Below, piece after piece: positions 1 through 64,000 of a stretch of DNA of 64,000 nucleotides (the first letter of the stretch is position 1; every line of letters starts with the position of its first letter). Below the pieces are notes generated by a model, which was not told where the DNA came from, made no database searches, and was given only the letters and a program-made list of their open reading frames with translations. A program made the translations under genes and the position numbers. Source of the stretch: Sphingosinicella ginsenosidimutans (GTDB taxonomy: Bacteria; Pseudomonadota; Alphaproteobacteria; Sphingomonadales; Sphingomonadaceae); the NCBI RefSeq assembly GCF_007995055.1, contig NZ_VOQQ01000001.1, positions 930,001-994,000 on the forward strand. The letters are read 5' to 3'.

Positions 1-720
1 CGCCAGATCACGATCGGTGCCGATCTGGCGCCGGGCGCGGTCACCAGCCAGGCCCGCGAGAAGATTCGCCAGCTGCCGATCATGCAGCACCTGCCGCCGG
101 GCGTTCAGGAACTCGTCCTGGGCGAAGCCAAGTGGCAGGGCGAGCTGATCCAGAGCTTCATCATCGCGGTGCTGTCTGGCATCTTCCTGGTGTTCGCGGT
201 GCTGGTGCTGCTCTACCGCCGCTTCCTGCCGCCGTTCGTGAACATGGGCTCCCTCCTGCTCGCGCCCCTGGGCGGCCTGCTCGCGCTGTGGATCGCCGGA
301 TGGCCGATCTCGCTGCCGGTCTATATCGGCCTGCTGATGCTGCTCGGCATCGTCGCGAAGAACTCGATCCTGCTGATCGATTTCGCGCTCGAGGAGATGG
401 AGAAGGGCGTCGACAAGTTCACCGCGATCATGGACGCCGGGCACAAGCGGGCCCAGCCGATCGTGATGACCACCGTCGCCATGACCGCCGGCATGATCCC
501 GACCGCCGCCTCGCTTTCGGGGGACTCGGCGTGGACCGCGCCGATGGGCCTCACGGTGATCGGCGGCCTGCTGTTGTCGACGCTCCTCACCCTCGTCCTC
601 GTCCCGGGCACGTTCAGCCTGGCGCTCGGGGTCGAACAAAGGCTCGGGCCGAAGCTTCGCAAATGGTTCACCACCGGGGGCGCTCACGCCGAGCTTCCCG
701 CGCTCCAGCCGGCGGAATAG
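1..720 (+). CDS. RND efflux transporter permease subunit, C-terminal part (5' end outside window)
   Basis: Only the last 239 residues of this inner-membrane pump are visible; the frame is open from base 1. RND (HAE1/AcrB-type) permeases export small molecules by proton antiport together with a periplasmic adaptor and an outer-membrane channel. Visible are several hydrophobic segments and the conserved block GIVAKNSILLIDFA, followed by RAQPIVMTT and GMIP, which is typical of the last third of HAE1 pumps. The protein ends in a short hydrophilic tail. The next gene starts 43 bases later and is unrelated, so this is probably the last gene of its operon. The substrate cannot be told from this part. 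Confidence 0.93.
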   Translation, partial: RQITIGADLAPGAVTSQAREKIRQLPIMQHLPPGVQELVLGEAKWQGELIQSFIIAVLSGIFLVFAVLVLLYRRFLPPFVNMGSLLLAPLGGLLALWIAGWPISLPVYIGLLMLLGIVAKNSILLIDFALEEMEKGVDKFTAIMDAGHKRAQPIVMTTVAMTAGMIPTAASLSGDSAWTAPMGLTVIGGLLLSTLLTLVLVPGTFSLALGVEQRLGPKLRKWFTTGGAHAELPALQPAE

Positions 721-763
721 CCGCGGATTTTGAACCTGCGCGCGCGCCGGCTATTGATCCGGC

Positions 764-2020
764 ATGAGCGCGCGCACGGTTCCCTCCCCCCGTCCCGCCG
801 GCAATGGCGGGCGGGGGATGCGCGCCTTCGCGACGTCGATGCTGGTCGCCTGTGCCGGCTTGTTCGCCTTGGCGAGCTATTTCATCGACGCCCATCCGGC
901 CTGGGGCTTCGTCCGCGCCTTCGCCGAAGCGGGCCTGGTCGGCGGCATCGCCGACTGGTTCGCGGTGACGGCGCTGTTCCGCCATCCGCTCGGCCTGCCG
1001 ATCCCGCACACGGCGATCATCCCCCGCAACAAGGACCGCATCGGCGACACGCTCGCCGCATTCCTGCGGACCAACTTCCTGACGCCGGCCGTCATCGCGC
1101 GACGGATGCAGGGCCTCGACGTCGCCGGCGCGATCGGCCGCTTCCTCTCCCGCCCGGCCGGCGAAGGGCGGCTTCGCGAGGGCGCATCCCGATTGCTCGC
1201 CGACATTCTCGAGGCGCTGGACGAGGAACAGCTCGGCGGGATGGTGAAGGGCGCAGTGGTCGCGCGGATGCTCAGCGTCGAAATCGCGCCATTGCTCGGC
1301 CAGACGCTCGAGGCCGCGATGACCGAGGATCGCCACGTTCCGATGGTCGACGCGATCGTCACCTGGACGGGGCGCACGCTCGACGCGAACGAAGACCTGA
1401 TCCGCAAGATGGTCCATCAGCGCGCGGGCTGGATCCTCAGGATGGCGGGGCTCGACGAACGGCTTGCCGATGCGATCATGGAGGGGCTTCGCAAGCTCAC
1501 CATCGACATGGCGATCGATCCCGATCACCCGCTGCGCGCCAAGGCCGAGGAGGGGCTGGCCCGGCTCGCAATCAATCTTCGCGACGATCCCGACACGCGC
1601 GCGCGCGTCGAGGAGTGGAAGAACGAGATGATCGGGAACAAGGCCGTCGGCGATTGGCTCGGTGGCCTGTGGGAGAAGAGCCGCGCCAGCCTGCTCAGGA
1701 GCGCGCGCGATCCCGACGCCGCGCTCGCCGGCAAGTTCGGCGATGCGTTGCGCCAGCTTGGGGAAACGCTGCAGACCGAACCGCGGCTCAAGTCGGCCAT
1801 CAACCAGTTCGCCCGCCGCGCCGCAGCCGGGATCGCCGCTTCCTATGGCGACGGCATCGTCAAGCTCGTGTCGGAAACGGTCCGCGGCTGGGATACGGGG
1901 ACGGTGACGGCGCGACTTGAAAATGCCGTCGGCCGCGATCTCCAATATATCCGGATCAACGGCACGCTGGTCGGCGGCCTCGTCGGCCTCGCCATCCACA
2001 GCGTCGAGCTGCTGGCATGA
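764..2020 (+). CDS. DUF445 domain-containing membrane protein
   Basis: A 418-residue protein of the DUF445 (YjiN-like) family, whose molecular role is not established. An N-terminal membrane segment (about residues 20-42) is followed by the family signature GGIADWFAVTALFRHPLG (about residues 60-77) and IIPRNKDRIG. The middle is a long helical region and the last 20 residues form a second hydrophobic segment, so the bulk probably sits on one side of the inner membrane. A second start at Met19 (base 818) is preceded by a G-rich stretch and may be the true one; the first has no clear ribosome site. The stop overlaps the next gene's ATG. Confidence 0.88.
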   Translation: MSARTVPSPRPAGNGGRGMRAFATSMLVACAGLFALASYFIDAHPAWGFVRAFAEAGLVGGIADWFAVTALFRHPLGLPIPHTAIIPRNKDRIGDTLAAFLRTNFLTPAVIARRMQGLDVAGAIGRFLSRPAGEGRLREGASRLLADILEALDEEQLGGMVKGAVVARMLSVEIAPLLGQTLEAAMTEDRHVPMVDAIVTWTGRTLDANEDLIRKMVHQRAGWILRMAGLDERLADAIMEGLRKLTIDMAIDPDHPLRAKAEEGLARLAINLRDDPDTRARVEEWKNEMIGNKAVGDWLGGLWEKSRASLLRSARDPDAALAGKFGDALRQLGETLQTEPRLKSAINQFARRAAAGIAASYGDGIVKLVSETVRGWDTGTVTARLENAVGRDLQYIRINGTLVGGLVGLAIHSVELLA

Positions 2021-2772
2021 GCCCGGACGATGAATCGCTTCGCGAGATGGCGCGCAACCGTGGCTGCACGCTCGTCAAGTCGCGAGTCCGAACGCCTGGC
2101 CGCAAGGATTATGGGCGTTTCGGCCTCAAGGACGCGGCGACGGGCAAGGCGCTGTTCGGTTTCGGCAAGCGCGGCCTGACGGCGACGCCCGAGGATATCG
2201 AGACATTCCTTCGCGGTGGCGCAGCCGCGAGCTGGAAGGGCTCGATCCGCGCCGTTCCGCCCGGCCGCAGAACGCGGCGCGAGGCGGAGCCGGAAGCCGC
2301 GCCCAAACCCAAGCCCAAGGCCAAGGCCAAGCCGGCGCCCGCGCCAAAGCGCGCGATTCGGGAGGCGAGGCCGAAGGACAGCGCTGCGCTCGCCGGCCTC
2401 ATCGCCGCGCTCGGCTATGAGGTCACCGAAGCCGACGTCCGTCGCCGGCTCGCCAGGCTGCGCAACGCAGGGCGGCCGACGCTCGTCGCGACGCTCGGGG
2501 AGGCGGTCGTCGGCTGCCTCACGCTCAGCATGATGGAGGTCCTTCACCGCCCCCGCCCCGTCGGCCGCATCTCGATGCTGGTGGTGAGTGAAGAGCAGCG
2601 TGGCGCCGGCATCGGCACGGACCTGGTCGCCGCGGCCGAGGCCTGGTTCGCCCGGGCGGGCTGCGGCCTTGTCGAGGTCACGAGCAATGTGAAGCGAAGC
2701 CGCGCCCACGCCTTCTACGAACGGCTCGGCTATGAGCGCACGAGCTACCGCTTCGCAAAGGCGGTGGCTTGA
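2017..2772 (+). CDS. GNAT N-acetyltransferase with an extra N-terminal domain
   Basis: The 251-residue protein has two parts. Residues 1 to about 75 form a small domain with FGFGKRGLTATPEDIETFL; I do not recognise it as a named family. A Lys/Pro/Ala-rich linker (about residues 92-112) leads to a GNAT fold (about 115-245) with the acetyl-CoA motif A region SEEQRGAGIGTDLV and the C-terminal HAFYERLGYERTSYRF. It presumably transfers an acetyl group; the substrate is unknown. It overlaps DUF445 upstream (ATGA) and the next gene downstream, so the three are probably cotranscribed. Confidence 0.85.
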   Translation: MSPDDESLREMARNRGCTLVKSRVRTPGRKDYGRFGLKDAATGKALFGFGKRGLTATPEDIETFLRGGAAASWKGSIRAVPPGRRTRREAEPEAAPKPKPKAKAKPAPAPKRAIREARPKDSAALAGLIAALGYEVTEADVRRRLARLRNAGRPTLVATLGEAVVGCLTLSMMEVLHRPRPVGRISMLVVSEEQRGAGIGTDLVAAAEAWFARAGCGLVEVTSNVKRSRAHAFYERLGYERTSYRFAKAVA

Positions 2773-3365
2773 CCGACGCGGCCGAGCGGAACGGCCTGCC
2801 GATCCGCACCTTCGCGGACGCGGAATCGTGGGAGGCCTGGCTTGCCGGCCAGCCACCGACGTCGCCCGGTCTCTGGCTCAAGCTCGCCAAAAAATCCGCC
2901 GGCCGGCCTTCGGTCACCAAGACTGAGGCGATCGATGGCGCACTGATCCACGGTTGGATCGACGGCCAGATTCATCCCTTCGATGAGCATTGGTGGCTGA
3001 TTCGCTTCACACCGCGCACGCGGCGCAGCAAATGGTCGGCGAAGAATTGCAGGCGCGCGATCGAGCTGATCGCCCAGGGCCGAATGGCGCCGACGGGCCG
3101 CGCTGCGATCGACGCGGCCAGGGCCGATGGTCGCTGGGACCGGGCCTATGAATCGCAGGGCAATGCGGAGGTCCCCGACGATCTCGCCGCCGCCCTTGCG
3201 GCCGAGCCCGCGGCACGCGCTTTCTTCGAAACGCTGACCGGCGCCAATCGCTACGCGATCCTCTATCGCATCCAGGACGCGAAGAAGCCGGAGACCCGGG
3301 CGGCGCGAATCGAGAAGTTCGTCGCAATGTGCGCCCGCGGCGAGACGCTGCACCCGAAGCGCTAG
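2769..3365 (+). CDS. YdeI/OmpD-associated family protein
   Basis: A 198-residue protein of the YdeI/OmdA (bacteriocin-protection) family. Seen: [22 protein letters not shown] near the start region, then [19 protein letters not shown] with RSKWSAKNC, the conserved core, and a C-terminal helical part with [13 protein letters not shown]. The biochemical role of the family is uncertain. The start is taken as TTG at 2769, overlapping the TGA of the GNAT gene, because no ATG lies near the conserved N-terminus. The stop overlaps convergently with murA by four bases. Confidence 0.82.
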
Positions 3366-4648
3366 CCGTCGCCGACGCGCTCGATATCGGCCCCGACGGC
3401 GCTCAATTTCTCCTCAAGGCGCTCATAGCCGCGATCGAGATGGTAGACGCGGTTGACCTGGGTCTCGCCGCGCGCTGCGAGGCCGGCGAGCACCAGGCTC
3501 ATCGAGGCGCGAAGATCGGTCGCCATCACCGGCGCGCCGACCAGATGATCGACCCCGCGCACCACCGCGGACCGGCCGCGAACCTCGATATCGGCGCCCA
3601 TCCGGCTGAGCTCCGGCACATGCATGTAGCGATTTTCGAAGATCGTCTCGGTGAGCAGGCTGGTGCCGTCGGCGAGCGCGAGCATCGCCATGAACTGCGC
3701 CTGCATGTCGGTCGGAAAGGCTGGAAAGGGCGCGGTCGACAGCGACAACGGCTTCGTTGCGCCATTGGCCGTCACCCTGATTCCGTCGCCCAGCTGCTCG
3801 ACCGTGCCGCCGGCGTCGCGCAGGCCGGCCAGGATGGCGTGCATCGAATCGCCGTCGGCGCCGACCAGCTCGAGCGAACCACCGGTGATCATCGCCGCGC
3901 AGGCATAGCTCCCCGCCTCGATCCGGTCGGGCATGACCCGATAGGTCGCGCCGTGCAGCTTCTCGACCCCCTCGATCGTCAGCGTGTCGCTCCTGAGGCC
4001 GGTGATCCGGGCGCCCATGGCGTTGAGGCACATGGCGAGATCGGTAATCTCCGGCTCGCGCGCCGCATTTTCGATGACGGTCGTACCCTTCGCGAGCACC
4101 GCGGCCATCAACGCATTTTCGGTCGCGCCGACCGAGACGACGGGGAAGCTGATCGTGCCGCCGACAAGGCCGCCCTTCGGTGCCGTCGCCTTCACGTAGC
4201 CCGCAGCGAGCTCGATCTCCGCGCCGAGCGCCTGGAGCGCCTTCAAATGAAGATCGATCGGCCGGTTGCCGATCGCGCATCCGCCGGGCAGCGACACCGT
4301 CGCCTCGCCCGCCCGCGCGAGGATCGGGCCGAGCACCAGGATCGAGGCGCGCATCTTGCGGACCATGTCATAGGGCGCGACCGTGGAGACGAGGTTCGCG
4401 GCCTTCATCGTCATCACCCGGCCGGCCACCGAATCGGTCTTCGCCCCCTTCACCATCGTCGACACGCCGAGCTGGTTCAAAAGGTGCATGAAGCTGTCGA
4501 CGTCGGCGAGGCGCGGCAGGTTCTGCAGCTCCAGGATCTCGTCGGTCAGCAAGGCGCAGGGCATCAGCGTCAACGCCGCATTCTTCGCGCCGGAGATGGG
4601 GATGCGGCCGTTCAGCGGCGTGCCGCCGCGAATGAGGATCTTGTCCAT
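3362..4648 (-). CDS. murA: UDP-N-acetylglucosamine 1-carboxyvinyltransferase MurA
   Basis: MurA catalyses the first committed step of peptidoglycan synthesis, transferring enolpyruvate from phosphoenolpyruvate to UDP-GlcNAc in the cytoplasm. The 428-residue length is normal. Residues 1-25 ([20 protein letters not shown]) and the active-site loop [13 protein letters not shown] with the catalytic Cys (residue 124) are intact, as is AKNAA near the substrate-binding site. It stands alone on its strand; a 175-base spacer full of palindromes separates it from clpS upstream. No strong ribosome site is seen before the ATG. Confidence 0.97.
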
Positions 4649-4683
4649 GGTTGGTTCTTAGGAGGTTCCGTGGGCCAGGCAAT

Positions 4684-4801
4684 CCTCCCTGTCGCCGAAG
4701 GCGATGGGGAGGCGGACCGCTCGAAGACCGGTGGAGGGGTTTCGGCGCGGAGAGCCCCCACCATGCTTCGCATGGTCCCCCTCCCGATGAGCTGCGCTCA
4801 T
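4684..4801. repeat. Intergenic array of three hairpins between clpS and murA
   Basis: Three separate inverted repeats lie in the murA-clpS spacer. A long imperfect stem spans 4684-4712 (CCTCCC and GGGAGG arms with a GAA loop). ACCATGC/GCATGGT with a TTC loop is at 4760-4776, and ATGAGC/GCTCAT with a TGC loop is at 4787-4801. The style (short perfect stems, tri-nucleotide loops, between genes) resembles dispersed REP-like palindromic repeats. It may also stop transcription leaving clpS. No open frame of interest lies here. Confidence 0.6.
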
Positions 4802-4823
4802 AGGAAGGGCCAGAAGTAGAGCA

Positions 4824-5177
4824 TCACGCCTTTTCGAGCGTGCACTGCAGCGGGTGCTGATTCTGCCGCGCGAAATCGATCACCTGCGCGACCTTGGTCT
4901 CGGCCACTTCATAGGGGAAGATGCCGCACACGCCGACGCCACGCTGGTGGACATGGAGCATCACCCGCGTCGCATCCTCGATGTTCATCTTGAAGAAGGA
5001 CTGGAGCACCTGAACGACGAACTCCATCGGCGTGTAATCGTCGTTCAGCATCAGCACCTTGTACGGCGACGGGGTGCGGGTTCGCGTGCGGGTCTTGGTG
5101 GCGACGCCGAGGCCGGTATCGCCCCCGTCGCCACGATCCGCATCGCCCGCGTGAATTGGTCTCACCATTTCGTCCAT
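4824..5177 (-). CDS. clpS: ATP-dependent Clp protease adaptor ClpS
   Basis: ClpS binds N-degron substrates and hands them to ClpA for degradation by ClpP. The conserved core is complete: [17 protein letters not shown], then [21 protein letters not shown], then a C-terminal helix. The start was placed at Met 5177 (117 residues), because the 53 codons upstream are Arg-rich and unlike ClpS; Met 5168 is an equally good alternative. ClpA is not encoded next door here. The N-terminal tail of about 40 residues is rich in Thr/Arg, as is usual for alphaproteobacterial ClpS. Confidence 0.95.
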
Positions 5178-5268
5178 GTCCGCGATAAATATGGCAAGGG
5201 CCGGGCGCGCCGCAAGAGGCGAGCGGCCGACGGGTAGGGCGGACCGCCCGGCCCGGCGCAGATACGCA

Positions 5269-5300
5269 AAGGCGGCCCGCCGTCGCCGACGAGCCGCCTT
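5269..5300 (-). terminator. Possible terminator after the phasin gene
   Basis: Arms AAGGCGGC (5269-5276) and GCCGCCTT (5293-5300) can pair over a 16-base loop. Read on the minus strand the stem lies about 40 bases past the phasin stop and ends in a short TTT run. The T-tract is weak, so this is tentative. Confidence 0.45.
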
Positions 5301-5340
5301 GTCCGACAGGCGAACGGGCGACCGGCCCGTCCGCAAAATA

Positions 5341-5937
5341 TCAGGCCGCGAGCGTCTTCACGCGCTCGGCGGCGACCGCGTAGCGGCTGGTGATCGGCTC
5401 GGCGACCTCGCCGGCAATCTTCAGCATCGCCTCGCTGACGCGGGCCGTCTCGGCGACCGCGGCGTCGAAGGCGCTACGGGCATAGTCGCCCTGCAGCTTG
5501 AAGAAGTCGGCGGGCGACTTCACTTCCGAGAAGTTGCGAAGCGCGGCCGAGGCTTCCTCGAAGCTCTTGCGGCCATATTCCGCGGCGTCCTGGCTCAGCG
5601 TCTCGGCGCCCTTGGCTGCGACCTTCGAGGACGCGACGAGCGCCTCGACATTGCCGCGGGTCAGGTCGGCGAATTCCTCGACGAGCTTGCTGCCCTTTTC
5701 GAAAGCGGCCTTGGCGCGCTCGCTGACGTCGCCAAAGGCATTCTTGATCTGATCGGCGTTGAACGCCGACGCGGTGTTGGTCTTGGTGGCCATTTCAACT
5801 GCTCCTTGAATTTCCTGAATCACCTGATCCGCGCCGGCCGTGGCCGGCGGCTCGATCTGCTGCGCAACCGCCGCTGCGGGGGCCGGCTTCGCGGCTCCGG
5901 TCTTGGCACCTGGAACGGCGGCTTTTGGCTCCGACAT
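5341..5937 (-). CDS. Phasin family protein (PHA granule-associated)
   Basis: A 198-residue phasin_2-type protein. Phasins coat polyhydroxyalkanoate granules and control their size. The first 50 residues are an Ala/Pro/Lys-rich tail; residues 60-198 form the amphipathic helical phasin domain with [23 protein letters not shown] and a middle [19 protein letters not shown] segment, the usual phasin signature. The ATG at 5937 was chosen because GGAG lies 9 bases upstream; the frame is open a further 36 codons but those look non-coding. The gene follows phaC on the same strand and has operator-like repeats before it. Confidence 0.93.
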
Positions 5938-5952
5938 GGCGAAACTCCAATG

Positions 5953-6015
5953 TTGCAGTGCAGCAAATAGGCGCGACCGATGCGGATTGCAAGCAGAATT
6001 TGTGCAGTGCAACAA
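5953..6015. promoter_or_regulatory. Paired TGCAGTGCA repeats, candidate PhaR-type operator
   Basis: Two near-palindromic sites lie between phaC and the phasin start: TTGCAGTGCAGCAA (5953-5966) and TTGTGCAGTGCAACAA (6000-6015). Both contain TGCAGTGCARCAA. TGC/GCA-rich repeats of this kind are known as binding sites of PHA-sensing repressors of the PhaR family that control phasin genes. The position, 16 to 78 bases before the phasin ATG, fits an operator. No phaR gene is visible in the window. Confidence 0.6.
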
Positions 6016-6067
6016 GAGCGCCATCGGCGCGCCTCGCGGCGGCAACGGCTCGTCGCCGGAAAGCCTG

Positions 6068-7858
6068 TCAGCGCGTCTTCACATAGGTGCCGGGCGCGTC
6101 CTCGATCGCCTTCAGCTTCCCCTTGCCGGGGACGCGCGCGCCCCTTGCCGGGACCTGCCGGCCGCCATGGCCCTGGATCCAGGCGCGCCAGTCGGGCCAC
6201 CAGCTGCCTTTCGTCTCCTTCGCGCCGGCGACGAACTCTTCGAGCGTCCCCACCTTCGCCTCATTGGTCCAATACTGGTATTTGCCGGCCTCGGGCGGGT
6301 TGACGACGCCGGCGATATGGCCGGAGCCGGCGAGAACGAAGCGCAGCGGCCCGGCGAAATGGTGGGTGATCTTCCACACGCTCTGCGGCGGCGCGATATG
6401 ATCCTCGCGGCCCGCCTGGACATAAGCCGGCGTGCGGACCTGGCCGAGATCGATCGGCGTCCCGTCGATCGTCAGCCCGCCGGGCCGGGCAAGCCGGTTC
6501 TCCCGATAGAATTGCTGCAGATAGGCGCGGTGCCACACCGCCGGCAGGTTGGTCGTGTCGCCATTCCAGTGGAGCAGATCGAACTGCGGATATTCCTCGC
6601 CCAGCAGATAGTTGCTGGTGACATAGTTCCAGATGAGATCGCGGCCGCGCAGCAGGTTGAAGGTCGCGGCCATGTAGCGCCCGTCGAGATAGCCCTTGTC
6701 GGCGGAAAGCTGGCGGATCACCTCCATCTGCTCGTCGCCCAGGAAGAAGCGCAGGTCCCCGGCCTCGGTGAAATCGACCTGGGCGGTGAAGAAGGTCGCG
6801 CTCGCCACCTTGTCCGCCTCCCCGCGCGCGGCGAGCAGCGCGAGCGTCGCCGCCAGCATCGTCCCGGCCACGCAATAGCCGATCGCATGGACGCTCTCGA
6901 CGCCAAGCCCCTCGCGGATCGCGTCGATCGCCTCGATCTGGGCGAGCACATAATCGTCGATGGTCGCGTCGGCGATGCTTTCGTCGGCCGATTTCCACGA
7001 CACGACGAAGACGGTCAGCCCCTGCCCCACCGCCCAGCGGATGAAGCTTTTCTTCGGGTTGAGATCGAGGATGTAATAGCGGTTGATCCAGGGCGGGAAG
7101 ATGACGAGCGGGGTCTCAAGCACCGTCTCGGTCGTCGGTGCATATTGGATGAGCTGCCAGAGCTTCGTCTGCGCGACGACCTTGCCCGGTGTGGTGGCGA
7201 TGTTGCGGCCGACCTCGAACGCCTCCGGGTCGCTGTGGGTGAGCTGTCCCCTGGTGAGGTCGTGGAGCATATGCTCCAGCCCGGCGAGCAGGCTTTCGCC
7301 ACGGGTCTCGATCGCGCGTTCGATCACCTGCGGGTTGGTGAGCGCGAAATTGGAGGGCGCCATCGCGTCGACGAAGGCGCGGGTCATGAAGCGCAGCTTG
7401 CTCCGCGTCGCCTCGTCGATCCCCTCGATCGCATCGACCGAGCCGAGCAGGCGGTCCGAAACCAGGAGGTAGGTCTGCCGGATCGTGTCGAACAGCGGAT
7501 TGTCGCGCCACTCCTTCGCCGCGAAGCGCCGGTCGCGGTCCGCCTTTTCTGCGAGCGCGGCGACATCGGGCGCCGCCTCGCCGCCAAGCGCGCGCTGCCA
7601 GACGGCGAGCCCGTCGGTCCACAGCCTTGTCTGCTGGCGGATCAGCTCGCCGGGATCGGCAACCGGCGCGGCCCATCCGAACAGCGTTCTGGCGAGCTCG
7701 TCCGGCGCGCGCGTCGCCTGCTCCATGCCCTGGGCCGCGAAATGTTCGAGCATCATCTGCTGGGCGCGGCCCATCACCCAGGTCCAGTGCTGGAGATCCT
7801 CCAGGCTGGGCGTCGGGATCGGCGCGGCGGGCGTGTCCTCGTGCGGCGAGTCGGGCAT
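6068..7858 (-). CDS. phaC: Class I poly(3-hydroxyalkanoate) synthase PhaC
   Basis: PhaC polymerises 3-hydroxyacyl-CoA into polyhydroxyalkanoate at the granule surface. The 596-residue length is right for class I. The lipase-like box GYCVAGT carries the catalytic Cys (residue 329). The Asp of GREDHIAPP and the His of GSGHIAGVVNPP complete the triad. The N-terminal domain has NPLFDTIRQTYLL, and LVIFPPWINRYYILDL is the start of the catalytic domain. The phasin gene follows 130 bases downstream on the same strand; the thiolase and reductase genes of the pathway are not nearby. Confidence 0.97.
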   Translation of the reverse strand: MPDSPHEDTPAAPIPTPSLEDLQHWTWVMGRAQQMMLEHFAAQGMEQATRAPDELARTLFGWAAPVADPGELIRQQTRLWTDGLAVWQRALGGEAAPDVAALAEKADRDRRFAAKEWRDNPLFDTIRQTYLLVSDRLLGSVDAIEGIDEATRSKLRFMTRAFVDAMAPSNFALTNPQVIERAIETRGESLLAGLEHMLHDLTRGQLTHSDPEAFEVGRNIATTPGKVVAQTKLWQLIQYAPTTETVLETPLVIFPPWINRYYILDLNPKKSFIRWAVGQGLTVFVVSWKSADESIADATIDDYVLAQIEAIDAIREGLGVESVHAIGYCVAGTMLAATLALLAARGEADKVASATFFTAQVDFTEAGDLRFFLGDEQMEVIRQLSADKGYLDGRYMAATFNLLRGRDLIWNYVTSNYLLGEEYPQFDLLHWNGDTTNLPAVWHRAYLQQFYRENRLARPGGLTIDGTPIDLGQVRTPAYVQAGREDHIAPPQSVWKITHHFAGPLRFVLAGSGHIAGVVNPPEAGKYQYWTNEAKVGTLEEFVAGAKETKGSWWPDWRAWIQGHGGRQVPARGARVPGKGKLKAIEDAPGTYVKTR

Positions 7859-7909
7859 GAATCTCTCCTGCCGCCAGACTAGGGGGGGAATGCCCGGAAT
7901 GAAACGGCG

Positions 7910-8563
7910 TCAGTCGACCAGCGCGAAGGCCCGGACGGGAAAGGTGCCCATGCCGATGATTTTCGGTGGCGCGGCGGTGAACGAAAAGTCGGCCTCGGGA
8001 AGCGCGGCGAGATTGGTCATATGCTCGCAGATCGGCACGCCGGCGCCGAGCAGGATCGTGTGGACGGGACGGGCGCGGCGCGTCGTGTCGTCGATATTGT
8101 GGCTGTCGATGCCGATGAGCGCGGCGCCGCGTTCGACAAGGAGCCGCGCCGCCGCCTCGGTGAGAAAGGGATGGCCGCTCTGATAGGCCTCGGTGCGCCA
8201 GTGGCGGTCCCAGCCGGTGTGGATCAGCACCGCCTTGCCGGCGACGTCGAGCGGGTCGAGCAAATCGGCGTCGATCGCGGTCGCCTCCGCGCGGACGACG
8301 AGGCCGGGGAGCACGGCGATCCGCTCAAGCGCGAGGCCGGCGAGATCGTCTCCGTCCGCGAAGCGGTGGAACGGCGCGTCGAGATAGGTGCCGGTGTTGG
8401 CGACCATGTCGATCCGGCCGATCTGGAAGGTCGAGCCGTCGTCATAATGCGCGGCGCTCGCCTCGCGCGACCAATAGTCGCAGATATGTGGCCCCGGCAG
8501 ACCCTTGTAGGTGGTCATGCCGTCCTCGATCACATGGCTGAGCTCGATGAGCCTACGGGTCAT
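7910..8563 (-). CDS. Cyclase family protein (kynurenine formamidase-like)
   Basis: A 217-residue metal-dependent hydrolase of the cyclase/KynB superfamily, which includes arylformamidases and other amide or ester hydrolases. The start IELSHVIEDGMTTYKGLPGP is typical. The metal motif reads NTGTYLDAPFHRF where the common form is H-S-G-T-H-x-D-x-P-x-H, so two His ligands are replaced by Asn and Tyr; Asp and the last His remain. GIDSHNIDD and KIIGMGTFPVRAFALVD complete the fold. It follows the small membrane protein gene by 8 bases and is probably in the acnA operon. The substrate is unknown. Confidence 0.85.
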   Translation of the reverse strand: MTRRLIELSHVIEDGMTTYKGLPGPHICDYWSREASAAHYDDGSTFQIGRIDMVANTGTYLDAPFHRFADGDDLAGLALERIAVLPGLVVRAEATAIDADLLDPLDVAGKAVLIHTGWDRHWRTEAYQSGHPFLTEAAARLLVERGAALIGIDSHNIDDTTRRARPVHTILLGAGVPICEHMTNLAALPEADFSFTAAPPKIIGMGTFPVRAFALVD

Positions 8564-8571
8564 GCGGCGTC

Positions 8572-8828
8572 CTAGCTCGCTTCGCGCCGCCGGCCGATCC
8601 GCCACAGGGCGAAGGCGGCGATCAGGAACCAGATCACGTTGAGCGAGGCCGACGGCAGGGCGCCGTGCCACCACCCGTTGACGACGAACCCCGCCGCGCC
8701 GGCGAGGTTCATCGCCTGGAACGTCGCCGACTGGCCGGTCACCCGGCCGATCGTGACGAGAAGGTAGGCCGCCAGGATCAGTGCCGCCCCGGCCCAGCCG
8801 GCGACCTCGACCAGGATCTGGACGGCGC

Positions 8829-8832
<4 letters not shown>
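8572..8832 (-). CDS. Small CBU_0592-like membrane protein with CTG start
   Basis: An 86-residue membrane protein. After [13 protein letters not shown] comes a hydrophobic helix ([14 protein letters not shown]), the central [20 protein letters not shown] and a last helix [16 protein letters not shown], an arrangement seen in the CBU_0592 family of short uncharacterised membrane proteins. No ATG, GTG or TTG precedes the conserved start. A CTG that overlaps the acnA stop (CTGA) has GAGGAG 9 bases upstream, so CTG is the likely initiator. It lies between acnA and the cyclase gene with almost no spacing, which suggests translational coupling. Its role is unknown. Confidence 0.78.
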
Positions 8833-11498
<2,666 letters not shown>

Positions 11499-11628
11499 GC
11501 GCCGCTCCCTTGCCGCTGAGTGCCATAATGAATCGGGCGCGCTGCCCGAAGCCCCGATTGACGCCGCACTAGCAAGGCGGGGCCGAGGGGGGAAGACCGG
11601 CGCGGCGATCCGGCGCCTTGAACGGGCG

Positions 11629-12624
11629 CTATCCCGGAAGGCGGACCAGCATCTTCCCGATATTGCCCCCGCTGAACAGGTCGAGGAAGGCCGCCGGCGC
11701 GGATTCGATCCCGTCATGGATGGTCTCGCGCGATCGGACGGCGCCGCTCGCGATCCAGCCGGTCATGTCGCGATGGAAATCGGCCATCCGGTCCATGAAG
11801 TCGAAATAGAGGAAGCCCTGGATGCGGATGCGCGCGGCGATGATCCGGGTGACGTAGCGGAAGACGTGGTTGGACCCGCTGTTATAATCCTCGATCATGC
11901 CGCAGATCGCGAAGCGGGCGTTGAGCCGCGCGGCGGCCAGCGCGGCATCGAGATGATCGCCGCCGACATTGTCGAAATAGACGTCGATCCCGTCCGGCGC
12001 GGCCTCGGCCAGCAGGCGGTCGATCCGCCCCCCTTTGTAGTCGATCGCCGCGTCGGCCCCGAGTTCCCGCACGAAGGCGCATTTTTCCGCGCCGCCGGCC
12101 GAGCCGATCACGGTCATGCCCTTCGCCTTGGCGATTTGCACCACCGCGGACCCGACCGCCCCGGCGGCCGCCGACACGAACACCGTCTCGCCCGGCTTGG
12201 CGGCGGCGACGTCGAGCAGTCCGAAATAAGCGGTCGCACCGGTCAGGCCGAGATTGCCGAGCCATTGCTCGGCGCCGACATCGATCGCTGGAAGCCTGGT
12301 GAACGCCTTGGCCGGCGCGACCGCCTCCTCGCGCCAGCCGAGCATGTGCAGGACGAGGTCGCCCTCGGCAAAGCCTTCGGCGCGGCTTTCGACGACCCGG
12401 CCGACCGCGCCGCCCTGCATCGGCTCGCCGAGCGCGAAGGGCGCGGCATAGCTCTTGGCATCGTTCATCCGGCCGCGCATGTAGGGATCGACCGACAGCC
12501 ACAGGTTGCGCACGCGCACCTCGCCATCGGCAAGCGGCTCGCGCGCAAGCTCGCGAAGCGCGAAATTTTCCATCGTCGGCAACCCCGTCGGGCGTGCCAC
12601 CAGGTGCCAGGCGCGATTGCTCAT
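11629..12624 (-). CDS. NADP-dependent oxidoreductase, CurA/PTGR-type MDR family
   Basis: A 331-residue zinc-free medium-chain reductase. Such enzymes reduce activated double bonds (enones, alkenals) with NADPH. Seen: the N-terminal [15 protein letters not shown], the central [14 protein letters not shown], and the nucleotide-binding [20 protein letters not shown] (AAxGxVG in place of GxGxxG), then [13 protein letters not shown]. The start at 12624 has GGGAGGA six bases upstream; the longer frame upstream is not coding. It lies 130 bases before acnA on the same strand. Confidence 0.92.
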
Positions 12625-12679
12625 CAAAATCCTCCCGCCGCCCGGTGTCGCGCGGGCGGCGGAAAGAGTCAAAGGTCGC

Positions 12680-13573
12680 TCAGTCCTCATCCTCGACCGG
12701 CGTGCCGGAAAAGGCGCGGCCGAGAATGTGGGGACGCCGATGGCCGGTCCGCTCGGGCTCGAAGAGCGCGCGGCTGCGGCCCTCGACGCGCCAGCGCTCG
12801 AACGCATCCTCGGCAGCAAGGTTGAGGCGGACCTTGTCGTCGACCTCGTCGATCCATCCGCAGGGAATGGCATGATGCACGCCGCCGGCCGCGGGATCGC
12901 TCTTGGTGAGGACGATATGCTCGCCGCGCACCTTGTCCACGGTGCCGACATGGGCGCCGTCCGATCCGATCACCTCCATATGTTCGGTCACGCGATCGAG
13001 CGCCGAGCGCTGGCGGCCCCGAGTCTCGCGCCAGGCGCCGAATTCGCGGTCGAACCGGTCCTGGTGCTCGCGGCGATAGTCCTCATAGTCGCGGTCGAGC
13101 TCGGCGATCCGCCGGCGCCGCCATTCGGCATAATGCGGATCGTGGCGAACGATCGCATAATCGCGCGCGGAACTCATATAGCCGCCGCTCGCGCCATAAG
13201 CGGGGTTCAGAACCGACGAGACGGGATGAACGCCCTGCGTTCCCGTGCTGCCGATGTCGATCCGGTCGAAGCGCGGGCCGCTCTGGGGATCATAGCCGAT
13301 CCCGCCGGCCCCCGAATCGCCCCAATAAGGCCGTGGGCCGTAATCGCCGCCATAACCCTGCGGCATGCCGCCGCCGCCATAGCGCTCGGTCCCGTAATAG
13401 GGATCGTCGCTCGGCCGCGCCCCGCGGTCGCCGAGTCGCTGCGGCCGGGCGGTCTGGTTGCCGAAGCCGCCGCCGAACCGGTCGTCGCCGCGCCAGGCGG
13501 TCGGCGGGCCGTTGTCCTCATGCCGGTCGCGCCGGCGCCGCTCGCGGCCTTCGTCGCGTTCATCATAAGCCAT
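12680..13573 (-). CDS. DUF2171 domain-containing protein
   Basis: A 297-residue protein with a low-complexity N-terminal half rich in Arg, Gly, Asp and Tyr (about 1-130), a charged helical stretch (about 140-195, RRRRIAELDRDYEDYRREH) and a C-terminal DUF2171 domain (about 197-260) with VIGSDGAHVGTVDKV and KSDPAAGGVHHAIP. That domain is related to PRC-barrel-like modules; its role is unknown, though such proteins are often stress-associated. AAGGAG lies 8 bases before the ATG. It is the last core gene before the tRNA and island. Confidence 0.8.
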   Translation of the reverse strand: MAYDERDEGRERRRRDRHEDNGPPTAWRGDDRFGGGFGNQTARPQRLGDRGARPSDDPYYGTERYGGGGMPQGYGGDYGPRPYWGDSGAGGIGYDPQSGPRFDRIDIGSTGTQGVHPVSSVLNPAYGASGGYMSSARDYAIVRHDPHYAEWRRRRIAELDRDYEDYRREHQDRFDREFGAWRETRGRQRSALDRVTEHMEVIGSDGAHVGTVDKVRGEHIVLTKSDPAAGGVHHAIPCGWIDEVDDKVRLNLAAEDAFERWRVEGRSRALFEPERTGHRRPHILGRAFSGTPVEDED

Positions 13574-13745
13574 GATCCTGCTCCTTCGCCTTCAGTGGGA
13601 TGGCGAAAGAACGAGCCGCGCGACGGCGCCGTTCCCCGGATCCGGACAGTCCGGGGCGGGTTGGCGACGCAGGCCGGAAACAGCGTGCGGAGAGGCCATT
13701 GCATCGGGCCGGCGCGCTCGCTATGGGGGCCGTCCCGAAAGGCGC

Positions 13746-13821
13746 GGGGCTGTAGCTCAGATGGGAGAGCGCTGCAATCGCACTGCAGAGGTCAGGGGTT
13801 CGATTCCCCTCAGCTCCACCA
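13746..13821 (+). tRNA. tRNA-Ala (CGC)
   Basis: A complete 76-base cloverleaf. Acceptor arms GGGGCTG and CAGCTCC pair over seven bases with discriminator A and an encoded CCA. The D arm is GCTC/GAGC, the anticodon stem CTGCA/TGCAG with loop ATCGCAC (anticodon CGC, codon GCG, Ala), and the T arm AGGGG/CCCCT with TTCGATT. The last 17 bases are the left attachment copy of the island. Confidence 0.97.
13805..13821 (+). repeat. Left attachment repeat (attL) in the tRNA-Ala 3' end
   Basis: TCCCCTCAGCTCCACCA forms the 3' half of the T arm, acceptor strand and CCA of the tRNA. An exact second copy lies at 25812-25828 and flanking bases differ on both sides. An exact 3'-tRNA duplication is the standard mark of integration by a tyrosine recombinase. 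Confidence 0.9.
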
Positions 13822-13850
13822 TTCCCGACCATCATCGCATTGATTTTAAA

Positions 13851-13953
13851 GGATAATCCGGAACACCGGATATCCTTGGCCCACTTTTGGGCCCTCAAAA
13901 AGTCGGGACTTTTCGGGCTGCTATGGGGTCTATTGATCGCTCAGTTCGATCAA
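13851..13953. repeat. Cluster of four hairpins beside attL
   Basis: Within 103 bases: an imperfect inverted repeat built from GGATAATCCGG and CCGGATATCC (13851-13875), GGCCCA/TGGGCC with a CTTT loop (13878-13893), AAAAGTC/GACTTTT with a GG loop (13898-13913) and TTGATCG/CGATCAA with a 7-base loop (13933-13953). They begin 30 bases inside the island and contain no gene. They could be recombinase arm sites, a tRNA terminator, or both. Confidence 0.7.
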
Positions 13954-13994
13954 TGAGCGCTCTTTCCTTGTCGTTTCAGGCTAGGTTCGTCTAA

Positions 13995-14540
13995 TCATCG
14001 ACGAAGATGTGATGGATGGATTTGTGCGTCGATAAGGGCATCGAACAGCTCTTCATCGATGTGCAGTGGCCGTCCGAGCCGCTCCCAGGCGTTGATCATC
14101 CGCTGATAGAGTTCGACAGTTGGCATGTGAGAATTGAAGTCTCGCGACAGGCGTTCGACGGATTCGAAGCGGCCCTCCTGCTCCACTACGTGCCGAGCAT
14201 AGGTCATGAGCTTGGTTTCGTTGTTCCCGTCGAAACCAGGAAATTTGGTCGTCGCGTGTTCACGCTTGGGCTTAAACTGGCGCTTCTCGCCATCCTGCAG
14301 CAACTCGAACACGTTGAGAGCGTCGAGCACGAACAGCTGATCCTCGCGGGTCAGGGCATCGCGAGCATAGCTCTTTATGATTTCGACATCCGGTAGGTCT
14401 TCGACCGGCCATCCCTGCACTGCTCGCTCTGCAGCGCGTCGCCAAAAATCCTCCTGGTCGACGTCGAGATACGAGAGGATGCGATACTGGTTTGCCAGCA
14501 CCATCCGTTTGAACAATGCGTCGGGAATCTCGTTGGTCAT
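13995..14540 (-). CDS. YfbU family protein
   Basis: A 181-residue protein matching the YfbU (UPF0304) family. Seen: ALFKRMVLANQYRILSYLD at the start, KFPGFDGNNETKLMTYARHV in the middle and DFNSHMPTVELYQRMINAW near the end, which correspond to the conserved NQY, FxGFDxNxE and YQRMxxxW blocks. The family is cytoplasmic and its function is not settled. The ATG at 14540 follows GAGGCGAT; the longer frame upstream runs through the promoter region. It is divergent from the RNA/Abi pair, with a shared palindrome between them, and is the first island gene next to attL. Confidence 0.85.
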   Translation of the reverse strand: MTNEIPDALFKRMVLANQYRILSYLDVDQEDFWRRAAERAVQGWPVEDLPDVEIIKSYARDALTREDQLFVLDALNVFELLQDGEKRQFKPKREHATTKFPGFDGNNETKLMTYARHVVEQEGRFESVERLSRDFNSHMPTVELYQRMINAWERLGRPLHIDEELFDALIDAQIHPSHLRR

Positions 14541-14562
14541 ATCGCCTCGTGGCCGCTTCGCG

Positions 14563-14626
14563 ATTGTCCGCGCTTTGCCATCGCGATTCAACTTTAAGTT
14601 GATATTCACTCGTGAGTCGCTATCTG
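14563..14626. promoter_or_regulatory. Divergent promoters sharing a 15-base palindrome
   Basis: TCAACTTTAAGTTGA (14588-14602) is a perfect palindrome. Rightward, TTGATA (14599-14604) and TATCTG (14621-14626) are spaced 16 bases and would start RNA near 14633, just before the folded RNA. Leftward, TTGAAT (14591-14586) and GACAAT (14568-14563) are spaced 17 bases and would serve yfbU. The palindrome overlaps both -35 boxes, so one regulator could control both sides. The boxes are matched by eye; the rightward -10 is weak. Confidence 0.55.
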
Positions 14627-14637
14627 AGTGACACCAC

Positions 14638-14690
14638 GGTCGCCCCCACTGGAAGCTAGGAAACTGGCTACAAGGGGCGGCCTTCTTTAT
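14638..14690 (+). ncRNA. Structured RNA upstream of the Abi gene (abiF RNA-like)
   Basis: Arms GGTCGCCCC (14638-14646) and GGGGCGGCC (14674-14682) form nine pairs with one G-U. Inside, AGCTAG (14654-14659) and CTGGCT (14664-14669) form six pairs capped by a GAAA tetraloop. The two stems are separated by an asymmetric internal loop (7 and 4 bases). TTCTTTAT follows the outer stem, as in an intrinsic terminator. The Abi_2 gene begins 10 bases after the T-rich tail. A conserved 'abiF RNA' upstream of Abi_2 genes is described; whether this belongs to that motif needs a covariance search. Confidence 0.62.
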
Positions 14691-14700
14691 ATCTGGGGCC

Positions 14701-15411
14701 ATGCTGCCGCCCTACGCAAAGCCCCATCTGAGTTTTGCTCAACAGGTCGCGTTGCTTCAGCAACGTGGGTTGGCTGTCACCAATCAATGGCAAGCCGAGC
14801 GACACCTAGCGCGCATCGGCTATTATCGCCTGAAGGATTACTGGTATCCGCTTAGGCAATCGAGGACTGCGATCCGGCCCGATGGCAGCCGCTATGCGGA
14901 CGTTCTTGAGGATTTCCGGCCCGGTACGAGCTTCACCCAAGCAGTCGATCTCTACGTTTTCGACAAGCAGCTTCGGATGCTGATGGCCGATGCCATCGAA
15001 CGAATCGAGGTCGCGTTGCGCGTAGACGTCGCTCACACGTTGGGAAAGCGCGACGCTTTCGCTCATCGGGATACCAACTTCTTGGATCCGAAGCGCTCGA
15101 TCGCGCCGCGCGGGCCGCAAACACGCCACCAAAAATGGCTCGCGCGCGCAGACGAAGCCGAACAACGATCACGAGCAGATTGGGTCGAAGAGTTCCGAAA
15201 AAACTATAGCCCGCCTATGCCAATCTGGATGGCGGTCGAAACTTGGGATTTTGGCGCTCTTTCCCATCTTATCGAGATGGCGCATCCCTCGGATCGTGTA
15301 GCGATCAGCAGGAAGTACGGCCTTTCGAACTCAGAGGTTCTATCGAGTTGGGTCAAGACGCTATCCTATGTCCGCAATGTATGCGCGCACCATAGCGCGC
15401 ATTGCTTTTAA
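14701..15411 (+). pseudogene. Abi_2 (AbiF/AbiD-type) HEPN protein, C-terminally truncated
   Basis: The 236-residue product starts like Abi_2 proteins (LSFAQQVALLQQRGLAV, then LARIGYYRLKDYWYPLR) and continues with LRMLMADAIERIEVALR and MPIWMAVETWDFGALSHL. It reaches the HEPN nuclease motif R-N-x-x-x-H as RNVCAH (Arg225-His230), but a stop follows within six codons. The usual RLWNR continuation and about 60-80 further residues are missing. DNA of another gene follows directly. Abi_2 proteins are abortive-infection or toxin-like RNases in the HEPN superfamily. The catalytic motif survives, so residual activity cannot be excluded. Confidence 0.82.
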
Positions 15412-15613
15412 CCATGCGTTTGGCGACGTGATTTGCGCGGGCGCAACGCCGGTTCAAGCGATGTTGTCGTTCGAATTCGGTGTCGACACGTCTGCAGAGG
15501 AACGCGCCTCGTGCTCGCAGGCCTTCGTACAAGAACTGGCTGAGCGTGGCGTAGCCCTTGGCAAGTGTCATTCGAGCCTAACCGACGGAGTGACAGCAGT
15601 CACCATTGCGACA
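15401..15613 (+). pseudogene. Internal fragment of a PurM/SelD-like gene
   Basis: In a frame different from the Abi gene, about 70 codons read as good protein: NHAFGDVICAGATPVQAML, then TSAEERASCSQAFVQELAER, GVALGKCHS and TDGVTAVTIATL. The pattern (N-x-x-x-D, A-x-G-A-x-P, later GVAL with a following H) recalls the N-terminal domain of AIR-synthase/SelD-type proteins; this identification is tentative. It has no start of its own, and both ends are abrupt, against Abi on the left and the integrase remnant on the right. It is a relic of an earlier deletion or recombination. Confidence 0.45.
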
Positions 15614-15617
15614 CTCG

Positions 15618-16026
15618 CGAGCCAACCATCCCGATCCACTCCGAGTTGATCCGCGCCGGCTTTCTGAAATTCGTCGATACCCACCGCAAGGCAGACGGAA
15701 CCGGAGCATCGCTTTTCCCGACGCTCAAGCCGGACCAATATGGGAACCTTGCGCGGTATCCGACGAAGCGCCTCAACGAGACCTACCTGCCGGCGGCGAT
15801 CAAGGTCGGAGAGCGACAGAGCCTCTACAGTCTGCGCCACAATGTCCGCGATGCGCTCCGACGCATCAAGGCTCCTCCCGAGGCTTTACGCGCAATTGCC
15901 GGCTGGTCGCCGGGCGGAAAATCCGCGAGCGACAACTATGGTGACCCGACGAACCCCGACCTCTATCGCGACTGGGTTGAGGGAATTGCCTACGAGGGAT
16001 TAGACTTGTCGTTTCTCCATCACTAG
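15618..16026 (+). pseudogene. Tyrosine recombinase/integrase, C-terminal remnant
   Basis: About 135 residues of the catalytic half remain, starting at TIPIHSELIRAGFL. The active-site region reads YSLRHNVRDALRR, then AIAGWSPGGKSASDNYGDP, giving the Arg/His/Arg box, the Trp that replaces His in many integrases, and the nucleophile Tyr in NYGDP. The N-terminal DNA-binding and core-binding domains are absent and no start is evident. It probably descends from the enzyme that inserted the island. It lies 1.8 kb from attL rather than beside it, consistent with later rearrangement. Confidence 0.8.
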
Positions 16027-16255
16027 GCTTGGTGATCCGAATCCGCCGGCCGTGAGAACCCTCGTTGCCATTCACATTCGTCAATACGACCGCTCTCTTC
16101 TCTAATAAGCCGCACAACCCCGATCCCAAGCCCTCATCGACCCTGTTTCCGATGACAAAGGTGCTCCCGGATGGGAGGACGATATGGGTGTCTGTTCCCC
16201 AGCCGGATAAGCTCAGCTTCACCGTGCCGATCTCGGCAGAGATCTATGGACAGGG

Positions 16256-16417
16256 TACACGGCGGGGCGGATGCGCCGTTTCCGCATCCGATCGATCGTC
16301 GGCGACCGCGTCCATGTCGAGATGTCGGCCTACGATCTCAGCAAGGGGCGCGTCGTCTATCGCGAGAAGCTGCCGAGTCAGACGCCCGGCCAGCGCCGCA
16401 GGAATTTCAGAAGGTGA
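16256..16417 (+). pseudogene. Translation initiation factor IF-1-like remnant
   Basis: 53 codons read [19 protein letters not shown] then [19 protein letters not shown], the C-terminal two thirds of IF-1, plus a basic tail QRRRNFRR. The N-terminal strand of the OB fold is not found upstream in any frame, so the gene is truncated. A complete infA is expected elsewhere in the genome. The 230 bases between the integrase remnant and this fragment hold no other recognisable gene. Confidence 0.72.
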
Positions 16418-16422
16418 CGGAA

Positions 16423-16602
16423 ATGAACACCGACGAGAAGGGCATCGCTCCGCCGAGATCGGCGCGGCCGAATCCCAGGTCCGATGATTCCCGGCCGAGC
16501 AAACGACGGCCGAAACTCGGCCTGTTCGGCCCTAAGCCGGATCAGGCCGGGATGCTTGGCGCGGGTGAGCTCCAGCGCATCGTTGCTGCGGTGATCGGAT
16601 GA
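16423..16602 (+). CDS. Small hypothetical protein, 59 residues
   Basis: Starts five bases after the IF-1 remnant, with AAGGTGA about 8 bases upstream. The protein is basic and Pro-rich in its first half (KRRPKLGLFGPKPDQ) and ends with a short helix GAGELQRIVAAVIG. Its stop overlaps the next start (ATGA), which supports both as real. No family recognised. Confidence 0.6.
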   Translation: MNTDEKGIAPPRSARPNPRSDDSRPSKRRPKLGLFGPKPDQAGMLGAGELQRIVAAVIG

Positions 16603-16823
16603 GCGGCGTTCCGGATAACGACCGCGTCGCGCCCAAGCCATTCCTGATCGAACAGGACGGAGACGGATTCCGGCTCGTCCTCCGCGAGACCCGCTACAAC
16701 AGCCAGCACTATCCAATCATCACCGCGACCCGCGTCGGAGAACCATTCTCGACGGCTGCTGCGGCGCGCACCTATGCGAAAGCGCATCTCGGCGCGATGC
16801 CTGGCGAGTTCGCGACCAAATAG
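16599..16823 (+). CDS. Small hypothetical protein, 74 residues
   Basis: Overlaps the upstream gene by ATGA. It reads like a compact alpha/beta protein: FLIEQDGDGFRLVLRETRY, then PIITATRVGEPFSTAAAARTY and a helix to the end. No signal peptide or membrane segment. Composition and the overlap support coding; no family recognised. It ends five bases before the stop of the convergent operon. Confidence 0.65.
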   Translation: MSGVPDNDRVAPKPFLIEQDGDGFRLVLRETRYNSQHYPIITATRVGEPFSTAAAARTYAKAHLGAMPGEFATK

Positions 16824-16827
16824 CCAT

Positions 16828-16983
16828 TCAGCCGCGCTTCTCGCGAATCCGCCAAGGGAGGCCGGGCAATTTGACCATCTGTCGCCCGCAAACGATACAC
16901 CGGGTGACGAACAGGCCGCGCTCCCAATGGCCTTCGCTAAAATCGGGCTCATGTTTCCCGAATCGCTCGTGAAGGCTGATCAT
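16828..16983 (-). CDS. CxxC microprotein, copy A (51 residues)
   Basis: Begins MISLHERFGKHEPDF and has WERGLFVTRCIVCGRQMVK then LPGLPWRI. The single C-x-x-C-G-R-x-M-V-K-L-P-G block suggests half of a zinc knuckle, which could bind metal as a dimer. A paralog of the same length and plan lies at 22794-22949. It overlaps the upstream gene (ATGA), and the pair follows leader element A. The gene is new to me as a family; function unknown. Confidence 0.75.
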   Translation of the reverse strand: MISLHERFGKHEPDFSEGHWERGLFVTRCIVCGRQMVKLPGLPWRIREKRG

Positions 16984-17171
16984 TTTGGATGGCGCCGGGC
17001 CGCCGTCGCCTCCGGGCTTTTGCCGGACAGCAGGAACGGGCCGGAGCGAAGCGCCCGCACGTCAGACAGGCCCGACAACTCGTAATGGATAAGCCGGGCT
17101 TCCGCCTCGGTGGCGCCGCGCGCGATCGCCATCGCCGCATTGCGGCGTCCGATCCAACCCTTCTTGCCCAT
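16980..17171 (-). CDS. Small hypothetical protein, 63 residues (paralogous operon A, first gene)
   Basis: Starts MGKKGWIGRRNAAMAIARGA and contains EARLIHYELSGL, then a basic tail. The A-R-L-I-H-x-E-L motif also occurs in the first gene of operon B (23441-23713), so the two are distant relatives. The ATG at 17171 has AGGG 7 bases upstream; an upstream TTG is less likely. It overlaps copy A of the CxxC microprotein. Confidence 0.68.
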   Translation of the reverse strand: MGKKGWIGRRNAAMAIARGATEAEARLIHYELSGLSDVRALRSGPFLLSGKSPEATAARRHPK

Positions 17172-17178
17172 TGTTTTG

Positions 17179-17223
17179 CCCTGGCTGTGCAAGCGAGAGC
17201 GCGAGCCAGTCTCTCAGTCACGG
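17179..17223 (-). promoter_or_regulatory. Leader element A, shared with operon B
   Basis: The 45 bases before operon A match those before operon B (23723-23765): on the plus strand both read GTGCAAGCGAGAGC, a variable centre, then GTCTCTC, one base and GTCACGG. In both, GAGAG and CTCTC arms can pair, so the transcript would form a hairpin just before the ribosome site. Conservation across two otherwise diverged operons implies a shared control. Confidence 0.65.
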
Positions 17224-17436
17224 CCGCTTGCAGGAAAAATGCGGCGGTGATCCCTCATCCCTAGCAGGTTCGGAGGGCAATAGCGAACGTCAACTCCCGC
17301 TGCTCGTCACGCCCGCCGAATTAGGCCTTCGTCCCGCGGCGTGGTAGAAGTCTTCATCGTCGGCCACGTCCTTGGCGAGCATGCCGGCGCCGAGAGAATG
17401 AACGCTCCCGCTTGCCATCATTGATGGGAAGCCCTC

Positions 17437-17625
17437 GTGGATCTGACCTATCTTCTCCAGCGCGAAGAGATCGAACGGCTGCGCGCCGACCAAGCACGAG
17501 ACAAAGATACGCGCGACGCCCATGGCGATCTGGCGGACAGCTATCGTGCCATATTCGACGCCCATCGCCGTCTGCGTCTTGTCGCTGGCGAACCGCATCC
17601 AGACTGCGGCGCGCCGTCGATCTGA
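17437..17625 (+). CDS. Small hypothetical protein, 62 residues
   Basis: A GTG start with GGGAAG six bases upstream. It reads MDLTYLLQREEIERLRADQA then DLADSYRAIFDAHRRLRL, largely one helical hairpin with many charged residues. Short proteins of this plan (MDLTYLL at the start, Y-R near the middle) are, to my knowledge, frequent in sphingomonads; function unknown. Upstream, 17224-17436 shows nothing convincing. Confidence 0.68.
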   Translation: MDLTYLLQREEIERLRADQARDKDTRDAHGDLADSYRAIFDAHRRLRLVAGEPHPDCGAPSI

Positions 17626-17795
17626 GGCGATCCGGGCAAGCCGCTGGCCTTGTAATCAAGGCCCGGTGCGCCCATCTCGAACATGCTACGGTCGCAACAG
17701 ACGGTCTTCGGTGCTTTGCGGCCCCTTCTTCCTCTCTCGCTTCCCCGGCAATCGGGTGCGCCAATTCCGGGGCACCCGCCCAGAAAGGAAGAAAC

Positions 17796-18002
17796 ATGCC
17801 CATCGGCAAGGTCAAATTTTTCAACACCCAGAAGGGTTTCGGATTCATAGCTCCCGAGGACGGCGGCAACGATGCCTTCGTCCATATCAGTGCACTCGAG
17901 AAGGCCGGGATGGACACGCTTGTCCAGGACCAGCGCGTCTCCTATGAGCTCGAACAGGACCGGCGCGGCAAGACCAGCGCCGTCAACCTCCAGAGCGCCT
18001 GA
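17796..18002 (+). CDS. Cold-shock domain protein (CspA family)
   Basis: A 68-residue single-domain RNA/DNA-binding protein. Seen: GKVKFFNTQKGFGFIAPEDG with RNP1 (KGFGFI) and RNP2 (DAFVHISAL), then QRVSYELEQDRRGKTSAVNL. Such proteins act as RNA chaperones in the cytoplasm in cold or other stress. AAGGAAG precedes the ATG by 5 bases. The 170-base leader contains a GGGTGC/GCACCC stem about 20 bases before the ribosome site, which may affect translation. Confidence 0.95.
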   Translation: MPIGKVKFFNTQKGFGFIAPEDGGNDAFVHISALEKAGMDTLVQDQRVSYELEQDRRGKTSAVNLQSA

Positions 18003-18100
18003 ACGAACGGCTTTCCTCCCCGGCCAATGGGGAGGGCCCTCGGCGCGTCCGACTTTTGCCGGGCGGGCCGGGGGAGCCCCTTTCCGAAGGAGCCTCGCCC

Positions 18101-18301
18101 ATGGCCACGAATGAGGAGTTCTATCGCGCTCGCGCCGAGGAGGCACGTGCGGAGGCGGAGGCGGCCTCGCTCGACAATGTCCGCGACCGCTGCATGCGCT
18201 CGGCGATAGCCTGGCAGGTCATGGCCGATCGCGCCGGCCGAGGTGAACGGCTTCGTGCTGAAGAACAGGCAAAAAAGGCCGCTGTTTTTCAACATTCCTG
18301 A
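18101..18301 (+). CDS. Small hypothetical protein, 66 residues (helical)
   Basis: Reads MATNEEFYRARAEEARAEA then LDNVRDRCMRSAIAWQVMAD, strongly helical and charged, with one Cys. AAGGAG lies 9 bases before the ATG. Proteins with FYRARAxEARxEA and LDNVRxRCxRSxxAW patterns are, in my experience, common in sphingomonads and unnamed. It follows the cold-shock gene by 98 bases on the same strand. Confidence 0.72.
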   Translation: MATNEEFYRARAEEARAEAEAASLDNVRDRCMRSAIAWQVMADRAGRGERLRAEEQAKKAAVFQHS

Positions 18302-18334
18302 TTACTCGTGCGGCCCCTTTCCCGCTGACGGCGC

Positions 18335-18380
18335 GTTGGACCATTCGACTCGAACGGGTTGGACCATCCGACTCAAAAGG
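18335..18380 (+). repeat. Tandem 2 x 23-base direct repeat before the 18388 gene
   Basis: GTTGGACCATTCGACTCGAA followed by CGG (18335-18357) is repeated with three changes at 18358-18380 (GTTGGACCATCCGACTCAAA then AGG). The repeats are adjacent, end 7 bases before the GTG start and include its ribosome site in the second copy. Two phased protein-binding sites are one explanation. Confidence 0.7.
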
Positions 18381-18387
18381 AAGGTCC

Positions 18388-18564
18388 GTGACGCGGAAAA
18401 AGTTCGTAGCCGTAGGCCTGCTCACCGAGCACGATCTGCGCACGCTGGGTAAAGGGTTCGACCGCTGCTTTCCAGTCACCGACGACTTTAAGTTCGAGGA
18501 TCTTTTGGCGGCCATCGATGCCGCGGAAGTAGCCGCGGCACGACGGCCCGTGAAGGACAGTTGA
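18388..18564 (+). CDS. Small hypothetical protein, 58 residues
   Basis: A GTG start with AGGAAGG a few bases upstream. Reads MTRKKFVAVGLLTEHDLRTL then GKGFDRCFPVTDDFKFEDLL, then AAIDAAE. The plan GLLTxxDLxxLGxGFDRxFPV...FxDLLxAIDxA is one I associate with unnamed sphingomonad proteins. An 83-residue frame on the opposite strand (18373-18624) also has a good ribosome site, so the call is not certain. Bases 18565-18701 hold no other feature. Confidence 0.62.
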   Translation: MTRKKFVAVGLLTEHDLRTLGKGFDRCFPVTDDFKFEDLLAAIDAAEVAAARRPVKDS

Positions 18565-18701
18565 CCAGCGGTCGGATAATCTGCCTTGGTTCTGGTAAAC
18601 CGACGCCAACTCCCCATATTCCATTCATTGCTCCTTCCAGCTTCAGGCACCGGAGCGACTGAGAGTGTGTCGTGCTCCCGTCTGTCGGATGGAGCGATGA
18701 C

Positions 18702-19088
18702 ATGAATTTCCTTTCTCGGCACCCAGACAAGAACGCGCCTCATCCCCGTGGCTTCCCGACAGGCGCGGTTGAAAGTCTCCCCGGTCGATTTCGAGCCAGC
18801 CCCATCGCCGCACCCGATGAAGGTCCGGCCGTGGAGAGCTGGGAGAATGAAGGGGGCCAATTTCCCGCGCCGCACGGCGTTGCCATCACCCCGACCGATG
18901 TCTCGCTGGCTGCGGACGAGGCGCCGACCTCGCGCGATGCGCTTGTCGCGATGCGCGCCAAGTTCGCGGCGGATTTCGCCGACGGGTTGATGGGTCAGCG
19001 CTACAACACATTCGAGCATCGGTCCCGCATCCTGCGCCAAATGGCGCAAGCAGAAGGCCTTCGCGATGCGAAGGCCCGACCTCGATAG
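18702..19088 (+). CDS. Hypothetical protein, 128 residues
   Basis: The N-terminal two thirds is Pro/Ser-rich and probably disordered. The C-terminal part is a clear helical module: SRDALVAMRAKFAADFADGL then MGQRYNTFEHRSRILRQMAQ. The ATG at 18702 has GGAG 7 bases upstream and was preferred to an earlier in-frame start. No known domain recognised. It is transcribed with the other small genes of this part of the island. Confidence 0.65.
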   Translation: MNFLSRHPDKNAPHPRGFPTGAVESLPGRFRASPIAAPDEGPAVESWENEGGQFPAPHGVAITPTDVSLAADEAPTSRDALVAMRAKFAADFADGLMGQRYNTFEHRSRILRQMAQAEGLRDAKARPR

Positions 19089-19155
19089 ATTGTGCCCATT
19101 CGTCCCTGGTCCGAAACAGGCCAGCCCACCTATCACGTCATCTAAGGAGCAAGAC

Positions 19156-19275
19156 ATGGCCAAAGGTCAGCAGCGCGGGAACAAGGAAGCGCGAAAGCCG
19201 AAGAAAGTCGCCCCGAAGACGAATGTGTCGAAGCCGTCAACGAAGGGGAGCCTGTCGAATTTGATGAAGAGCTGA
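19156..19275 (+). CDS. Very small basic protein, 39 residues
   Basis: AAGGAG precedes the ATG by 6 bases. The sequence is MAKGQQRGNKEARKPKKVAP followed by Thr/Ser/Lys and ends SLSNLMKS; 11 of 39 residues are Lys or Arg. Short basic proteins of this kind (MAKGQxRxNKExxKPKK) are widespread in alphaproteobacteria and unnamed; nucleic-acid or ribosome binding is possible but unproven. Confidence 0.72.
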   Translation: MAKGQQRGNKEARKPKKVAPKTNVSKPSTKGSLSNLMKS

Positions 19276-19325
19276 GAATTCGCCGGCGCCTGGAAAGCCC
19301 CGCCCCGTTGTTGAAAGGACACAGC

Positions 19326-19592
19326 ATGTTTCCCTCCTCCGCTCTTTGTCGAACCCAGGAAGCCTATCATCGCGACCATGCCGCCTGTGCGTCGCTCGCG
19401 AATGTGCGCCTCATCAATGCGAAGGCAGCCTCGGCGTGGGGCGAAGAAGCGCTTCTCGCCGAACGGCGCGAAGCGCGGCACGATCAGGTCCGCGCAGTCG
19501 CCGATCTCGCGGCCGCCCGAAGGCAACGTTCCCGCGAAGAACAGGATCGTCTGACGAGCGAAAATCCCGACCGCGGATTCGAAAGCGCCTGA
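19326..19592 (+). CDS. Small hypothetical protein, 88 residues
   Basis: AAAGGAC lies 7 bases before the ATG. After a short Ser/Cys-containing start (MFPSSALCRTQEAYHRDHAA) come LANVRLINAKAASAWGEEAL and a charged helix AERREARHDQVRAVADL. The NVRxINxxAAxAWxxEA pattern is one I recognise from unnamed sphingomonad proteins. Cytoplasmic; function unknown. Confidence 0.68.
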   Translation: MFPSSALCRTQEAYHRDHAACASLANVRLINAKAASAWGEEALLAERREARHDQVRAVADLAAARRQRSREEQDRLTSENPDRGFESA

Positions 19593-19689
19593 ACGTTCGA
19601 AGCGCGCCAATCACCCGCGTTCCCACGCGCAAAAAGAGAGCCGCCCGATGTGAATCGGGCGGCTCTTTCATTGCCGGCATGGCGCTGGC

Positions 19690-19845
19690 TTAGCGCTGCT
19701 GGTCTTCCTTCGGCGAGCTCCCCCCACCCTGCTGCCGCTGATCGCCGCCCTGATCCTGCTGCTGCTGACGCTTGTCGCCGCCATTTTCCTGGTTGTCGCC
19801 CTGCTGGGTCTGCGGGTTGCGGTCGTTGCTCTTCTGGTCCGTCAT
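19690..19845 (-). CDS. Low-complexity Gln/Gly/Asp-rich small protein, 51 residues
   Basis: Starts MTDQKSNDRNPQTQQGDNQE and continues with Gln, Gly, Asp and Lys runs to KEDQQR. No hydrophobic core, so almost surely disordered. AAGGA lies 8 bases before the ATG, and a promoter resembling the general-stress sigma consensus lies 35-60 bases upstream. Hydrophilic stress proteins of this type are common; a desiccation or osmotic role is only a guess. Confidence 0.7.
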   Translation of the reverse strand: MTDQKSNDRNPQTQQGDNQENGGDKRQQQQDQGGDQRQQGGGSSPKEDQQR

Positions 19846-19879
19846 CGATCGATCCTTTCGAAAATCCCCTTGCCCACCC

Positions 19880-19905
19880 AACCTTCCGCGCGCACGCATC
19901 GTTCC
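19880..19905 (-). promoter_or_regulatory. EcfG-type promoter-like sequence
   Basis: On the minus strand GGAAC (19905-19901) is followed after 17 bases by GGTT (19883-19880). The alphaproteobacterial EcfG consensus is GGAAC, 16-17 bases, CGTT; one of the four -10 bases differs. It faces the 51-residue gene starting at 19845. Matched by eye. Confidence 0.45.
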
Positions 19906-19971
19906 GATAAGTCATTGCATAAAAATATATTTTCTGGCCGTTGACAAAGAGCGAGCAGCGGAGATCGCAAT

Positions 19972-21786
19972 TCAGTCGTCGTTGCCGGAATGTCGGCGAA
20001 GCTCGGGCGCTTCGCGCTCCGGGATATCCGGCCGTCGTTCGAACGCGCCGCCAGCTCCGGAGATGCGTTCCTTCTGGATCATCGCGTTCGCCCGCTTCTC
20101 CGAAATGCCGAAGCTGCGCAGCGCGTAGCGGGCCAGCCCGAACGAGAGTTCGCGCGCACCGACGATCGCGAGGCCGATGCCCTGGTCCTCCAGATAGGCG
20201 ACTTCCGCATCGCTCTGTGTTCGGACCGCCGTGTCGATCTTCGGATTGATGAGGCGGGCCAGTTCGATGATACGCCGCGTCCGCAAGCCTTCCGGCGTCG
20301 CGATGACGAGAAGGCGGGCATGTTCGATGCCGGCCGCTTCCAGGATTCCGGGTGTCGAAGCGTCGCCATAAATGGCGGCAAGGCCATCTTCGCGGAGCGC
20401 TTCGACACGGCGGCGATCCTTGTCGACGATCACGATCGGCAGTCCCTGCGCGGTCAGCGCTTTCCCGACGACGCGGCCGACACGCCCGTAACCGACGATC
20501 ACCGCGTGATTGACTGGTCCCTCCCGCGCCTCATCGGGCAGGCGCGACAGGCTCTCGCTGCCGCGGTCGAGCCTGGCACGCAGTGCGGGCCGGCGTTGCA
20601 GCCAGCGGTCGAGCCGATCGAGGCCGCGGAAGACGAGCGGGTTCAACGCGATGGAGAGCAGGGCGCCGGCCAGGATAAGATCGCGCCCCTCGGTCGGGAC
20701 GATGCCCAGTCCGACGCCCAGGCCGATCAGGATGAAGGAGAACTCGCCAATCTGGGCGAGGCTGGCCGACACCGTAAGCGCGGTTCGCACCGGATAGCCG
20801 AACGAGAGCACGATCCCGAACGCCGCAGCGGATTTACCCAGCAAAATGATGGCCAGGACTGCCAATATCGCAAGCGGTTCGCGAACAAGGATGCCAGGAT
20901 CGAACAACATGCCGATCGAGACGAAGAAGAGGACGGCGAATGCATCCTGCAGCGGCAGGGAATCGGCCGCCGCCTGGTAGCTGAAGTCGCTTTCGGCGAG
21001 CACGACGCCGGCAAAGAACGCGCCCAGTGCGAACGAGACGCCAAACAGCGCCGCCGACCCGTAGGCGATGCCGAGCGCGGTCGCGAGCACGGACAGGGTG
21101 AACAGTTCGCGCGATCCGGTCCGGGCCACGCGCTCGAGCAGCCAGGGCACCGCGCGCGTGCCGACGACAAAAACGAGCGCCAGGAACAGCGCGACTTTCG
21201 AGAGAGTGAGCGCGAGCGTCCAGGCAAGGCTGCTCCCGGCCGCCTCGCCTTGTCCGCCACCGAGCGAACCGGCCAATGCGGGCAGCAGGACCAGCGCGAG
21301 CACCATCGCCAAGTCCTCGACGACCAGCCAGCCGGTGGCGATGCGGCCGTTGATCGAGTCGAGCGTGCCTCGTTCCTCAAGCGCGCGCAGCAGGACGACC
21401 GTGGAGGCGACCGAAAGCGCCAGGCCGAAAACGAAACCAGCACCCGGCGACCAGCCCCAGAAGCGTGCCAGCAAAGCCCCGAGCAGGGTCGCGACGGCGA
21501 TCTGAACGATCGCGCCGGGAATGGCGATCCGCCGCACCGCCATCAGGTCCTTGACCGAGAAATGCAGGCCGATGCCGAACATCAGCAGGATGACGCCGAT
21601 CTCGGCGAGCTGGCCGGCCAGCGCCGCATCCCCGACGAATCCAGGCGTGAACGGCCCGACCGCGACGCCAGCAACGAGATAGCCGACCAGCGGCGGCAGT
21701 CTCAGCTTGCTGGCGATCAACCCGCCTGCGAATGCGAGCACCAGGCCGAAGACGATCGTCGCGATAAGGGAGGTGTCGTGCGGCAT
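19972..21786 (-). CDS. CPA2 family cation:proton antiporter with TrkA-N domain (YbaL/Kef-like)
   Basis: A 604-residue inner-membrane exchanger, probably K+ or Na+ for H+. About twelve hydrophobic segments fill residues 5-385, including FAGGLIASKLRLPPLVGYLV, MFGIGLHFSVKDL and ASTVVLLRALEERGTL. A soluble Rossmann (TrkA-N) domain follows at about 425-545 with VIVGYGRVGRVVGKAL and YGDASTPGIL, so gating by nucleotide is likely. The C-terminal 40 residues are charged. GGAAAG lies 6 bases before the ATG. It follows the transglutaminase gene by 92 bases, and both probably belong to operon B or to its stress payload. Confidence 0.93.
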   Translation of the reverse strand: MPHDTSLIATIVFGLVLAFAGGLIASKLRLPPLVGYLVAGVAVGPFTPGFVGDAALAGQLAEIGVILLMFGIGLHFSVKDLMAVRRIAIPGAIVQIAVATLLGALLARFWGWSPGAGFVFGLALSVASTVVLLRALEERGTLDSINGRIATGWLVVEDLAMVLALVLLPALAGSLGGGQGEAAGSSLAWTLALTLSKVALFLALVFVVGTRAVPWLLERVARTGSRELFTLSVLATALGIAYGSAALFGVSFALGAFFAGVVLAESDFSYQAAADSLPLQDAFAVLFFVSIGMLFDPGILVREPLAILAVLAIILLGKSAAAFGIVLSFGYPVRTALTVSASLAQIGEFSFILIGLGVGLGIVPTEGRDLILAGALLSIALNPLVFRGLDRLDRWLQRRPALRARLDRGSESLSRLPDEAREGPVNHAVIVGYGRVGRVVGKALTAQGLPIVIVDKDRRRVEALREDGLAAIYGDASTPGILEAAGIEHARLLVIATPEGLRTRRIIELARLINPKIDTAVRTQSDAEVAYLEDQGIGLAIVGARELSFGLARYALRSFGISEKRANAMIQKERISGAGGAFERRPDIPEREAPELRRHSGNDD

Positions 21787-21878
21787 CCCATCTTTCCGGC
21801 CTGAGGGTCGCAGAAGGCGCGATCGATATCATGCGTCGGAGCTGTCCCGATCTTCGAACGACCGGGAGCGGACATTGC

Positions 21879-22769
21879 TCATTGCGGACCAGGCGGGGGA
21901 ATCTCGGCCTGCGACACGGAGACGCTGACCTCCATCCCGATGAAGTCCTCCGGGGCGCCGATATATCCGCCGTCCACGGGCGTCGTTTGCGCGTTGCAGC
22001 GCGCCACCGCCACCGGAACCAATCCGGCGGATCCCATCCTGCGATGCGTCGGATCGAACGGGATCCACCCCGCGCCGGGGAGATAGACCTCGGCCCAGGC
22101 GTGAGTGGAGCCGTGGTCGTCGATCGCCGCGTCCGGATCGTAAAGATAGCCCGACACGGCGCGCGCGCCGAAGCCGAGCCGCCGGGCCGCGTCGATGAAC
22201 AGCGCCGCGATATCGCGGCATGTGCCGCTCGCCTTCGCCATCGTCTCGAGCGGAGCCTGGGTGCCTTGCTCGTCGCGGGTGCGATAGCTCACGACGTCCA
22301 GGATGCCGGCATTGAGGTCTTGCAGCAGCGAGAGGGTATCGGTCGGCGTCGCATGGACAAACCCCCGAGCCCATGCTTCGAGCTTACCGGCACAATCCTC
22401 GTATTCCGGCGCGAGCAGGGCGCCCAGGTCGGTCAGGTCGTCCGGCGTGTAGGCAAAGGGATAGGAATGGGCTTCGGGCGCGATCCGGAATACGGGCCAT
22501 TGGGCGGCCGATTGCTCCACGATCAAGTCGCTCGCGATGATGAGCCGGGCGGCCGCCTCGGCGAATTCGGCCGTGACGATCAGATTGCCGAAGACGTCCA
22601 GGGTTCTTTCGAGGCGTGCGGGCGGCGTGCAGGCCAGACTGCTGTCCAGGACGCGGATGACATGGCTGCTCCTCGGGAACAGCATCAGGCGATGGGGCCT
22701 GAGCTCGACCGGCCGCACGTAGCGATAGGTCGTGCGATGTCGGATCAGGTAACGGATATCTGTCTCCAC
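21879..22769 (-). CDS. Transglutaminase-like (bacterial transglutaminase/peptidase) family protein
   Basis: A 296-residue cytoplasmic protein. The N-terminal domain starts YLIRHRTTYRYVRPVELRPH, the beta-structured module typical of this family. The papain-like core has Cys184 (ASGTCRDIAALFI), His223 (GSTHAWAEVYLPG) and Asp239 (WIPFDPTH), a full triad. Members act as cysteine peptidases or amidases; the substrate is unknown. A GTG start at 22769 is assumed, as no ATG precedes the conserved start; the ribosome site is weak. It follows copy B of the CxxC microprotein by 24 bases. Confidence 0.9.
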   Translation of the reverse strand: METDIRYLIRHRTTYRYVRPVELRPHRLMLFPRSSHVIRVLDSSLACTPPARLERTLDVFGNLIVTAEFAEAAARLIIASDLIVEQSAAQWPVFRIAPEAHSYPFAYTPDDLTDLGALLAPEYEDCAGKLEAWARGFVHATPTDTLSLLQDLNAGILDVVSYRTRDEQGTQAPLETMAKASGTCRDIAALFIDAARRLGFGARAVSGYLYDPDAAIDDHGSTHAWAEVYLPGAGWIPFDPTHRRMGSAGLVPVAVARCNAQTTPVDGGYIGAPEDFIGMEVSVSVSQAEIPPPGPQ

Positions 22770-22793
22770 ACCGGCGAGGCGGCTTGCCGGTCC

Positions 22794-22949
22794 TCAGGTC
22801 GACGCTCTCTCCATCAGTCGCCAGGTCAGGCCGGGCAGCTTGACCATCTCGCGGCCGCAATGGGTGCAGCGGCTCATGAAATAGCCGTCTTCCCAACGGC
22901 TGTTGTCGAGATCGGCGATGTGGCGGCCGAACCAGTCATGGAGGCTCAT
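22794..22949 (-). CDS. CxxC microprotein, copy B (51 residues)
   Basis: Reads MSLHDWFGRHIADLDNSRW, then GYFMSRCTHCGREMVKLPGL and TWRLMERA. It aligns with copy A (16828-16983) along the whole length: SLH-x-x-FG-x-H, W-E-x-G, RC-x-x-CGR-x-MVKLPGL-x-WR. The pair of Cys suggests metal binding or redox chemistry. Overlaps the upstream gene by ATGA and is the fourth gene of operon B. Function unknown. Confidence 0.75.
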   Translation of the reverse strand: MSLHDWFGRHIADLDNSRWEDGYFMSRCTHCGREMVKLPGLTWRLMERAST

Positions 22950-23170
22950 CTGCGTCTCTCCCGATCCCGCGCGCCGCGGTTCACCTGCGCGATCGCATCG
23001 GCAAGGCTGGTGTAGCGATAGCCGTCCACATGATAATGGCTGGACGTCGTGCGGGTGATGCCGTTGCGCATCATCAGGGCCGCCTCGGGATCGCGTCTCG
23101 CGGCCGCATCGTCGGGATGCTCGTGCAGAAGGGACGCCTTTCCAGGTTTCTGGCCGTGGTCATCCGTCAT
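22946..23170 (-). CDS. Small hypothetical protein, 74 residues
   Basis: Hydrophilic, starting MTDDHGQKPGKASLLHEHPD. The C-terminal part GITRTTSSHYHVDGYRYTSL then ADAIAQVNR looks like a compact domain. Start at 23170 is chosen because AAGGAGG lies 6 bases upstream, whereas the ATG at 23176 touches that site. It begins inside the end of the upstream gene and overlaps copy B downstream. No family recognised. Confidence 0.65.
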   Translation of the reverse strand: MTDDHGQKPGKASLLHEHPDDAAARRDPEAALMMRNGITRTTSSHYHVDGYRYTSLADAIAQVNRGARDRERRR

Positions 23171-23444
23171 CACCATCCTCCTTGTCACCGGAAACCGGCA
23201 ATGAAGCTTCGAAGCCGCGCTGTGCCACGCGGAGCGCCTCTTCCGTCGCCACCAGTCCGGCGGCGCTCGCAATGGCGAGGTCCAGCGGACGAGCGCGAAG
23301 CCCGACATGATAGGCGTTGAGGAAGGCCCGGGCGCCGTTGCCGCCCAGTGCGTTCGTCGCGGCCTTGACCGCCTCGCTTTGACGCGCCCGCTCGTCGCGC
23401 GAGAGCAACTCGCCAACCCGGGGCTTCCTGAAGGGGGCGCTCAT
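23160..23444 (-). CDS. Small hypothetical protein, 94 residues
   Basis: Largely helical: SAPFRKPRVGELLSRDERAR, then AVKAATNALGGNGARAFLNA and RPLDLAIASAAGLVATEEAL, ending in an acidic tail. Overlaps its upstream neighbour by ATGA. Could be an antitoxin- or DUF2384-like helical protein, but no signature is clear enough to name. Second gene of operon B. Confidence 0.66.
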   Translation of the reverse strand: MSAPFRKPRVGELLSRDERARQSEAVKAATNALGGNGARAFLNAYHVGLRARPLDLAIASAAGLVATEEALRVAQRGFEASLPVSGDKEDGDDG

Positions 23445-23713
23445 TGCGCCGTGCCGCCCGGTTCGGGGGCGGCGATATGCGTCAACGACCGAAAGAGGGA
23501 GCCGGAATGGGGCGATGCCGGCTCGGCGGCCGCCACATCCTCGAATTCGTCGGCGGCCTCCGTTGTCGCGTCATCGACGGGTGAATGGGACGCCATCGTC
23601 ATGCCATAACGACGCGCGAGCTCGAGATGGATGAGGCGCGCCCGCGGTGACGCCGCCGCATGCGCCGCCGCCAACTCGGCTTGTTCGCGTGCGGCCCAAT
23701 ATGCCTTGTCCAT
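23441..23713 (-). CDS. Small hypothetical protein, 90 residues (operon B, first gene)
   Basis: Begins MDKAYWAAREQAELAAAHAA and has SPRARLIHLELARRYG, sharing A-R-L-I-H-x-E-L with the first gene of operon A (16980-17171). The second half is acidic and probably disordered. AAGGTG lies 7 bases before the ATG, preceded by leader element B. Function unknown. Confidence 0.7.
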   Translation of the reverse strand: MDKAYWAAREQAELAAAHAAASPRARLIHLELARRYGMTMASHSPVDDATTEAADEFEDVAAAEPASPHSGSLFRSLTHIAAPEPGGTAQ

Positions 23714-23722
23714 ATGAAATCA

Positions 23723-23765
23723 CCTTGGTTGTGCAAGCGAGAGCACGGCCGTCTCTCTGTCACGG
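23723..23765 (-). promoter_or_regulatory. Leader element B, shared with operon A
   Basis: Matches leader A (17179-17223) over its length apart from a two-base gap and scattered changes. Its GAGAG and CTCTC arms, with ACGG/CCGT inside, form a near-perfect hairpin directly before the ribosome site of the 23713 gene. Confidence 0.65.
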
Positions 23766-24039
23766 GGAGGCTTGCGAATGGCGCAGGTGATCAATCGGAT
23801 ATGGTGGTTCGGAGAAAGATATCAATCGGCTCAGCGGTCTATTTTGCGCATCGTCATCAGGCCGCCCAGCGGTGTCATGAACTTCGTGCCGGGACGCATC
23901 CTCATGCCGATGCTGAATAAAAGGCCGGCCCTCCCCGATCCATGCTACAAGGCACTCGCGCGTCCTTGCTCCATTACGGGCAGCGACCACCCGGACAGGC
24001 TTTCATTTCCGCAAGTCCCCGGTTTCCCCGAAAGGGGCC
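23766..24039. other. Intergenic region between operon B and the kinase gene
   Basis: Divergent spacer. It must carry the promoters for operon B (leftward) and probably for the kinase (rightward). No convincing gene: the one open frame across it continues out of frame into the kinase and lacks a ribosome site. No strong promoter pair was found by eye. Confidence 0.5.
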
Positions 24040-25068
24040 ATGACCATGAACCGAGCCACCCACCCCGACGTCGCGCACAACCTGGCGCTGGCGATCCTCG
24101 CTTCTTCCGCCGCGCCAGCCTTGCTGCTCGACGGAGACCTGAACGTGGTTGCCGCCAGCACCTCCTTCCATCGCGCGTTCGCGCTCGATCCCGAGGATGT
24201 GACCGGACGGCCCCTGTTCAAGCTCGGCGCTGGCGAGTGGAACGTGCCGCAGCTTCGGTCCCTGCTCGGCGCGACCCTCTCCGACATCGCCAGGATCGAG
24301 GCCTATGAGATGGACCTCAAGGGCGACGCCGCGCCGCGCCGCCTTGTCCTCAATGCCCGGAAGCTAGACTATGGCGATGCCGAGCAGATCCGCCTGCTTC
24401 TGACGATATCCGACGTCACCGAGGCGCGGATCAGCGAGAAGCTCAAGGACGACCTGCTGCGCGAGAAGGCGATCCTGCTCCAGGAGCTCCAGCATCGCGT
24501 CGCCAACAGCCTGCAGATCATCGCCAGCGTGCTGCTGCAAAGCGCACGGCGGGTGCAATCCGACGAAACCCGCAGCCACCTTCGCGATGCACACCACCGG
24601 GTCATGTCGATCGCCACCCTTCAGCAGCAGCTCGCGGCCTCAAGGCTGGGCGACGTGGAGTTGCGCGGCTATTTCGTCCAGCTCTGCCGAAGCCTCGGCG
24701 CCTCGATGATCCAGGATCACGATCGCCTGTCGCTCGAGGTGACCGTCGACGGCAGCATCGTGAAGGCGGACATCTCCGTCAGCCTCGGGCTGATCGTCAC
24801 CGAACTGGTGATCAATGCTCTCAAGCACGCCTTTCCGGGCGATCGCGGCGGCACGATTCTGGTCGACTATCAAGCGCGTGGCGCGGGCTGGAAGCTGTCG
24901 GTCAGCGACGACGGCGTCGGCACGCCCGAAAAGATGGCCGAGGCCAAGCCGGGCCTCGGCACCGGCATCGTCGAGGCGCTGGCCAACCAGCTCGACGCGA
25001 CCGTCGCAACTCAGGGCGGACATCCTGGCACCATCGTCTTGATCACGCACCCGGATGGGGCCGCCTGA
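24040..25068 (+). CDS. PAS sensor histidine kinase, HisKA_2 type
   Basis: A 342-residue cytoplasmic kinase with no membrane segment. Residues 20-130 form a PAS-like domain (ALLLDGDLNVVAASTSF, then RLVLNARKL and LLTISDVTEA). The dimerisation box LLQELQHRVANSLQIIASVL carries the phospho-acceptor His152 and is the HisKA_2 form. The ATPase domain has LIVTELVINALKHAF (N box) and VSDDGVG, GLGTGIVEALA (G boxes). Kinases of this type often feed the alphaproteobacterial general stress response; no response regulator is adjacent. GAAAGGGG precedes the ATG. Confidence 0.9.
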   Translation: MTMNRATHPDVAHNLALAILASSAAPALLLDGDLNVVAASTSFHRAFALDPEDVTGRPLFKLGAGEWNVPQLRSLLGATLSDIARIEAYEMDLKGDAAPRRLVLNARKLDYGDAEQIRLLLTISDVTEARISEKLKDDLLREKAILLQELQHRVANSLQIIASVLLQSARRVQSDETRSHLRDAHHRVMSIATLQQQLAASRLGDVELRGYFVQLCRSLGASMIQDHDRLSLEVTVDGSIVKADISVSLGLIVTELVINALKHAFPGDRGGTILVDYQARGAGWKLSVSDDGVGTPEKMAEAKPGLGTGIVEALANQLDATVATQGGHPGTIVLITHPDGAA

Positions 25069-25338
25069 TCGGCTGGCGCCGAGCCGGAATCAGGAAACGG
25101 CCGCATGGCAGACGGCGCTGTCGGACGCTGATTCTCCCGCTCCGGCAAATGGGAGACGCCCGCGGCTTGAGGAATCGCGGGCCCGGGCGCGGAGGCCCGC
25201 ACGGCCGCGCGCGCTATCCCGATATGAACTCCGATGAAGGCGGTTTCGAACCATTGGCCGATGGAATCGTTGCGATCGCTGATGCGCCGGCGTTGCGTGG
25301 CGACCCGGCGCTCCTTTCGAGGAACGAAGGAGGATTTC
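25069..25338. other. Intergenic stretch after the kinase gene
   Basis: 270 bases with GC-rich inverted segments (for example CGGGCCCGGGC followed by GAGGCCCG) that may terminate the kinase transcript. No gene supported. Confidence 0.4.
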
Positions 25339-25524
25339 ATGAAGCTCGTCCAATTCTCGCGGCCCGATGGAAACAAGGTCGCGATCAACCCGCATGCCGT
25401 GGTCTTCATCCACGAGAATGATGAGGATGCGGACACGACATTCGTTTATTTCAGGCACGACGATCGACTAACAGTACAGGGAAGGTTCGACCGGACGCTG
25501 AACGAGCTGATTCCGGGCTTTTGA
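25339..25524 (+). CDS. Small hypothetical protein, 61 residues
   Basis: Excellent ribosome site AAGGAGG six bases before the ATG. Reads MKLVQFSRPDGNKVAINPHA then VVFIHENDEDADTTFVYFRH and ends LNELIPGF. The beta-rich plan (substrate-like loop, NP, I-x-E, T-x-V-x-F) resembles FlbD-like small proteins, but the match is loose. Last gene of the island before attR. Confidence 0.7.
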   Translation: MKLVQFSRPDGNKVAINPHAVVFIHENDEDADTTFVYFRHDDRLTVQGRFDRTLNELIPGF

Positions 25525-25811
25525 CGATGCACGCCAACATGAATGCACGGCAGCCTTCAGGACCAGCGACCGCGCCGCTCGACGACCGGGATGGGCGCGA
25601 AGCGGTCGCTCAAACGCTGCTACGTCGCGGATATGGAATCCATTGAACGCACTGACGGGGTCCGTCGAACCCTTCCGTCACGCAGGGCGCAGAGCGATAG
25701 TAGCGTGTCGCCTTCACCCTTGGCACTGGGATACAAAACTGGTATACACGGCGTATCAGAAACAAGGCTAAGTTACTGAAATAACAAGGGATGGGTGAGC
25801 CTATATTTTTC
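25525..25811. other. Right end of island, no gene
   Basis: 287 bases with no supported gene. The last 100 bases are A+T-richer and carry palindromic marks: GATAC (25730), GTATAC (25742), GTATC (25753) and GTTA/TAAC arms (25772-25785). They may be recombinase arm sites facing attR. Confidence 0.5.
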
Positions 25812-25828
25812 TCCCCTCAGCTCCACCA
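25812..25828 (+). repeat. Right attachment repeat (attR)
   Basis: TCCCCTCAGCTCCACCA, an exact copy of the tRNA-Ala 3' end at 13805-13821, here without the rest of the tRNA. It lies 16 bases past the end of the ornithine-cyclodeaminase family gene, which reads toward it. Confidence 0.9.
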
Positions 25829-25844
25829 GCCTTGTCCGGCCCGA

Positions 25845-26783
25845 TCAGCCCTGCGCGGCCTGCCCGACCACATAATCGGCCGCCGCCAGATCCTGGACGA
25901 TGCTGCCCAACGATTTGTAGAGCGTGACCTCGTCCGGCCCGGTGCGTCCGGGGATGCTTCCCGTCATCACCTCGCCGATCTCGCCGAGGACATGGTCGTC
26001 GCCGACGAGCCCGGCTTCGCGCGCGCGCATGAACTCGGCGCCCTGGGCGAGAACGCCCTCGCGGTGATCGGCGAAAAATCGGGCGCGCACGACCAGATCG
26101 CTGGCGATCTCCGCCGGGCCGGCGCGGCTCGATCCGACCGCGTTGACATGGGCGCCGTCGGCGACGTCGCGGCTGAAAAGGATCGGGTCGGCCGCGCCGC
26201 TGACGGTGCAGATGATGTCGGCGCCGGTCGTCGCCTCGGCGACGCTCGCCGCCGCCGTGCCGCCGGTCCTTGCCGCGAGCGCCTCCGCCTTGGCCGGATC
26301 GCGGCCCCAGATCGTCACCCGATCGATCGGGCGGACGTGCCGTATCGCCTCGATATGGCGCAGCGCCTGTTCGCCGGTGCCGATGATCGCCAGATGGCGC
26401 GAATCCGGCCGGGCCAGCGCATCCGTCGCCGCGGCAGACGCGGCGGCGGTGCGGATGGCGGTCAGCACGCCCGCGTCGACGAAGGCGCGCGGCGCCCCCG
26501 TCTCGCCGTCGAACAGCGCGACGACGCCCTGGTGCGACAGGCCGCCGCGCGCGAGATTGCCTGGAAAGATGCTGATCAGCTTCGCCCCGAAGCTGCCGCC
26601 CAGCATCGCGCCCGGCATCACGCCGAAGGCGTTGCCGCCGTCGATGTCGAGGATCCCGCGCAGGAGTTGGCGCGTGCGTCCCCGGGACAGCGCGATCATC
26701 GCATCGCGCATCAGCGGAATGCACGCTTCGTAAGTGAGGAGCCGCTCGACCTCCTGCGCCGAAATCACCCGCGGTCCGCTCAT
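25845..26783 (-). CDS. Ornithine cyclodeaminase / mu-crystallin family protein
   Basis: A 312-residue NAD(P)-binding enzyme. Family members deaminate or reduce amino and imino acids (ornithine cyclodeaminase, alanine dehydrogenase, ketimine reductase). Seen: VISAQEVERLLTYEACIPLM at the start, the substrate region GILDIDGGNAFGVMPG, the Rossmann motif LAIIGTGEQALRHIEAI and DIICTVSGAADPIL. Overlaps the dipeptidase gene by ATGA, so it is the last gene of a three-gene amino-acid/peptide operon. The exact substrate is not clear. Confidence 0.88.
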   Translation of the reverse strand: MSGPRVISAQEVERLLTYEACIPLMRDAMIALSRGRTRQLLRGILDIDGGNAFGVMPGAMLGGSFGAKLISIFPGNLARGGLSHQGVVALFDGETGAPRAFVDAGVLTAIRTAAASAAATDALARPDSRHLAIIGTGEQALRHIEAIRHVRPIDRVTIWGRDPAKAEALAARTGGTAAASVAEATTGADIICTVSGAADPILFSRDVADGAHVNAVGSSRAGPAEIASDLVVRARFFADHREGVLAQGAEFMRAREAGLVGDDHVLGEIGEVMTGSIPGRTGPDEVTLYKSLGSIVQDLAAADYVVGQAAQG

Positions 26784-27928
26784 TCGCCCCACACCTCCCG
26801 TGCATAGTTGAAAAAGTTGAGGCCCATGATCTTCTCGATCCGCGCCGTCGAATAGCCGCGCGCGTCGAGCAGGGCGACGAGGCGGCGGAACTGTCCCGGG
26901 CCGGTCAGGTCCGCGACGAACGGCACCGTATCCGGATTCTCGCCCGTTGCGCCGATGCCGGCGGCGTGGCGCGCCGCCACTTCTGCCCGCATCGCCGCGC
27001 GATAAGCCTCCATGTCGTCTATGCCGGTGGTCCCGCCGTCGGTGCCGATGCCGACATGGTCCTCGCCGCACACGTTGATCGCATGGTCGATATGGGCGAC
27101 GACGTCGGCGGCGGTCGCGACGCTGGTCGGATTGAGGAAGGGCATGAAATAGATGCCGACGAACCCGCCCCGTTCGGCCACCAGCCGAAGCTCCGCATCG
27201 GTCTTGTTGCGCGGCACGTCGACCAGGGCGCGGCAGCCGGTGTGATTGATCGAAATCGGCTGCGTCGATGCCCGCGCCGCATCGAGGCAGGTCTGTTCGC
27301 CGCTGTGGGAAAGATCGACCATGACGCGCATTTCGTTCAAACGCGCGACCACTTCGCGGCCGAAGGGGGTCAGCCCGCGATTGCCCGGCGCCATCGATCC
27401 GTCGCCGATCTGGTTGGCGGGATTGTAGGTGAGCTGGATGACGCGCACGCCCATGTTGGCGAAGATGTCGATCCGGGTCGCATCGTCCCCCACCATCGCC
27501 GCGTTCTGGAAGCCGAGGATGACGCCGATCCGCCCCTCCCGCTTCGCGCGCAGCATGTCGGCGGCGGTCAGCACCTTGAGCAGATCGCGCGGCATCGCGG
27601 CGAAGCGCGCTTCCCAGGTCGCGATCTCGCGCATCGTATCCTCGAACGGATCTCCGTCGCCTGCGACATAGCCGATCGTCTGGTTGACGACATTCATGCC
27701 CGAGGCGCGCGCATCGGCGACCAGCCGGGGCGACAGGACGGGCGCGCGCGGCGGCGTCGCTGGCGCGGCCGGCGGATTGGGATCCTCGAACCCGCCGAGC
27801 GCATTGACGACGAGCATCGAGGAAAGCGCCGGCGGCGCCGCGCGAAGCGCCGAGGGCATGAGCGGCAGCGTCGCCGCCCCCGCGGCCAGCCCCAGAAAGG
27901 CGCGCCGGTCGGGCCGGTCAATCGTCAT
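26780..27928 (-). CDS. Membrane dipeptidase (peptidase M19), Tat-exported
   Basis: A 382-residue zinc dipeptidase of the renal dipeptidase family, which cleaves dipeptides including those with D-residues. The start TIDRPDRRAFLGLAAGAATL is a Tat signal (RR-x-F-L). Family blocks: SGMNVVNQTIGYV, GVRVIQLTYNPANQIGDG, MVDLSHSGEQT, ISINHTGCRALVDVPRNK and GIGTDGG. The start at 27928 has GGAGG 6 bases upstream and lies inside the end of the amidohydrolase gene. It probably works in the periplasm. Confidence 0.92.
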   Translation of the reverse strand: MTIDRPDRRAFLGLAAGAATLPLMPSALRAAPPALSSMLVVNALGGFEDPNPPAAPATPPRAPVLSPRLVADARASGMNVVNQTIGYVAGDGDPFEDTMREIATWEARFAAMPRDLLKVLTAADMLRAKREGRIGVILGFQNAAMVGDDATRIDIFANMGVRVIQLTYNPANQIGDGSMAPGNRGLTPFGREVVARLNEMRVMVDLSHSGEQTCLDAARASTQPISINHTGCRALVDVPRNKTDAELRLVAERGGFVGIYFMPFLNPTSVATAADVVAHIDHAINVCGEDHVGIGTDGGTTGIDDMEAYRAAMRAEVAARHAAGIGATGENPDTVPFVADLTGPGQFRRLVALLDARGYSTARIEKIMGLNFFNYAREVWGE

Positions 27929-29279
27929 CGGGAACCTCCGCGGCGGTGATCGGGACATAATCGGAGCGCGCGAACGGCCGGCCGTGCTTCACCGTGAGGA
28001 CGACGCTTCGCATGTTCGCGATGTCCGCCGTCGGATCGCGATCGAGCACGACGAGATCGGCGATCCGGCCCGGCTGGATCGTGCCGCGCCGATCGCCCTC
28101 GCCCATCGCCTGCGCACCCACCTGCGTCGCCGAATGGATCGCCTGGAGCGGCGTCATCCCGGCGCGAAGGACGAGCAGCTCGAGCTCGTCGAACAAGGCC
28201 GGCCAGGCGGCGGTTGCCGGCGTGTCGCCGTCGGTCCCGGCCGAGATTTCGACGCCCTGCCGCCGCGCCTGATCGGTGAGCCGGCCGGCGAGATCGAGGG
28301 TGCAATGATAGGGGCGCCCGCCGGGCGCGGCCGCCCGCCGATCCGCCTCGGCATAGACGTTGAGCGTCGCGTCAAGGATGATATGCCGCCGCCGCATCTC
28401 TTCGAACAGCCGGGTCATCACCGGATTGTCGCCGTGCGCGAAGGCGGGATAATCGACCGGGAAGCGATCCTGATAGCTTTGCGGCGGCGGGCTGGAGAGC
28501 TGGTAGGCGAGATAGCAGCTGTGGGACATCGTGTCCGGCCCGGCCGCGATCACCTCGGCCGGGGTCGCCGGAAAGACCATCGCGTGGGTCCACACCCGCA
28601 TCCCCTGACGATGCGCCTCCGCGGCGATCGCGCGCACCAGCCGCGCCGGAAGATTGGCGTAGATCTTGATCGCCGTCGCGCCCGTCCCCTTCGCCCGGGC
28701 GACGGCGAGCCGAAGATCGGTCGAATCGTCGATCGATTGCGCCCAGGGCGTCTCGCCCGGCGTCCAGCCGGCGCTGATCGCATGGGTGCGCGGATCGGCG
28801 AAGAAGCTCGGCCCGGCCATCACCGCCGCAAAGGCGAGATCCGGCCCGGCAATCTCTCCCGTGCGCGCCTCGCGATCGAGCTCGGCGATCGAGCGCAGAT
28901 CATCGGCCATGATCCGGGTGGCGGTGATGCCGCTGTAAATGTCGCGGCGAAGCCAGGCGCGGGCGCGGACCGGATCGGGCGGCGTCGCCATATGCTGGTG
29001 CGAATCGATGAGGCCGGGAAGGAGCCAGCGTCCGGTGAGATCGACGATCCGCGCGCCCTGGAGCTGCGCCGGGGCCAGTGCGGCATCCGCGGCCACCGCT
29101 TCGATCCGATCGCCGTCGGTCACCACGGCCATGTCGGGCCGTGGCGGCGCGCCGGTTCCGTCGATCAGGGTCGCATGGCGATAGATCGTGCGCGTGCCCG
29201 CGTCGGGCGGCGCGAACGGAGCCGCGGCCGCCAGCAGCACCGCGCCCGCAACAGCCAGAATGATCCGTGCGCCCCGCAT
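27918..29279 (-). CDS. Amidohydrolase family protein, exported
   Basis: A 453-residue metal-dependent hydrolase with a signal peptide (RGARIILAVAGAVLLAAAA). Seen: TLIDGTGAPP, GRWLLPGLIDSHQHM with the HxH-type metal pair, ATAIKIYANLP with the likely carbamylated Lys, VWTHAMVF, and ISAGTDGDTP with the metal Asp, ending GTIQPGRIADLVVLDRDPT. Such enzymes hydrolyse imides, dipeptides or similar amides. It is first in the operon with the dipeptidase and the cyclodeaminase family enzyme, which suggests peptide or cyclic-dipeptide use. Confidence 0.9.
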   Translation of the reverse strand: MRGARIILAVAGAVLLAAAAPFAPPDAGTRTIYRHATLIDGTGAPPRPDMAVVTDGDRIEAVAADAALAPAQLQGARIVDLTGRWLLPGLIDSHQHMATPPDPVRARAWLRRDIYSGITATRIMADDLRSIAELDREARTGEIAGPDLAFAAVMAGPSFFADPRTHAISAGWTPGETPWAQSIDDSTDLRLAVARAKGTGATAIKIYANLPARLVRAIAAEAHRQGMRVWTHAMVFPATPAEVIAAGPDTMSHSCYLAYQLSSPPPQSYQDRFPVDYPAFAHGDNPVMTRLFEEMRRRHIILDATLNVYAEADRRAAAPGGRPYHCTLDLAGRLTDQARRQGVEISAGTDGDTPATAAWPALFDELELLVLRAGMTPLQAIHSATQVGAQAMGEGDRRGTIQPGRIADLVVLDRDPTADIANMRSVVLTVKHGRPFARSDYVPITAAEVPDDD

Positions 29280-29355
29280 GGCCTTTGCGCCTAGCATCCT
29301 GATCGCGCATGACAAATGGCTTTTCGGCGCAGCCCGCGACGCCTAGCAGGGGGCC

Positions 29356-30015
29356 ATGGCCGACGACCTGCCCGAGCCGATCCCGGCCGCGACCCTGGTG
29401 CTGATGCGCTCCGCCGGATCGGGGCCGCCCGAGCTGCTGACGATCGAGCGCGGCGCGGGCATGGCCTTCGCCGCCGGCGCGCTCGCCTTTCCGGGCGGGC
29501 GAATCGACGATGAAGATCGCGCGGCCGCGGCCGCCTATCCGGCGCTGTCCGACGCCGCCGCGCGGATCGCGGCGATCCGCGAGACGATCGAGGAGACCGG
29601 GCTCGGCGGATCGCTTGCACCCGGCGATCTCACCCCCTTCGCGCGCTGGTGCCCCAATTTCCGCGAGACAAGGCGGTTCGATACGCTCTTCTATCTCGCC
29701 GAGGCCGGGTCGGACTGGCCGGCGCCGGTGGCGGCCGCGCACGAAGTGGGCCGCGTCTTCTGGGCGAGCGCCGCGGCGACGCTGGCCGAGATCGCGGCCG
29801 GCCGCGCCCATGCGATCTTTCCGACCCGCCGCAACCTCGAGCGGCTCGCCCGCTTCGGATCGATCGAGGAGGCCCGCGCCGACGCCGCGTGCCATCCGGT
29901 CCGCAAGATCACGCCGTGGATCGAGGACCGCGATGGCGAGCCGTTCCTGCGAATCCCGGACGATGCCGGTTATCCGGTGACGAGCGAGCCGCTGGCGACG
30001 GCGCGGCGCCGCTAG
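29356..30015 (+). CDS. NUDIX hydrolase
   Basis: A 219-residue Nudix protein that would cleave a nucleoside diphosphate linked to another group. The Nudix box is intact: FPGGRIDDEDR, then a longer insert, then AIRETIEETGLG (R-E-x-x-E-E-x-G). It belongs to the long type found near acyl-CoA metabolism (RNR, FPT, H-E-V-G-R-V-F-W segments), so a CoA or acyl-CoA substrate is possible. Divergent from the amidohydrolase; the stop overlaps convergently with the SMP-30 gene. Confidence 0.88.
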   Translation: MADDLPEPIPAATLVLMRSAGSGPPELLTIERGAGMAFAAGALAFPGGRIDDEDRAAAAAYPALSDAAARIAAIRETIEETGLGGSLAPGDLTPFARWCPNFRETRRFDTLFYLAEAGSDWPAPVAAAHEVGRVFWASAAATLAEIAAGRAHAIFPTRRNLERLARFGSIEEARADAACHPVRKITPWIEDRDGEPFLRIPDDAGYPVTSEPLATARRR

Positions 30016-31037
30016 CCGGTCGGATCTGCGCGGCGCTCCACATCAGCGAGGCCGCGCGTCCGCGTCCGCAGCCGAAGGATCAGGTGGCCAGCGGTCATGA
30101 ACAGGCTGTGCCCATCCTCGCCGAACGCGCAGTTGGAGATGGCCGTCCCCGCGTCGATCCGGCCGAGCAGCACGCCGGCGGGCGAGAAGATCATCAACCC
30201 GCCCGGCCCCGAAGCGAAGAGATTGCCGCGCGCGTCCACCTTCATCCCATCGGGGAGGCCCGGCCGCTCCGGACCGACCGAAGCGGTCATGTCGGCGAAG
30301 ACGCGGCGGCTTGCGATATTGCCCTGCGCGTCGAGCCCATAGGCGATCCAGACGGCGCGGGCCGGATCGCTGTTCGAGACGTAGAGCGTCCGCCCGTCGG
30401 GCGAGAGGGCGACGCCGTTGGGAAAACTGAGGCTGCCGTCGATCAGCGTCACCCGGCCATCGGGGTCGAGGCGATAGACGCCGTTCGCCGGCTGCTCCTT
30501 CAGCGGCGAGGCATCGAGCCCGTCGAGCCCGTAGGGCGGATCGGTGAAATAGATTGCGCCATTGGCGGCGCGGACCAGATCGTTGGGCGAATTGAAGCGG
30601 CGCCCGTCATAGCGCGTGGCCAGCATCGTGCGCTGCCCCGTCGCGAGATCGAGCCGGACGATGGCCCGATCACCCGAATCGGCGATCAGCAACATTCCGT
30701 CGGCCCCCGCGATCATCCCATTGGATCCGGGCTCGCGAAAACCGGTCGTGTCGCCCGCGAGGCCCGAAGGCTCGCGGAAGACCGAAAGGCCATCGGCCGG
30801 GCGCCAGCGATACATGCGGTTGCGCGGCGGATCGCTGAAGAGGAGGCTTCCAAGTGCGGCGATCCAGACCGGCCCTTCCGCCCAGTCCGGCCCCTCGGCG
30901 ACCCGCTCCACCACCGCATCCGGCGCGATGAGCGCGTCGAGCGCGGCGGCGCCGCGATGGATCCGGGCGGCGGGCTGCGGCTGCGCGGCAGCCGTTAGCG
31001 CTAACATGACGAGCCCCGAAAACAGCCTGCCGATCAT
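30012..31037 (-). CDS. SMP-30/gluconolactonase/LRE family protein, exported
   Basis: A 341-residue six-bladed propeller hydrolase with signal peptide (MIGRLFSGLVMLALTAAAQ). Blade signatures: AEGPDWAEGPVWIA, GSNGMIAGADGMLLIADSGD, RFNSPNDLVRAANGAIYFTD, FPNGVALSPDGRTLYVSNSD and PDGMKVDARGNLFAS. These give the Glu, Asn and Asp metal ligands of lactonases. The start at 31037 follows GGAGGGCGGG. It probably opens a sugar lactone in the periplasm; the substrate is unknown. Confidence 0.9.
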   Translation of the reverse strand: MIGRLFSGLVMLALTAAAQPQPAARIHRGAAALDALIAPDAVVERVAEGPDWAEGPVWIAALGSLLFSDPPRNRMYRWRPADGLSVFREPSGLAGDTTGFREPGSNGMIAGADGMLLIADSGDRAIVRLDLATGQRTMLATRYDGRRFNSPNDLVRAANGAIYFTDPPYGLDGLDASPLKEQPANGVYRLDPDGRVTLIDGSLSFPNGVALSPDGRTLYVSNSDPARAVWIAYGLDAQGNIASRRVFADMTASVGPERPGLPDGMKVDARGNLFASGPGGLMIFSPAGVLLGRIDAGTAISNCAFGEDGHSLFMTAGHLILRLRTRTRGLADVERRADPTG

Positions 31038-31148
31038 CCCGCCCTCCGATGTCGATGATGGTCGCTCAATAGCGCGTTGCGGCGCGACTGGAAACATGCC
31101 GGGCCGGTGTCGGGCGGCCTGACGCAACGCGAAGCGGGCGGGTGGGCT

Positions 31149-32501
31149 TCAATCCTCCGGAAGCGGATCCAGGGCAACGCTGGCGATCGTAGCGGCGGGT
31201 TCGGGCCTGCCATCGAGCGCGCGCCCGAGCGCGGCCCGATCGAGCGCATTATCCCAACGCGCGACGACGACCGTCGCGACCGCATTGCCGATGAAATTGG
31301 TGAGGCTGCGGCATTCGCTCATGAAGCGATCGATGCCGAGGATCAGCGCGAGGCCGGCGACCGGCACGGTCGGCACGACCGAGAGCGTGGCGGCGAGCGT
31401 GATGAAGCCCGCGCCGGTCACGCCGGCGGCTCCTTTCGAGCTGATCATCGCGATGAGCAGCAGGCCGATCTGGTCGGCGATTGAGAGATGGATCCCCGTC
31501 GCCTGCGCGATGAACAGGACGGCAAGGGTCATGTAGATATTGGTCCCGTCCAGGTTGAACGAATAGCCGGTCGGCACGACCAGTCCGACGACGCTGCGCG
31601 CGCAGCCCGCGCGCTCCATCTTGTCGATCAGGCTCGGCAGCGCCGCTTCGGAGGAGGATGTGCCGAGCACGAGGAGCAATTCCGCCTTGAGATAGCGGAT
31701 CAGCTTGAGGATCGAGAAACCGGCCAGCCGCGCCATCGCGCCGAGCACGACCAGCACGAACAGCAGCGACGTCAGGTAGAATGTCGCGACGAGCGCTCCG
31801 AGATTGACGACCGATTCGATGCCGTATCGGCCGATCGTGAAGGCGATCGCCCCGAAGGCGCCGATCGGTGCGAGCCGCATCAGGAGGGCAACGAGGCGGA
31901 AGACGACCAGCGACAGCCGATCGAGAAAGTCGAGCACCGGATCGGCCGGATCGCCGACCAGCGACAAGGCGATCCCGAACAGGATCGCGACCAGCAGCAC
32001 CTGGAGGATCGAGCCACCGGTCAATGCCGAGACCATCGTGTCGGGAATGATATCGAGCAGGAATCCCGTGACGCTCGCCGCGTGCGCTTCCTGGTTGTAG
32101 GTCGCGACGCTGCCGGCATCGAGCGTCGCCGGATCGACGTTCATACCCGCGCCCGGCTGGAGGAGATTGCCGACGATCAGGCCGACGATCAGCGCCAGTG
32201 TCGAGAAGAACAGGAAATAGGCGAAGGCCTTCGCGGCGACCCGGCCGACGGAGCGAAGCTCGCGCATCCCGGCGATCCCGGTGACGATGGTGAGGAAGAT
32301 GACGGGCGAGATCACCATCTTCACCAGCTTGATGAAGCCGTCGCCCAGCGGCTTCAGCGCCGCCCCCTGCGCGGGCCAGAAATGGCCGACGATCACGCCG
32401 AGCACGATCGCGGCGAGCACCTGGGCATAGAGGAGCCGGGCGATCGACGCGCGGCGCGGCACCGTCGGGATCGCCCGGTCCGCTGCAGCAGGCAAACTCA
32501 T
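31149..32501 (-). CDS. dctA: Dicarboxylate/amino acid:cation symporter (DctA-type)
   Basis: A 450-residue inner-membrane carrier of the DAACS family, importing C4-dicarboxylates with protons or sodium. Eight or so membrane helices plus two re-entrant loops are seen; signatures are [52 protein letters not shown] and [18 protein letters not shown]. The start has a long GGAGGAGG site upstream. It sits alone, 238 bases before the tRNA-Glu. DctA is the best name on similarity, but glutamate transport cannot be ruled out. Confidence 0.93.
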
Positions 32502-32740
32502 CCGCCCCCTCCTCCTCCCGCCGGCCGCGGGCCGAGCTCAGCCCGGCATCGAACGCGCCGCGCCGCCGCGTTATGCCCGGCTCCGCGCCCCAGGCCAACG
32601 CGCCGATCCGGCCCCATGCGGTGCGGGGTCTTTGAACGGAGCTGTCATACGGATCACTTGCACGCATCCCTTGAACGCAAGGGCGGCAAAGCGATCGTGA
32701 AAGCGGCAGAATTCCGCGATTCCGCCATTTTCGGCGGAGA
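32502..32740. other. Spacer between dctA and tRNA-Glu
   Basis: Holds the dctA ribosome site and upstream region. No gene or clear regulatory motif was recognised. Confidence 0.4.
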
Positions 32741-32815
32741 TGGTGACCCCTACGGGACTCGAACCCGTGTTTCAGCCGTGAAAGGGCCGCGTCCTAACCA
32801 CTAGACGAAGGGGCC
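32741..32815 (-). tRNA. tRNA-Glu (TTC)
   Basis: 75 bases on the minus strand. Acceptor arms GGCCCCT and AGGGGTC pair with one G-U; discriminator A and encoded CCA follow. The anticodon loop CTTTCAC gives TTC (Glu), and the T arm has GTTCGAGTC. Flanked by spacer on both sides. Confidence 0.96.
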
Positions 32816-32832
32816 GCGAGGCGACGCGCGGC

Positions 32833-35133
32833 TTAGGGGGTGGCGGCGGGCGGGTCAAGGCGGTCGGCGCGGCGCCCATCGACGGCGGGCGTCTCGATCG
32901 CGGCCGCCGGCACGTCGCTTTCGCCCGCCGAGGCGATCGCGAAGCGGCCGCGCGCGCGGATGTCGGCGGACGAGGCGCCGACCATCAGCTCGATCTCGCC
33001 CGGCTCGATCCGCCAATGGCCGCCGGGGCTCCAGATCGCGAACTGGGCGGGCGCCAGGGTGAAGGTGACGCGCTTCATCTCGCCGGGCGCGAGCGTGATC
33101 CGGCGAAAGCCGCGAAGCTCCATCACCGCGCGCGAGACGCTGGCCACCGGATCGCGGGCGTAGAGCTGGACCACCTCGTCGCCGGCGCGCGCGCCGACAT
33201 TGCGGACCGTGACCGAGGCGGTCACCCTGCCGCCCGCCGCCGGCGCGATCTCCAGGGCGCCATAGGCGAAGCGGGTGTAGGAAAGGCCGTGGCCGAAGGG
33301 GAAGACGGGGCCGACGGGAAGATCGCGATAGCGCGACGTGTCCGAGGCCAGATCGGCGCTCGCCGGACGACCGGTGGGAAGCGCGGCATAGCTTTCGGGA
33401 AGCGCGCCGGCGGATCGCGGGAAGGCGATCGGCAGGCGGCCGGCGGGCGAGACCCGCCCGGTCAGCACATCGGCGATCGCCGGGCCGGCCTCGACGCCGA
33501 GGAACCAGGTTTCGAGGATCGCCGGCGCCCGCGCGGCGAGTCGATCGATCGCGAGCGGCCGCCCGCTCATCAACAGCACGACCACCGGCCGGCCGGTATC
33601 GAGCAGCGCATCGGCCAACGCCTGCTGCGCGCCGGGCAGGCCGAGATCGGCGCGGCTGCGCGCCTCGCCGCTCATGTCGAAAGTCTCGCCGACGACGAGA
33701 AGGACGAGATCGGCGCGGCGCGCGGCGGAGACGGCGGCGGGAATTCCCGATTCATCCTCGCTCGATGGCGCGGCGCCAGGGACATAATCGATCGCCACGC
33801 CGGGCAGCGCCGCGCGGAGCGCCGGCAGCAGGGGCCGCACATCCTCCACCCGTCCGGCGGAGCGCCAGGGGCCGAGCTGCGAGCCGGCATCGTCGGCAAG
33901 CGCGCCGATCACCGCGATGCGCCGCGCCGAGGCGGCGATCGGGAGCAGATCGCCGTCATTCCTGAGCAGCACGATCGATCGCGCCGCGGCATTGCGGGCC
34001 GCCGCGCGGTTGGCCGGGGTGAGCATCGCCGCCGCCTCCAGCGCCGCGTCGCCGCGATAGGGGTTGTCGAACAGGCCGAGCCGCTCCTTGACCGAGAGCA
34101 CGCGGCGGACGGCGCGGTCGAGCGCCTCCATCACCGCCGGATCGGCCTGCGCGCGCCGCTCGAGCTCGGCGGCGTAGAGGCCGCTGTTCATGTCCATGTC
34201 GACCCCGGCGCCGAGCGCGAGCGCCGCCGCGTCGGCATCGCTGCCCGCGACGCCATGGGCGCGCAGCTCGGCAACGCCGTTCCAGTCGCTGACCACGAGG
34301 CCCGGCCAGTGCCAGGCATCGCGAAGGGTGCCGGTCAAGAGGTCGTGATCGGCATGGGCGGGGACGCCCCCGATCGTGTTGAAGGCCGCCATGAATGATC
34401 CGGCGCCGGCCCGTGCGGCGGCGTGGAATGGCGGGAGATAGATTTCGTTCAGCGCGCGATCGGACAGGTCCGCACCGGCATAATCGCGCCCGCCGGTGGC
34501 CGCGCCATAAGCGGCGAAATGCTTGGCCGTGGCGAGGATCGAATCGGGCGCGGCGAGCGTGGCGCCCTGGAAGCCGCGCACCTGCGCCTCGGCCATCCGG
34601 CTGCCGAGATAGGGATCCTCGCCCGCGCCCTCGACGACGCGGCCCCAGCGCGGATCGCGGGCAATGTCGATCATCGGCGCGAAGGTCCAGTTGAGCCCGG
34701 CGGCGCTTGCCTCGATGGCGGCAATGCGGGCGGCGCCTGCTTCGACCGCCGGATCCCAGCTCGCCGCCATCGCCAGCGGCACCGGGAAGATCGTGCGATA
34801 GCCGTGGATCACGTCGGCGCCGAGCAGGAGCGGGACGCCGAGCCGCGATTCTTCCACCGCGATCCGCTGCACCTCGCGCGTTTCGGCGGCGCCGGCGACA
34901 TTGAGATAGGAACCGACGCGCCCCTGGCGGATGCGCGCGCGCTCGCCATCGTCGATCAGGCTGTTCGGCGCGCGCTGGCGCCCGCCGGCGACCTGGACGA
35001 GCTGGCCCACCTTCTCGGCGACCGTCATCCGCGACAGCAGCGCCTCGACCCGCGGCGACGCGGCCTCCTGCGCCGATCCTGCCACCCCGGTGACGGCCAA
35101 CAGCACGGCGAGCAACGACCGCTTCAACCCCAT
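32833..35133 (-). CDS. Periplasmic beta-glucosidase, GH3 family (BglX-like)
   Basis: A 766-residue exported glycosidase. Signal peptide at 1-22 (LKRSLLAVLLAVTGVAGSAQ). The GH3 TIM barrel has RMTVAEKVGQLVQV, MIDIARDPRWGRVVEGAGED, ATAKHFAAYGA and the nucleophile Asp283 in GLVVSDWNGV. The second GH3 domain (about 400-620) has RSIVLLRNDGDLLP, and a fibronectin-III-like domain ends the protein (VTVRNVGARAGDEVVQLY). It would release glucose from beta-glucosides or cello-oligosaccharides. GAGGAGGGGG precedes the ATG; the very long frame continuing upstream is antisense to recJ's frame and is not coding. Confidence 0.93.
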   Translation of the reverse strand: MGLKRSLLAVLLAVTGVAGSAQEAASPRVEALLSRMTVAEKVGQLVQVAGGRQRAPNSLIDDGERARIRQGRVGSYLNVAGAAETREVQRIAVEESRLGVPLLLGADVIHGYRTIFPVPLAMAASWDPAVEAGAARIAAIEASAAGLNWTFAPMIDIARDPRWGRVVEGAGEDPYLGSRMAEAQVRGFQGATLAAPDSILATAKHFAAYGAATGGRDYAGADLSDRALNEIYLPPFHAAARAGAGSFMAAFNTIGGVPAHADHDLLTGTLRDAWHWPGLVVSDWNGVAELRAHGVAGSDADAAALALGAGVDMDMNSGLYAAELERRAQADPAVMEALDRAVRRVLSVKERLGLFDNPYRGDAALEAAAMLTPANRAAARNAAARSIVLLRNDGDLLPIAASARRIAVIGALADDAGSQLGPWRSAGRVEDVRPLLPALRAALPGVAIDYVPGAAPSSEDESGIPAAVSAARRADLVLLVVGETFDMSGEARSRADLGLPGAQQALADALLDTGRPVVVLLMSGRPLAIDRLAARAPAILETWFLGVEAGPAIADVLTGRVSPAGRLPIAFPRSAGALPESYAALPTGRPASADLASDTSRYRDLPVGPVFPFGHGLSYTRFAYGALEIAPAAGGRVTASVTVRNVGARAGDEVVQLYARDPVASVSRAVMELRGFRRITLAPGEMKRVTFTLAPAQFAIWSPGGHWRIEPGEIELMVGASSADIRARGRFAIASAGESDVPAAAIETPAVDGRRADRLDPPAATP

Positions 35134-35144
35134 CGACCCCCTCC

Positions 35145-36926
35145 TCAATCGGCCCAGGCGGCATCCTCCAGATGGAGCTCGGCGGCGCCGTTGCCGTGAT
35201 AGTCGTCGCGCTTGACCCGGCCGGCGAGCCATAGCTTGCGGTGCGGCGGCGCGGCGAGCAGCGCCTCGCCCAGTGGGCCATCCGCCATGCGGAAGGCGAT
35301 CGCCTTGATCCGCCGCCCGTCCGCGCCCGCGGCGATCACCCGCAGGTGGCCGCTGCCGACAATGTCCGCCTTCACGAGGTTCACCGGGCCGGCGACCACC
35401 GCCGGGCCGGGCCAGCCGGCGCCATAGGGGCCGCCGGCGTCGAGCGCGTCGCACAGATGCGCGGTGACCCCGCCGGGCGCGACCACCGCGTCGATCAGCA
35501 GGGCGCGCCCGTCGCGGCTCGCTGCGATCGCTGCGCCAAGCCGGTCGTCGAGGAAATCGGCGAGCGCCTCGATCCGGTCGCCGGCCACGGTGAGGCCGGC
35601 CGCCATGGCGTGGCCGCCGCCGGCGACGAGCAGGCCGCTGTCCTTGGCGGCGAGCACCGCGGCGCCGAGATCGACCCCGGAGATCGACCGGCCCGAGCCC
35701 TTGCCCGGGCCCTCCGGCTCGAGCGCGACCACGATTGCCGGCTTGTGCAGCTTTTCCTTCAATCGCCCGGCGACGATGCCGATGACGCCGGGGTGCCAGC
35801 CCTGGCCGGCGACGAGCGCGACCGCGCGATTGCCCTGCGCGGCGGCGAGCGCCTCCGCCTCCTCGGTCACCGCCGCCTCGATCGCGCGCCGCTCCTCGTT
35901 CAGCCGATCGAGCTCGGCGGCGATCGCCTGCGCCTCGGCCGGATCCTCGGTCGTGAGCAGCCGGACGCCGAGATCGGATTTGCCGACCCGGCCGCCGGCG
36001 TTGATCCGGGGGCCGAGCGCGAAGCCGAGATCGCGGCACTCGACCGCACGGGTGAGCCTCGCGGCATCGGCGAGTGCGGCAAGGCCGATATTGCGCCGGC
36101 CCGCCATGACCTTCAACCCCTGCGTCACGAAGGCGCGATTGAGGCCCCTCAGCTGCGCCACGTCCGCGACCGTGCCGAGCGCGACGAGATCGAGCAGCTC
36201 GATCAGCTTCGGCTCCTCGCGGCCGGCGAAGAAGCCGCGCGCGCGCAATTCGCGAAGCAGCGCCGCGCCGAGCAGGAAGGCGACGCCGACCGCGGCGAGA
36301 TGGCCGTGCGCCGCCGCCTCCGCCGCTTCGTCGAGCCGGTTCGGATTGACGATGGCGAAGGCGTCGGGGAGCGTGCTCGCGCATTTGTGGTGATCGACGA
36401 CGATCACGTCGAGGCCGGCTTCCTTCGCCATCGCCAGCGCCTCGAACGCCTGCGCCCCGCAATCGACCGTGACGACGAGCTGCGCCCCGTCCCCGGCAAG
36501 GCGGACCAGCGCCTCGCCCGAGGGCCCATAGCCCTCCATCAGACGATCCGGGATATAGGCGCCCGCGTCGAGCCCGAGCATGGCGAGCAGCCGGATCAGC
36601 AGCGCCGCGGACGTGGCGCCGTCCACGTCATAGTCGCCGAACACGATCACCCGTTCGCCACGCTCGACCGCATCGGCAAGCCGCGAGGCCGCCTTGTCCA
36701 TGTCGGCGAAGAGCGAGGGATCGGGCATGAAGCCGCGCAGGGTGGGCGCGCGGTGACGATCCAGCTCATCGCGCGCGACGCCGCGGGCCATCAGCAACTG
36801 ATCGACGAGATCGTCGGGGGCGAAGCCGGGATCGAGCCCTTCGGTGCCGCCGCGCCAGCGCCACGGCTGGCCGAGGATCGAGCGCGAAACGCCATAGACA
36901 TGGGGAGAAACCGTCAACACGCGCAC
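35145..36926 (-). CDS. recJ: Single-stranded-DNA-specific exonuclease RecJ
   Basis: RecJ degrades single-stranded DNA 5' to 3' in recombination and mismatch repair. At 593 residues it has the DHH-family motifs: VIVFGDYDVDGATSAALLIR (motif I), VTVDCGAQA, VVDHHKC (DHH) and the DHHA1 motif PAIVVALEPEGPGKGSGRSI then GGGHAMAAGLTV. The C-terminal OB domain follows. The gene lies 11 bases before the GH3 gene on the same strand, probably cotranscribed. Confidence 0.96.
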   Translation of the reverse strand: MRVLTVSPHVYGVSRSILGQPWRWRGGTEGLDPGFAPDDLVDQLLMARGVARDELDRHRAPTLRGFMPDPSLFADMDKAASRLADAVERGERVIVFGDYDVDGATSAALLIRLLAMLGLDAGAYIPDRLMEGYGPSGEALVRLAGDGAQLVVTVDCGAQAFEALAMAKEAGLDVIVVDHHKCASTLPDAFAIVNPNRLDEAAEAAAHGHLAAVGVAFLLGAALLRELRARGFFAGREEPKLIELLDLVALGTVADVAQLRGLNRAFVTQGLKVMAGRRNIGLAALADAARLTRAVECRDLGFALGPRINAGGRVGKSDLGVRLLTTEDPAEAQAIAAELDRLNEERRAIEAAVTEEAEALAAAQGNRAVALVAGQGWHPGVIGIVAGRLKEKLHKPAIVVALEPEGPGKGSGRSISGVDLGAAVLAAKDSGLLVAGGGHAMAAGLTVAGDRIEALADFLDDRLGAAIAASRDGRALLIDAVVAPGGVTAHLCDALDAGGPYGAGWPGPAVVAGPVNLVKADIVGSGHLRVIAAGADGRRIKAIAFRMADGPLGEALLAAPPHRKLWLAGRVKRDDYHGNGAAELHLEDAAWAD

Positions 36927-37058
36927 ATCCTAGGGCAGCCGCGCGTCCGCGTGAATCCCGAACTGGCGAAAGCCGCGTTCACCATGCCCTTTCGCCGGTT
37001 CTTCACCTGTTCGGCATTACACCGACGCTGCCGGAATTCGGCCGTGAGGAGATGTAAC

Positions 37059-37451
37059 ATGCGACGCATCGTCACCCTCGCCTTCCTCGCCACGCTGGCG
37101 TCCGGCGCGGCCCTGGCTCAGCCGCCGGCGGCCTCGCCCGATCAGCCCCGCACCGTCCAGCTCGAGCTTCGCCAGGGCGGCCGCCTGCTCGGCACGCCAA
37201 GCGTAACCCTTGCCCCCGGCCGTTCGGCCGCGGTCAGCGTCGGCGGAGTCTATTCGCTGCGCCTCAGGCTCGATCACGCCGCCGATGCGGCGAGCGCCGC
37301 CTATCTCGTCCGATCGACGCTGTACCGGTCGGACGGCAGCGGTGGCCCTGTCGCCTCACCCGCCGTGACGCTCGCCGAGGGCGAGCAGGCGCGGCTCAGG
37401 ATCGCGGCCGGCGATGGCGGGCCGCTCCTGTTCGCGGTGCTGATCCACTAG
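37059..37451 (+). CDS. Exported hypothetical protein, 130 residues
   Basis: A clear signal peptide (MRRIVTLAFLATLASGAALA, cleavage before QPP) is followed by a small beta-rich domain with QLELRQGGRLLGTPSVTLAP and VGGVYSLRLRLDH. It resembles short periplasmic proteins with an inhibitor- or pilus-subunit-like fold, but no family is certain. AGGAGATGTAAC precedes the ATG. Convergent with glpX. Confidence 0.75.
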   Translation: MRRIVTLAFLATLASGAALAQPPAASPDQPRTVQLELRQGGRLLGTPSVTLAPGRSAAVSVGGVYSLRLRLDHAADAASAAYLVRSTLYRSDGSGGPVASPAVTLAEGEQARLRIAAGDGGPLLFAVLIH

Positions 37452-37460
37452 GGCGATTCG

Positions 37461-38456
37461 TCAGTCGTGCTGGCCCGGCTCGCGCCGGTGCTCGCCGCGC
37501 ACCCAGCGCACCGTGCCGGTCGACGCGCGCATGACCACGCTTTCGGTGGTGATGCAGCTCTTGCGGCGCTTCACGCCTTCCAGAAGCGTGCCGTCGGTGA
37601 CGCCGGTGGCGGCGAAGATGACGTCGCCCTGCGCCAGATCCTCCAGGTGATAGATCCGGTTGAGATCGGTGACGCCCCAGCGCGCGGCGCGGCTTCGCTC
37701 GTCATCGTTGCGGAAGACGAGCCGGCCCTGGAACTGGCCGCCGACGCAGCGCAGCGCCGCCGCCGCGAGCACGCCCTCGGGCGCGCCGCCCTGGCCCATA
37801 TAGACGTCGATCGTCGTATCGGGATCGGTGACGGCGATCACGCCCGCGACATCGCCGTCGGGGATCAAGGCGACGCCGCAGCCGAGGCTCCGCAGCTCGG
37901 CGATCAGCGCGGCATGGCGCGGGCGATCGAGCACGCAGGCGATGATCTCGCCCGGCGGCACGCCCTTGGCCTCGGCGATCGCGCGGATATTGTCGCTGGG
38001 CGATTTCGCGAGGTCGATCACGCCCTCGGGATAGCCGGGGCCGATCGCGAGCTTGTCCATATAGACGTCCGGCGCGTTGAGCAGGCAGCCTTCCTCGGCG
38101 ATCGCGAGGACGGCGAGCGCATTGGCGCCCGCCTTGGCGGTGATCGTCGTGCCTTCGAGCGGATCGAGCGCGATGTCGATCTTCGGCCCGCTTCCCTGCG
38201 CGGCGCCCACCTTCTCGCCGATATAGAGCATCGGCGCCTCGTCGCGCTCGCCCTCGCCGATGACGACCGTGCCGTCCATTTCGAGCTCGTTGAGCGCCGC
38301 GCGCATCGCCTCGACCGCCGCGCGATCCGCCGCCTTCTCGTCGCCACGACCGACCAGTTTCGACGCGGCGACCGCCGCCGCCTCGGTCACCCGCACCATC
38401 TCCATCACCAGCAGCCGATCGAGAACGTGGCTCGCGCTTACCATGATATTCGTCAT
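37461..38456 (-). CDS. glpX: Class II fructose-1,6-bisphosphatase GlpX
   Basis: Hydrolyses fructose-1,6-bisphosphate in gluconeogenesis. 331 residues, normal. Seen: DGTVVIGEGERDEAPMLYIG, IDIALDPLEGTT (the phosphatase Asp-Pro motif) and VYMGQGGAPEGVLAAAAL. The start may be Met 38456 or the fifth codon (Met 38444): GAGAGG touches the first ATG. It lies 71 bases past the start of the next gene upstream on the same strand. Confidence 0.94.
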   Translation of the reverse strand: MTNIMVSASHVLDRLLVMEMVRVTEAAAVAASKLVGRGDEKAADRAAVEAMRAALNELEMDGTVVIGEGERDEAPMLYIGEKVGAAQGSGPKIDIALDPLEGTTITAKAGANALAVLAIAEEGCLLNAPDVYMDKLAIGPGYPEGVIDLAKSPSDNIRAIAEAKGVPPGEIIACVLDRPRHAALIAELRSLGCGVALIPDGDVAGVIAVTDPDTTIDVYMGQGGAPEGVLAAAALRCVGGQFQGRLVFRNDDERSRAARWGVTDLNRIYHLEDLAQGDVIFAATGVTDGTLLEGVKRRKSCITTESVVMRASTGTVRWVRGEHRREPGQHD

Positions 38457-38527
38457 CCTCTCTTGGTTTGCCGGGCGGATAGGCGAGGCCTGTCACAAAG
38501 TCGAGACGCGCGCCGGGGTTCCGCCGG

Positions 38528-39619
38528 CTAGCCGCGGCGGCGCGACCGGCGCTCGCCGCGCCGTTCCTTGCGCCTTGCCTTGGCGGCGGCGGAGGCGGCC
38601 TTGCGCTTGCCTTCGGGCGTGTCGCCGAACCTCACTTCGTCGAGCGGGAGGGCATCGCCCGCCGCCGGATCGAAGCCGAGGCTCGCCAGCGTCGCGGCGA
38701 AATGTTCGGGCAGCGCCGCGGTCGCGTCGATCCGCCCGCCGTCCGGGTGATCGATCCGGAGCCGCCGCGCGTGGAGGTGCAGCTTGCGGCTGATCGCCCC
38801 GGTGAGGAAGGCGTCCTGCCCGCCATATTTGCCATCGCCGACGATCGGATGACCGATGGCGAGCATGTGGACGCGCAGCTGGTGAGTGCGCCCCGTCAGC
38901 GGCTGCAGCTCGACGAAGGCGGCGCGATTGCCGGCGCGTTCGATCACGCGGTAGCGGGTGCGCGACGGCTGGCCCTCCTCCTCGTCGACATGCATCTTCT
39001 CGCCGCCCGTGCCGGGCTGCTTGGCGAGCGGCAGATCGATCAGCCCCTCCTCCACCGAGGGCACGCCCGCGACGACCGCCCAATAGACCTTGCGCGCGGT
39101 GCGACCGGAAAAGGCGCGCGAGAAAAAGGCGGCGGCGCGCGGCGTGCGGGCGACAAGCAGCGCCCCGGACGTGTCCTTGTCGAGCCGGTGGACGAGCTTG
39201 GGCCGCGGCGCGCCTTCATCGACCAGGCCGTCGAGCAGCCGATCGAGATGGTCCTTCGTCTTCGTGCCGCCCTGGGTGGCGAGGCCCGGCGGCTTGTTCA
39301 GCACGAAGGCGGCGGGATCGGATTCGATCACCATCGCGCGGACGAACTCGATCTCGTCCTCGCTCAGCACTTCGCGGCGGCGCTGCGGCTTTGCTGGCGC
39401 GGCCTTCGCGCTCTGGGGCGGCACGCGGATCACCTGCCCCGCCTCGATCCGATCGCCCGGAGTCGCGCGCTTCCCGTCGATTCGCAGCTGACCCGTGCGC
39501 GCCCAACGCGAAACCTCGCCAAACCCCGCCTCCGGCAGATGGCGCTTGAACCAGCGATCGAGCCGGATGCCATCATCCTCGGCATCGACGGTGAACTGGC
39601 GGACCTGATCGCTGCTCAT
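38528..39619 (-). CDS. RluC/RluD-type 23S rRNA pseudouridine synthase
   Basis: A 363-residue pseudouridine synthase. N-terminal S4 RNA-binding domain (GIRLDRWFKRHLPEAGF, about 14-70), then the catalytic domain with PKLVHRLDKDTSGALLVA carrying the catalytic Asp, and LTGRTHQLRVHMLAIGHPIV. The C-terminus is a basic Lys/Arg tail. RluC-like (modifying 23S rRNA) is the most likely subgroup; RluD cannot be excluded. The ATG overlaps the crcB stop (ATGA). Confidence 0.93.
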   Translation of the reverse strand: MSSDQVRQFTVDAEDDGIRLDRWFKRHLPEAGFGEVSRWARTGQLRIDGKRATPGDRIEAGQVIRVPPQSAKAAPAKPQRRREVLSEDEIEFVRAMVIESDPAAFVLNKPPGLATQGGTKTKDHLDRLLDGLVDEGAPRPKLVHRLDKDTSGALLVARTPRAAAFFSRAFSGRTARKVYWAVVAGVPSVEEGLIDLPLAKQPGTGGEKMHVDEEEGQPSRTRYRVIERAGNRAAFVELQPLTGRTHQLRVHMLAIGHPIVGDGKYGGQDAFLTGAISRKLHLHARRLRIDHPDGGRIDATAALPEHFAATLASLGFDPAAGDALPLDEVRFGDTPEGKRKAASAAAKARRKERRGERRSRRRG

Positions 39620-39990
39620 CCCGCCGCCCGCACGATCCACAGGCCCGCGAAGAGCAATGCCACCGCGCCGAGCACCGAGGCGAGGACGTAAGCGAGCGCG
39701 GTGCCGATCTCGCCCCGCTCGATCATCAGCGCGACCTCGAGGCTGAAGGCCGAGAAGGTGGTGAAGCCGCCGAGCAGCCCGACGCCGAGGAGCAGCCGTG
39801 TCTGCTCGCTGCCGCCGGCCCTGACCAGCCAGCCGGCCAGCAGGCCCATGAGGAGCCCGCCGGCAAGGTTCACGCTCAAGGTTCCCCAGGGAAAGCCGGG
39901 GCCGAGCCCGCGCAGCGCGACGAGCCCGACGAGATGCCGCAGGCCCGCGCCGAACGCGCCGCCGAGCATGACGATGAGCAGGTTGGGCAT
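39616..39990 (-). CDS. crcB: Fluoride efflux channel CrcB/Fluc
   Basis: A 124-residue dual-topology fluoride channel subunit with four membrane segments. Seen: MLGGAFGAGLRHLVGL at the start, then GTLSVNLAGGLLMGLLAG (the NxxG segment) and GLLGGFTTFSAFSLEVALMI, the Phe-rich ion-track region with TTFS. It protects against fluoride. No fluoride riboswitch is evident upstream in the 38-base gap. The stop overlaps the pseudouridine synthase gene. Confidence 0.95.
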   Translation of the reverse strand: MPNLLIVMLGGAFGAGLRHLVGLVALRGLGPGFPWGTLSVNLAGGLLMGLLAGWLVRAGGSEQTRLLLGVGLLGGFTTFSAFSLEVALMIERGEIGTALAYVLASVLGAVALLFAGLWIVRAAG

Positions 39991-40028
39991 GGCCGGCCTG
40001 TACCCGGCCGGGCGTCGGTGCGCCAGCC

Positions 40029-40673
40029 TCAGCGCCCGTTATTGACGATCAGCGCGACTTCGGACCCGTTCGCCTGCGGCGTGACGATGAGGTAATAGGC
40101 GCCATCGGTGCGCGGATTGACCCCGCCGAGCACATGATCCTGCCCACGCACCTGATGCTCCGCATCATAGCCGCCGCGTTGCGCGACGCCCTGGTAGAAC
40201 TGGATCACCCGCTGCCAGCTGTCGCTGGTCGTGAAGCTGACGACGCGCATCGAGCAGCCGCCATTGTTGTTCCCCGCCGCCTCGGTGATGCGGCCTCCCG
40301 GATAGGCCGGAAACTCGGCCGGCAGACGCTGCGCCCAGGAGAGGTTGTTGTCGAAGGGCTGGGCGCAGCCGGCGGGCGCGTGATCGCCCCCCGCCGCCGC
40401 GACCCGCTGGCCGCCGGCGGACGATCCGGCGGGATATTGCGCCTGCACCGGGGTTTCGGGCGGGCGCGCCTGATTGGGATGCGCCTGCTGGTTGAGATTG
40501 GGATCGACCATGATCTGGTCGGCGAGCGCGCTGGTCAGCGCCGGATCGGCATCGTTGCCGGCGAGGCTGTTGTCGAGCGCGGCGAGATTGTTCGCCTCCC
40601 CGCCGCCGCACGCGGCGAGGGCAAGCAGGCCGGCAAGGCCGATCGAACGAAGAATCATGGCGCGAGCGATCAT
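40029..40673 (-). CDS. Lipoprotein, hypothetical (214 residues)
   Basis: Signal peptide ending in lipobox LAAC (SIGLAGLLALAACGGG), so it is probably attached to a membrane by Cys. After a disordered Asn/Ala/Pro-rich stretch comes a domain with WAQRLPAEFPAYPGGRITEA, then GGCSMRVVSFTTSDSWQRVI and QFYQGVAQRGGYDAEH. This resembles surface or envelope lipoproteins with a small fold; no known family. The start ATG at 40673 or Met6 is uncertain. Confidence 0.75.
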   Translation of the reverse strand: MIARAMILRSIGLAGLLALAACGGGEANNLAALDNSLAGNDADPALTSALADQIMVDPNLNQQAHPNQARPPETPVQAQYPAGSSAGGQRVAAAGGDHAPAGCAQPFDNNLSWAQRLPAEFPAYPGGRITEAAGNNNGGCSMRVVSFTTSDSWQRVIQFYQGVAQRGGYDAEHQVRGQDHVLGGVNPRTDGAYYLIVTPQANGSEVALIVNNGR

Positions 40674-40736
40674 GAAAGGCGTCTCCCTGACGCCCTATAT
40701 GCCGCAAGCCGGGCCGCGATGGGTGATCGGAATCGG

Positions 40737-41123
40737 TTAATGCGGGGGCCGGGCGGCATCTGTGCCGGAACGGGACTGCCAGTAGGCGAAGGTTTCCGCC
40801 TGAACCGAGGCGATGAAGCGCGCCGCCTCGGGCCCCTCCCACGGTCCATCATAGCCGCGGTCGCGGCCGCCGCCGGCGACCCACCAGCCCTGGCCGGGAA
40901 TGCCGTCGCTGGCGCGAACGACAAGCACCGCGAGCTCCGGCTCGCCGTTGGCGGCGGCGGCGCGGTCGATCTCGCCAAGCATCGCGCACAGCGCCCGCAT
41001 CTTCGGCCGGGAAAAGCGGTACCCCAGATGCTCGAGCAGCGTGCCATAGGAGAGGGCGGTGCCGGCCCGCGCTGCCGCGACCAGATGGGCGCGCACCTCG
41101 TGCGGGTCGGCGATCGGGATCAT
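40737..41123 (-). CDS. Hypothetical protein, 128 residues
   Basis: A soluble protein with HEVRAHLVAAARAGTALSYG, then LEHLGYRFSRPKMRALCAML and a C-terminal GQGWWVAGGG. The first part is helical and looks like a small winged or MGMT-like DNA-binding module. In related genomes such genes are sometimes loosely labelled ribose-phosphate pyrophosphokinase, for which the sequence gives no support. Function unknown. Confidence 0.7.
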   Translation of the reverse strand: MIPIADPHEVRAHLVAAARAGTALSYGTLLEHLGYRFSRPKMRALCAMLGEIDRAAAANGEPELAVLVVRASDGIPGQGWWVAGGGRDRGYDGPWEGPEAARFIASVQAETFAYWQSRSGTDAARPPH

Positions 41124-41182
41124 TCGGTCTCCTCATGCCTCCCCGTGCGGCGCACCCTCGTGGGGAGGATCCACGGGAGGAT

Positions 41183-41692
41183 TTAGTGTTCCGAGCCGGT
41201 CAGCACCAGCCGGCCATCGACGCCGCCGCCGTTGCGGGGCGTCAGGCGCACCTCGAAATGCTGATCGCCGCGCCGAGTGCCGGAGATGACGAAGCCACCG
41301 CCATCGGGCGCGGCCGAGGCGACATGCACGTCCGGTCCGCGCGCCGGATCGCGATACCAGTCGGCGATGCGCGCGCTGTCGTCGGGACTCGAAAAGGCGA
41401 TGTCGACCACGCCATCGCCTTCATTGGCGTTGACGTGGACGCCACCGACCCGCGAGCCCGGATAGAGGAATCCGTCGGTGCTGTCGGCGCGCATTTCGGC
41501 GCGGACGCTTTCAGGCACGCTCACCGACATGTTGAACCCGGGCGCCTGGATCGACACGCGGCCGTCCTGGCCGTTTCCGGCGGCATTGATGTCGATATTG
41601 GCGTCCTCACCCGCGTCGTTGCCGATGTGGACATCGCAGGCGCCGAGCACGAGCGCACCGGCGAACAGGGGAGCGAGCTTCAGCAAGGTCAT
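41183..41692 (-). CDS. Lipoprotein, hypothetical (169 residues)
   Basis: Starts MTLLKLAPLFAGALVLGACD with lipobox LGAC. The mature part is beta-rich and repeats short acidic Asn/Asp strings (IGNDAGEDANIDINAAGNG) before a domain with VSIQAPGFNMSVSVPESVRA. The frame upstream of 41692 is unlikely to be translated. No known family; it sits among several unrelated small envelope genes. Confidence 0.75.
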   Translation of the reverse strand: MTLLKLAPLFAGALVLGACDVHIGNDAGEDANIDINAAGNGQDGRVSIQAPGFNMSVSVPESVRAEMRADSTDGFLYPGSRVGGVHVNANEGDGVVDIAFSSPDDSARIADWYRDPARGPDVHVASAAPDGGGFVISGTRRGDQHFEVRLTPRNGGGVDGRLVLTGSEH

Positions 41693-41790
41693 GGCGATCC
41701 TCCTCGGCGCGGGTATAAGTGTATTATGTAGGCAACACAATCCGTCACCGCACTTGCATCGGCCCGGCGGGCGGGGAATGATCCGCGTCC

Positions 41791-42384
41791 ATGAAGACCG
41801 ACCCCAGGATCGACGCCTATATCGAGCGCCAGGCGGACTTCGCCCGGCCGATCCTGACCCATCTTCGCGCGACGATCCACGAGGCGTGCCCCGACGCGGA
41901 GGAAGCGGTGAAGTGGGGGATGCCGAACTTCCTCTACAAGGGGAAGATCCTCGCCAACATGGCTGCGTTCAAGGCCCATGCGAGCTTCGGTTACTGGAAC
42001 GATGCGATGCTCCGGCAGGATGAGCGCAATTCCGAGGCGATGGGGCAGTTCGGGCGGATCGGATCGATCGACGATCTGCCCCCGCGCGATCGCCTGATCG
42101 AGCTGACGCGCCAGTCGATGGCGCTGATCGATTCGGGCGCGAAGCCGCCGCGCCCGCCGGCGAACAAGGCGCCGCCCGAGGTTCCGAATGACATGCGCGC
42201 CGCGATCGACGCCAATGCACCGGCAAAGGCGACGTTCGATGCCTTCCCGCCCAGCGCCAGGCGCGATTATGTCGAATGGATCACCGAGGCGAAGCGCGAG
42301 GAGACGCGCACGAAGCGGATCGCGCAGGCGGTGGAATGGCTCGCCGAGGGCAAGCGCCGGAACTGGAAATACGAAAACTGCTGA
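41791..42384 (+). CDS. YdeI-family protein with DUF1801 domain
   Basis: A 197-residue protein. Residues 1-115 are a DUF1801 (SCP2-like YdhG) domain, with EEAVKWGMPNFLYKGKILAN and HASFGYWNDAM. The C-terminal part is the OmdA-like helix region (FPPSARRDYVEWITEAKREE, then KRIAQAVEWLAEGKR). It is a second member of the family seen at 2769-3365. Function uncertain. Convergent with the lipoprotein at 42389. Confidence 0.85.
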   Translation: MKTDPRIDAYIERQADFARPILTHLRATIHEACPDAEEAVKWGMPNFLYKGKILANMAAFKAHASFGYWNDAMLRQDERNSEAMGQFGRIGSIDDLPPRDRLIELTRQSMALIDSGAKPPRPPANKAPPEVPNDMRAAIDANAPAKATFDAFPPSARRDYVEWITEAKREETRTKRIAQAVEWLAEGKRRNWKYENC

Positions 42385-42388
42385 ACGC

Positions 42389-42796
42389 TCAGAGCTGCCC
42401 GTTCGGGATCGGCTCGGCTGGCGGCGCGACCGGGTGGCAGACCGGCAGGTGGAGCCGCTCCGCGTCGGAGCAGTTTCGCACCTGCGTATCGCCGGTCGGC
42501 GCGATGAAGATCGCCCAATGCCGGCCATCGTCGCACAGTGCCACCCACATGGCGAGATTGCCGTGATCCTGCTGCTGCGCGACCGCCTGCACCTTGTGGC
42601 AACGATTGCCGTTGTCGCGGATCGCCCGCATCAACCCGAGCCGCTGCATCGGCGGCGAGAGCGCCTTGAGCTGGTCGTTATAGGGATTGGCGATGGTGAT
42701 GTGCTGGACGTTGGCGGGCGGCGAATCGTCGCCGCACGCCGCCAGCGCCGCCAGGGCGGCGGCACATCCGGCGGTGAGGAGGGCGACGCGGATCAT
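42389..42796 (-). CDS. Lipoprotein, tandem paralog 2 (135 residues)
   Basis: Signal peptide with lipobox LAAC (TAGCAAALAALAACGD). The mature part has MRAIRDNGNRCHKVQAVAQQ, WVALCDDGRHWAIFIAPTGD and two more Cys near the end. RAIRD, the following Cys and the C-D-x-G block are shared with the overlapping upstream gene. It is an unnamed envelope protein family duplicated in tandem. Confidence 0.78.
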   Translation of the reverse strand: MIRVALLTAGCAAALAALAACGDDSPPANVQHITIANPYNDQLKALSPPMQRLGLMRAIRDNGNRCHKVQAVAQQQDHGNLAMWVALCDDGRHWAIFIAPTGDTQVRNCSDAERLHLPVCHPVAPPAEPIPNGQL

Positions 42797-43152
42797 TGCG
42801 TGTTCGCGGCTGCGCCCGGCGCCGGCGCCACGGCGCCGTTGACCACCGTCGCGCCGCCATTGCCGGTGAGGACGATCGTATAGGTCGCGCCGTTGTCGCA
42901 ATGCGCGGTCCAGGCCGGATTGCCCCGCTGCGGCGCGGCCGGCTCCGATGAATCGACATGCTGGCAATCCTGGTTGGCATCGCGGATCGCCCGGATGAAG
43001 ACCCCGTTGCGGCTGCCCTCGGGAAGCGCGGCGATCTGGTTCCCGCTCGCGGCGGCGCTGTCGGCCTCATTGACCGGCGCGACGGGCGGCGGGCTTGAAT
43101 TGCACGCGGCGAGCACGAGAGCGGCAGCGGCGGCGGCGACGGTCCGGATCAT
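42793..43152 (-). CDS. Lipoprotein, tandem paralog 1 (119 residues)
   Basis: Starts RTVAAAAAALVLAACNSSPP with lipobox LAAC. The domain contains IRAIRDANQDCQHVDSSEPA and WTAHCDNGATYTIVLTGNGG, the same layout as the gene downstream (RAIRD-x-x-x-x-C-x-x-V and C-D-x-G). Two Cys may form a disulfide in the periplasm. ATGA overlap joins the two. Role unknown. Confidence 0.78.
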   Translation of the reverse strand: MIRTVAAAAAALVLAACNSSPPPVAPVNEADSAAASGNQIAALPEGSRNGVFIRAIRDANQDCQHVDSSEPAAPQRGNPAWTAHCDNGATYTIVLTGNGGATVVNGAVAPAPGAAANTQ

Positions 43153-43206
43153 CGCGGGTTCTCCTTCCCCGTGGTTGGGCCAAGGTCGATCGGCGAAACC
43201 GCGGCT

Positions 43207-44880
43207 TCAGCCGACCTGGGCGGCGTCGCGATAGTGCGCGCGAAGCGCACCTTTGTCGATCTTGCCGGTGCCGAGCTTGGGCAGCGGCCGATCGGCGATC
43301 CAGATGACCGCCGGCAGCTTGAACGCAGCCAGCCGCTCCGAAAGAAAGGCGAGCACGGACGCGGAATCGAGCCCGCCTTTCTCGCCATAGATGACGGCGG
43401 CCGGCGCCTCGCCGAGCCGTTCGTCGGGAATTCCGAACACGGCCGCCTCGGTCACGAGCGGGTCACCATAGAGGGCGGCCTCGACCTCCTGGGCGCTGAT
43501 ATTCTCGCCGCCCCGAATGATGATGTCCTTCTTGCGATCGACGATGAAGAGATAGCCGTCCTCGTCGAGATAGCCGATGTCGCCGGTGCGGAAATAGCCG
43601 TCGGCGGTGATCGCCGCGCGGGTCGCGGCCTCGTCGTTCCAATAGCCGCGGATATTGGCGGCCGAGCGGATCGCGATCTCCCCGCGCTCTCCGGCGGGCA
43701 GGTGAGCGTCGCCATCGCCGAGGATGGCGAGCTCGACCAGCGGCTGCATCACCCGTCCGGTCGAGGCCGGCTTGTCATGGTAGTTGGACCAGAAGTTCGA
43801 GCAGCCGACCGCATTGGTCTCGGTGAGGCCGTAGCCGAGCGCCGGCTGCGCGCCGGTGAAGGTCCTTTCAAGCCGCTCGACATGCGCGACCGGCCGCGCC
43901 GCGCCGCCGGCGGCGATGTCGGTGAGCGACGACAGGTCATATTTCGTGCGGGACGGCGACTGGGCGAGCTCCATGCTCATCGTCGGAACCCCGACGAAAT
44001 AGGTGATCTTCTCCTTCTCGATCAGCCGCAGCGCCTCTTCCGGGTCCCATTTCGGCATCAGCACCATCGTGCGCCCGATGACGAAGCTGTTGAGCAGCAC
44101 CGGCACCTCGCCGGTCACATGGAAAAGCGGCACGTTGATGAGGGTGCGCGGCGGCGCCGGCGGGTTGCCCGACGCCTGGCGGATGCCGAGCAGGGCGGCG
44201 AGCCCCATCGCATAGGTATAGACGGCGGTCGTGACGGCGCGATGGGTCGAGACCGCGCCCTTGGCGAGGCCGGTCGAGCCGGACGTGAAGAGGATGGTCG
44301 CATCGTCGGTCGGCAGCACGATCGGCAGATCGGCCTCGCCGGCATCCATCAGCGGCGCGATCGCCGACTCGATCGGCCCCTCGATGGGGAGAATGACGAG
44401 CGGGATCGGGCAGCCCGCGGCCTGGAGCCGCTCGCCGCGCGGCGCATCGGCGATCATCAGCTTCGGCCGGGTCAGCGTCAGCGCGTGCATCATCTCCTCG
44501 CCGCGCCACCAGCCGTTGAGCAGGGTCGCGACCCCGCCGGCCTTGAGCACCGCCATCCAGGTGACGATCCACGCCGGGCAGTTGCGCATCACGATGCCGA
44601 TCCGGTCCCCCTTGCCGACGCCGCGCGCGACGAGGGCGCGGGCGAGTGATGTGGCCTGGCGGTTGAGATCGGAGAAGCTCAGCCTCTCATCCCCGGCGAC
44701 CACGGCCTCCATGTCGGCGTGAAGACCGCAGAAGATGTCGAACAGGGTGGGGAGCGTCGGCGGGAGATTGGTCACGATGGCGAGGCCGGTGTCGGGATCG
44801 CGGCCGACCTGGATCCGTCCGCCCTCGCCGGTGACCTCGGCGATCGCTGCGTCATAAATGCGATCCAGCTCGCTCGGCAT
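43207..44880 (-). CDS. Acyl-CoA synthetase, class I adenylate-forming
   Basis: A 557-residue AMP-binding enzyme that activates a carboxylic acid as its acyl-CoA. Seen: the P-loop [20 protein letters not shown], the A5 motif [14 protein letters not shown]7 [19 protein letters not shown] and the A10 Lys region [14 protein letters not shown]. The first 60 residues are an unusually Glu-rich lead. Substrate unclear: medium/long fatty acid or aromatic acid. A DUF on PHA or beta-oxidation is not adjacent. It is divergent from lgt. Confidence 0.9.
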
Positions 44881-44949
44881 CCAGTCCTGCTCCGTCTTTG
44901 CCTTTTCTTATGCCCCCACTATGAAGGCGCGAACCCGGAGGGGGAAGCC

Positions 44950-45864
44950 TTGATTGACGCACTGACGACATCGGCGGCGGCGGCGAACGCGGTTTCCGCG
45001 ATCCGATATACCGACCTGCATTTGAGCCCGATCGTGTTCCAGATCGGTGCCTTCTCGCTGCGCTGGTACAGCCTCGCCTATCTCGCCGGGATCGTCGCCG
45101 GCTGGTGGTATCTGATGAAGCTGCTCGGGCAGCCGGGCGCGCCGATGGCGAAGCGCCATGCCGACGACATGGTCTTCTATGCGACGCTCGGCATCATCCT
45201 CGGCGGGCGGCTCGGCTATGTCCTGTTCTACAAGCCGCTCGACTATCTCCAGCATCCGGTGGAGATCGTGCGCCTGTGGGACGGCGGAATGTCGTTCCAC
45301 GGCGGCGTCATCGGCGTCAGCCTCGGCATCATGTGGATGGCGCGAAAGCACCGGCTCGATTGGCTGCGGATCCACGATTATGTGGCGTGCTGCGTGCCGT
45401 TCGGGCTGTTCTTCGGCCGGCTCGCCAATTTCGTGAACAGCGAATTGTGGGGCAGCATCACGACCGTGCCCTGGGCGGTGCGCTTCTGCGAATCCTTCGA
45501 TGCGGCGGGCGTCTGCACCGCGCTCGGCCCGCCGCGCCATCCAAGCCAGCTCTACGAGGCGGCGCTGGAGGGCATCGTGCTGTTCGCGATCCTCGCCTTC
45601 GCCTTCTGGAAGACTCGGGCGCGCTACAAGCCGGGGCTCCTCGTCGGCCTCTTCATCCTGGGCTATGGGCTGATCCGCTTTGGGCTCGAATTCATCCGCG
45701 AGCCGGACGCGCATCTCGTCCATTTCGCGCAGGAGACCGGGCTGCACATGGGACAGTGGCTGTCGCTGCCGATGATTCTCGGCGGGCTCTATCTCGTCTT
45801 CACCGCGAACAAGCGCACGGAGCGCGTCCGGCCGGTCCCCGCCGATGAGCCGGCCGCCACCTGA
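44950..45864 (+). CDS. lgt: Prolipoprotein diacylglyceryl transferase Lgt
   Basis: Transfers diacylglycerol from phosphatidylglycerol to the lipobox Cys of prolipoproteins in the inner membrane. 304 residues with seven hydrophobic segments; signatures HGGVIGV and [14 protein letters not shown] are intact, as is [14 protein letters not shown]. The start is a TTG at 44950 with GGAGGGGGAAG upstream. A short out-of-frame [10 protein letters not shown] peptide overlaps this start. It opens an operon with midA, a GNAT gene and pgeF. Confidence 0.95.
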
Positions 45865-46825
45865 AGACGATCTGCGCCGGCGGATCGAGGCAGAGGGCGC
45901 GGTGAGCGTCGCCGATTATATGGCGGCGGCGAACGCCTATTATTACGCCACCCGCGATCCGCTTGGCGCGGCCGGCGACTTCACGACCGCGCCCGAGATC
46001 AGCCAGATGTTCGGCGAGCTGATCGGCATCTGGTGCGCCGATCTGTGGCGGCGCGCGGGCCGGCCCGACGGCATCGCCTATGTCGAGCTCGGGCCCGGGC
46101 GCGGCACGCTCGCCGCCGATGCGCTGCGCGCCATGCGCGGCGCCGGGCTGGTGCCGCAGGTCCATTTCGTCGAGACCAGCCCGGTGCTCCGCGCGGCCCA
46201 GGCCGAACGGGTGCCGGACGCGCGCTGGCACGACGATCCGGCCGCGCTGCCCGAAGGCCCGCTGCTGATCGTCGCCAACGAATTTTTCGATGCGCTTCCG
46301 GTCGCGCAGTTCGATGCGGCGGGGCGCGAGCTCATGGTGACGATCGAGGGCGGTCGCTTCGTCCGCGAGGGCAGTGTCGCGACCGAAGCGTCGCCGGCCG
46401 GGATCGCGCTCGCCCGCTTGCTCGCGTGCCGGATCGTCACCCAGGGCGGCGCGCTGCTCGCGATCGACTATGGCCCGGCGCGGCCCGGCGCGGGCGACAC
46501 GCTCCAGGCGGTCAAGGGCCATGCTTTCGCCGATCCCTGGGAGGCGCCGGGGAGCCGCGACCTCACCGCCCATGTCCAGTTCCCGGCGCTCGCCGCAGCG
46601 ATTCGCGGCGAGGGCGCAAGCGTCCACGGACCGCGCCCCCAGGGCGACTGGCTGGAGGCGATGGGGATCGCGCTTCGCGCCGCCGCGCTGGCCCGGTCCG
46701 CGCCGGAGCGGACCGAGGAGATCGAGGGCGCGCGGCTGCGCCTCACCGCGCCGGCGCAGATGGGGCGATTGTTCAAGACCATGGCGGCGACCGCGCCGGG
46801 CTGGCCCGATCCGGCGGGGTTCTGA
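45845..46825 (+). CDS. SAM-dependent methyltransferase, MidA/NDUFAF7 family
   Basis: A 326-residue methyltransferase. The mitochondrial homologue NDUFAF7 methylates an Arg of a complex I subunit, so a role in respiratory complex I assembly is likely. Seen: [32 protein letters not shown], the SAM-binding [16 protein letters not shown] and [16 protein letters not shown]. It overlaps lgt by 20 bases and is followed after one base by the GNAT gene. Confidence 0.93.
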
Positions 46826-46826
46826 G

Positions 46827-47339
46827 ATGAGCGAGATCACCTATCGCGACGCGACCGCCGCCGACGTCGAGGCGATCGACGCGCTGTTCCGGCGCGTCTT
46901 CACCGAGATTTTCGGCCATCTCTACGATCCGGCAGACCTCGCCGCCTTCTATGCCGGTTTCACCCGCGAGGCATGGCTGGCCGAGCTCGCCCAGCCGGAC
47001 CTCCGCATCCGCCTTGCCGAAGCGGATGGCGCGGTCGCCGGTTTCGCCAAGGTCAGCGACCCGACCCTGCCGGTGACGCCCGCGGGCCCGGCGATGGAGC
47101 TGCGCCAGCTCTATCTCGATCCGGACCAGCGCGGCGCGGGCGTGGCGGACGCGCTCATGGCCTGGGCGCTTGGCGAGGCGGAGGCGCGCGGCGCTGGCGA
47201 AATCTTCCTCTCCGTCTACATCGACAATCACCGCGCCCGCCGGTTCTACGAACGATATGGATTCGAGACGGTCGGGCGTTACGACTTCATGGTCGGCACC
47301 CATGCCGACGAGGATTTGCTGATGCGGCGGACATTGTGA
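46827..47339 (+). CDS. GNAT family N-acetyltransferase
   Basis: A 170-residue acetyltransferase. The GNAT core is complete: YRDATAADVEAIDALFRRV at the start, the acetyl-CoA site LYLDPDQRGAGVADALMAWA and IFLSVYIDNHRARRFYERYG. The ATG follows the MidA stop by one base. It may acetylate a small molecule or a protein N-terminus; no more can be said. Confidence 0.9.
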   Translation: MSEITYRDATAADVEAIDALFRRVFTEIFGHLYDPADLAAFYAGFTREAWLAELAQPDLRIRLAEADGAVAGFAKVSDPTLPVTPAGPAMELRQLYLDPDQRGAGVADALMAWALGEAEARGAGEIFLSVYIDNHRARRFYERYGFETVGRYDFMVGTHADEDLLMRRTL

Positions 47340-48097
47340 GCGTCGAGACCATCCGATCGCGCCTGATCGGCGTGCCGCACGGCTTTCTCGGCCGGCGCGG
47401 CGGCGTCTCGCAAGGGGTGTGCGCGGGCCTGAACGTCGGCCTCGGGTCCGGCGACGAGCGCGCCGCCATCGCCGAAAACCGCCGCCGCGCCGTGGCCGCC
47501 GTGGCGCCGGGCGCCGCGCTGGTGACCGTCCATCAGGTCCATTCCGCGATCGCGGTCCATGCGGCCGCCCCCTGGCCGGACGATGCGCGGCCCCATGCCG
47601 ACGCCATGGTGACGGATCGGCCAGGCCTCGCCCTCGGCATCCTGACCGCCGATTGCGCGCCGGCCCTGCTCGCCGATGCCGAAGCGGGGGTCATCGGCGC
47701 CGCCCATGCGGGCTGGAAGGGCGCGCTTGGCGGCGTGATCGAGGCGACGATCGTCGCGATGGAAAAGATCGGCGCGGCGCGCGAACGGATCGCGGCGGCG
47801 ATCGGCCCGGCCATCGCGCGGCGAAGCTATGAGGTGGACGAGGCCTTTGCCCGCCGCTTCGCCGAGGCCGACCCGGACAATGAGCGATTCTTCGCGCCCG
47901 GACGCGCGGGCCGTCACCAGTTCGACCTCGAAGCCTATGTCGCCGCCCGGCTCGCCGCCGCCGGCGTGACCCGGGTGGAGGCGATGGGGCTCGACACCTA
48001 TGCCGATCCCGACCGCTTCTTCTCCTATCGCCGCGCCACCCATTCGGGCGAAGCCGATTACGGCCGCCAAATTTCGCTGATCGCGCTTCCGGGCTAG
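47336..48097 (+). CDS. pgeF: Peptidoglycan editing factor PgeF (YfiH/laccase-domain family)
   Basis: A 253-residue protein of the YfiH family. Members act as purine nucleoside phosphorylase/adenosine deaminase-type enzymes and have a role in removing faulty peptidoglycan precursors. Seen: GFLGRRGGVSQGVCAGLNVG, VTVHQVHSA, ILTADCAPAL, GAAHAGWKGAL and FSYRRATHSGEADYGRQISL, with the His/Cys zinc ligands. The GTG start at 47336 overlaps the GNAT stop (GTGA). Last gene of the lgt operon. Confidence 0.92.
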   Translation: MSVETIRSRLIGVPHGFLGRRGGVSQGVCAGLNVGLGSGDERAAIAENRRRAVAAVAPGAALVTVHQVHSAIAVHAAAPWPDDARPHADAMVTDRPGLALGILTADCAPALLADAEAGVIGAAHAGWKGALGGVIEATIVAMEKIGAARERIAAAIGPAIARRSYEVDEAFARRFAEADPDNERFFAPGRAGRHQFDLEAYVAARLAAAGVTRVEAMGLDTYADPDRFFSYRRATHSGEADYGRQISLIALPG

Positions 48098-48175
48098 ATC
48101 GTCGCCGTCGATTTCGGTTAAAGGCGCGTCCGGGCAACGGACCTCACCCCTGGGCCGCTCCGCCGGAGCCGGCCT

Positions 48176-48200
48176 TGAGCCTGTCCCGAAGCGACAGGCT
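48176..48200. repeat. REP-like palindrome GAGCCTGTC ... GACAGGCTC
   Basis: Nine-base arms GAGCCTGTC (48176-48184) and GACAGGCTC (48192-48200) around CCGAAGC, between pgeF and the next gene. GAGCCTGTC-centred palindromes recur in intergenic DNA of sphingomonads, as far as I know. It can also act as a terminator for the lgt operon. Confidence 0.6.
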
Positions 48201-48244
48201 CGGTCTCCACGCATCGTTCGCGATTCGCCGAAGGGAGACGAGAC

Positions 48245-49549
48245 ATGGCAGACGAAAACGAACTGACCGGCGCGACCGCGCGCCGCCGACCCAAGCCCGA
48301 CGTGCTGGAGATCGGCGGGCGCAAATTGAAGCCGTCCACGCTGATGATGGGCCACGGCTTCGATCCGGCGCTTTCCGAAGGCGCGCTGAAGCCGCCCATC
48401 TTCCTCACCTCGACCTTCGTCTTCGAGAACGCGGCCGCCGGCAAGCGCTTCTTCGAAGGCGTGACCGGCAAGCGGCCGGGCGGGGCGGAGGGCCTCATCT
48501 ATTCGCGCTTCAACGGCCCCAACCAGGAGATATTGGAGGACCGGCTCGGCCTGTGGGAGGATGCCGAGGACGCGCTCAGCTTCTCCAGCGGCATGTCGGC
48601 GATCGCGACGCTGCTGCTCGCCTTCCTCCAGCCGGGCGACGTCGTCGTCCAGTCCGGTCCGCTCTATGCGGCGACGGAGACGCTGATCGGCCGCATCCTC
48701 GGCCGGTTCGGAATCCAATGGGTGGATTTCCCGGCCGGCGCGACCGAGGACGAGATCGCGGCAACGGTCGAGCGCGCGAAGGGGATGGGCCGGGTCGGCC
48801 TGGTCTACCTCGAAAGCCCGGCCAACCCGACCAACGCACTGGTCGATGTCGAGGCGGTGCGGCGCGTGTGCGACGCGGCCTTCGATGCCGATGTCCGGCC
48901 GCCGATCGCGATCGACAACACCTTCCTCGGACCTCTGTGGCAGCAGCCGCTGCGCCACGGGGCGGACCTGTCGCTCTACAGCCTGACCAAATATGCCGGC
49001 GGGCACAGCGACCTCGTCGCCGGCGGCATCACCGGATCGAGGGAGCTGATCAACCAGATCCGGATGATCCGCAACACGATCGGCACGATCACCGATCCCA
49101 ACACCGCCTGGATGCTGCTGCGAAGCCTTGAGACGCTGGAGCTGAGGATGAGCCGGGCCGGCGAGAATGCCGCCAAGGTGTGCGCCTTCCTGCGCGATCA
49201 TCCCAAGGTCGAGAGCGTCGGCTATCTCGGCTTCCTGACCGAGGGCCGCCAGGCCGACATCTACCGCCGCCACTGCACCGGCGCCGGATCGACCTTCTCG
49301 CTCTATCTGAAGGGCGGCGAGAAGGAGAGCTTCGCCTTTCTCGATGCGCTCAAGATCGCCCATCTCGCGGTCAGCCTCGGCGGCACCGAGACGCTGGCCA
49401 GCCACCCGGCGGCGATGACCCACCTGTCGGTGCCGGAGGATCGCAAGGCGGCGCTCGGCATCACCGACAATCTGGTGCGCGTGTCGATCGGGGTCGAGGA
49501 TCCCGACGACCTGATCGCCGATTTCGATCAGGCGCTGAAGGCGGTGTAA
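48245..49549 (+). CDS. Cystathionine gamma-synthase family PLP enzyme
   Basis: A 434-residue Cys/Met-metabolism PLP enzyme. The internal aldimine Lys is in YSLTKYAGGHSD; also seen are RFNGPNQEILEDRLGLWEDA, ALSFSSGMSAIATLL, YLESPANPTNALVDV and GGTETLASHPAAMTHLSVPE. It carries a 40-residue N-terminal extension before the usual start. Whether it makes cystathionine, O-acyl-homoserine sulfhydrylation products or acts as a gamma-lyase cannot be decided here. Monocistronic. Confidence 0.9.
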   Translation: MADENELTGATARRRPKPDVLEIGGRKLKPSTLMMGHGFDPALSEGALKPPIFLTSTFVFENAAAGKRFFEGVTGKRPGGAEGLIYSRFNGPNQEILEDRLGLWEDAEDALSFSSGMSAIATLLLAFLQPGDVVVQSGPLYAATETLIGRILGRFGIQWVDFPAGATEDEIAATVERAKGMGRVGLVYLESPANPTNALVDVEAVRRVCDAAFDADVRPPIAIDNTFLGPLWQQPLRHGADLSLYSLTKYAGGHSDLVAGGITGSRELINQIRMIRNTIGTITDPNTAWMLLRSLETLELRMSRAGENAAKVCAFLRDHPKVESVGYLGFLTEGRQADIYRRHCTGAGSTFSLYLKGGEKESFAFLDALKIAHLAVSLGGTETLASHPAAMTHLSVPEDRKAALGITDNLVRVSIGVEDPDDLIADFDQALKAV

Positions 49550-49558
49550 CGCCGCTTC

Positions 49559-49581
49559 GGCATTCGCCGGCGGCGAATGCC
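49559..49581. terminator. Hairpin after the cystathionine gamma-synthase-type gene
   Basis: GGCATTCGCC (49559-49568) and GGCGAATGCC (49572-49581) form ten perfect pairs around a GGC loop, 10 bases past the stop. No T-run follows. A second GC-rich stem lies about 50 bases on. Confidence 0.5.
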
Positions 49582-49641
49582 CGCTCCATCGTTCTTTGTA
49601 CGCACGCCCTCCCCATCCCGGCTCCGCCGGGGCGGGGAGGC

Positions 49642-50343
49642 CTATGGGCGTTGCCGGATCGCCTTTCGCCGGTCCCGCCATTCGAGCACTTCCCATCCTT
49701 CCGCTTCGGCGAGGCGGATGAGGCGGGCGTCGGCGTTGGTGGCGAAGGCCTCGTTCGCCCAGCGATGAACCGGCGAATCGGAGATGTGATCCGAATAGAA
49801 GCGGATGTGGAGCGCGCCGCGATCGAGCCCCTCGCGCTGGAGCCAGGCCTCGATCATGTCGAGCTTGCCAAGGCCGTAGCAATTGGCGCCGTCGATCGTC
49901 GCGGTGATCCGGCCGTGCCGATCGGAGAGGGTGTCGGTCGCGATCACGTCGTCGAACCCGAGCCGCCGCGCGATCGCCGCCGCGTAGAGCCGGTAGGAGG
50001 CGGTGGCGAGGACGAGCCGGCGCCCGGCCGCCTTGTCCGCCGCGATCTGCATCCGCGCGCCGGGCAGGATATTGGTCCGAAGCTGGCGATCGGCGAACCG
50101 CTCCACCACCCGTGCGAGCGCATCCGGGGACGGCCGGCCGAGCAGCAGCTCGAAATTCATCTCCTTGAGGCGCCCGCGATCGATCAGGCGAAGGCCGTAG
50201 GCGAGCGTCGTCAGCGCCACGAGCGGGGCCAGCAGCAGCCGCCACGGCGACAGCCGCAGCGCCGCATAGCGCAGGAACGGCGGATAGGTCGGCCGCCGCG
50301 TGACCGTCCGGTCCATGTCGTAGATCGCCAATCCTTCGGTCAT
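49642..50343 (-). CDS. HAD-IB family hydrolase
   Basis: A 233-residue phosphatase-type HAD protein. The nucleophile motif is IYDMDRTVTRRPTYPPFL; the second motif is LVLATASYRLYA, and FYSDHISDSPVHRWA is the Asp-Asp motif. A central hydrophobic stretch (WRLLLAPLVALTTLAYGLRL, about 33-52) forms the cap region or a membrane-near segment. Relatives act on phosphoserine or phospholipid head groups; here the substrate is unknown. The ATG at 50343 is preferred over the ORF's longer start. Divergent from the Mla operon. Confidence 0.88.
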   Translation of the reverse strand: MTEGLAIYDMDRTVTRRPTYPPFLRYAALRLSPWRLLLAPLVALTTLAYGLRLIDRGRLKEMNFELLLGRPSPDALARVVERFADRQLRTNILPGARMQIAADKAAGRRLVLATASYRLYAAAIARRLGFDDVIATDTLSDRHGRITATIDGANCYGLGKLDMIEAWLQREGLDRGALHIRFYSDHISDSPVHRWANEAFATNADARLIRLAEAEGWEVLEWRDRRKAIRQRP

Positions 50344-50429
50344 GGCACCCGCGCAAGCATGAAAGCGTTGCCCTTGTCCATGTTCCATGTGCTTGCCGGG
50401 GAGCGGGAATTGAAGCAGACACCCAAGCC

Positions 50430-51533
50430 ATGAGCGTCGACTTCAGCCAGACCGACGAGGACGGGCGCTGCGTGCTTCGCTTCGAAGGCGCGCTCACCAT
50501 GCTGAGGGCGCGGCGACTGAGCGACGAGCTGGCAGCCGTGCGGGCGGACGACATCGTCGTCGATCTCTCCGGCGTCGAGCGGATGGACACGGTCGGCGCC
50601 TGGCTGATCCACAAGCTTGAGCGTGACCGGGGCGCGACCGTCACCGGCGCGAGCGATGAGCAGCGCACGCTGATCGAGCATGTCGCGCAGGCCGACAAGC
50701 CGATCACGGTGCGCCGCCAGCCCGAGCCGCTGATCTACCAGTTCGTCGGGCAAGTCGGCGCGGCATCGGTCACCGCCGTGACCACGCTCGTCGGGCTGCT
50801 CGGCTTTTTCGGGTCGCTTTGCCTTTCGGTCGCGCAGATCTTCCGCCACCCGCGCCGCTTCCGCTTCAACGCGGTGGTGCAGCAGTTCGACATGGTCGGC
50901 ATCCACGCGCTCGGCATCATCGGGCTGATGAGCGTGCTGGTCGGCATCGTCATCGCCCAGCAGGGCGCGGTGCAGCTGCGCCAGTTCGGCGCGGAGATCT
51001 ACACCGTGAACCTGATCGGCCGCGCCGCGATGCGCGAGCTCGGCGTGCTGATGACCGCGATCATGGTGGCCGGCCGGTCCGGCTCCGCCTTTGCCGCCGA
51101 GCTCGGCTCGATGAAGCTCAACGAGGAGGTGGACGCGATGCGGATCATCGGCATCTCGCCGATGGAATCGCTGGTCTTCCCCCGCGTGCTCGCGACCCTG
51201 CTGATGATGCCGCTGCTCGGCTTCTACGCCGCGATCCTGGCCATCGTCGGCGGCGGCATCTTCACCTGGGCCTCGCTCGACATGCCGCCGATCACCTATG
51301 TCCAGCGAATCCGCGAGGTCATCCCGATGACCGACCTGTGGCAGACGCTCATCAAGGCGCCGACCTTCGGCTTCATCATCGCGATGGCGGGCTGTTTCCA
51401 AGGTCTTCTCGTCGAGGGCAATGCCGAGGAGGTGGGCCGCCGGACGACCACCGCCGTGGTCCAGGGCATCTTCCTCGTCATCGTGCTCGACGCCTTCTTC
51501 GCCGTCTTCTTCACCCAGATCGGATGGCCGTGA
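50430..51533 (+). CDS. MlaE-type ABC transporter permease with N-terminal STAS domain
   Basis: A 367-residue inner-membrane protein. Residues 5-100 form a STAS-like domain (FEGALTMLRARRLSDELAAV, then VVDLSGVERMDTVGAWLIHK), and 120-365 the MlaE permease with about five segments, including RAAMRELGVLMTAIMVAGRS and SGSAFAAELGSMKLNEEVDA. With the ATPase, MCE protein and lipoprotein downstream it forms a phospholipid (or other lipid) transport system across the periplasm. Its stop overlaps the next gene. Confidence 0.95.
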   Translation: MSVDFSQTDEDGRCVLRFEGALTMLRARRLSDELAAVRADDIVVDLSGVERMDTVGAWLIHKLERDRGATVTGASDEQRTLIEHVAQADKPITVRRQPEPLIYQFVGQVGAASVTAVTTLVGLLGFFGSLCLSVAQIFRHPRRFRFNAVVQQFDMVGIHALGIIGLMSVLVGIVIAQQGAVQLRQFGAEIYTVNLIGRAAMRELGVLMTAIMVAGRSGSAFAAELGSMKLNEEVDAMRIIGISPMESLVFPRVLATLLMMPLLGFYAAILAIVGGGIFTWASLDMPPITYVQRIREVIPMTDLWQTLIKAPTFGFIIAMAGCFQGLLVEGNAEEVGRRTTTAVVQGIFLVIVLDAFFAVFFTQIGWP

Positions 51534-52327
51534 GCGACGCCGCCGAACCGATCATCCGCGTGCGCGGGCTCAAGAACATGTTCGGCGACCAGATCGTCCA
51601 TGAGGATCTGGACCTCGACGTGCGCGCCGGCGAGATATTGGGCGTCGTCGGAGGATCGGGAACCGGCAAGTCGGTGCTGATGCGATCGATCATCGGCCTG
51701 CAGACGCCGGTCGAGGGCGACATCACCGTGTTCGGCGAGGAGATGATCGGCCGCGACGAGGAACATGCCAAGCATATCCGCCGCCGCTGGGGCGTGCTGT
51801 TCCAGGGCGCGGCGCTGTTCTCGACGCTGACCGTGGCCGAGAATATCCAGGTGCCGATCCGCGAATATTATCCCGGCCTTTCCGATACGCTGCTCGACGA
51901 GATCGCAGCCTACAAGATCGCGATGAGCGGCCTGTTCGCGGACGCAGGCAGCAAATATCCGGCCGAGCTTTCGGGCGGCATGAAGAAGCGTGCCGGCATC
52001 GCACGCGCGCTCGCCCTCGACCCCGAGCTGCTGTTCCTCGACGAACCGACGGCGGGGCTCGACCCGATCGGCGCCGCCGGTTTCGACCAGCTGATCGGCG
52101 AGCTTCGGGATTCGCTCGGCCTCACCGTCTTCCTCATCACCCACGATCTCGATACGCTCTATGCGATCTGCGATCGGGTCGCGGTGCTTGCGGACAGGAA
52201 GGTGATCGCGGTCGGAACGATTCCGGAATTGCTGGCATTGGACCATCCGTGGATACAGGAATATTTCAAGGGACCGCGCGGACGCGCCGCCGCGGCCATT
52301 AGCGAGCGCGAAAAGGCCGGGACCTGA
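51524..52327 (+). CDS. MlaF-type ABC transporter ATP-binding protein
   Basis: A 267-residue ATPase that powers the MlaE permease. Walker A is VGGSGTGKSVLMRSIIG, the Q-loop GVLFQGAALFSTLTVAEN, the signature ELSGGMKKRAGIARALALDP and Walker B LLFLDEPTAGLDPIG, with the switch His in FLITHDLDT. ATG at 51524 or GTG at 51530 (overlapping the permease stop as GTGA) are both possible starts. Stop overlaps the MCE gene. Confidence 0.95.
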   Translation: MAVSDAAEPIIRVRGLKNMFGDQIVHEDLDLDVRAGEILGVVGGSGTGKSVLMRSIIGLQTPVEGDITVFGEEMIGRDEEHAKHIRRRWGVLFQGAALFSTLTVAENIQVPIREYYPGLSDTLLDEIAAYKIAMSGLFADAGSKYPAELSGGMKKRAGIARALALDPELLFLDEPTAGLDPIGAAGFDQLIGELRDSLGLTVFLITHDLDTLYAICDRVAVLADRKVIAVGTIPELLALDHPWIQEYFKGPRGRAAAAISEREKAGT

Positions 52328-53343
52328 TGGAAACCAGATCCAACCAAATCCTCGTCGGCAGCATCGTGCTCGGCATGCTCGTCGCGCTCGTCGTGTTCAT
52401 CGTCTGGCTGAGCCAGTTCGGCGAGGGCGGCGAAAAGACCTACGACATCTTCTTCCAGCAATCGATCGACGGGCTGGAAAAGGGATCGGGCGTGACCTTC
52501 CGCGGCGTCCCGGTGGGCCAGATCAAGGCGATCCACCTTGAACCCAGAAGCCCGCAATTCATCCGCGTGCGCATTTCCGTCAACGATACGACGCCGGTGC
52601 TCCAGGGCACGACGGCGACGATCCGCAGCGTCGGCTTCACCGGTCCGACCCAGATCCAGCTTGACCCGCCGCCGCCCCCGCCGCCGGGCCGGACGGCGGC
52701 GCCGCAGGTCGAAATCCAGTGCCCGCGCGTCAATCCGGAGGCGGAGTGCCCCTATGGCTATCCTGTCATCCCGGTCCGGCCGGGCGCGCTCGGGCAACTG
52801 CTCAACAGCGCGCCGGAACTGCTCGAGCGGGTGAACACGCTGACGGAGCGGCTCACCGAGCTGCTGGGCGACCGCAACCAGCGGTCCTTCTCCTCGATCC
52901 TCGACAATCTCGACGAGGTCACCCGCAACCTCGCGCGCAACGGTCCCGAAATCACGCAAACCATCGCGCAGGCACGCGAGACGCTGCGCCAGGCCGGGGA
53001 TGCGGCCGAGCAGATTTCGCGGCTCGCTGGAACGACGAACAACCTGCTCGACGAAAACGGACGCCCGCTTATGGCCGAGCTGCAGCGCACCATCCATTCG
53101 GCCGACCAGAGCATGCAGAATCTGAATGCGGCGGTGAGCGATGCGCGGCCGGGCATCCAGACCTTCTCGAACCGGACGCTGCCGGAGGTCGGGCAATTGG
53201 TGCGCGACCTGCGCGCGACGAGCGAATCGCTGCGCTCGATCTCCCAGCGGCTCGACCAGGAAGGCGTGCGCGGAGTGCTCGGCGGCCAGCGGCTCCCCGA
53301 TTATCGACCCGGTCGTGGCGCGCCGCGGCGACAGGAAAGGTGA
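52327..53343 (+). CDS. MlaD-type MCE protein (substrate-binding, periplasmic)
   Basis: A 338-residue protein anchored by an N-terminal helix (ILVGSIVLGMLVALVVFIVW), with an MCE domain at about 38-120 (YDIFFQQSIDGLEKGSGVTF then RGVPVGQIKAIHLEP). A Pro-rich segment (PPPPPPPG) separates it from a long helical C-terminal part with coiled-coil character (NLLDENGRPLMAELQRTIHS). MCE proteins form hexameric tunnels for lipids. Length and order match the Mla system. Confidence 0.95.
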   Translation: METRSNQILVGSIVLGMLVALVVFIVWLSQFGEGGEKTYDIFFQQSIDGLEKGSGVTFRGVPVGQIKAIHLEPRSPQFIRVRISVNDTTPVLQGTTATIRSVGFTGPTQIQLDPPPPPPPGRTAAPQVEIQCPRVNPEAECPYGYPVIPVRPGALGQLLNSAPELLERVNTLTERLTELLGDRNQRSFSSILDNLDEVTRNLARNGPEITQTIAQARETLRQAGDAAEQISRLAGTTNNLLDENGRPLMAELQRTIHSADQSMQNLNAAVSDARPGIQTFSNRTLPEVGQLVRDLRATSESLRSISQRLDQEGVRGVLGGQRLPDYRPGRGAPRRQER

Positions 53344-53348
53344 AGGCA

Positions 53349-53939
53349 ATGGGCAAGAAGTTGACGCCGTTCGCGGCCGCGGCGCTGGCAAGCCTGGCTT
53401 TGGCGGGATGTTTCGGCGGCGGCCGCCCGCCGGCGGCGCTGATGACGCTCACCGCCGCACAGGCCCCGGCGGCGGCCGAACCGCGCACGGTGACGGAGGG
53501 CGAGGCGATCACCGTCGCCACCCCTGATGCGCCGCGCGCGATCACCGCGAGCCGGGTGCCGGTCTATGTCGATGCGACGACGATCCAGTATCTTCGCGGC
53601 GCGCAATGGGTCGAATCGCCGACCGATCTGTTCCGGAACCTCCTGTCTGAAACGATCGCCGCGCGCACGCATCGCGCAGTCGTCGATCCGGCGCTCTACA
53701 CGCAGGCGCGCAGTGCGGTGTTGAACGGCCGGCTGCTTCGATTCGGGCTCGATCCGGACGCGCATGAGGCGGTGGTGGAATATGAAGGTGCGCTGACCCG
53801 GCCGGACGCCGGCGTCGTCACCAACCGTTTCGCCGCCCGCGTGCCGGTGGCCGGAAACGACGCGACGACGGTCGGCGCCGCGCTCAACGAAGCAGCCAAT
53901 CAGGTTGCGGTGGCGGTGGCCGCCTGGATCGGCGGCTGA
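53349..53939 (+). CDS. ABC-type transport auxiliary lipoprotein
   Basis: A 196-residue lipoprotein (lipobox LAGC after KLTPFAAAALASLALAGC) of the PqiC/ABC-aux family, which bridges MCE systems to the outer membrane. Seen: TVATPDAPRAITASRVPVYV, IQYLRGAQWVESPTDLFRNL, LLSETIAARTHRAVVDPALY and VAVAVAAWIGG at the end. ATG at 53349 follows the MCE stop by five bases. Completes the four-gene lipid transport operon. Confidence 0.9.
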   Translation: MGKKLTPFAAAALASLALAGCFGGGRPPAALMTLTAAQAPAAAEPRTVTEGEAITVATPDAPRAITASRVPVYVDATTIQYLRGAQWVESPTDLFRNLLSETIAARTHRAVVDPALYTQARSAVLNGRLLRFGLDPDAHEAVVEYEGALTRPDAGVVTNRFAARVPVAGNDATTVGAALNEAANQVAVAVAAWIGG

Positions 53940-54040
53940 AGCCGGCGCGCCGGCTCCGGGCGCGGCGCGCGACAAGACAATTGTCGGAAAACCGACCGGG
54001 GAGGCGCAGGCGCTACCCCCGCCCCTCCCCGGACGCGGAT

Positions 54041-54301
54041 TTACATGCCGTTGGCGTCGGGCAGATTCTCGACCGCATCGGCGGCATTGGCACCGGCGTC
54101 GCGGACGGCGTCGGCGGTGTTGGAGAGATTGTCCGCCACCATGTCGTTGCTGCTGTTGCTCGCCATGTCGTCGAGCACGTCGGCCTGATTGTCCGCCGCC
54201 TGCTCGAGATTGTCGGCCGCATTCTCCTGCGGCGTGTTGTTGTGACAGGCCGCAAGCCCGATCAGGCCGGCGGCGATCGCCCCCAGGGTCACAATCCTCA
54301 T
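54041..54301 (-). CDS. Small lipoprotein, entericidin-like (86 residues)
   Basis: Signal with lipobox LAAC (VTLGAIAAGLIGLAACHN). The mature 65 residues are Ala/Asn/Asp-rich helical repeats (NAADNLEQAADNQADVLDDM, then NLSNTADAVRDAGANAADAV) without Cys. The layout resembles small stress lipoproteins of the entericidin/osmotic type, but the match is weak. Convergent with the auxiliary lipoprotein. Confidence 0.72.
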   Translation of the reverse strand: MRIVTLGAIAAGLIGLAACHNNTPQENAADNLEQAADNQADVLDDMASNSSNDMVADNLSNTADAVRDAGANAADAVENLPDANGM

Positions 54302-54439
54302 TTCATTCCCCTTTGCAATTGCATCGCGAAGAGGCGCCCGAGCCGATGCCCAGGCGCCTCGGAAGCTGCGTGACAGTCAGCCGTCCGGCGGTTCAATCGC
54401 TGAGCCGCCGCTTCGGTTCCCTGAAAGCGCGCCGCGACC

Positions 54440-54994
54440 CTATCCGCGATGTCGGCGTTGGGCGGCATGCCACTCGCGCACCGCGTTCAGCGTGTTGGTG
54501 ACATGGTGCTGCCAGTCCATGTCGGAGAAGGAATAGATGATCCGCCCATCGGGGGCGATCACATAGGAGGTCCGGCTGGTCATGTCCTGCCGTCCGGGCG
54601 TGAGAGACACGTCATAGGCGCGGATCGTGTCCGCCGTGGCGGTGGCGACCGGAAAGGCGTTGCGGCAAGCCTCGACCGAGAAGCGGGTCAGCGCCTCCTG
54701 CCCATCCGCCGACATGCCGATCACCCGCGCGCCGGCGGCGCGGAACTGCGCGGCGGCTTCCGAAAAGGCATGGGCTTCCAGCGTGCATCCCGTGGTGAAG
54801 GCCCGCGGGAAGAAATAGAGGACGACCGGCCCATGGCGGAGCTGCTCGGCCAGGTGCAGTCGGAACGGGCGACCCGCAAGTGCGCCGGTGGTGGTGAAAT
54901 CGGGCGCGCGCACCCCGGTCTGGAGCGCCGGGACGGCGGCGCTGGGCGCCATCGCGAGCGCGGCGACGACGGCAAGATAGCGGATCATTCGCAT
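54440..54994 (-). CDS. Peroxiredoxin, exported (BCP/PrxQ-like)
   Basis: A 184-residue thiol peroxidase with signal peptide (MRMIRYLAVVAALAMAPSAA). The active site reads LYFFPRAFTTGCTLEAHAF, with the peroxidatic Cys; a second Cys follows in FSVEACRNAFPVA. GVRAPDFTTTGALAGRPF is the family start. It would reduce hydrogen peroxide and organic peroxides in the periplasm. Divergent from the hybrid kinase. Confidence 0.92.
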   Translation of the reverse strand: MRMIRYLAVVAALAMAPSAAVPALQTGVRAPDFTTTGALAGRPFRLHLAEQLRHGPVVLYFFPRAFTTGCTLEAHAFSEAAAQFRAAGARVIGMSADGQEALTRFSVEACRNAFPVATATADTIRAYDVSLTPGRQDMTSRTSYVIAPDGRIIYSFSDMDWQHHVTNTLNAVREWHAAQRRHRG

Positions 54995-55135
54995 CTGGAG
55001 ACTCCTCGGCTGAAATGGCCTGGAACAAGGCCCGCACTAGCGTCGTATGTGGAATCCTGCCAGTCCGGTGGAACATTACGCATCCAACCCATGTTATTGT
55101 CTGGGAGAGGGTGCGTCCGGCAGTTGAAAATCTAT

Positions 55136-56716
55136 ATGACCAATGGAGAGCCGGAAACCGATATCGGCGACGCAAGGGCGTTCGACGAAGGCGAACAATT
55201 CCGCGCGCTCGTGCAGAGCGTCCACGATTATGCGATCTTCATGCTCGACGCCGACGGCTATGTCGCCAGCTGGAACCCGGGGGCCGAGCGGATCAAGGGC
55301 TATAAGGCCGGCGAGATCATCGGCCAGCATTTCTCCCGCTTCTACACCGAAGAGGATCGCGCGAACGGCGAGCCCGCGCGGGCGCTCGCGACCGCGGGCA
55401 ACGAAGGCAAGTTCGAAAAGGAAGTCTGGCGCTGCCGCAAGGATGGCAGCCGTTTCTGGGCCAGCGTCGTCATCGATCCGATCCGCGACGATGACGGGAC
55501 GGTGATCGGGTTCGCCAAGATCACCCGGGACATCACCGAACGCCGCGACGCGCAGCAGGAGCTGGAGCGGGCGCGCGAGGCGCTCGCGCAGGCGCAGAAG
55601 ATGGAGGCGGTCGGCCGGCTGACCGGCGGCGTCGCCCATGATTTCAACAATCTGCTGACCGTGATCCGCGCATCGGTGGACATGTTGCGACGGCCCGGCC
55701 TCGCCGCCGAGAAGCGCGAGCGCTATCTGTCGGCGATTTCGGACACCGCCGACCGGGCGTCGCTGCTCACCGGGCAGCTCCTCGTCTTCGCCAGGCGCCA
55801 GCCGCTGCACAATGAGCGGTTCGCGATCGCGCCCCGGGTCGAGCGGATGCGGCAGATCCTCGCGACGACACTCGGCTCGCCGATCCGGCTGATCCTCGAC
55901 CTGGCCGAGGATTCGGGCACTGTCTTTTCCGATCCGACGCAGTTCGAAACCGCGATCCTCAACATGGCGATCAACGCGCGCGACGCGATGCCGAGCGGGG
56001 GTCAACTGAGGATTTCGGCGCGCCGCGTCGAAGGGGCGCCGACCGCCGCCGGCCAGGTCCGCGAGGGGCCGTTCGTGGCGGTCGCCGTCGAGGACAATGG
56101 AATCGGAATCGACGACGAGACCCAGGCACGGATGTTCGAGCCATTCTTCACGACCAAGGCCATCGGCAAGGGCACCGGGCTGGGGCTCAGCCAGGTCTAT
56201 GGCTTCGTCAAGACATCGGAAGGCGAGGTGACCGTCCAGAGCAGCCTCGGCGAGGGCGCGCGGTTCACCCTCTATCTCCCCCTCGTCGGGGAGGAAGCAG
56301 GCCCGGACGCCGGGAGCGACGAGGAGGCCGATCGAGCCGCCACGCCGATCGCCCGGCAGCGAATCCTGCTCGTCGAAGACAATGAGGAGGTGGGCACCTT
56401 CGCCAGCGGCCTGCTTGGCGAGCTTGGCCAGGACGTCGTGTGGGCGCACAACGCGGTCGAGGCGCTTGCCGCGCTCGATGCCGACGAGGGCGCGTTCGAC
56501 CTGGTCTTTTCCGACGTGGTGATGCCGGGCGACAATGGCGTCCTCCTTGCCCAGGAGGTGCGTCGCCGCTGGCCGGCGCTCAGGGTCGTGCTCACCAGCG
56601 GCTACAGCCACGTCCTTGCCGAGGAGGGCAGCCACGGCTTCGAACTGCTCCGCAAGCCCTATTCGGTGGACTCGCTCGTCGCGATGATCGCCGGCCGATC
56701 CCGCCGCTCCGCCTAG
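55136..56716 (+). CDS. Hybrid sensor histidine kinase/response regulator
   Basis: A 526-residue soluble kinase. Residues 20-140 are a PAS domain ([52 protein letters not shown]). The HisKA box has His168 ([19 protein letters not shown]). HATPase_c follows with [14 protein letters not shown] and [17 protein letters not shown] receiver domain ends the protein: [11 protein letters not shown] and [14 protein letters not shown] with the phospho-acceptor Asp. The start at 55136 lacks a strong ribosome site; an earlier ATG at 55091 is possible. Target unknown. Confidence 0.9.
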
Positions 56717-56808
56717 CCCCGCGCGCGTCCTGCGCCGCGTCCCCGTGCGCCCGCGTTTCGCCGCCGCGGGGGTGCAATCGATTGCGGCCGCTGATAACGG
56801 CATCGCGG

Positions 56809-57516
56809 ATGAAACGCGCGCTTCGATCCGCCTTGGCCCTCTCGCTCGGCCTGATCGCCGGCTGCGACGGCCATGCCGTCGATTTCGTGCATCCTCGCCC
56901 GTCCATCGTCGCGCCCGAGTTGGCACGCTTCGGCTATGACGACAATCAGGTGGGATGCGTCGCCGCGCGGCTTGGCGCGAGCCTCAGCGTCCATCGCCTG
57001 CGCGATCTCGCCACCGCCGCCGGCGCGGTGCGGCAGGGCTATTACGATCCGGCGCGCCTGACGCCGCGCGATTTCCGCTGGGTCGCCGCGACGATGCCGG
57101 CCGCCGCGATCCGCGCCGCTGTGGACGACGCCAACCAGGCCTGCGGGGTCTCCGCGGCGGTCGCGCCGCCGCCGATCGTCGCGCTCGCGCCGCCCTCCCC
57201 GGCCGAGCCCGAGCCCGCCTGGCTCAACCTCGGCCGCGCCGATTCGGGCCAATCGATCGCGGTCGATGCCGCATCGATCGAGCGATCGGGGACGACCGGC
57301 ACCGCCTGGTTCCGGATGACGGATCCGGGCGCCGATCCGAGCCCCGACATCTTCCACCTCGTGATCGATTGCCAGGCGCACACGATCAACGCGACCGAGC
57401 GGCGGCGGCTGGACGCCCAGGGCCGCGTCGTCGAGACGCGGACCTATCCCGACAATCCGCTGCCGGTGGAGAACGGGACGGTGATGCAGATCGCCTGGCT
57501 GTCGATGTGCACCTAG
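56809..57516 (+). CDS. Lipoprotein, hypothetical (235 residues)
   Basis: Signal with lipobox LIAGC (ALRSALALSLGLIAGCDGHA). The mature protein has APELARFGYDDNQVGCVAAR, LTPRDFRWVAATMPAAAIRA, a Pro-rich link and a C-terminal domain with NLGRADSGQSIAVDAASIER. Four further Cys. The C-terminal domain resembles surface-adhesion or SPOR-free envelope folds but is not identified. Confidence 0.75.
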   Translation: MKRALRSALALSLGLIAGCDGHAVDFVHPRPSIVAPELARFGYDDNQVGCVAARLGASLSVHRLRDLATAAGAVRQGYYDPARLTPRDFRWVAATMPAAAIRAAVDDANQACGVSAAVAPPPIVALAPPSPAEPEPAWLNLGRADSGQSIAVDAASIERSGTTGTAWFRMTDPGADPSPDIFHLVIDCQAHTINATERRRLDAQGRVVETRTYPDNPLPVENGTVMQIAWLSMCT

Positions 57517-57523
57517 GCGAAGG

Positions 57524-58549
57524 CTAGGCTGAGCGCCGCTCCAGCGCGTGGGCGGCCTCGTCGGTGAGCTGGCCCAGGATGTCAGCGACGCTCGCTTCTT
57601 CCTTCACCATCCCGACCGACTGGCCGGCCATCACCGATCCGGTCTCGACATCGCCGTCGATCACCGCGCGGCGCAGCGCGCCGGCCCAATAATGCTCGAT
57701 CTGGAGCTGCGCCTCGGCCATCTCGACCTTCTCCTCGTCGAGAAGCTGCGCGACCTCGCGCTGCTTGGCGGCAAAGCTCTCCATCTCGCGATTCTTGAGC
57801 GCGCGGACCGGGATCACCGGCAGGCGCGGGTCGATCTGCACGCTCGTCACGGCATCGCGGGCCGAGGCGCGGATGAACGCCTTCTTGAAATTCGGATGGG
57901 CGATGCATTCGTGCGCGCAGACGAAGCGGGTGCCGAGCTGCACGCCCGCCGCCCCCATTTCGAGATAGCCGGCGATCGCGCCGCCATGGCCGATGCCGCC
58001 GGCGACGAAGATCGGCACCTCGTGGGCGAGCGGCGGCAGGATTTCCTGCGCGAGCACCGAGGTCGAGACCGGGCCGATATGGCCGCCGGCCTCCATGCCT
58101 TCGATCACCAGCGCATCGACGCCGGAGCGGATCAGCTTCTTCGCCAGCGCCAGCGCCGGGGCGAAGCAGATCAGCCTGGCGCCATTGCCCTTGATCCGCT
58201 CGATCGCGCCCGGCGGCGGCAGGCCGCCGGCGAGCACGACGTGGGAGACCCCATGCTTCGCGCACACGTCGATCAGCTCGCTGAGCTGCGGATGCATGGT
58301 GATGAGGTTGACGCCGAAGGGACGGTCCGTCAGCGCCTTCGTCCCCGCGATCTCGGCATCGAGCAGGTCCGGCGTCATCGCACCGCAGGCGATCACCCCG
58401 AACGCCCCTGCATTGGAGAGCGCGGAGACCAGATGGCGCTCCGAAATCCAGCTCATCGCGCCGCCGAGGATCGCGGTCTCGCAACCGAGAAATCCGGCGC
58501 CGCGCGCCATCAGGCGAGCGAGGCGATCGTGGCCGATCCGCTCGCTCAC
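57524..58549 (-). CDS. NAD(P)H-dependent flavin oxidoreductase / nitronate monooxygenase family
   Basis: A 341-residue FMN-dependent TIM-barrel enzyme. Seen: FLGCETAILGGAMSWISERH, ALSNAGAFGVIACGAMTPDL, SHVVLAGGLPPPGAIERIKG, VDALVIEGMEAGGHIGP (with the catalytic His region) and PIFVAGGIGHGGAIAGYLEM then GAAGVQLGTRF. Members oxidise nitronates or reduce quinones and enoyl compounds; the subgroup is not clear. Overlaps lysC by ATGA, so it is probably cotranscribed. Confidence 0.88.
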   Translation of the reverse strand: MSERIGHDRLARLMARGAGFLGCETAILGGAMSWISERHLVSALSNAGAFGVIACGAMTPDLLDAEIAGTKALTDRPFGVNLITMHPQLSELIDVCAKHGVSHVVLAGGLPPPGAIERIKGNGARLICFAPALALAKKLIRSGVDALVIEGMEAGGHIGPVSTSVLAQEILPPLAHEVPIFVAGGIGHGGAIAGYLEMGAAGVQLGTRFVCAHECIAHPNFKKAFIRASARDAVTSVQIDPRLPVIPVRALKNREMESFAAKQREVAQLLDEEKVEMAEAQLQIEHYWAGALRRAVIDGDVETGSVMAGQSVGMVKEEASVADILGQLTDEAAHALERRSA

Positions 58550-59784
58550 GCGGCGTCCTCCGCATCGAGGCCGTAGGCGGTGTGGAGGACGCGCACCGCA
58601 AGCTCGGTATATTCCTCGGGAATCAGCACGCTCACCTTGATCTCCGAGGTCGTGATCGCGACGATGTTGATGCCGCGATCGGCGAGCGTCCTGAACATGG
58701 TCGCGGCGATGCCGGCATTGGAGCGCATGCCGACGCCGACCGCGCTCACCTTCACGACATTGGTGTCGGTGAGGATTTCGGTGAAGCCGATCTCTCCCCT
58801 AATCTGTTCCAGCTCGGCGGCGGCATGGGCGAGCGAGGCGGTCGGCACGGTGAAGGTGAGGTCGCTCGCCTCGCCGGGGCGCGGGATATTCTGGACGATC
58901 ATGTCGACATTGATGTTCGCCTCGGCGAGCGGCCCGAAGACCGCGGCGACGACGCCGGGGCGATCGGGGATGCCGGTCAGGGTGACGCGCGCCTCGTTCT
59001 TGTCATAGGCGATGCCGGTGATGACGTTGCGTTCCATATCATTGTCCTCAAGCGCCTCGTCCCCGACGATCATCGTCCCGGGCCGGTCCTCGAAGGAAGA
59101 GAGGACCTGGAGAGGCATGTTGGTGCGCATGGCGAGGCCGACAGAGCGGGTCTGGAGCACCTTGGCGCCGACACTGGCGAGCTCCAGCATCTCCTCATAG
59201 GTGACGGTGGAAAGCTTGCGCGCGCGCGGCACGATGCGCGGATCGGTGGTGTAGACGCCGTCGACATCGGTGTAGATGTCGCAGCGATCGGCCTTCATCG
59301 CGGCGGCGAGCGCGACCGCCGACGTGTCCGAGCCGCCACGCCCCAGGGTCGCGACGTCGCCGTCGGCGGTGACGCCCTGGAATCCGGGGATGACCGCGAT
59401 GCCGCCCTGCGCGAACACGCCCTCCAGCACCGCGGCATCGATTCCCTCGATCAGGGCGGCGGCGTGGCCGGAGGCGCGGATCGGGAGCTGCCAGCCCATG
59501 TAGGAACGGGCATTGGTTCCCATGCCTTGCAGCGTGATCGCGAGCAGGCCCGACGTGACCTGCTCCCCGCTCGCCACCACCACGTCATATTCGCGCGGAT
59601 CGTAGAGCGAGGCGGCCTCGCGGCAGAACTGGATCAGCCGGTCGGTCTCCCCCGCCATCGCCGAGACGACGACCGCGACCTGGTTCCCGCGCTCCGCCTC
59701 GCGCTTCACAAGGCCGGCGACATGGCGGATCCGCTCGATGCCGGCCATCGAGGTGCCGCCGAATTTCATAACGATGCGGGCCAT
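58546..59784 (-). CDS. lysC: Aspartate kinase LysC
   Basis: Phosphorylates aspartate, the first step to Lys, Met and Thr. 412 residues, normal for a monofunctional enzyme. Seen: IVMKFGGTSMAGIERIRHVA at the start, GRGGSDTSAVALAAAM and DIYTDVDGVYTTDP, then two ACT domains (ARVTLTGIPDRPGVVAAVF and VKVSAVGVGMRSNAGIAATM). The ACT domains imply feedback by lysine or threonine. Start at 59784; the longer frame crosses into the ubiG promoter. Confidence 0.97.
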   Translation of the reverse strand: MARIVMKFGGTSMAGIERIRHVAGLVKREAERGNQVAVVVSAMAGETDRLIQFCREAASLYDPREYDVVVASGEQVTSGLLAITLQGMGTNARSYMGWQLPIRASGHAAALIEGIDAAVLEGVFAQGGIAVIPGFQGVTADGDVATLGRGGSDTSAVALAAAMKADRCDIYTDVDGVYTTDPRIVPRARKLSTVTYEEMLELASVGAKVLQTRSVGLAMRTNMPLQVLSSFEDRPGTMIVGDEALEDNDMERNVITGIAYDKNEARVTLTGIPDRPGVVAAVFGPLAEANINVDMIVQNIPRPGEASDLTFTVPTASLAHAAAELEQIRGEIGFTEILTDTNVVKVSAVGVGMRSNAGIAATMFRTLADRGINIVAITTSEIKVSVLIPEEYTELAVRVLHTAYGLDAEDAA

Positions 59785-59837
59785 GCGCGCTGCCGAAAGA
59801 CGTGGGAAAGAAGTGGCGGCCCTGATAGGGAGCGGCC

Positions 59838-60572
59838 ATGGCTCATGCAAGCGAGGCAAGCGTCACCGTCGATCCACGGGAAGCCGCGCATTTCGGCGCG
59901 CTCGCCGCGGAATGGTGGGACCCCAGGGGGTCGTCGGCGATGCTCCACAAGCTCGGCCCGGCGCGGCTGTCCTATATCCGCGCGCGGATCGACCAGCATT
60001 GGGGCGGCGACGAGCATGGCCTGAGGCCGCTCGCCGGCAAGCGCGCGGCGGATGTCGGCTGCGGCGCCGGCTTGGTCGCGGAGCCGCTGGCACGGCTTGG
60101 GGCCGAGGTCACCGGGATCGACGCGGCCGCGGAGAATGTCGCCGCGGCGAAGGCCCATGCGGCGGGACAGGGCCTCGCGATCGATTATCGCGCCGGCGGG
60201 ATCGAGGCGCTGGATGGCCCCTACGACCTCGTCACCTGCCTTGAGGTGGTTGAGCATGTGGCGGACGTCGACGCTTTCCTGGCGGGCCTTGCCGGCGCGC
60301 TGGCGCCGGGCGGCCTGCTGATCCTTTCCACCCCGAACCGCACGACCTTGTCGAAGCTCGCGCTGATCACGATCGGCGAAGGCACCGGGCAGATCCCGAA
60401 GGGCACGCACGACTGGACCAGGTTCTTGACCCCCGATGAGCTGACCGCCCGGCTTGCCGCCCTGGGCCTGGACGTGACGGATGTGACCGGCCTCGGCTGG
60501 TCCCCGACACGGGGATTCCAGCTGAGCGTCGATACGTCGCTCAACTACCTGATCGCGGCGAAGCGGGCCTAG
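59838..60572 (+). CDS. ubiG: Ubiquinone O-methyltransferase UbiG
   Basis: Carries out both O-methylation steps of ubiquinone synthesis. 244 residues. Seen: EAAHFGALAAEWWDPRGSSA at the start, RAADVGCGAGLVAEPLARLG (SAM motif I), DLVTCLEVVEHVADVDAFLA and GGLLILSTPNRTTLSKLALI. Divergent from lysC with a 53-base gap. Its stop overlaps the M20 gene convergently. Confidence 0.95.
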   Translation: MAHASEASVTVDPREAAHFGALAAEWWDPRGSSAMLHKLGPARLSYIRARIDQHWGGDEHGLRPLAGKRAADVGCGAGLVAEPLARLGAEVTGIDAAAENVAAAKAHAAGQGLAIDYRAGGIEALDGPYDLVTCLEVVEHVADVDAFLAGLAGALAPGGLLILSTPNRTTLSKLALITIGEGTGQIPKGTHDWTRFLTPDELTARLAALGLDVTDVTGLGWSPTRGFQLSVDTSLNYLIAAKRA

Positions 60573-61867
60573 CGCGCCTCGCGGCTCAGCCGCGTCATCA
60601 GGATCGCCGCGCGCGTCGCCTGCCGGGGCAGGCTGGAGAGGGCGATCCACTCGCCCTCGGCGTGGCTTGCGCCGCCGGCCGCGCCCATGCCGGCGAGGGT
60701 GTCGGCGTCGGCGGCGACGAAGCTCGAATCCGCGGCGCCGCGCCTGGCGGGATCATATTCGGGCATCTCGGGAAGACCGAGATCGCGGTTGACGGCGTTC
60801 AGCCGTGCGAGAAGCGCGCGGTTGCCGGCGGTCGGCGCCATGGGGGGATAGCCGTCCCCGGCGAAGACCAGCTCGGCATCGGTCAGCGGCAGATGTCGCG
60901 CGACGATCGCCTGCATATGGGCGCGCACGCGGGCTTCCTGCCCGGCCGAGAGGGTGCGGATGTCGCCGCGGGCAATCGCAGTCTCGGCGACGATATTGGT
61001 CTTGCCCGACGCGGTGACCGCGAACCCGGCATCGTCGATCGAGGCCGGCGTGCCACCGGCAATGACGCCGACATTGTAGGTAAGATTGGGCTCCGGCAGC
61101 TCGCGGCGGAAACTGTCGAGGATCCGGGCGATCTCGTAGATCGCGCCGCAGCCAAGGCCGGGGCCGCACACGCCCGAGCTGTGGCCGGTGCGGCCGTGGG
61201 CGGTCAGCGTCCAGCTCGTCGAGCTGCGCCGCGCGACGGTGCCGTAATCGCGGCCGTCCTCGCGCGCGAGATTCTCGAACTCGAGCGCGACATCGGCCCA
61301 TCGGCCGGCCTCGATCAGGTCGCGGCGCGCGGTCGCGATCGGCGCGCCGGGCCGTTCCTCGTCGCCGGTCATCACGACCATGATGTCCGCATCGTCGAGC
61401 GTGCCGGCCTGCTGCATCGCCCGAAGCGCCGCGATCGCGACGACATCGCCGCCCTTGCAATCGCCGACGCCGGGGCCGGTGGCGCGATCGCCGTCGCGGG
61501 TGAATCGCTGGAACGGCGAGGAGGGCTCGAACACCGTGTCGAGATGGCCGATGAGGAGGATGCGCTTGCCGCGGCCGTTGCCCCGGTGGGTGGCGACGAG
61601 ATGACCGGCGCGTCCCGTGGCGCTCATATCGACCCAGCGGACCTCGAAGCCGAGCGGCTCCAGCTCGGCGCGGACCATCTCGCCGACCGCGCGGACGCCA
61701 TCGAGGTTCAGCGTGCCGCTGTTGCGGTTCACCAGCCGCTCGAGCAGGGCGACGTTGCGGTCCGCGTCCTGCGTCACGGCGGCTGCGATGCGCCGTTCCT
61801 GGGGGCTGAGCTGTGCGGTCGCCGGCGCGGCCGCGGCGAGAAAGGCGAGGGCGGCGAGCATCTTCAT
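60569..61867 (-). CDS. M20 family metallopeptidase (carboxypeptidase G2-like), exported
   Basis: A 432-residue zinc hydrolase with a signal peptide (KMLAALAFLAAAAPATAQ). Seen: LLIGHLDTVFEP (metal His and Asp), GVGDCKGGDVVAIAA, VVMTGDEERPG (general-base Glu and metal Glu) and GASHAEGEWIALSSL with the last His. The dimerisation domain lies at about 215-330. The closest group is glutamate carboxypeptidase-like; the substrate is an N-acyl or peptide bond. The start at 61867 was chosen over an upstream GTG. Confidence 0.9.
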   Translation of the reverse strand: MKMLAALAFLAAAAPATAQLSPQERRIAAAVTQDADRNVALLERLVNRNSGTLNLDGVRAVGEMVRAELEPLGFEVRWVDMSATGRAGHLVATHRGNGRGKRILLIGHLDTVFEPSSPFQRFTRDGDRATGPGVGDCKGGDVVAIAALRAMQQAGTLDDADIMVVMTGDEERPGAPIATARRDLIEAGRWADVALEFENLAREDGRDYGTVARRSSTSWTLTAHGRTGHSSGVCGPGLGCGAIYEIARILDSFRRELPEPNLTYNVGVIAGGTPASIDDAGFAVTASGKTNIVAETAIARGDIRTLSAGQEARVRAHMQAIVARHLPLTDAELVFAGDGYPPMAPTAGNRALLARLNAVNRDLGLPEMPEYDPARRGAADSSFVAADADTLAGMGAAGGASHAEGEWIALSSLPRQATRAAILMTRLSREAR

Positions 61868-61900
61868 GCCCGCCACCCTAAAGGCTCACTCCCGCCCGGG

Positions 61901-62713
61901 TCAAAGCCCGACGTGGAACTCGTAGAACAGGCCGATGCCGCCGGAGAACTGATCGCGCGAGCCGAGATCGCGCACGATGGGCGAGCGCGCCGCATCGCCG
62001 ATCAACCGATCATAGCCGGCATAGCCGTAAAGGCCCCAATTGCGGCCGGTCCGCCAGGTGAGGCCCGACTGGACGCCGATGGCATGGGCGCCGCCGCCCG
62101 GCGGATCATAGGCTGGAAGTCCGCTCGCCAGCGCCGCCGCGGGGGTGACCCGGAAATAGGCGTCCTGATAGCGCCCGTTCGACAGCCGCACGCGCGGCCC
62201 GATCGAGAAGATGTAGCGATCCCGATCGCGAAGCACGAGATCGGCGCCGATATCGCCGATCAGACCCTTGTGCCCGCCGATCCCACGCCTCAGATCGCCG
62301 CGGATGCGGACATTGGGTCCGATCCACACCTGCGCGAAGCCGCCGACCTCGGCGGTGAAGCCGACATCGCCCACCGGCGCGCCGACATCCTGCTCCTCAC
62401 GCTTGGACTGGAAACTCACGACGGGGCCGATGTCGATCGGGCTGTCGCTGCCGAGCAGGCCGAAGCCGAACCCCTGATCGGGGGCCGAAAAGGGCATTGG
62501 CTGGCCCGGCCGGCGGATGCCGCCGATGAACATCGGATAGAGGCCGTAGCTGTCGGCGCCCGGATATTTGGGATAGACCTGCGGCCCGGCGCCGATGGTG
62601 ACGATATGGCCGCTGCCGGCGTCCTGGGCGGAAACCGGCGCGGCGGCGAGGCCGAAAAAGGCGGCCGCGAGGGCCGCTGCGGCGAAACCGTTGGGGCGGA
62701 TATATCTGGTCAT
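61901..62713 (-). CDS. MipA/OmpV family outer-membrane protein
   Basis: A 270-residue exported beta-barrel protein. Signal peptide GFAAAALAAAFFGLAAAPVSA. Seen: VTIGAGPQVYPKYPGADSYG, QGFGFGLLGSDSPIDIGPVV, alternating strands and a terminal aromatic signature GGIGLFYEFHVGL typical of outer-membrane barrels. MipA in other bacteria links murein synthases; OmpV is an immunogenic porin-like protein. Role here unknown. Alone on its strand with the M20 gene downstream. Confidence 0.9.
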   Translation of the reverse strand: MTRYIRPNGFAAAALAAAFFGLAAAPVSAQDAGSGHIVTIGAGPQVYPKYPGADSYGLYPMFIGGIRRPGQPMPFSAPDQGFGFGLLGSDSPIDIGPVVSFQSKREEQDVGAPVGDVGFTAEVGGFAQVWIGPNVRIRGDLRRGIGGHKGLIGDIGADLVLRDRDRYIFSIGPRVRLSNGRYQDAYFRVTPAAALASGLPAYDPPGGGAHAIGVQSGLTWRTGRNWGLYGYAGYDRLIGDAARSPIVRDLGSRDQFSGGIGLFYEFHVGL

Positions 62714-62797
62714 GGTCGGCTCAACGGCCATCCTCGCGGTTCGTTGCGGGGGCGGTCAAGTTGTGGCTGCGCCGTGGCCTGGACGCAACGCCCGCCC

Positions 62798-64000
62798 TCA
62801 CGCGAATTCCAGGATCACCGCATCGACGGCAAGGCTTTCGCCGGGCTTGGCGGCGATCGACTTCACGGTCCCGGCCTTCTCGGCGCGAAGGATGTTTTCC
62901 ATCTTCATCGCCTCGACCACCGCGAGCGGCTGCCCGGCCTCGACCATGTCGCCTTCCTTCACATCGAGCCGGGTCAGCAGCCCCGGCATCGGGCAGATCA
63001 GGAATTTCGACAGATCGGGCGGCACCTTCTCGATCATGTAGCGCGACAGTTCGGCGACATGGACGGGAAGGACATCGGCGACATGGCTCGCCCCGCGCGT
63101 CGTGAGGCGCCACTGGCGCCCCTGCCGCGCCACCTGGACGATGCGCATCCGACCATCGATCGTGCCCTTGAACAGGCCCTGGCCCGGGGGCAGCCGCCCG
63201 ATCAGCTCGTGCGGGCCGCTGTCGTCCAGATAGGCGAGCAAGCCGCCTTCGGTGGCTGCGATCCGCACGCGATGCTCGGCGCCGGCGAGCCGGACGACGC
63301 GCGTCTCGCCCGCCGGCGTCGCGGCGGCGGTGCCCGAAAGCTGGCCGCTGACCGCCCCGGCCCGCGCCTCGGCCTCACGGCCCGCGAGCGCCGCGACGAT
63401 GGCGAGATCGGCGATCAGCGAATCGTCGGCGGGCGCGCCCTGGAAGCCATCAGGATATTCTTCGGCGATGAAGCCTGTGGTGATGTTGCCCTCGCGGAAC
63501 CGGGGGTGCTGCATCAACGCGGAGAGGAAATCGACATTGTGGCCGATCCCCTCGATCCGGAAGGCGTCGAGCGCCTCGATCTGGGCATCGATCGCGGCGA
63601 GCCTGGTCGGCGCCCAGGTGATGAGCTTGGCGATCATCGGATCGTAGAACATCGAGACCTCACCGCCCTCGGCGACGCCATCGTCGACACGAACGACCAC
63701 CCCGCCCTCGCCGCGGGACGAAGCGCGGGCCGGCGGCTGGTAGCGTACGAGCCGGCCGGTGCTCGGAAGGAAGCCGCGATAGGGATCCTCGGCATAGACG
63801 CGGGTTTCGACCGACCAGCCGTCGATGCCGATATCGGCCTGCGTGAAGCCGAGCTTTTCGCCATAGGCGACGCGGATCATCTGCTCGACGAGATCGAGGC
63901 CGGTAATTTCCTCCGTCACCGGATGCTCGACCTGGAGACGGGTGTTCATCTCGAGGAAATAGAAGCTCTCGCCGGTTGGATCGGCGCCGGAGACGATGAG
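62798..64000 (-). CDS. Biotin-dependent acyl-CoA carboxylase alpha subunit, 3' part (5' end outside window)
   Basis: Frame is open through base 64000. Visible: EMNTRLQVEHPVTEEITGLD of the biotin carboxylase domain, YAEDPYRGFLPSTGRLVRYQ, a BT-like linking region (about the next 150 residues) and the C-terminal BCCP with PMPGLLTRLDVKEGDMVEAG and the biotinylated Lys in VVEAMKMENI. The BT region and size fit propionyl-CoA carboxylase alpha (PccA); methylcrotonyl- or acetyl-CoA-type remain possible. The partner beta subunit is not in the window. MipA follows 84 bases downstream. Confidence 0.93.
   Translation of the reverse strand, partial: LIVSGADPTGESFYFLEMNTRLQVEHPVTEEITGLDLVEQMIRVAYGEKLGFTQADIGIDGWSVETRVYAEDPYRGFLPSTGRLVRYQPPARASSRGEGGVVVRVDDGVAEGGEVSMFYDPMIAKLITWAPTRLAAIDAQIEALDAFRIEGIGHNVDFLSALMQHPRFREGNITTGFIAEEYPDGFQGAPADDSLIADLAIVAALAGREAEARAGAVSGQLSGTAAATPAGETRVVRLAGAEHRVRIAATEGGLLAYLDDSGPHELIGRLPPGQGLFKGTIDGRMRIVQVARQGRQWRLTTRGASHVADVLPVHVAELSRYMIEKVPPDLSKFLICPMPGLLTRLDVKEGDMVEAGQPLAVVEAMKMENILRAEKAGTVKSIAAKPGESLAVDAVILEFA

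What the first reader, a model, noticed from the sequence alone, without database searches (positions are those of the whole stretch)
14638..15411. HEPN Abi_2 gene preceded by a strongly folded terminator-like RNA
Seen: a nine-pair outer stem, an internal loop, a six-pair inner stem with a GAAA tetraloop and a T-rich tail, ending 10 bases before an Abi_2 gene that retains RNVCAH. Established: a conserved RNA called abiF occurs upstream of Abi_2 genes, and AbiF-type proteins with such RNAs have been described as toxin-antitoxin-like RNases related to Cas13 ancestry. Inferred: this is a (possibly decaying) RNA-controlled toxin in a sphingomonad island.
Basis: partly seen in the sequence, partly recalled or inferred. 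Interest (0 to 1): 0.85.

Follow-up and report, generated by a model that had tools for sequence, protein, structure and literature searches.

The report
AbiF antitoxin-like RNA beside truncated toxin
A short, strongly folded RNA next to a broken bacterial toxin gene belongs to a conserved RNA class that accompanies one branch of AbiF toxins, and copies without any toxin gene turn up on plasmids and in phage sequences, where they may act as antidotes.

Summary
The hairpin (stem halves 14638-14646 and 14674-14682, T-rich tail to 14690) ends 10 nt before an Abi_2 gene with RNVCAH. It is a conserved RNA: an alignment of 16 leaders (window included) shows two-sided compensatory changes at 10 of 14 pairs, and a model made without the window finds the window copy as its only hit in 64 kb (41.5 bits). 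It is not Rfam abiF (RF03085), which fits RNAs of other AbiF branches. The toxin breaks off right after RNVCAHHS, lacks about 90 C-terminal residues and is probably dead.

Best reading: remnant of a type III-like AbiF toxin-antitoxin module whose RNA belongs to a class absent from Rfam. In relatives the RNA occurs (a) as leader, (b) as a separate gene convergent with abiF, (c) beside broken abiF genes, (d) without abiF: none on two whole plasmids, none within 1.5 kb in three unnamed-genome loci, none in six viral records of 32-62 kb. Arrangements b and d argue for a trans-acting RNA rather than a mere attenuator. The boldest reading is that phage copies are AbiF antidote decoys. Expression, binding and toxicity were not tested.

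The parts
14599..14626 (+). promoter-like element TTGATA - 16 nt - TATCTG, its end 11 nt before the RNA stem
   Evidence: same spacing (11-12 nt) in 27 of 29 bacterial copies; the window's own 8-of-12 match is not significant (61 of 200 shuffles as good), and the scan finds no promoter at its threshold
14633..14690 (+). predicted ~58-nt RNA of class R1 (model match 14628-14696 with R1, 14628-14695 with R2)
   Evidence: held-out model R2: 41.5 bits, E=2e-11, only hit in 64 kb; start inferred from the -10-like element, end from the T-rich tail
14638..14682 (+). hairpin: outer stem 14638-14646/14674-14682, two-pair UG/CA helix 14650-14651/14671-14672, inner stem 14654-14659/14664-14669, GAAA loop 14660-14663
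14683..14690 (+). T-rich tail TTCTTTAT, terminator-like
   Evidence: T-rich tail also in relatives
14701..15396 (+). 5' part (232 codons) of an abiF (Abi_2, HEPN) toxin gene, ending RNVCAHHS; about 90 C-terminal residues missing
15397..15411 (+). foreign tail AHCF + stop: reading frame after the break
15380..15580 (+). remnant of an AIRS-domain (AIR synthase-related) gene in another frame, around and after the break
   Evidence: Pfam AIRS E=2.6e-05, 25 bits against a cut-off of 24
15640..16023 (+). integrase-like C-terminal remnant (by eye; no Pfam match)
   Evidence: 0 Pfam families; 0 PHROGs; 35.8-37.1% identity to unannotated stretches in 4 plasmid records
13746..13821 (+). tRNA-Ala(CGC) at the left edge of the presumed island
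   Evidence: same-genus flank matches end at or near 13821
13995..14540 (-). YfbU-family gene, divergent from the RNA
   Evidence: Pfam YfbU E=1.1e-26 on the longer ORF 13995-14702; start at 14540 inferred

Best explanation
This is the remnant of an AbiF-type, RNA-inhibited toxin-antitoxin module. SHOWN here by comparison: a ~58-nt hairpin RNA of a conserved class (called R1) that accompanies one clade of AbiF proteins, and a toxin gene cut off just after its RxxxxH motif. INFERRED: in intact relatives the RNA is made from its own promoter, ends mostly at its own T-rich terminator so that little abiF mRNA is made, and binds the AbiF HEPN dimer to block its RNase; loss of the RNA or of its grip, for instance during phage infection, frees the toxin. 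In the window the toxin lacks about 90 C-terminal residues and is probably inactive, so the RNA, if still made, is a surviving antitoxin without its own toxin.
For: Covariation: on 16 leaders RNAalifold predicts the same 14 pairs I had written down, 10 with two-sided changes; on 34 distinct copies 96.8% of cells pair, 12 of 14 pairs have two-sided changes, 0 of 500 shuffles reach the pairing or the covariation score, and slid controls pair 32-54%. Held-out detection of the window copy. Link with AbiF: the 22 R1-bearing AbiFs put in a tree of 44, the window's included, all fall in one 28-row clade (support 100/99); the four AbiFs whose leaders match RF03085 lie outside it. Own transcription unit: fixed promoter spacing in 27 of 29 bacterial copies; RNA convergent with abiF in L092, L093 and L094, its model match 5-7 nt from the abiF stop codon, and R1-like in L028 behind TTGACA-18-TATAAT. 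Toxin part: Abi_2; 8VZ6 is the only solved chain found at E<=0.01, E=3.8e-29, named PbAbiF in PMC12737573. Mechanism from print: RCd22 RNA neutralises AbiFCd in trans by direct binding, and transcription mostly stops before abiF (PMC12373285: abstract, section 6, section 13 part 1 of 2, passages); PbAbiF-RNA complex (PMC12737573, passages).
Against: No expression, binding or toxicity data for any R1 RNA. R1 is not RF03085, so function is carried over from a related, not identical, RNA. The window promoter is weak by consensus. The window copy keeps only 3 of the 5 consensus inner-helix pairs in register, though it has its own six-pair inner stem. Six rows of the 28-row clade have no R1 hit (L028, L065, L071, L072, two of L083), and the leader label needs 3 changes on the tree. 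The measure 'further pair types' is reached by 1 of 500 and 6 of 500 shuffles. Sequences are related, so shuffle counts overstate the case.
Confidence: 0.74

Rival explanations
1. The hairpin is only a cis-acting leader terminator or attenuator of abiF and does nothing as a free RNA.
For: In leader copies the stem starts roughly 50-70 nt before the aligned start codon and has a T-rich tail; premature termination before abiF is reported for C. difficile (PMC12373285, passages and section 13 part 1).
Against: In L092, L093 and L094 the RNA is convergent with abiF, so it cannot be its leader; it persists with no AbiF within 1.5 kb (L091, L105, L106), on whole plasmids without Abi_2 (L113, L114) and in six viral records without Abi_2. 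The conserved CAAYAYGG start and loop letters are not needed by a terminator; the generic terminators picked up by R1 score under 36 bits.
Confidence: 0.12
2. The window module is still active: the truncated 236-residue protein keeps RNase activity and the RNA controls it.
For: R225, N226 and H230 of RNVCAH are conserved in all eight sequences of A4, window included, and the ORF is open to its stop.
Against: Intact relatives have about 90 more residues; PADLOC AbiD is covered 4-203 of 277 here against 4-273 in an intact relative; the profile finds no C-terminal part in ORFs of 40 aa or more in the 3 kb around it (L035). A low-confidence model of a relative (pLDDT 55) puts further helices after the break.
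Confidence: 0.06
3. A chance GC-rich hairpin, or the plain terminator of a neighbouring gene.
For: 35 comparable stems on one strand of the window.
Against: Held-out model hit, covariation and clade-specific occurrence.
Confidence: 0.02

Closest known systems
Rfam abiF RNA (RF03085) and RCd22 of C. difficile
   Same: Short structured RNA just upstream of an Abi_2/AbiF gene, followed by a terminator; RCd22 neutralises AbiF (PMC12373285, abstract and sections).
   Different: abiF is a 37-nt motif with a 6-pair outer stem, 1 unpaired base 5' and 6 bases 3'; R1 has a 9-pair outer stem, 3 unpaired bases 5' and 1 base 3', then a two-pair UG/CA step. No RF03085 match. RCd22 carries two motifs, R1 one.
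PbAbiF-AbiFr complex (PDB 8VZ6)
   Same: Protein homologous over window residues 4-232; one RNA per monomer as described in PMC12737573 (passages).
   Different: The window protein ends where 83 residues of the 8VZ6 chain follow; I could not compare the RNAs (Cell 2025 paper not held).
Type III toxin-antitoxin systems (ToxIN, CptIN, TenpIN)
   Same: RNA antitoxin upstream of an RNase toxin gene; a phage pseudo-ToxI mimic is known (PMC5449768, passages).
   Different: The toxin belongs to Abi_2/HEPN, not to the ToxN family; the RNA is a single hairpin, not tandem pseudoknot repeats (ToxI from PMC12373285 and PMC5449768 passages).
abiF sRNA in lytic cyanophage S-CREM1
   Same: An AbiF-type RNA in a phage genome (RF03085, 51.6 bits; PMC9964418, passages).
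   Different: Classical abiF RNA, not R1; the passages I saw give no decoy interpretation.

Membership tests
Abi_2 / AbiF proteins (PF07751) | Abi_2 domain match | tested here: met
   E=1.9e-50, 172.2 bits, cut-off 25.6
Abi_2 / AbiF proteins (PF07751) | HEPN RxxxxH motif (needed for AbiF toxicity in PMC12373285) | tested here: met
   RNVCAH at residues 225-230
Abi_2 / AbiF proteins (PF07751) | full length (about 300-330 aa) | tested here: not met
   232 native residues; 14 of 15 relatives 312-336, one 380 with a divergent end; PADLOC 4-203 of 277
Rfam abiF RNA (RF03085) | covariance-model match | tested here: not met
   none at E<=5 in 14500-14760, none at E<=1 in L035; the model rings in controls
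Rfam abiF RNA (RF03085) | loop asymmetry 1 nt 5' / 6 nt 3' | tested here: not met
   3 nt 5' / 1 nt 3'
R1 RNA class (defined here) | match to a model made without this copy | tested here: met
   41.5 bits, E=2e-11, only hit in 64 kb
Type III toxin-antitoxin system | RNA gene upstream of toxin gene with a terminator between | tested here: inconclusive
   hairpin and T-rich tail lie as expected, but the terminator scan does not flag it and termination was not measured
Type III toxin-antitoxin system | RNA binds and neutralises the toxin protein | not testable with these tools
   needs bench work
Type III toxin-antitoxin system | full-length toxin gene in this locus | tested here: not met
   truncated gene

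The most novel reading that the evidence does not exclude
R1 RNAs are free-standing, trans-acting AbiF antidotes that spread without the toxin: phages and plasmids carry solitary copies as RNA decoys that disarm host AbiF, as pseudo-ToxI does for ToxN, and the window shows one step of this, an antitoxin RNA outliving its toxin.
Probability: 0.35. Interest if true: 0.82.

Novelty: new variant of a known kind. Interest (0 to 1): 0.62.

Why it matters
AbiF is reported as an ancestor-like relative of Cas13, and how its RNA partner turned into a guide RNA is named as an open question (PMC12737573, passages). A second, structurally different AbiF RNA class, tied to one protein clade and found in natural rearrangements (leader, convergent, solitary), is good material for asking what the protein recognises. 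Solitary copies in phage sequences make a directly testable candidate for RNA-based counter-defence against AbiF.

Tried and rejected
Rfam abiF as the identity of the RNA: rejected. Weak Rfam matches STnc40, mir-370, DUF3800-IX and nhaA-II: far below gathering scores, taken as chance. Protein-based scan of viral contigs: no relative. Low-scoring R1 hits, all under 36 bits (16 of 19 places, 10 of 20, 1 of 3, 11 of 12 in the own genome), were dropped from all member counts; those have no AbiF within 1.5 kb. I looked at nine of them: eight look like ordinary terminators, L040 does not fold into the hairpin. L162 (31.9 bits with R1) and L148 (28.1) were kept because of the conserved letters; L162 scores 39.8 with R2, L148 was not run with R2. 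Of 56 distinct viral loci fetched by pattern, 47 had no R1 match and were dropped. L124 is an R1 hit in a record without Abi_2, but its RNA ends 20 nt from the contig end, so it says nothing about solitude. Second copy of the tRNA end in the window, as a sign of an attachment site: none with up to 3 mismatches. Source of the AIRS piece among 59 other relatives: no match. AlphaFold of the intact relative L013: pLDDT 55, too poor for a fold search. Against the decoy reading: BLAST of a sphingomonad R1 RNA in 50,697 annotated phage records finds one record only, and that one has abiF; BLAST with the phage copy L110 finds nothing in plasmids or phages.

Full report
WHAT IS THERE. The hairpin, tail and Abi_2 gene are as described. 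The stem alone is not unusual for this window (35 comparable stems on one strand), so the case rests on comparison.

RELATIVES. The nearest relatives found are AbiFs of 56-60% identity in Sphingomonas, Sphingobium and acetic acid bacteria, many on plasmids (9 loci, one of them a 40% fragment; 401 of 72,556 plasmid records match at E<=1e-5, all under 60% identity). Among 98 related genomes 7 match, the window's own included. Of 23 related loci whose upstream stretch I folded, 22 show a hairpin before the gene; L028 does not, and L029's is continuous rather than interrupted.

THE RNA CLASS. Sixteen leaders (window included) align over 81 columns. RNAalifold, given only the alignment, returns the 14 pairs I had written down: nine outer, two UG/CA, three inner. 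94.2% of cells pair and 10 pairs show two-sided changes; 0 of 500 shuffles reach the pairing, the two-sided counts or the score, 1 of 500 the number of further pair types. Model R1 was built from these and run on 77 sources: 44 matches, 34 distinct: 96.8% paired, 12 of 14 pairs with two-sided changes. That second alignment was fitted to the model and leans towards it. As a held-out test I built R2 from 17 sequences without the window; RNAalifold again gives the same pairs, and R2 finds the window copy as its only hit in 64 kb, 41.5 bits. R2, which was built without any solitary copy, also scores the ten solitary copies given to it at 39.8-67.6 bits; these had been found with R1, with BLAST or with patterns of its letters.

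NOT RFAM abiF. No Rfam family reaches its cut-off at the RNA, and abiF is absent at E<=5. The abiF model does ring in a C. difficile phage (26.6 and 19.5 bits) and before the abiF genes of L064, L061, L062 and L067 (50.0, 36.3, 35.4, 27.7 bits); only 50.0 passes the cut-off of 37. It rings in none of the eight R1-bearing loci of that call (window copy included) nor in the seven. By eye L004-L007 also have abiF-like hairpins, which Rfam does not flag at E<=1. In a tree of 44 AbiF proteins the 22 R1-bearing ones fall in one 28-row clade with support 100/99; the other six rows of that clade are L028, L065, L071, L072 and two from L083. R2 gives weak hits in L072, L083 and L028 (24.4, 20.3, 14.9 bits) and none in the other non-R1 loci given. 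The leader label needs 3 changes on the tree against 14.8 in shuffles.

OWN TRANSCRIPTION UNIT. The best promoter-like pair of hexamers ends 11-12 nt before the stem in 27 of 29 bacterial copies, window included. Single matches vary: 0-3 of 200 shuffles are as good for the convergent copies, 61 of 200 for the window, more for some others; so the evidence is the fixed position among partly related sequences. Of five viral copies examined only L124 has it.

ARRANGEMENTS. In the family sample 8 of 298 genomes hold 10 places of at least 38 bits. Of these, three are leaders of full-length abiF, one is the window, three are convergent with abiF (L092, L094 in one frame; L093 broken over two) and three have no AbiF within 1.5 kb (L091, L105, L106). 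In the class sample 3 of 385 genomes hold such a place (the window, G356, G212), all with AbiF beside it. In 398 genomes of the phylum one place besides the window reaches 38 bits, G212 again. The large samples were scored with stricter filters that lose weak matches. On plasmids, L111 and L112 have the RNA before a short abiF remnant; L113 and L114 lie on plasmids with no Abi_2 match at all. The six solitary bacterial loci are four distinct RNAs, L091, L114 and L115 being the same. The Xanthomonas plasmid locus L028 has an R1-like RNA convergent with abiF behind a TTGACA-18-TATAAT promoter; R2 scores it at only 14.9 bits.

VIRAL COPIES. Seven pattern scans of viral contigs fetched 56 distinct loci; R1 matches 9. 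Six of these (L107, L109, L110, L116, L162, L178) lie in records of 32-62 kb without any Abi_2 match at E<=1; two have abiF (L148, L179); L124 is uninformative. Phage nature: major head protein near L109's copy, DNA polymerase genes on L107 and L162, amidase and a weak tail match on L110, integrase on L116; by eye a holin and an endolysin beside L178. These records may be fragments, so abiF elsewhere in the phage is not excluded. All nine outer pairs are intact in 6 of 6 solitary viral and 6 of 6 solitary bacterial copies, against 25 of 29 leaders counted as intact and 2 of 3 with truncated abiF (among the 29, L010 has a divergent protein end). In the annotated phage collection BLAST finds one R1 RNA, in a record that also has abiF.

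THE TOXIN. The window protein follows its relatives up to RNVCAHHS and then stops matching; intact relatives go on for about 90 residues. PADLOC AbiD covers 4-203 of 277 here and 4-273 in L089. After the break come an AIRS-domain remnant and an integrase-like remnant by eye (no Pfam or PHROGs match). In the rows listed, same-genus genomes match the left flank up to, or a few bases past, the end of the tRNA-Ala gene and the right flank from about 16256 at another place, with nothing between (the list was cut). So 13822 to about 16255 looks like an island.

MECHANISM. From print: RCd22 lowers abiF expression by premature termination and neutralises AbiF in trans by binding (PMC12373285: abstract, section 6, section 13 part 1 of 2, passages). 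From passages of PMC12737573: each PbAbiF monomer binds one AbiFr RNA, and bulge nucleotides inhibit its RNase. I infer the same logic for R1; the convergent and solitary copies speak for action in trans. In the window probably only the RNA can still work.

NOVELTY. My searches of the held library listed no paper that I recognised as describing such an alphaproteobacterial or solitary AbiF RNA class, but I looked only into the papers named here, and the library lacks the Cell 2025 and the 2017 Weinberg papers. A classical abiF RNA in a lytic cyanophage is in print (PMC9964418, passages), and so is a phage RNA mimic of ToxI (PMC5449768, passages). PMC12165695 (passages) calls RF03085 an RNA of unknown function. 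I therefore call this a new variant of a known kind.

Noticed in passing
L092, L093, L094 1501-1561; L028 3999-4070: The RNA gene lies tail to tail with abiF, 5-7 nt from its stop codon in the three sphingomonads and reaching the stop codon in Xanthomonas, under a near-consensus promoter: an unusual arrangement for an RNA antitoxin.
   Followed up: partly
L107, L109, L110, L116, L162, L178: Solitary R1 RNAs in viral contigs without any Abi_2 match, some between structural or near replication or lysis genes.
   Followed up: partly
L105, L106, L111-L115: Solitary or toxin-less R1 copies on plasmids and contigs often sit near metal or arsenic resistance genes (arsH, arsN2, P-type ATPase as annotated; P-type ATPase and MerR by eye in L105 and L106).
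   Followed up: no
window 13995-14540: Divergent YfbU-family gene, also matching a phage family of unknown function (phrog_6084), in the same presumed island.
   Followed up: no
L083 (G435 contig C158): Two abiF genes in tandem, one with an R1-like leader whose outer stem has largely different letters (GACCCGCUC/GGGCGGGUC).
   Followed up: partly
L004, L005, L006, L007: Other sphingomonad AbiF genes carry abiF-like hairpins that Rfam does not flag; RF03085 may be too narrow.
   Followed up: no
L010, abiF from 3316: The abiF of Sphingomonas sp. PsM26 reads on to 380 aa with an end unlike its relatives, possibly another late frame change.
   Followed up: no
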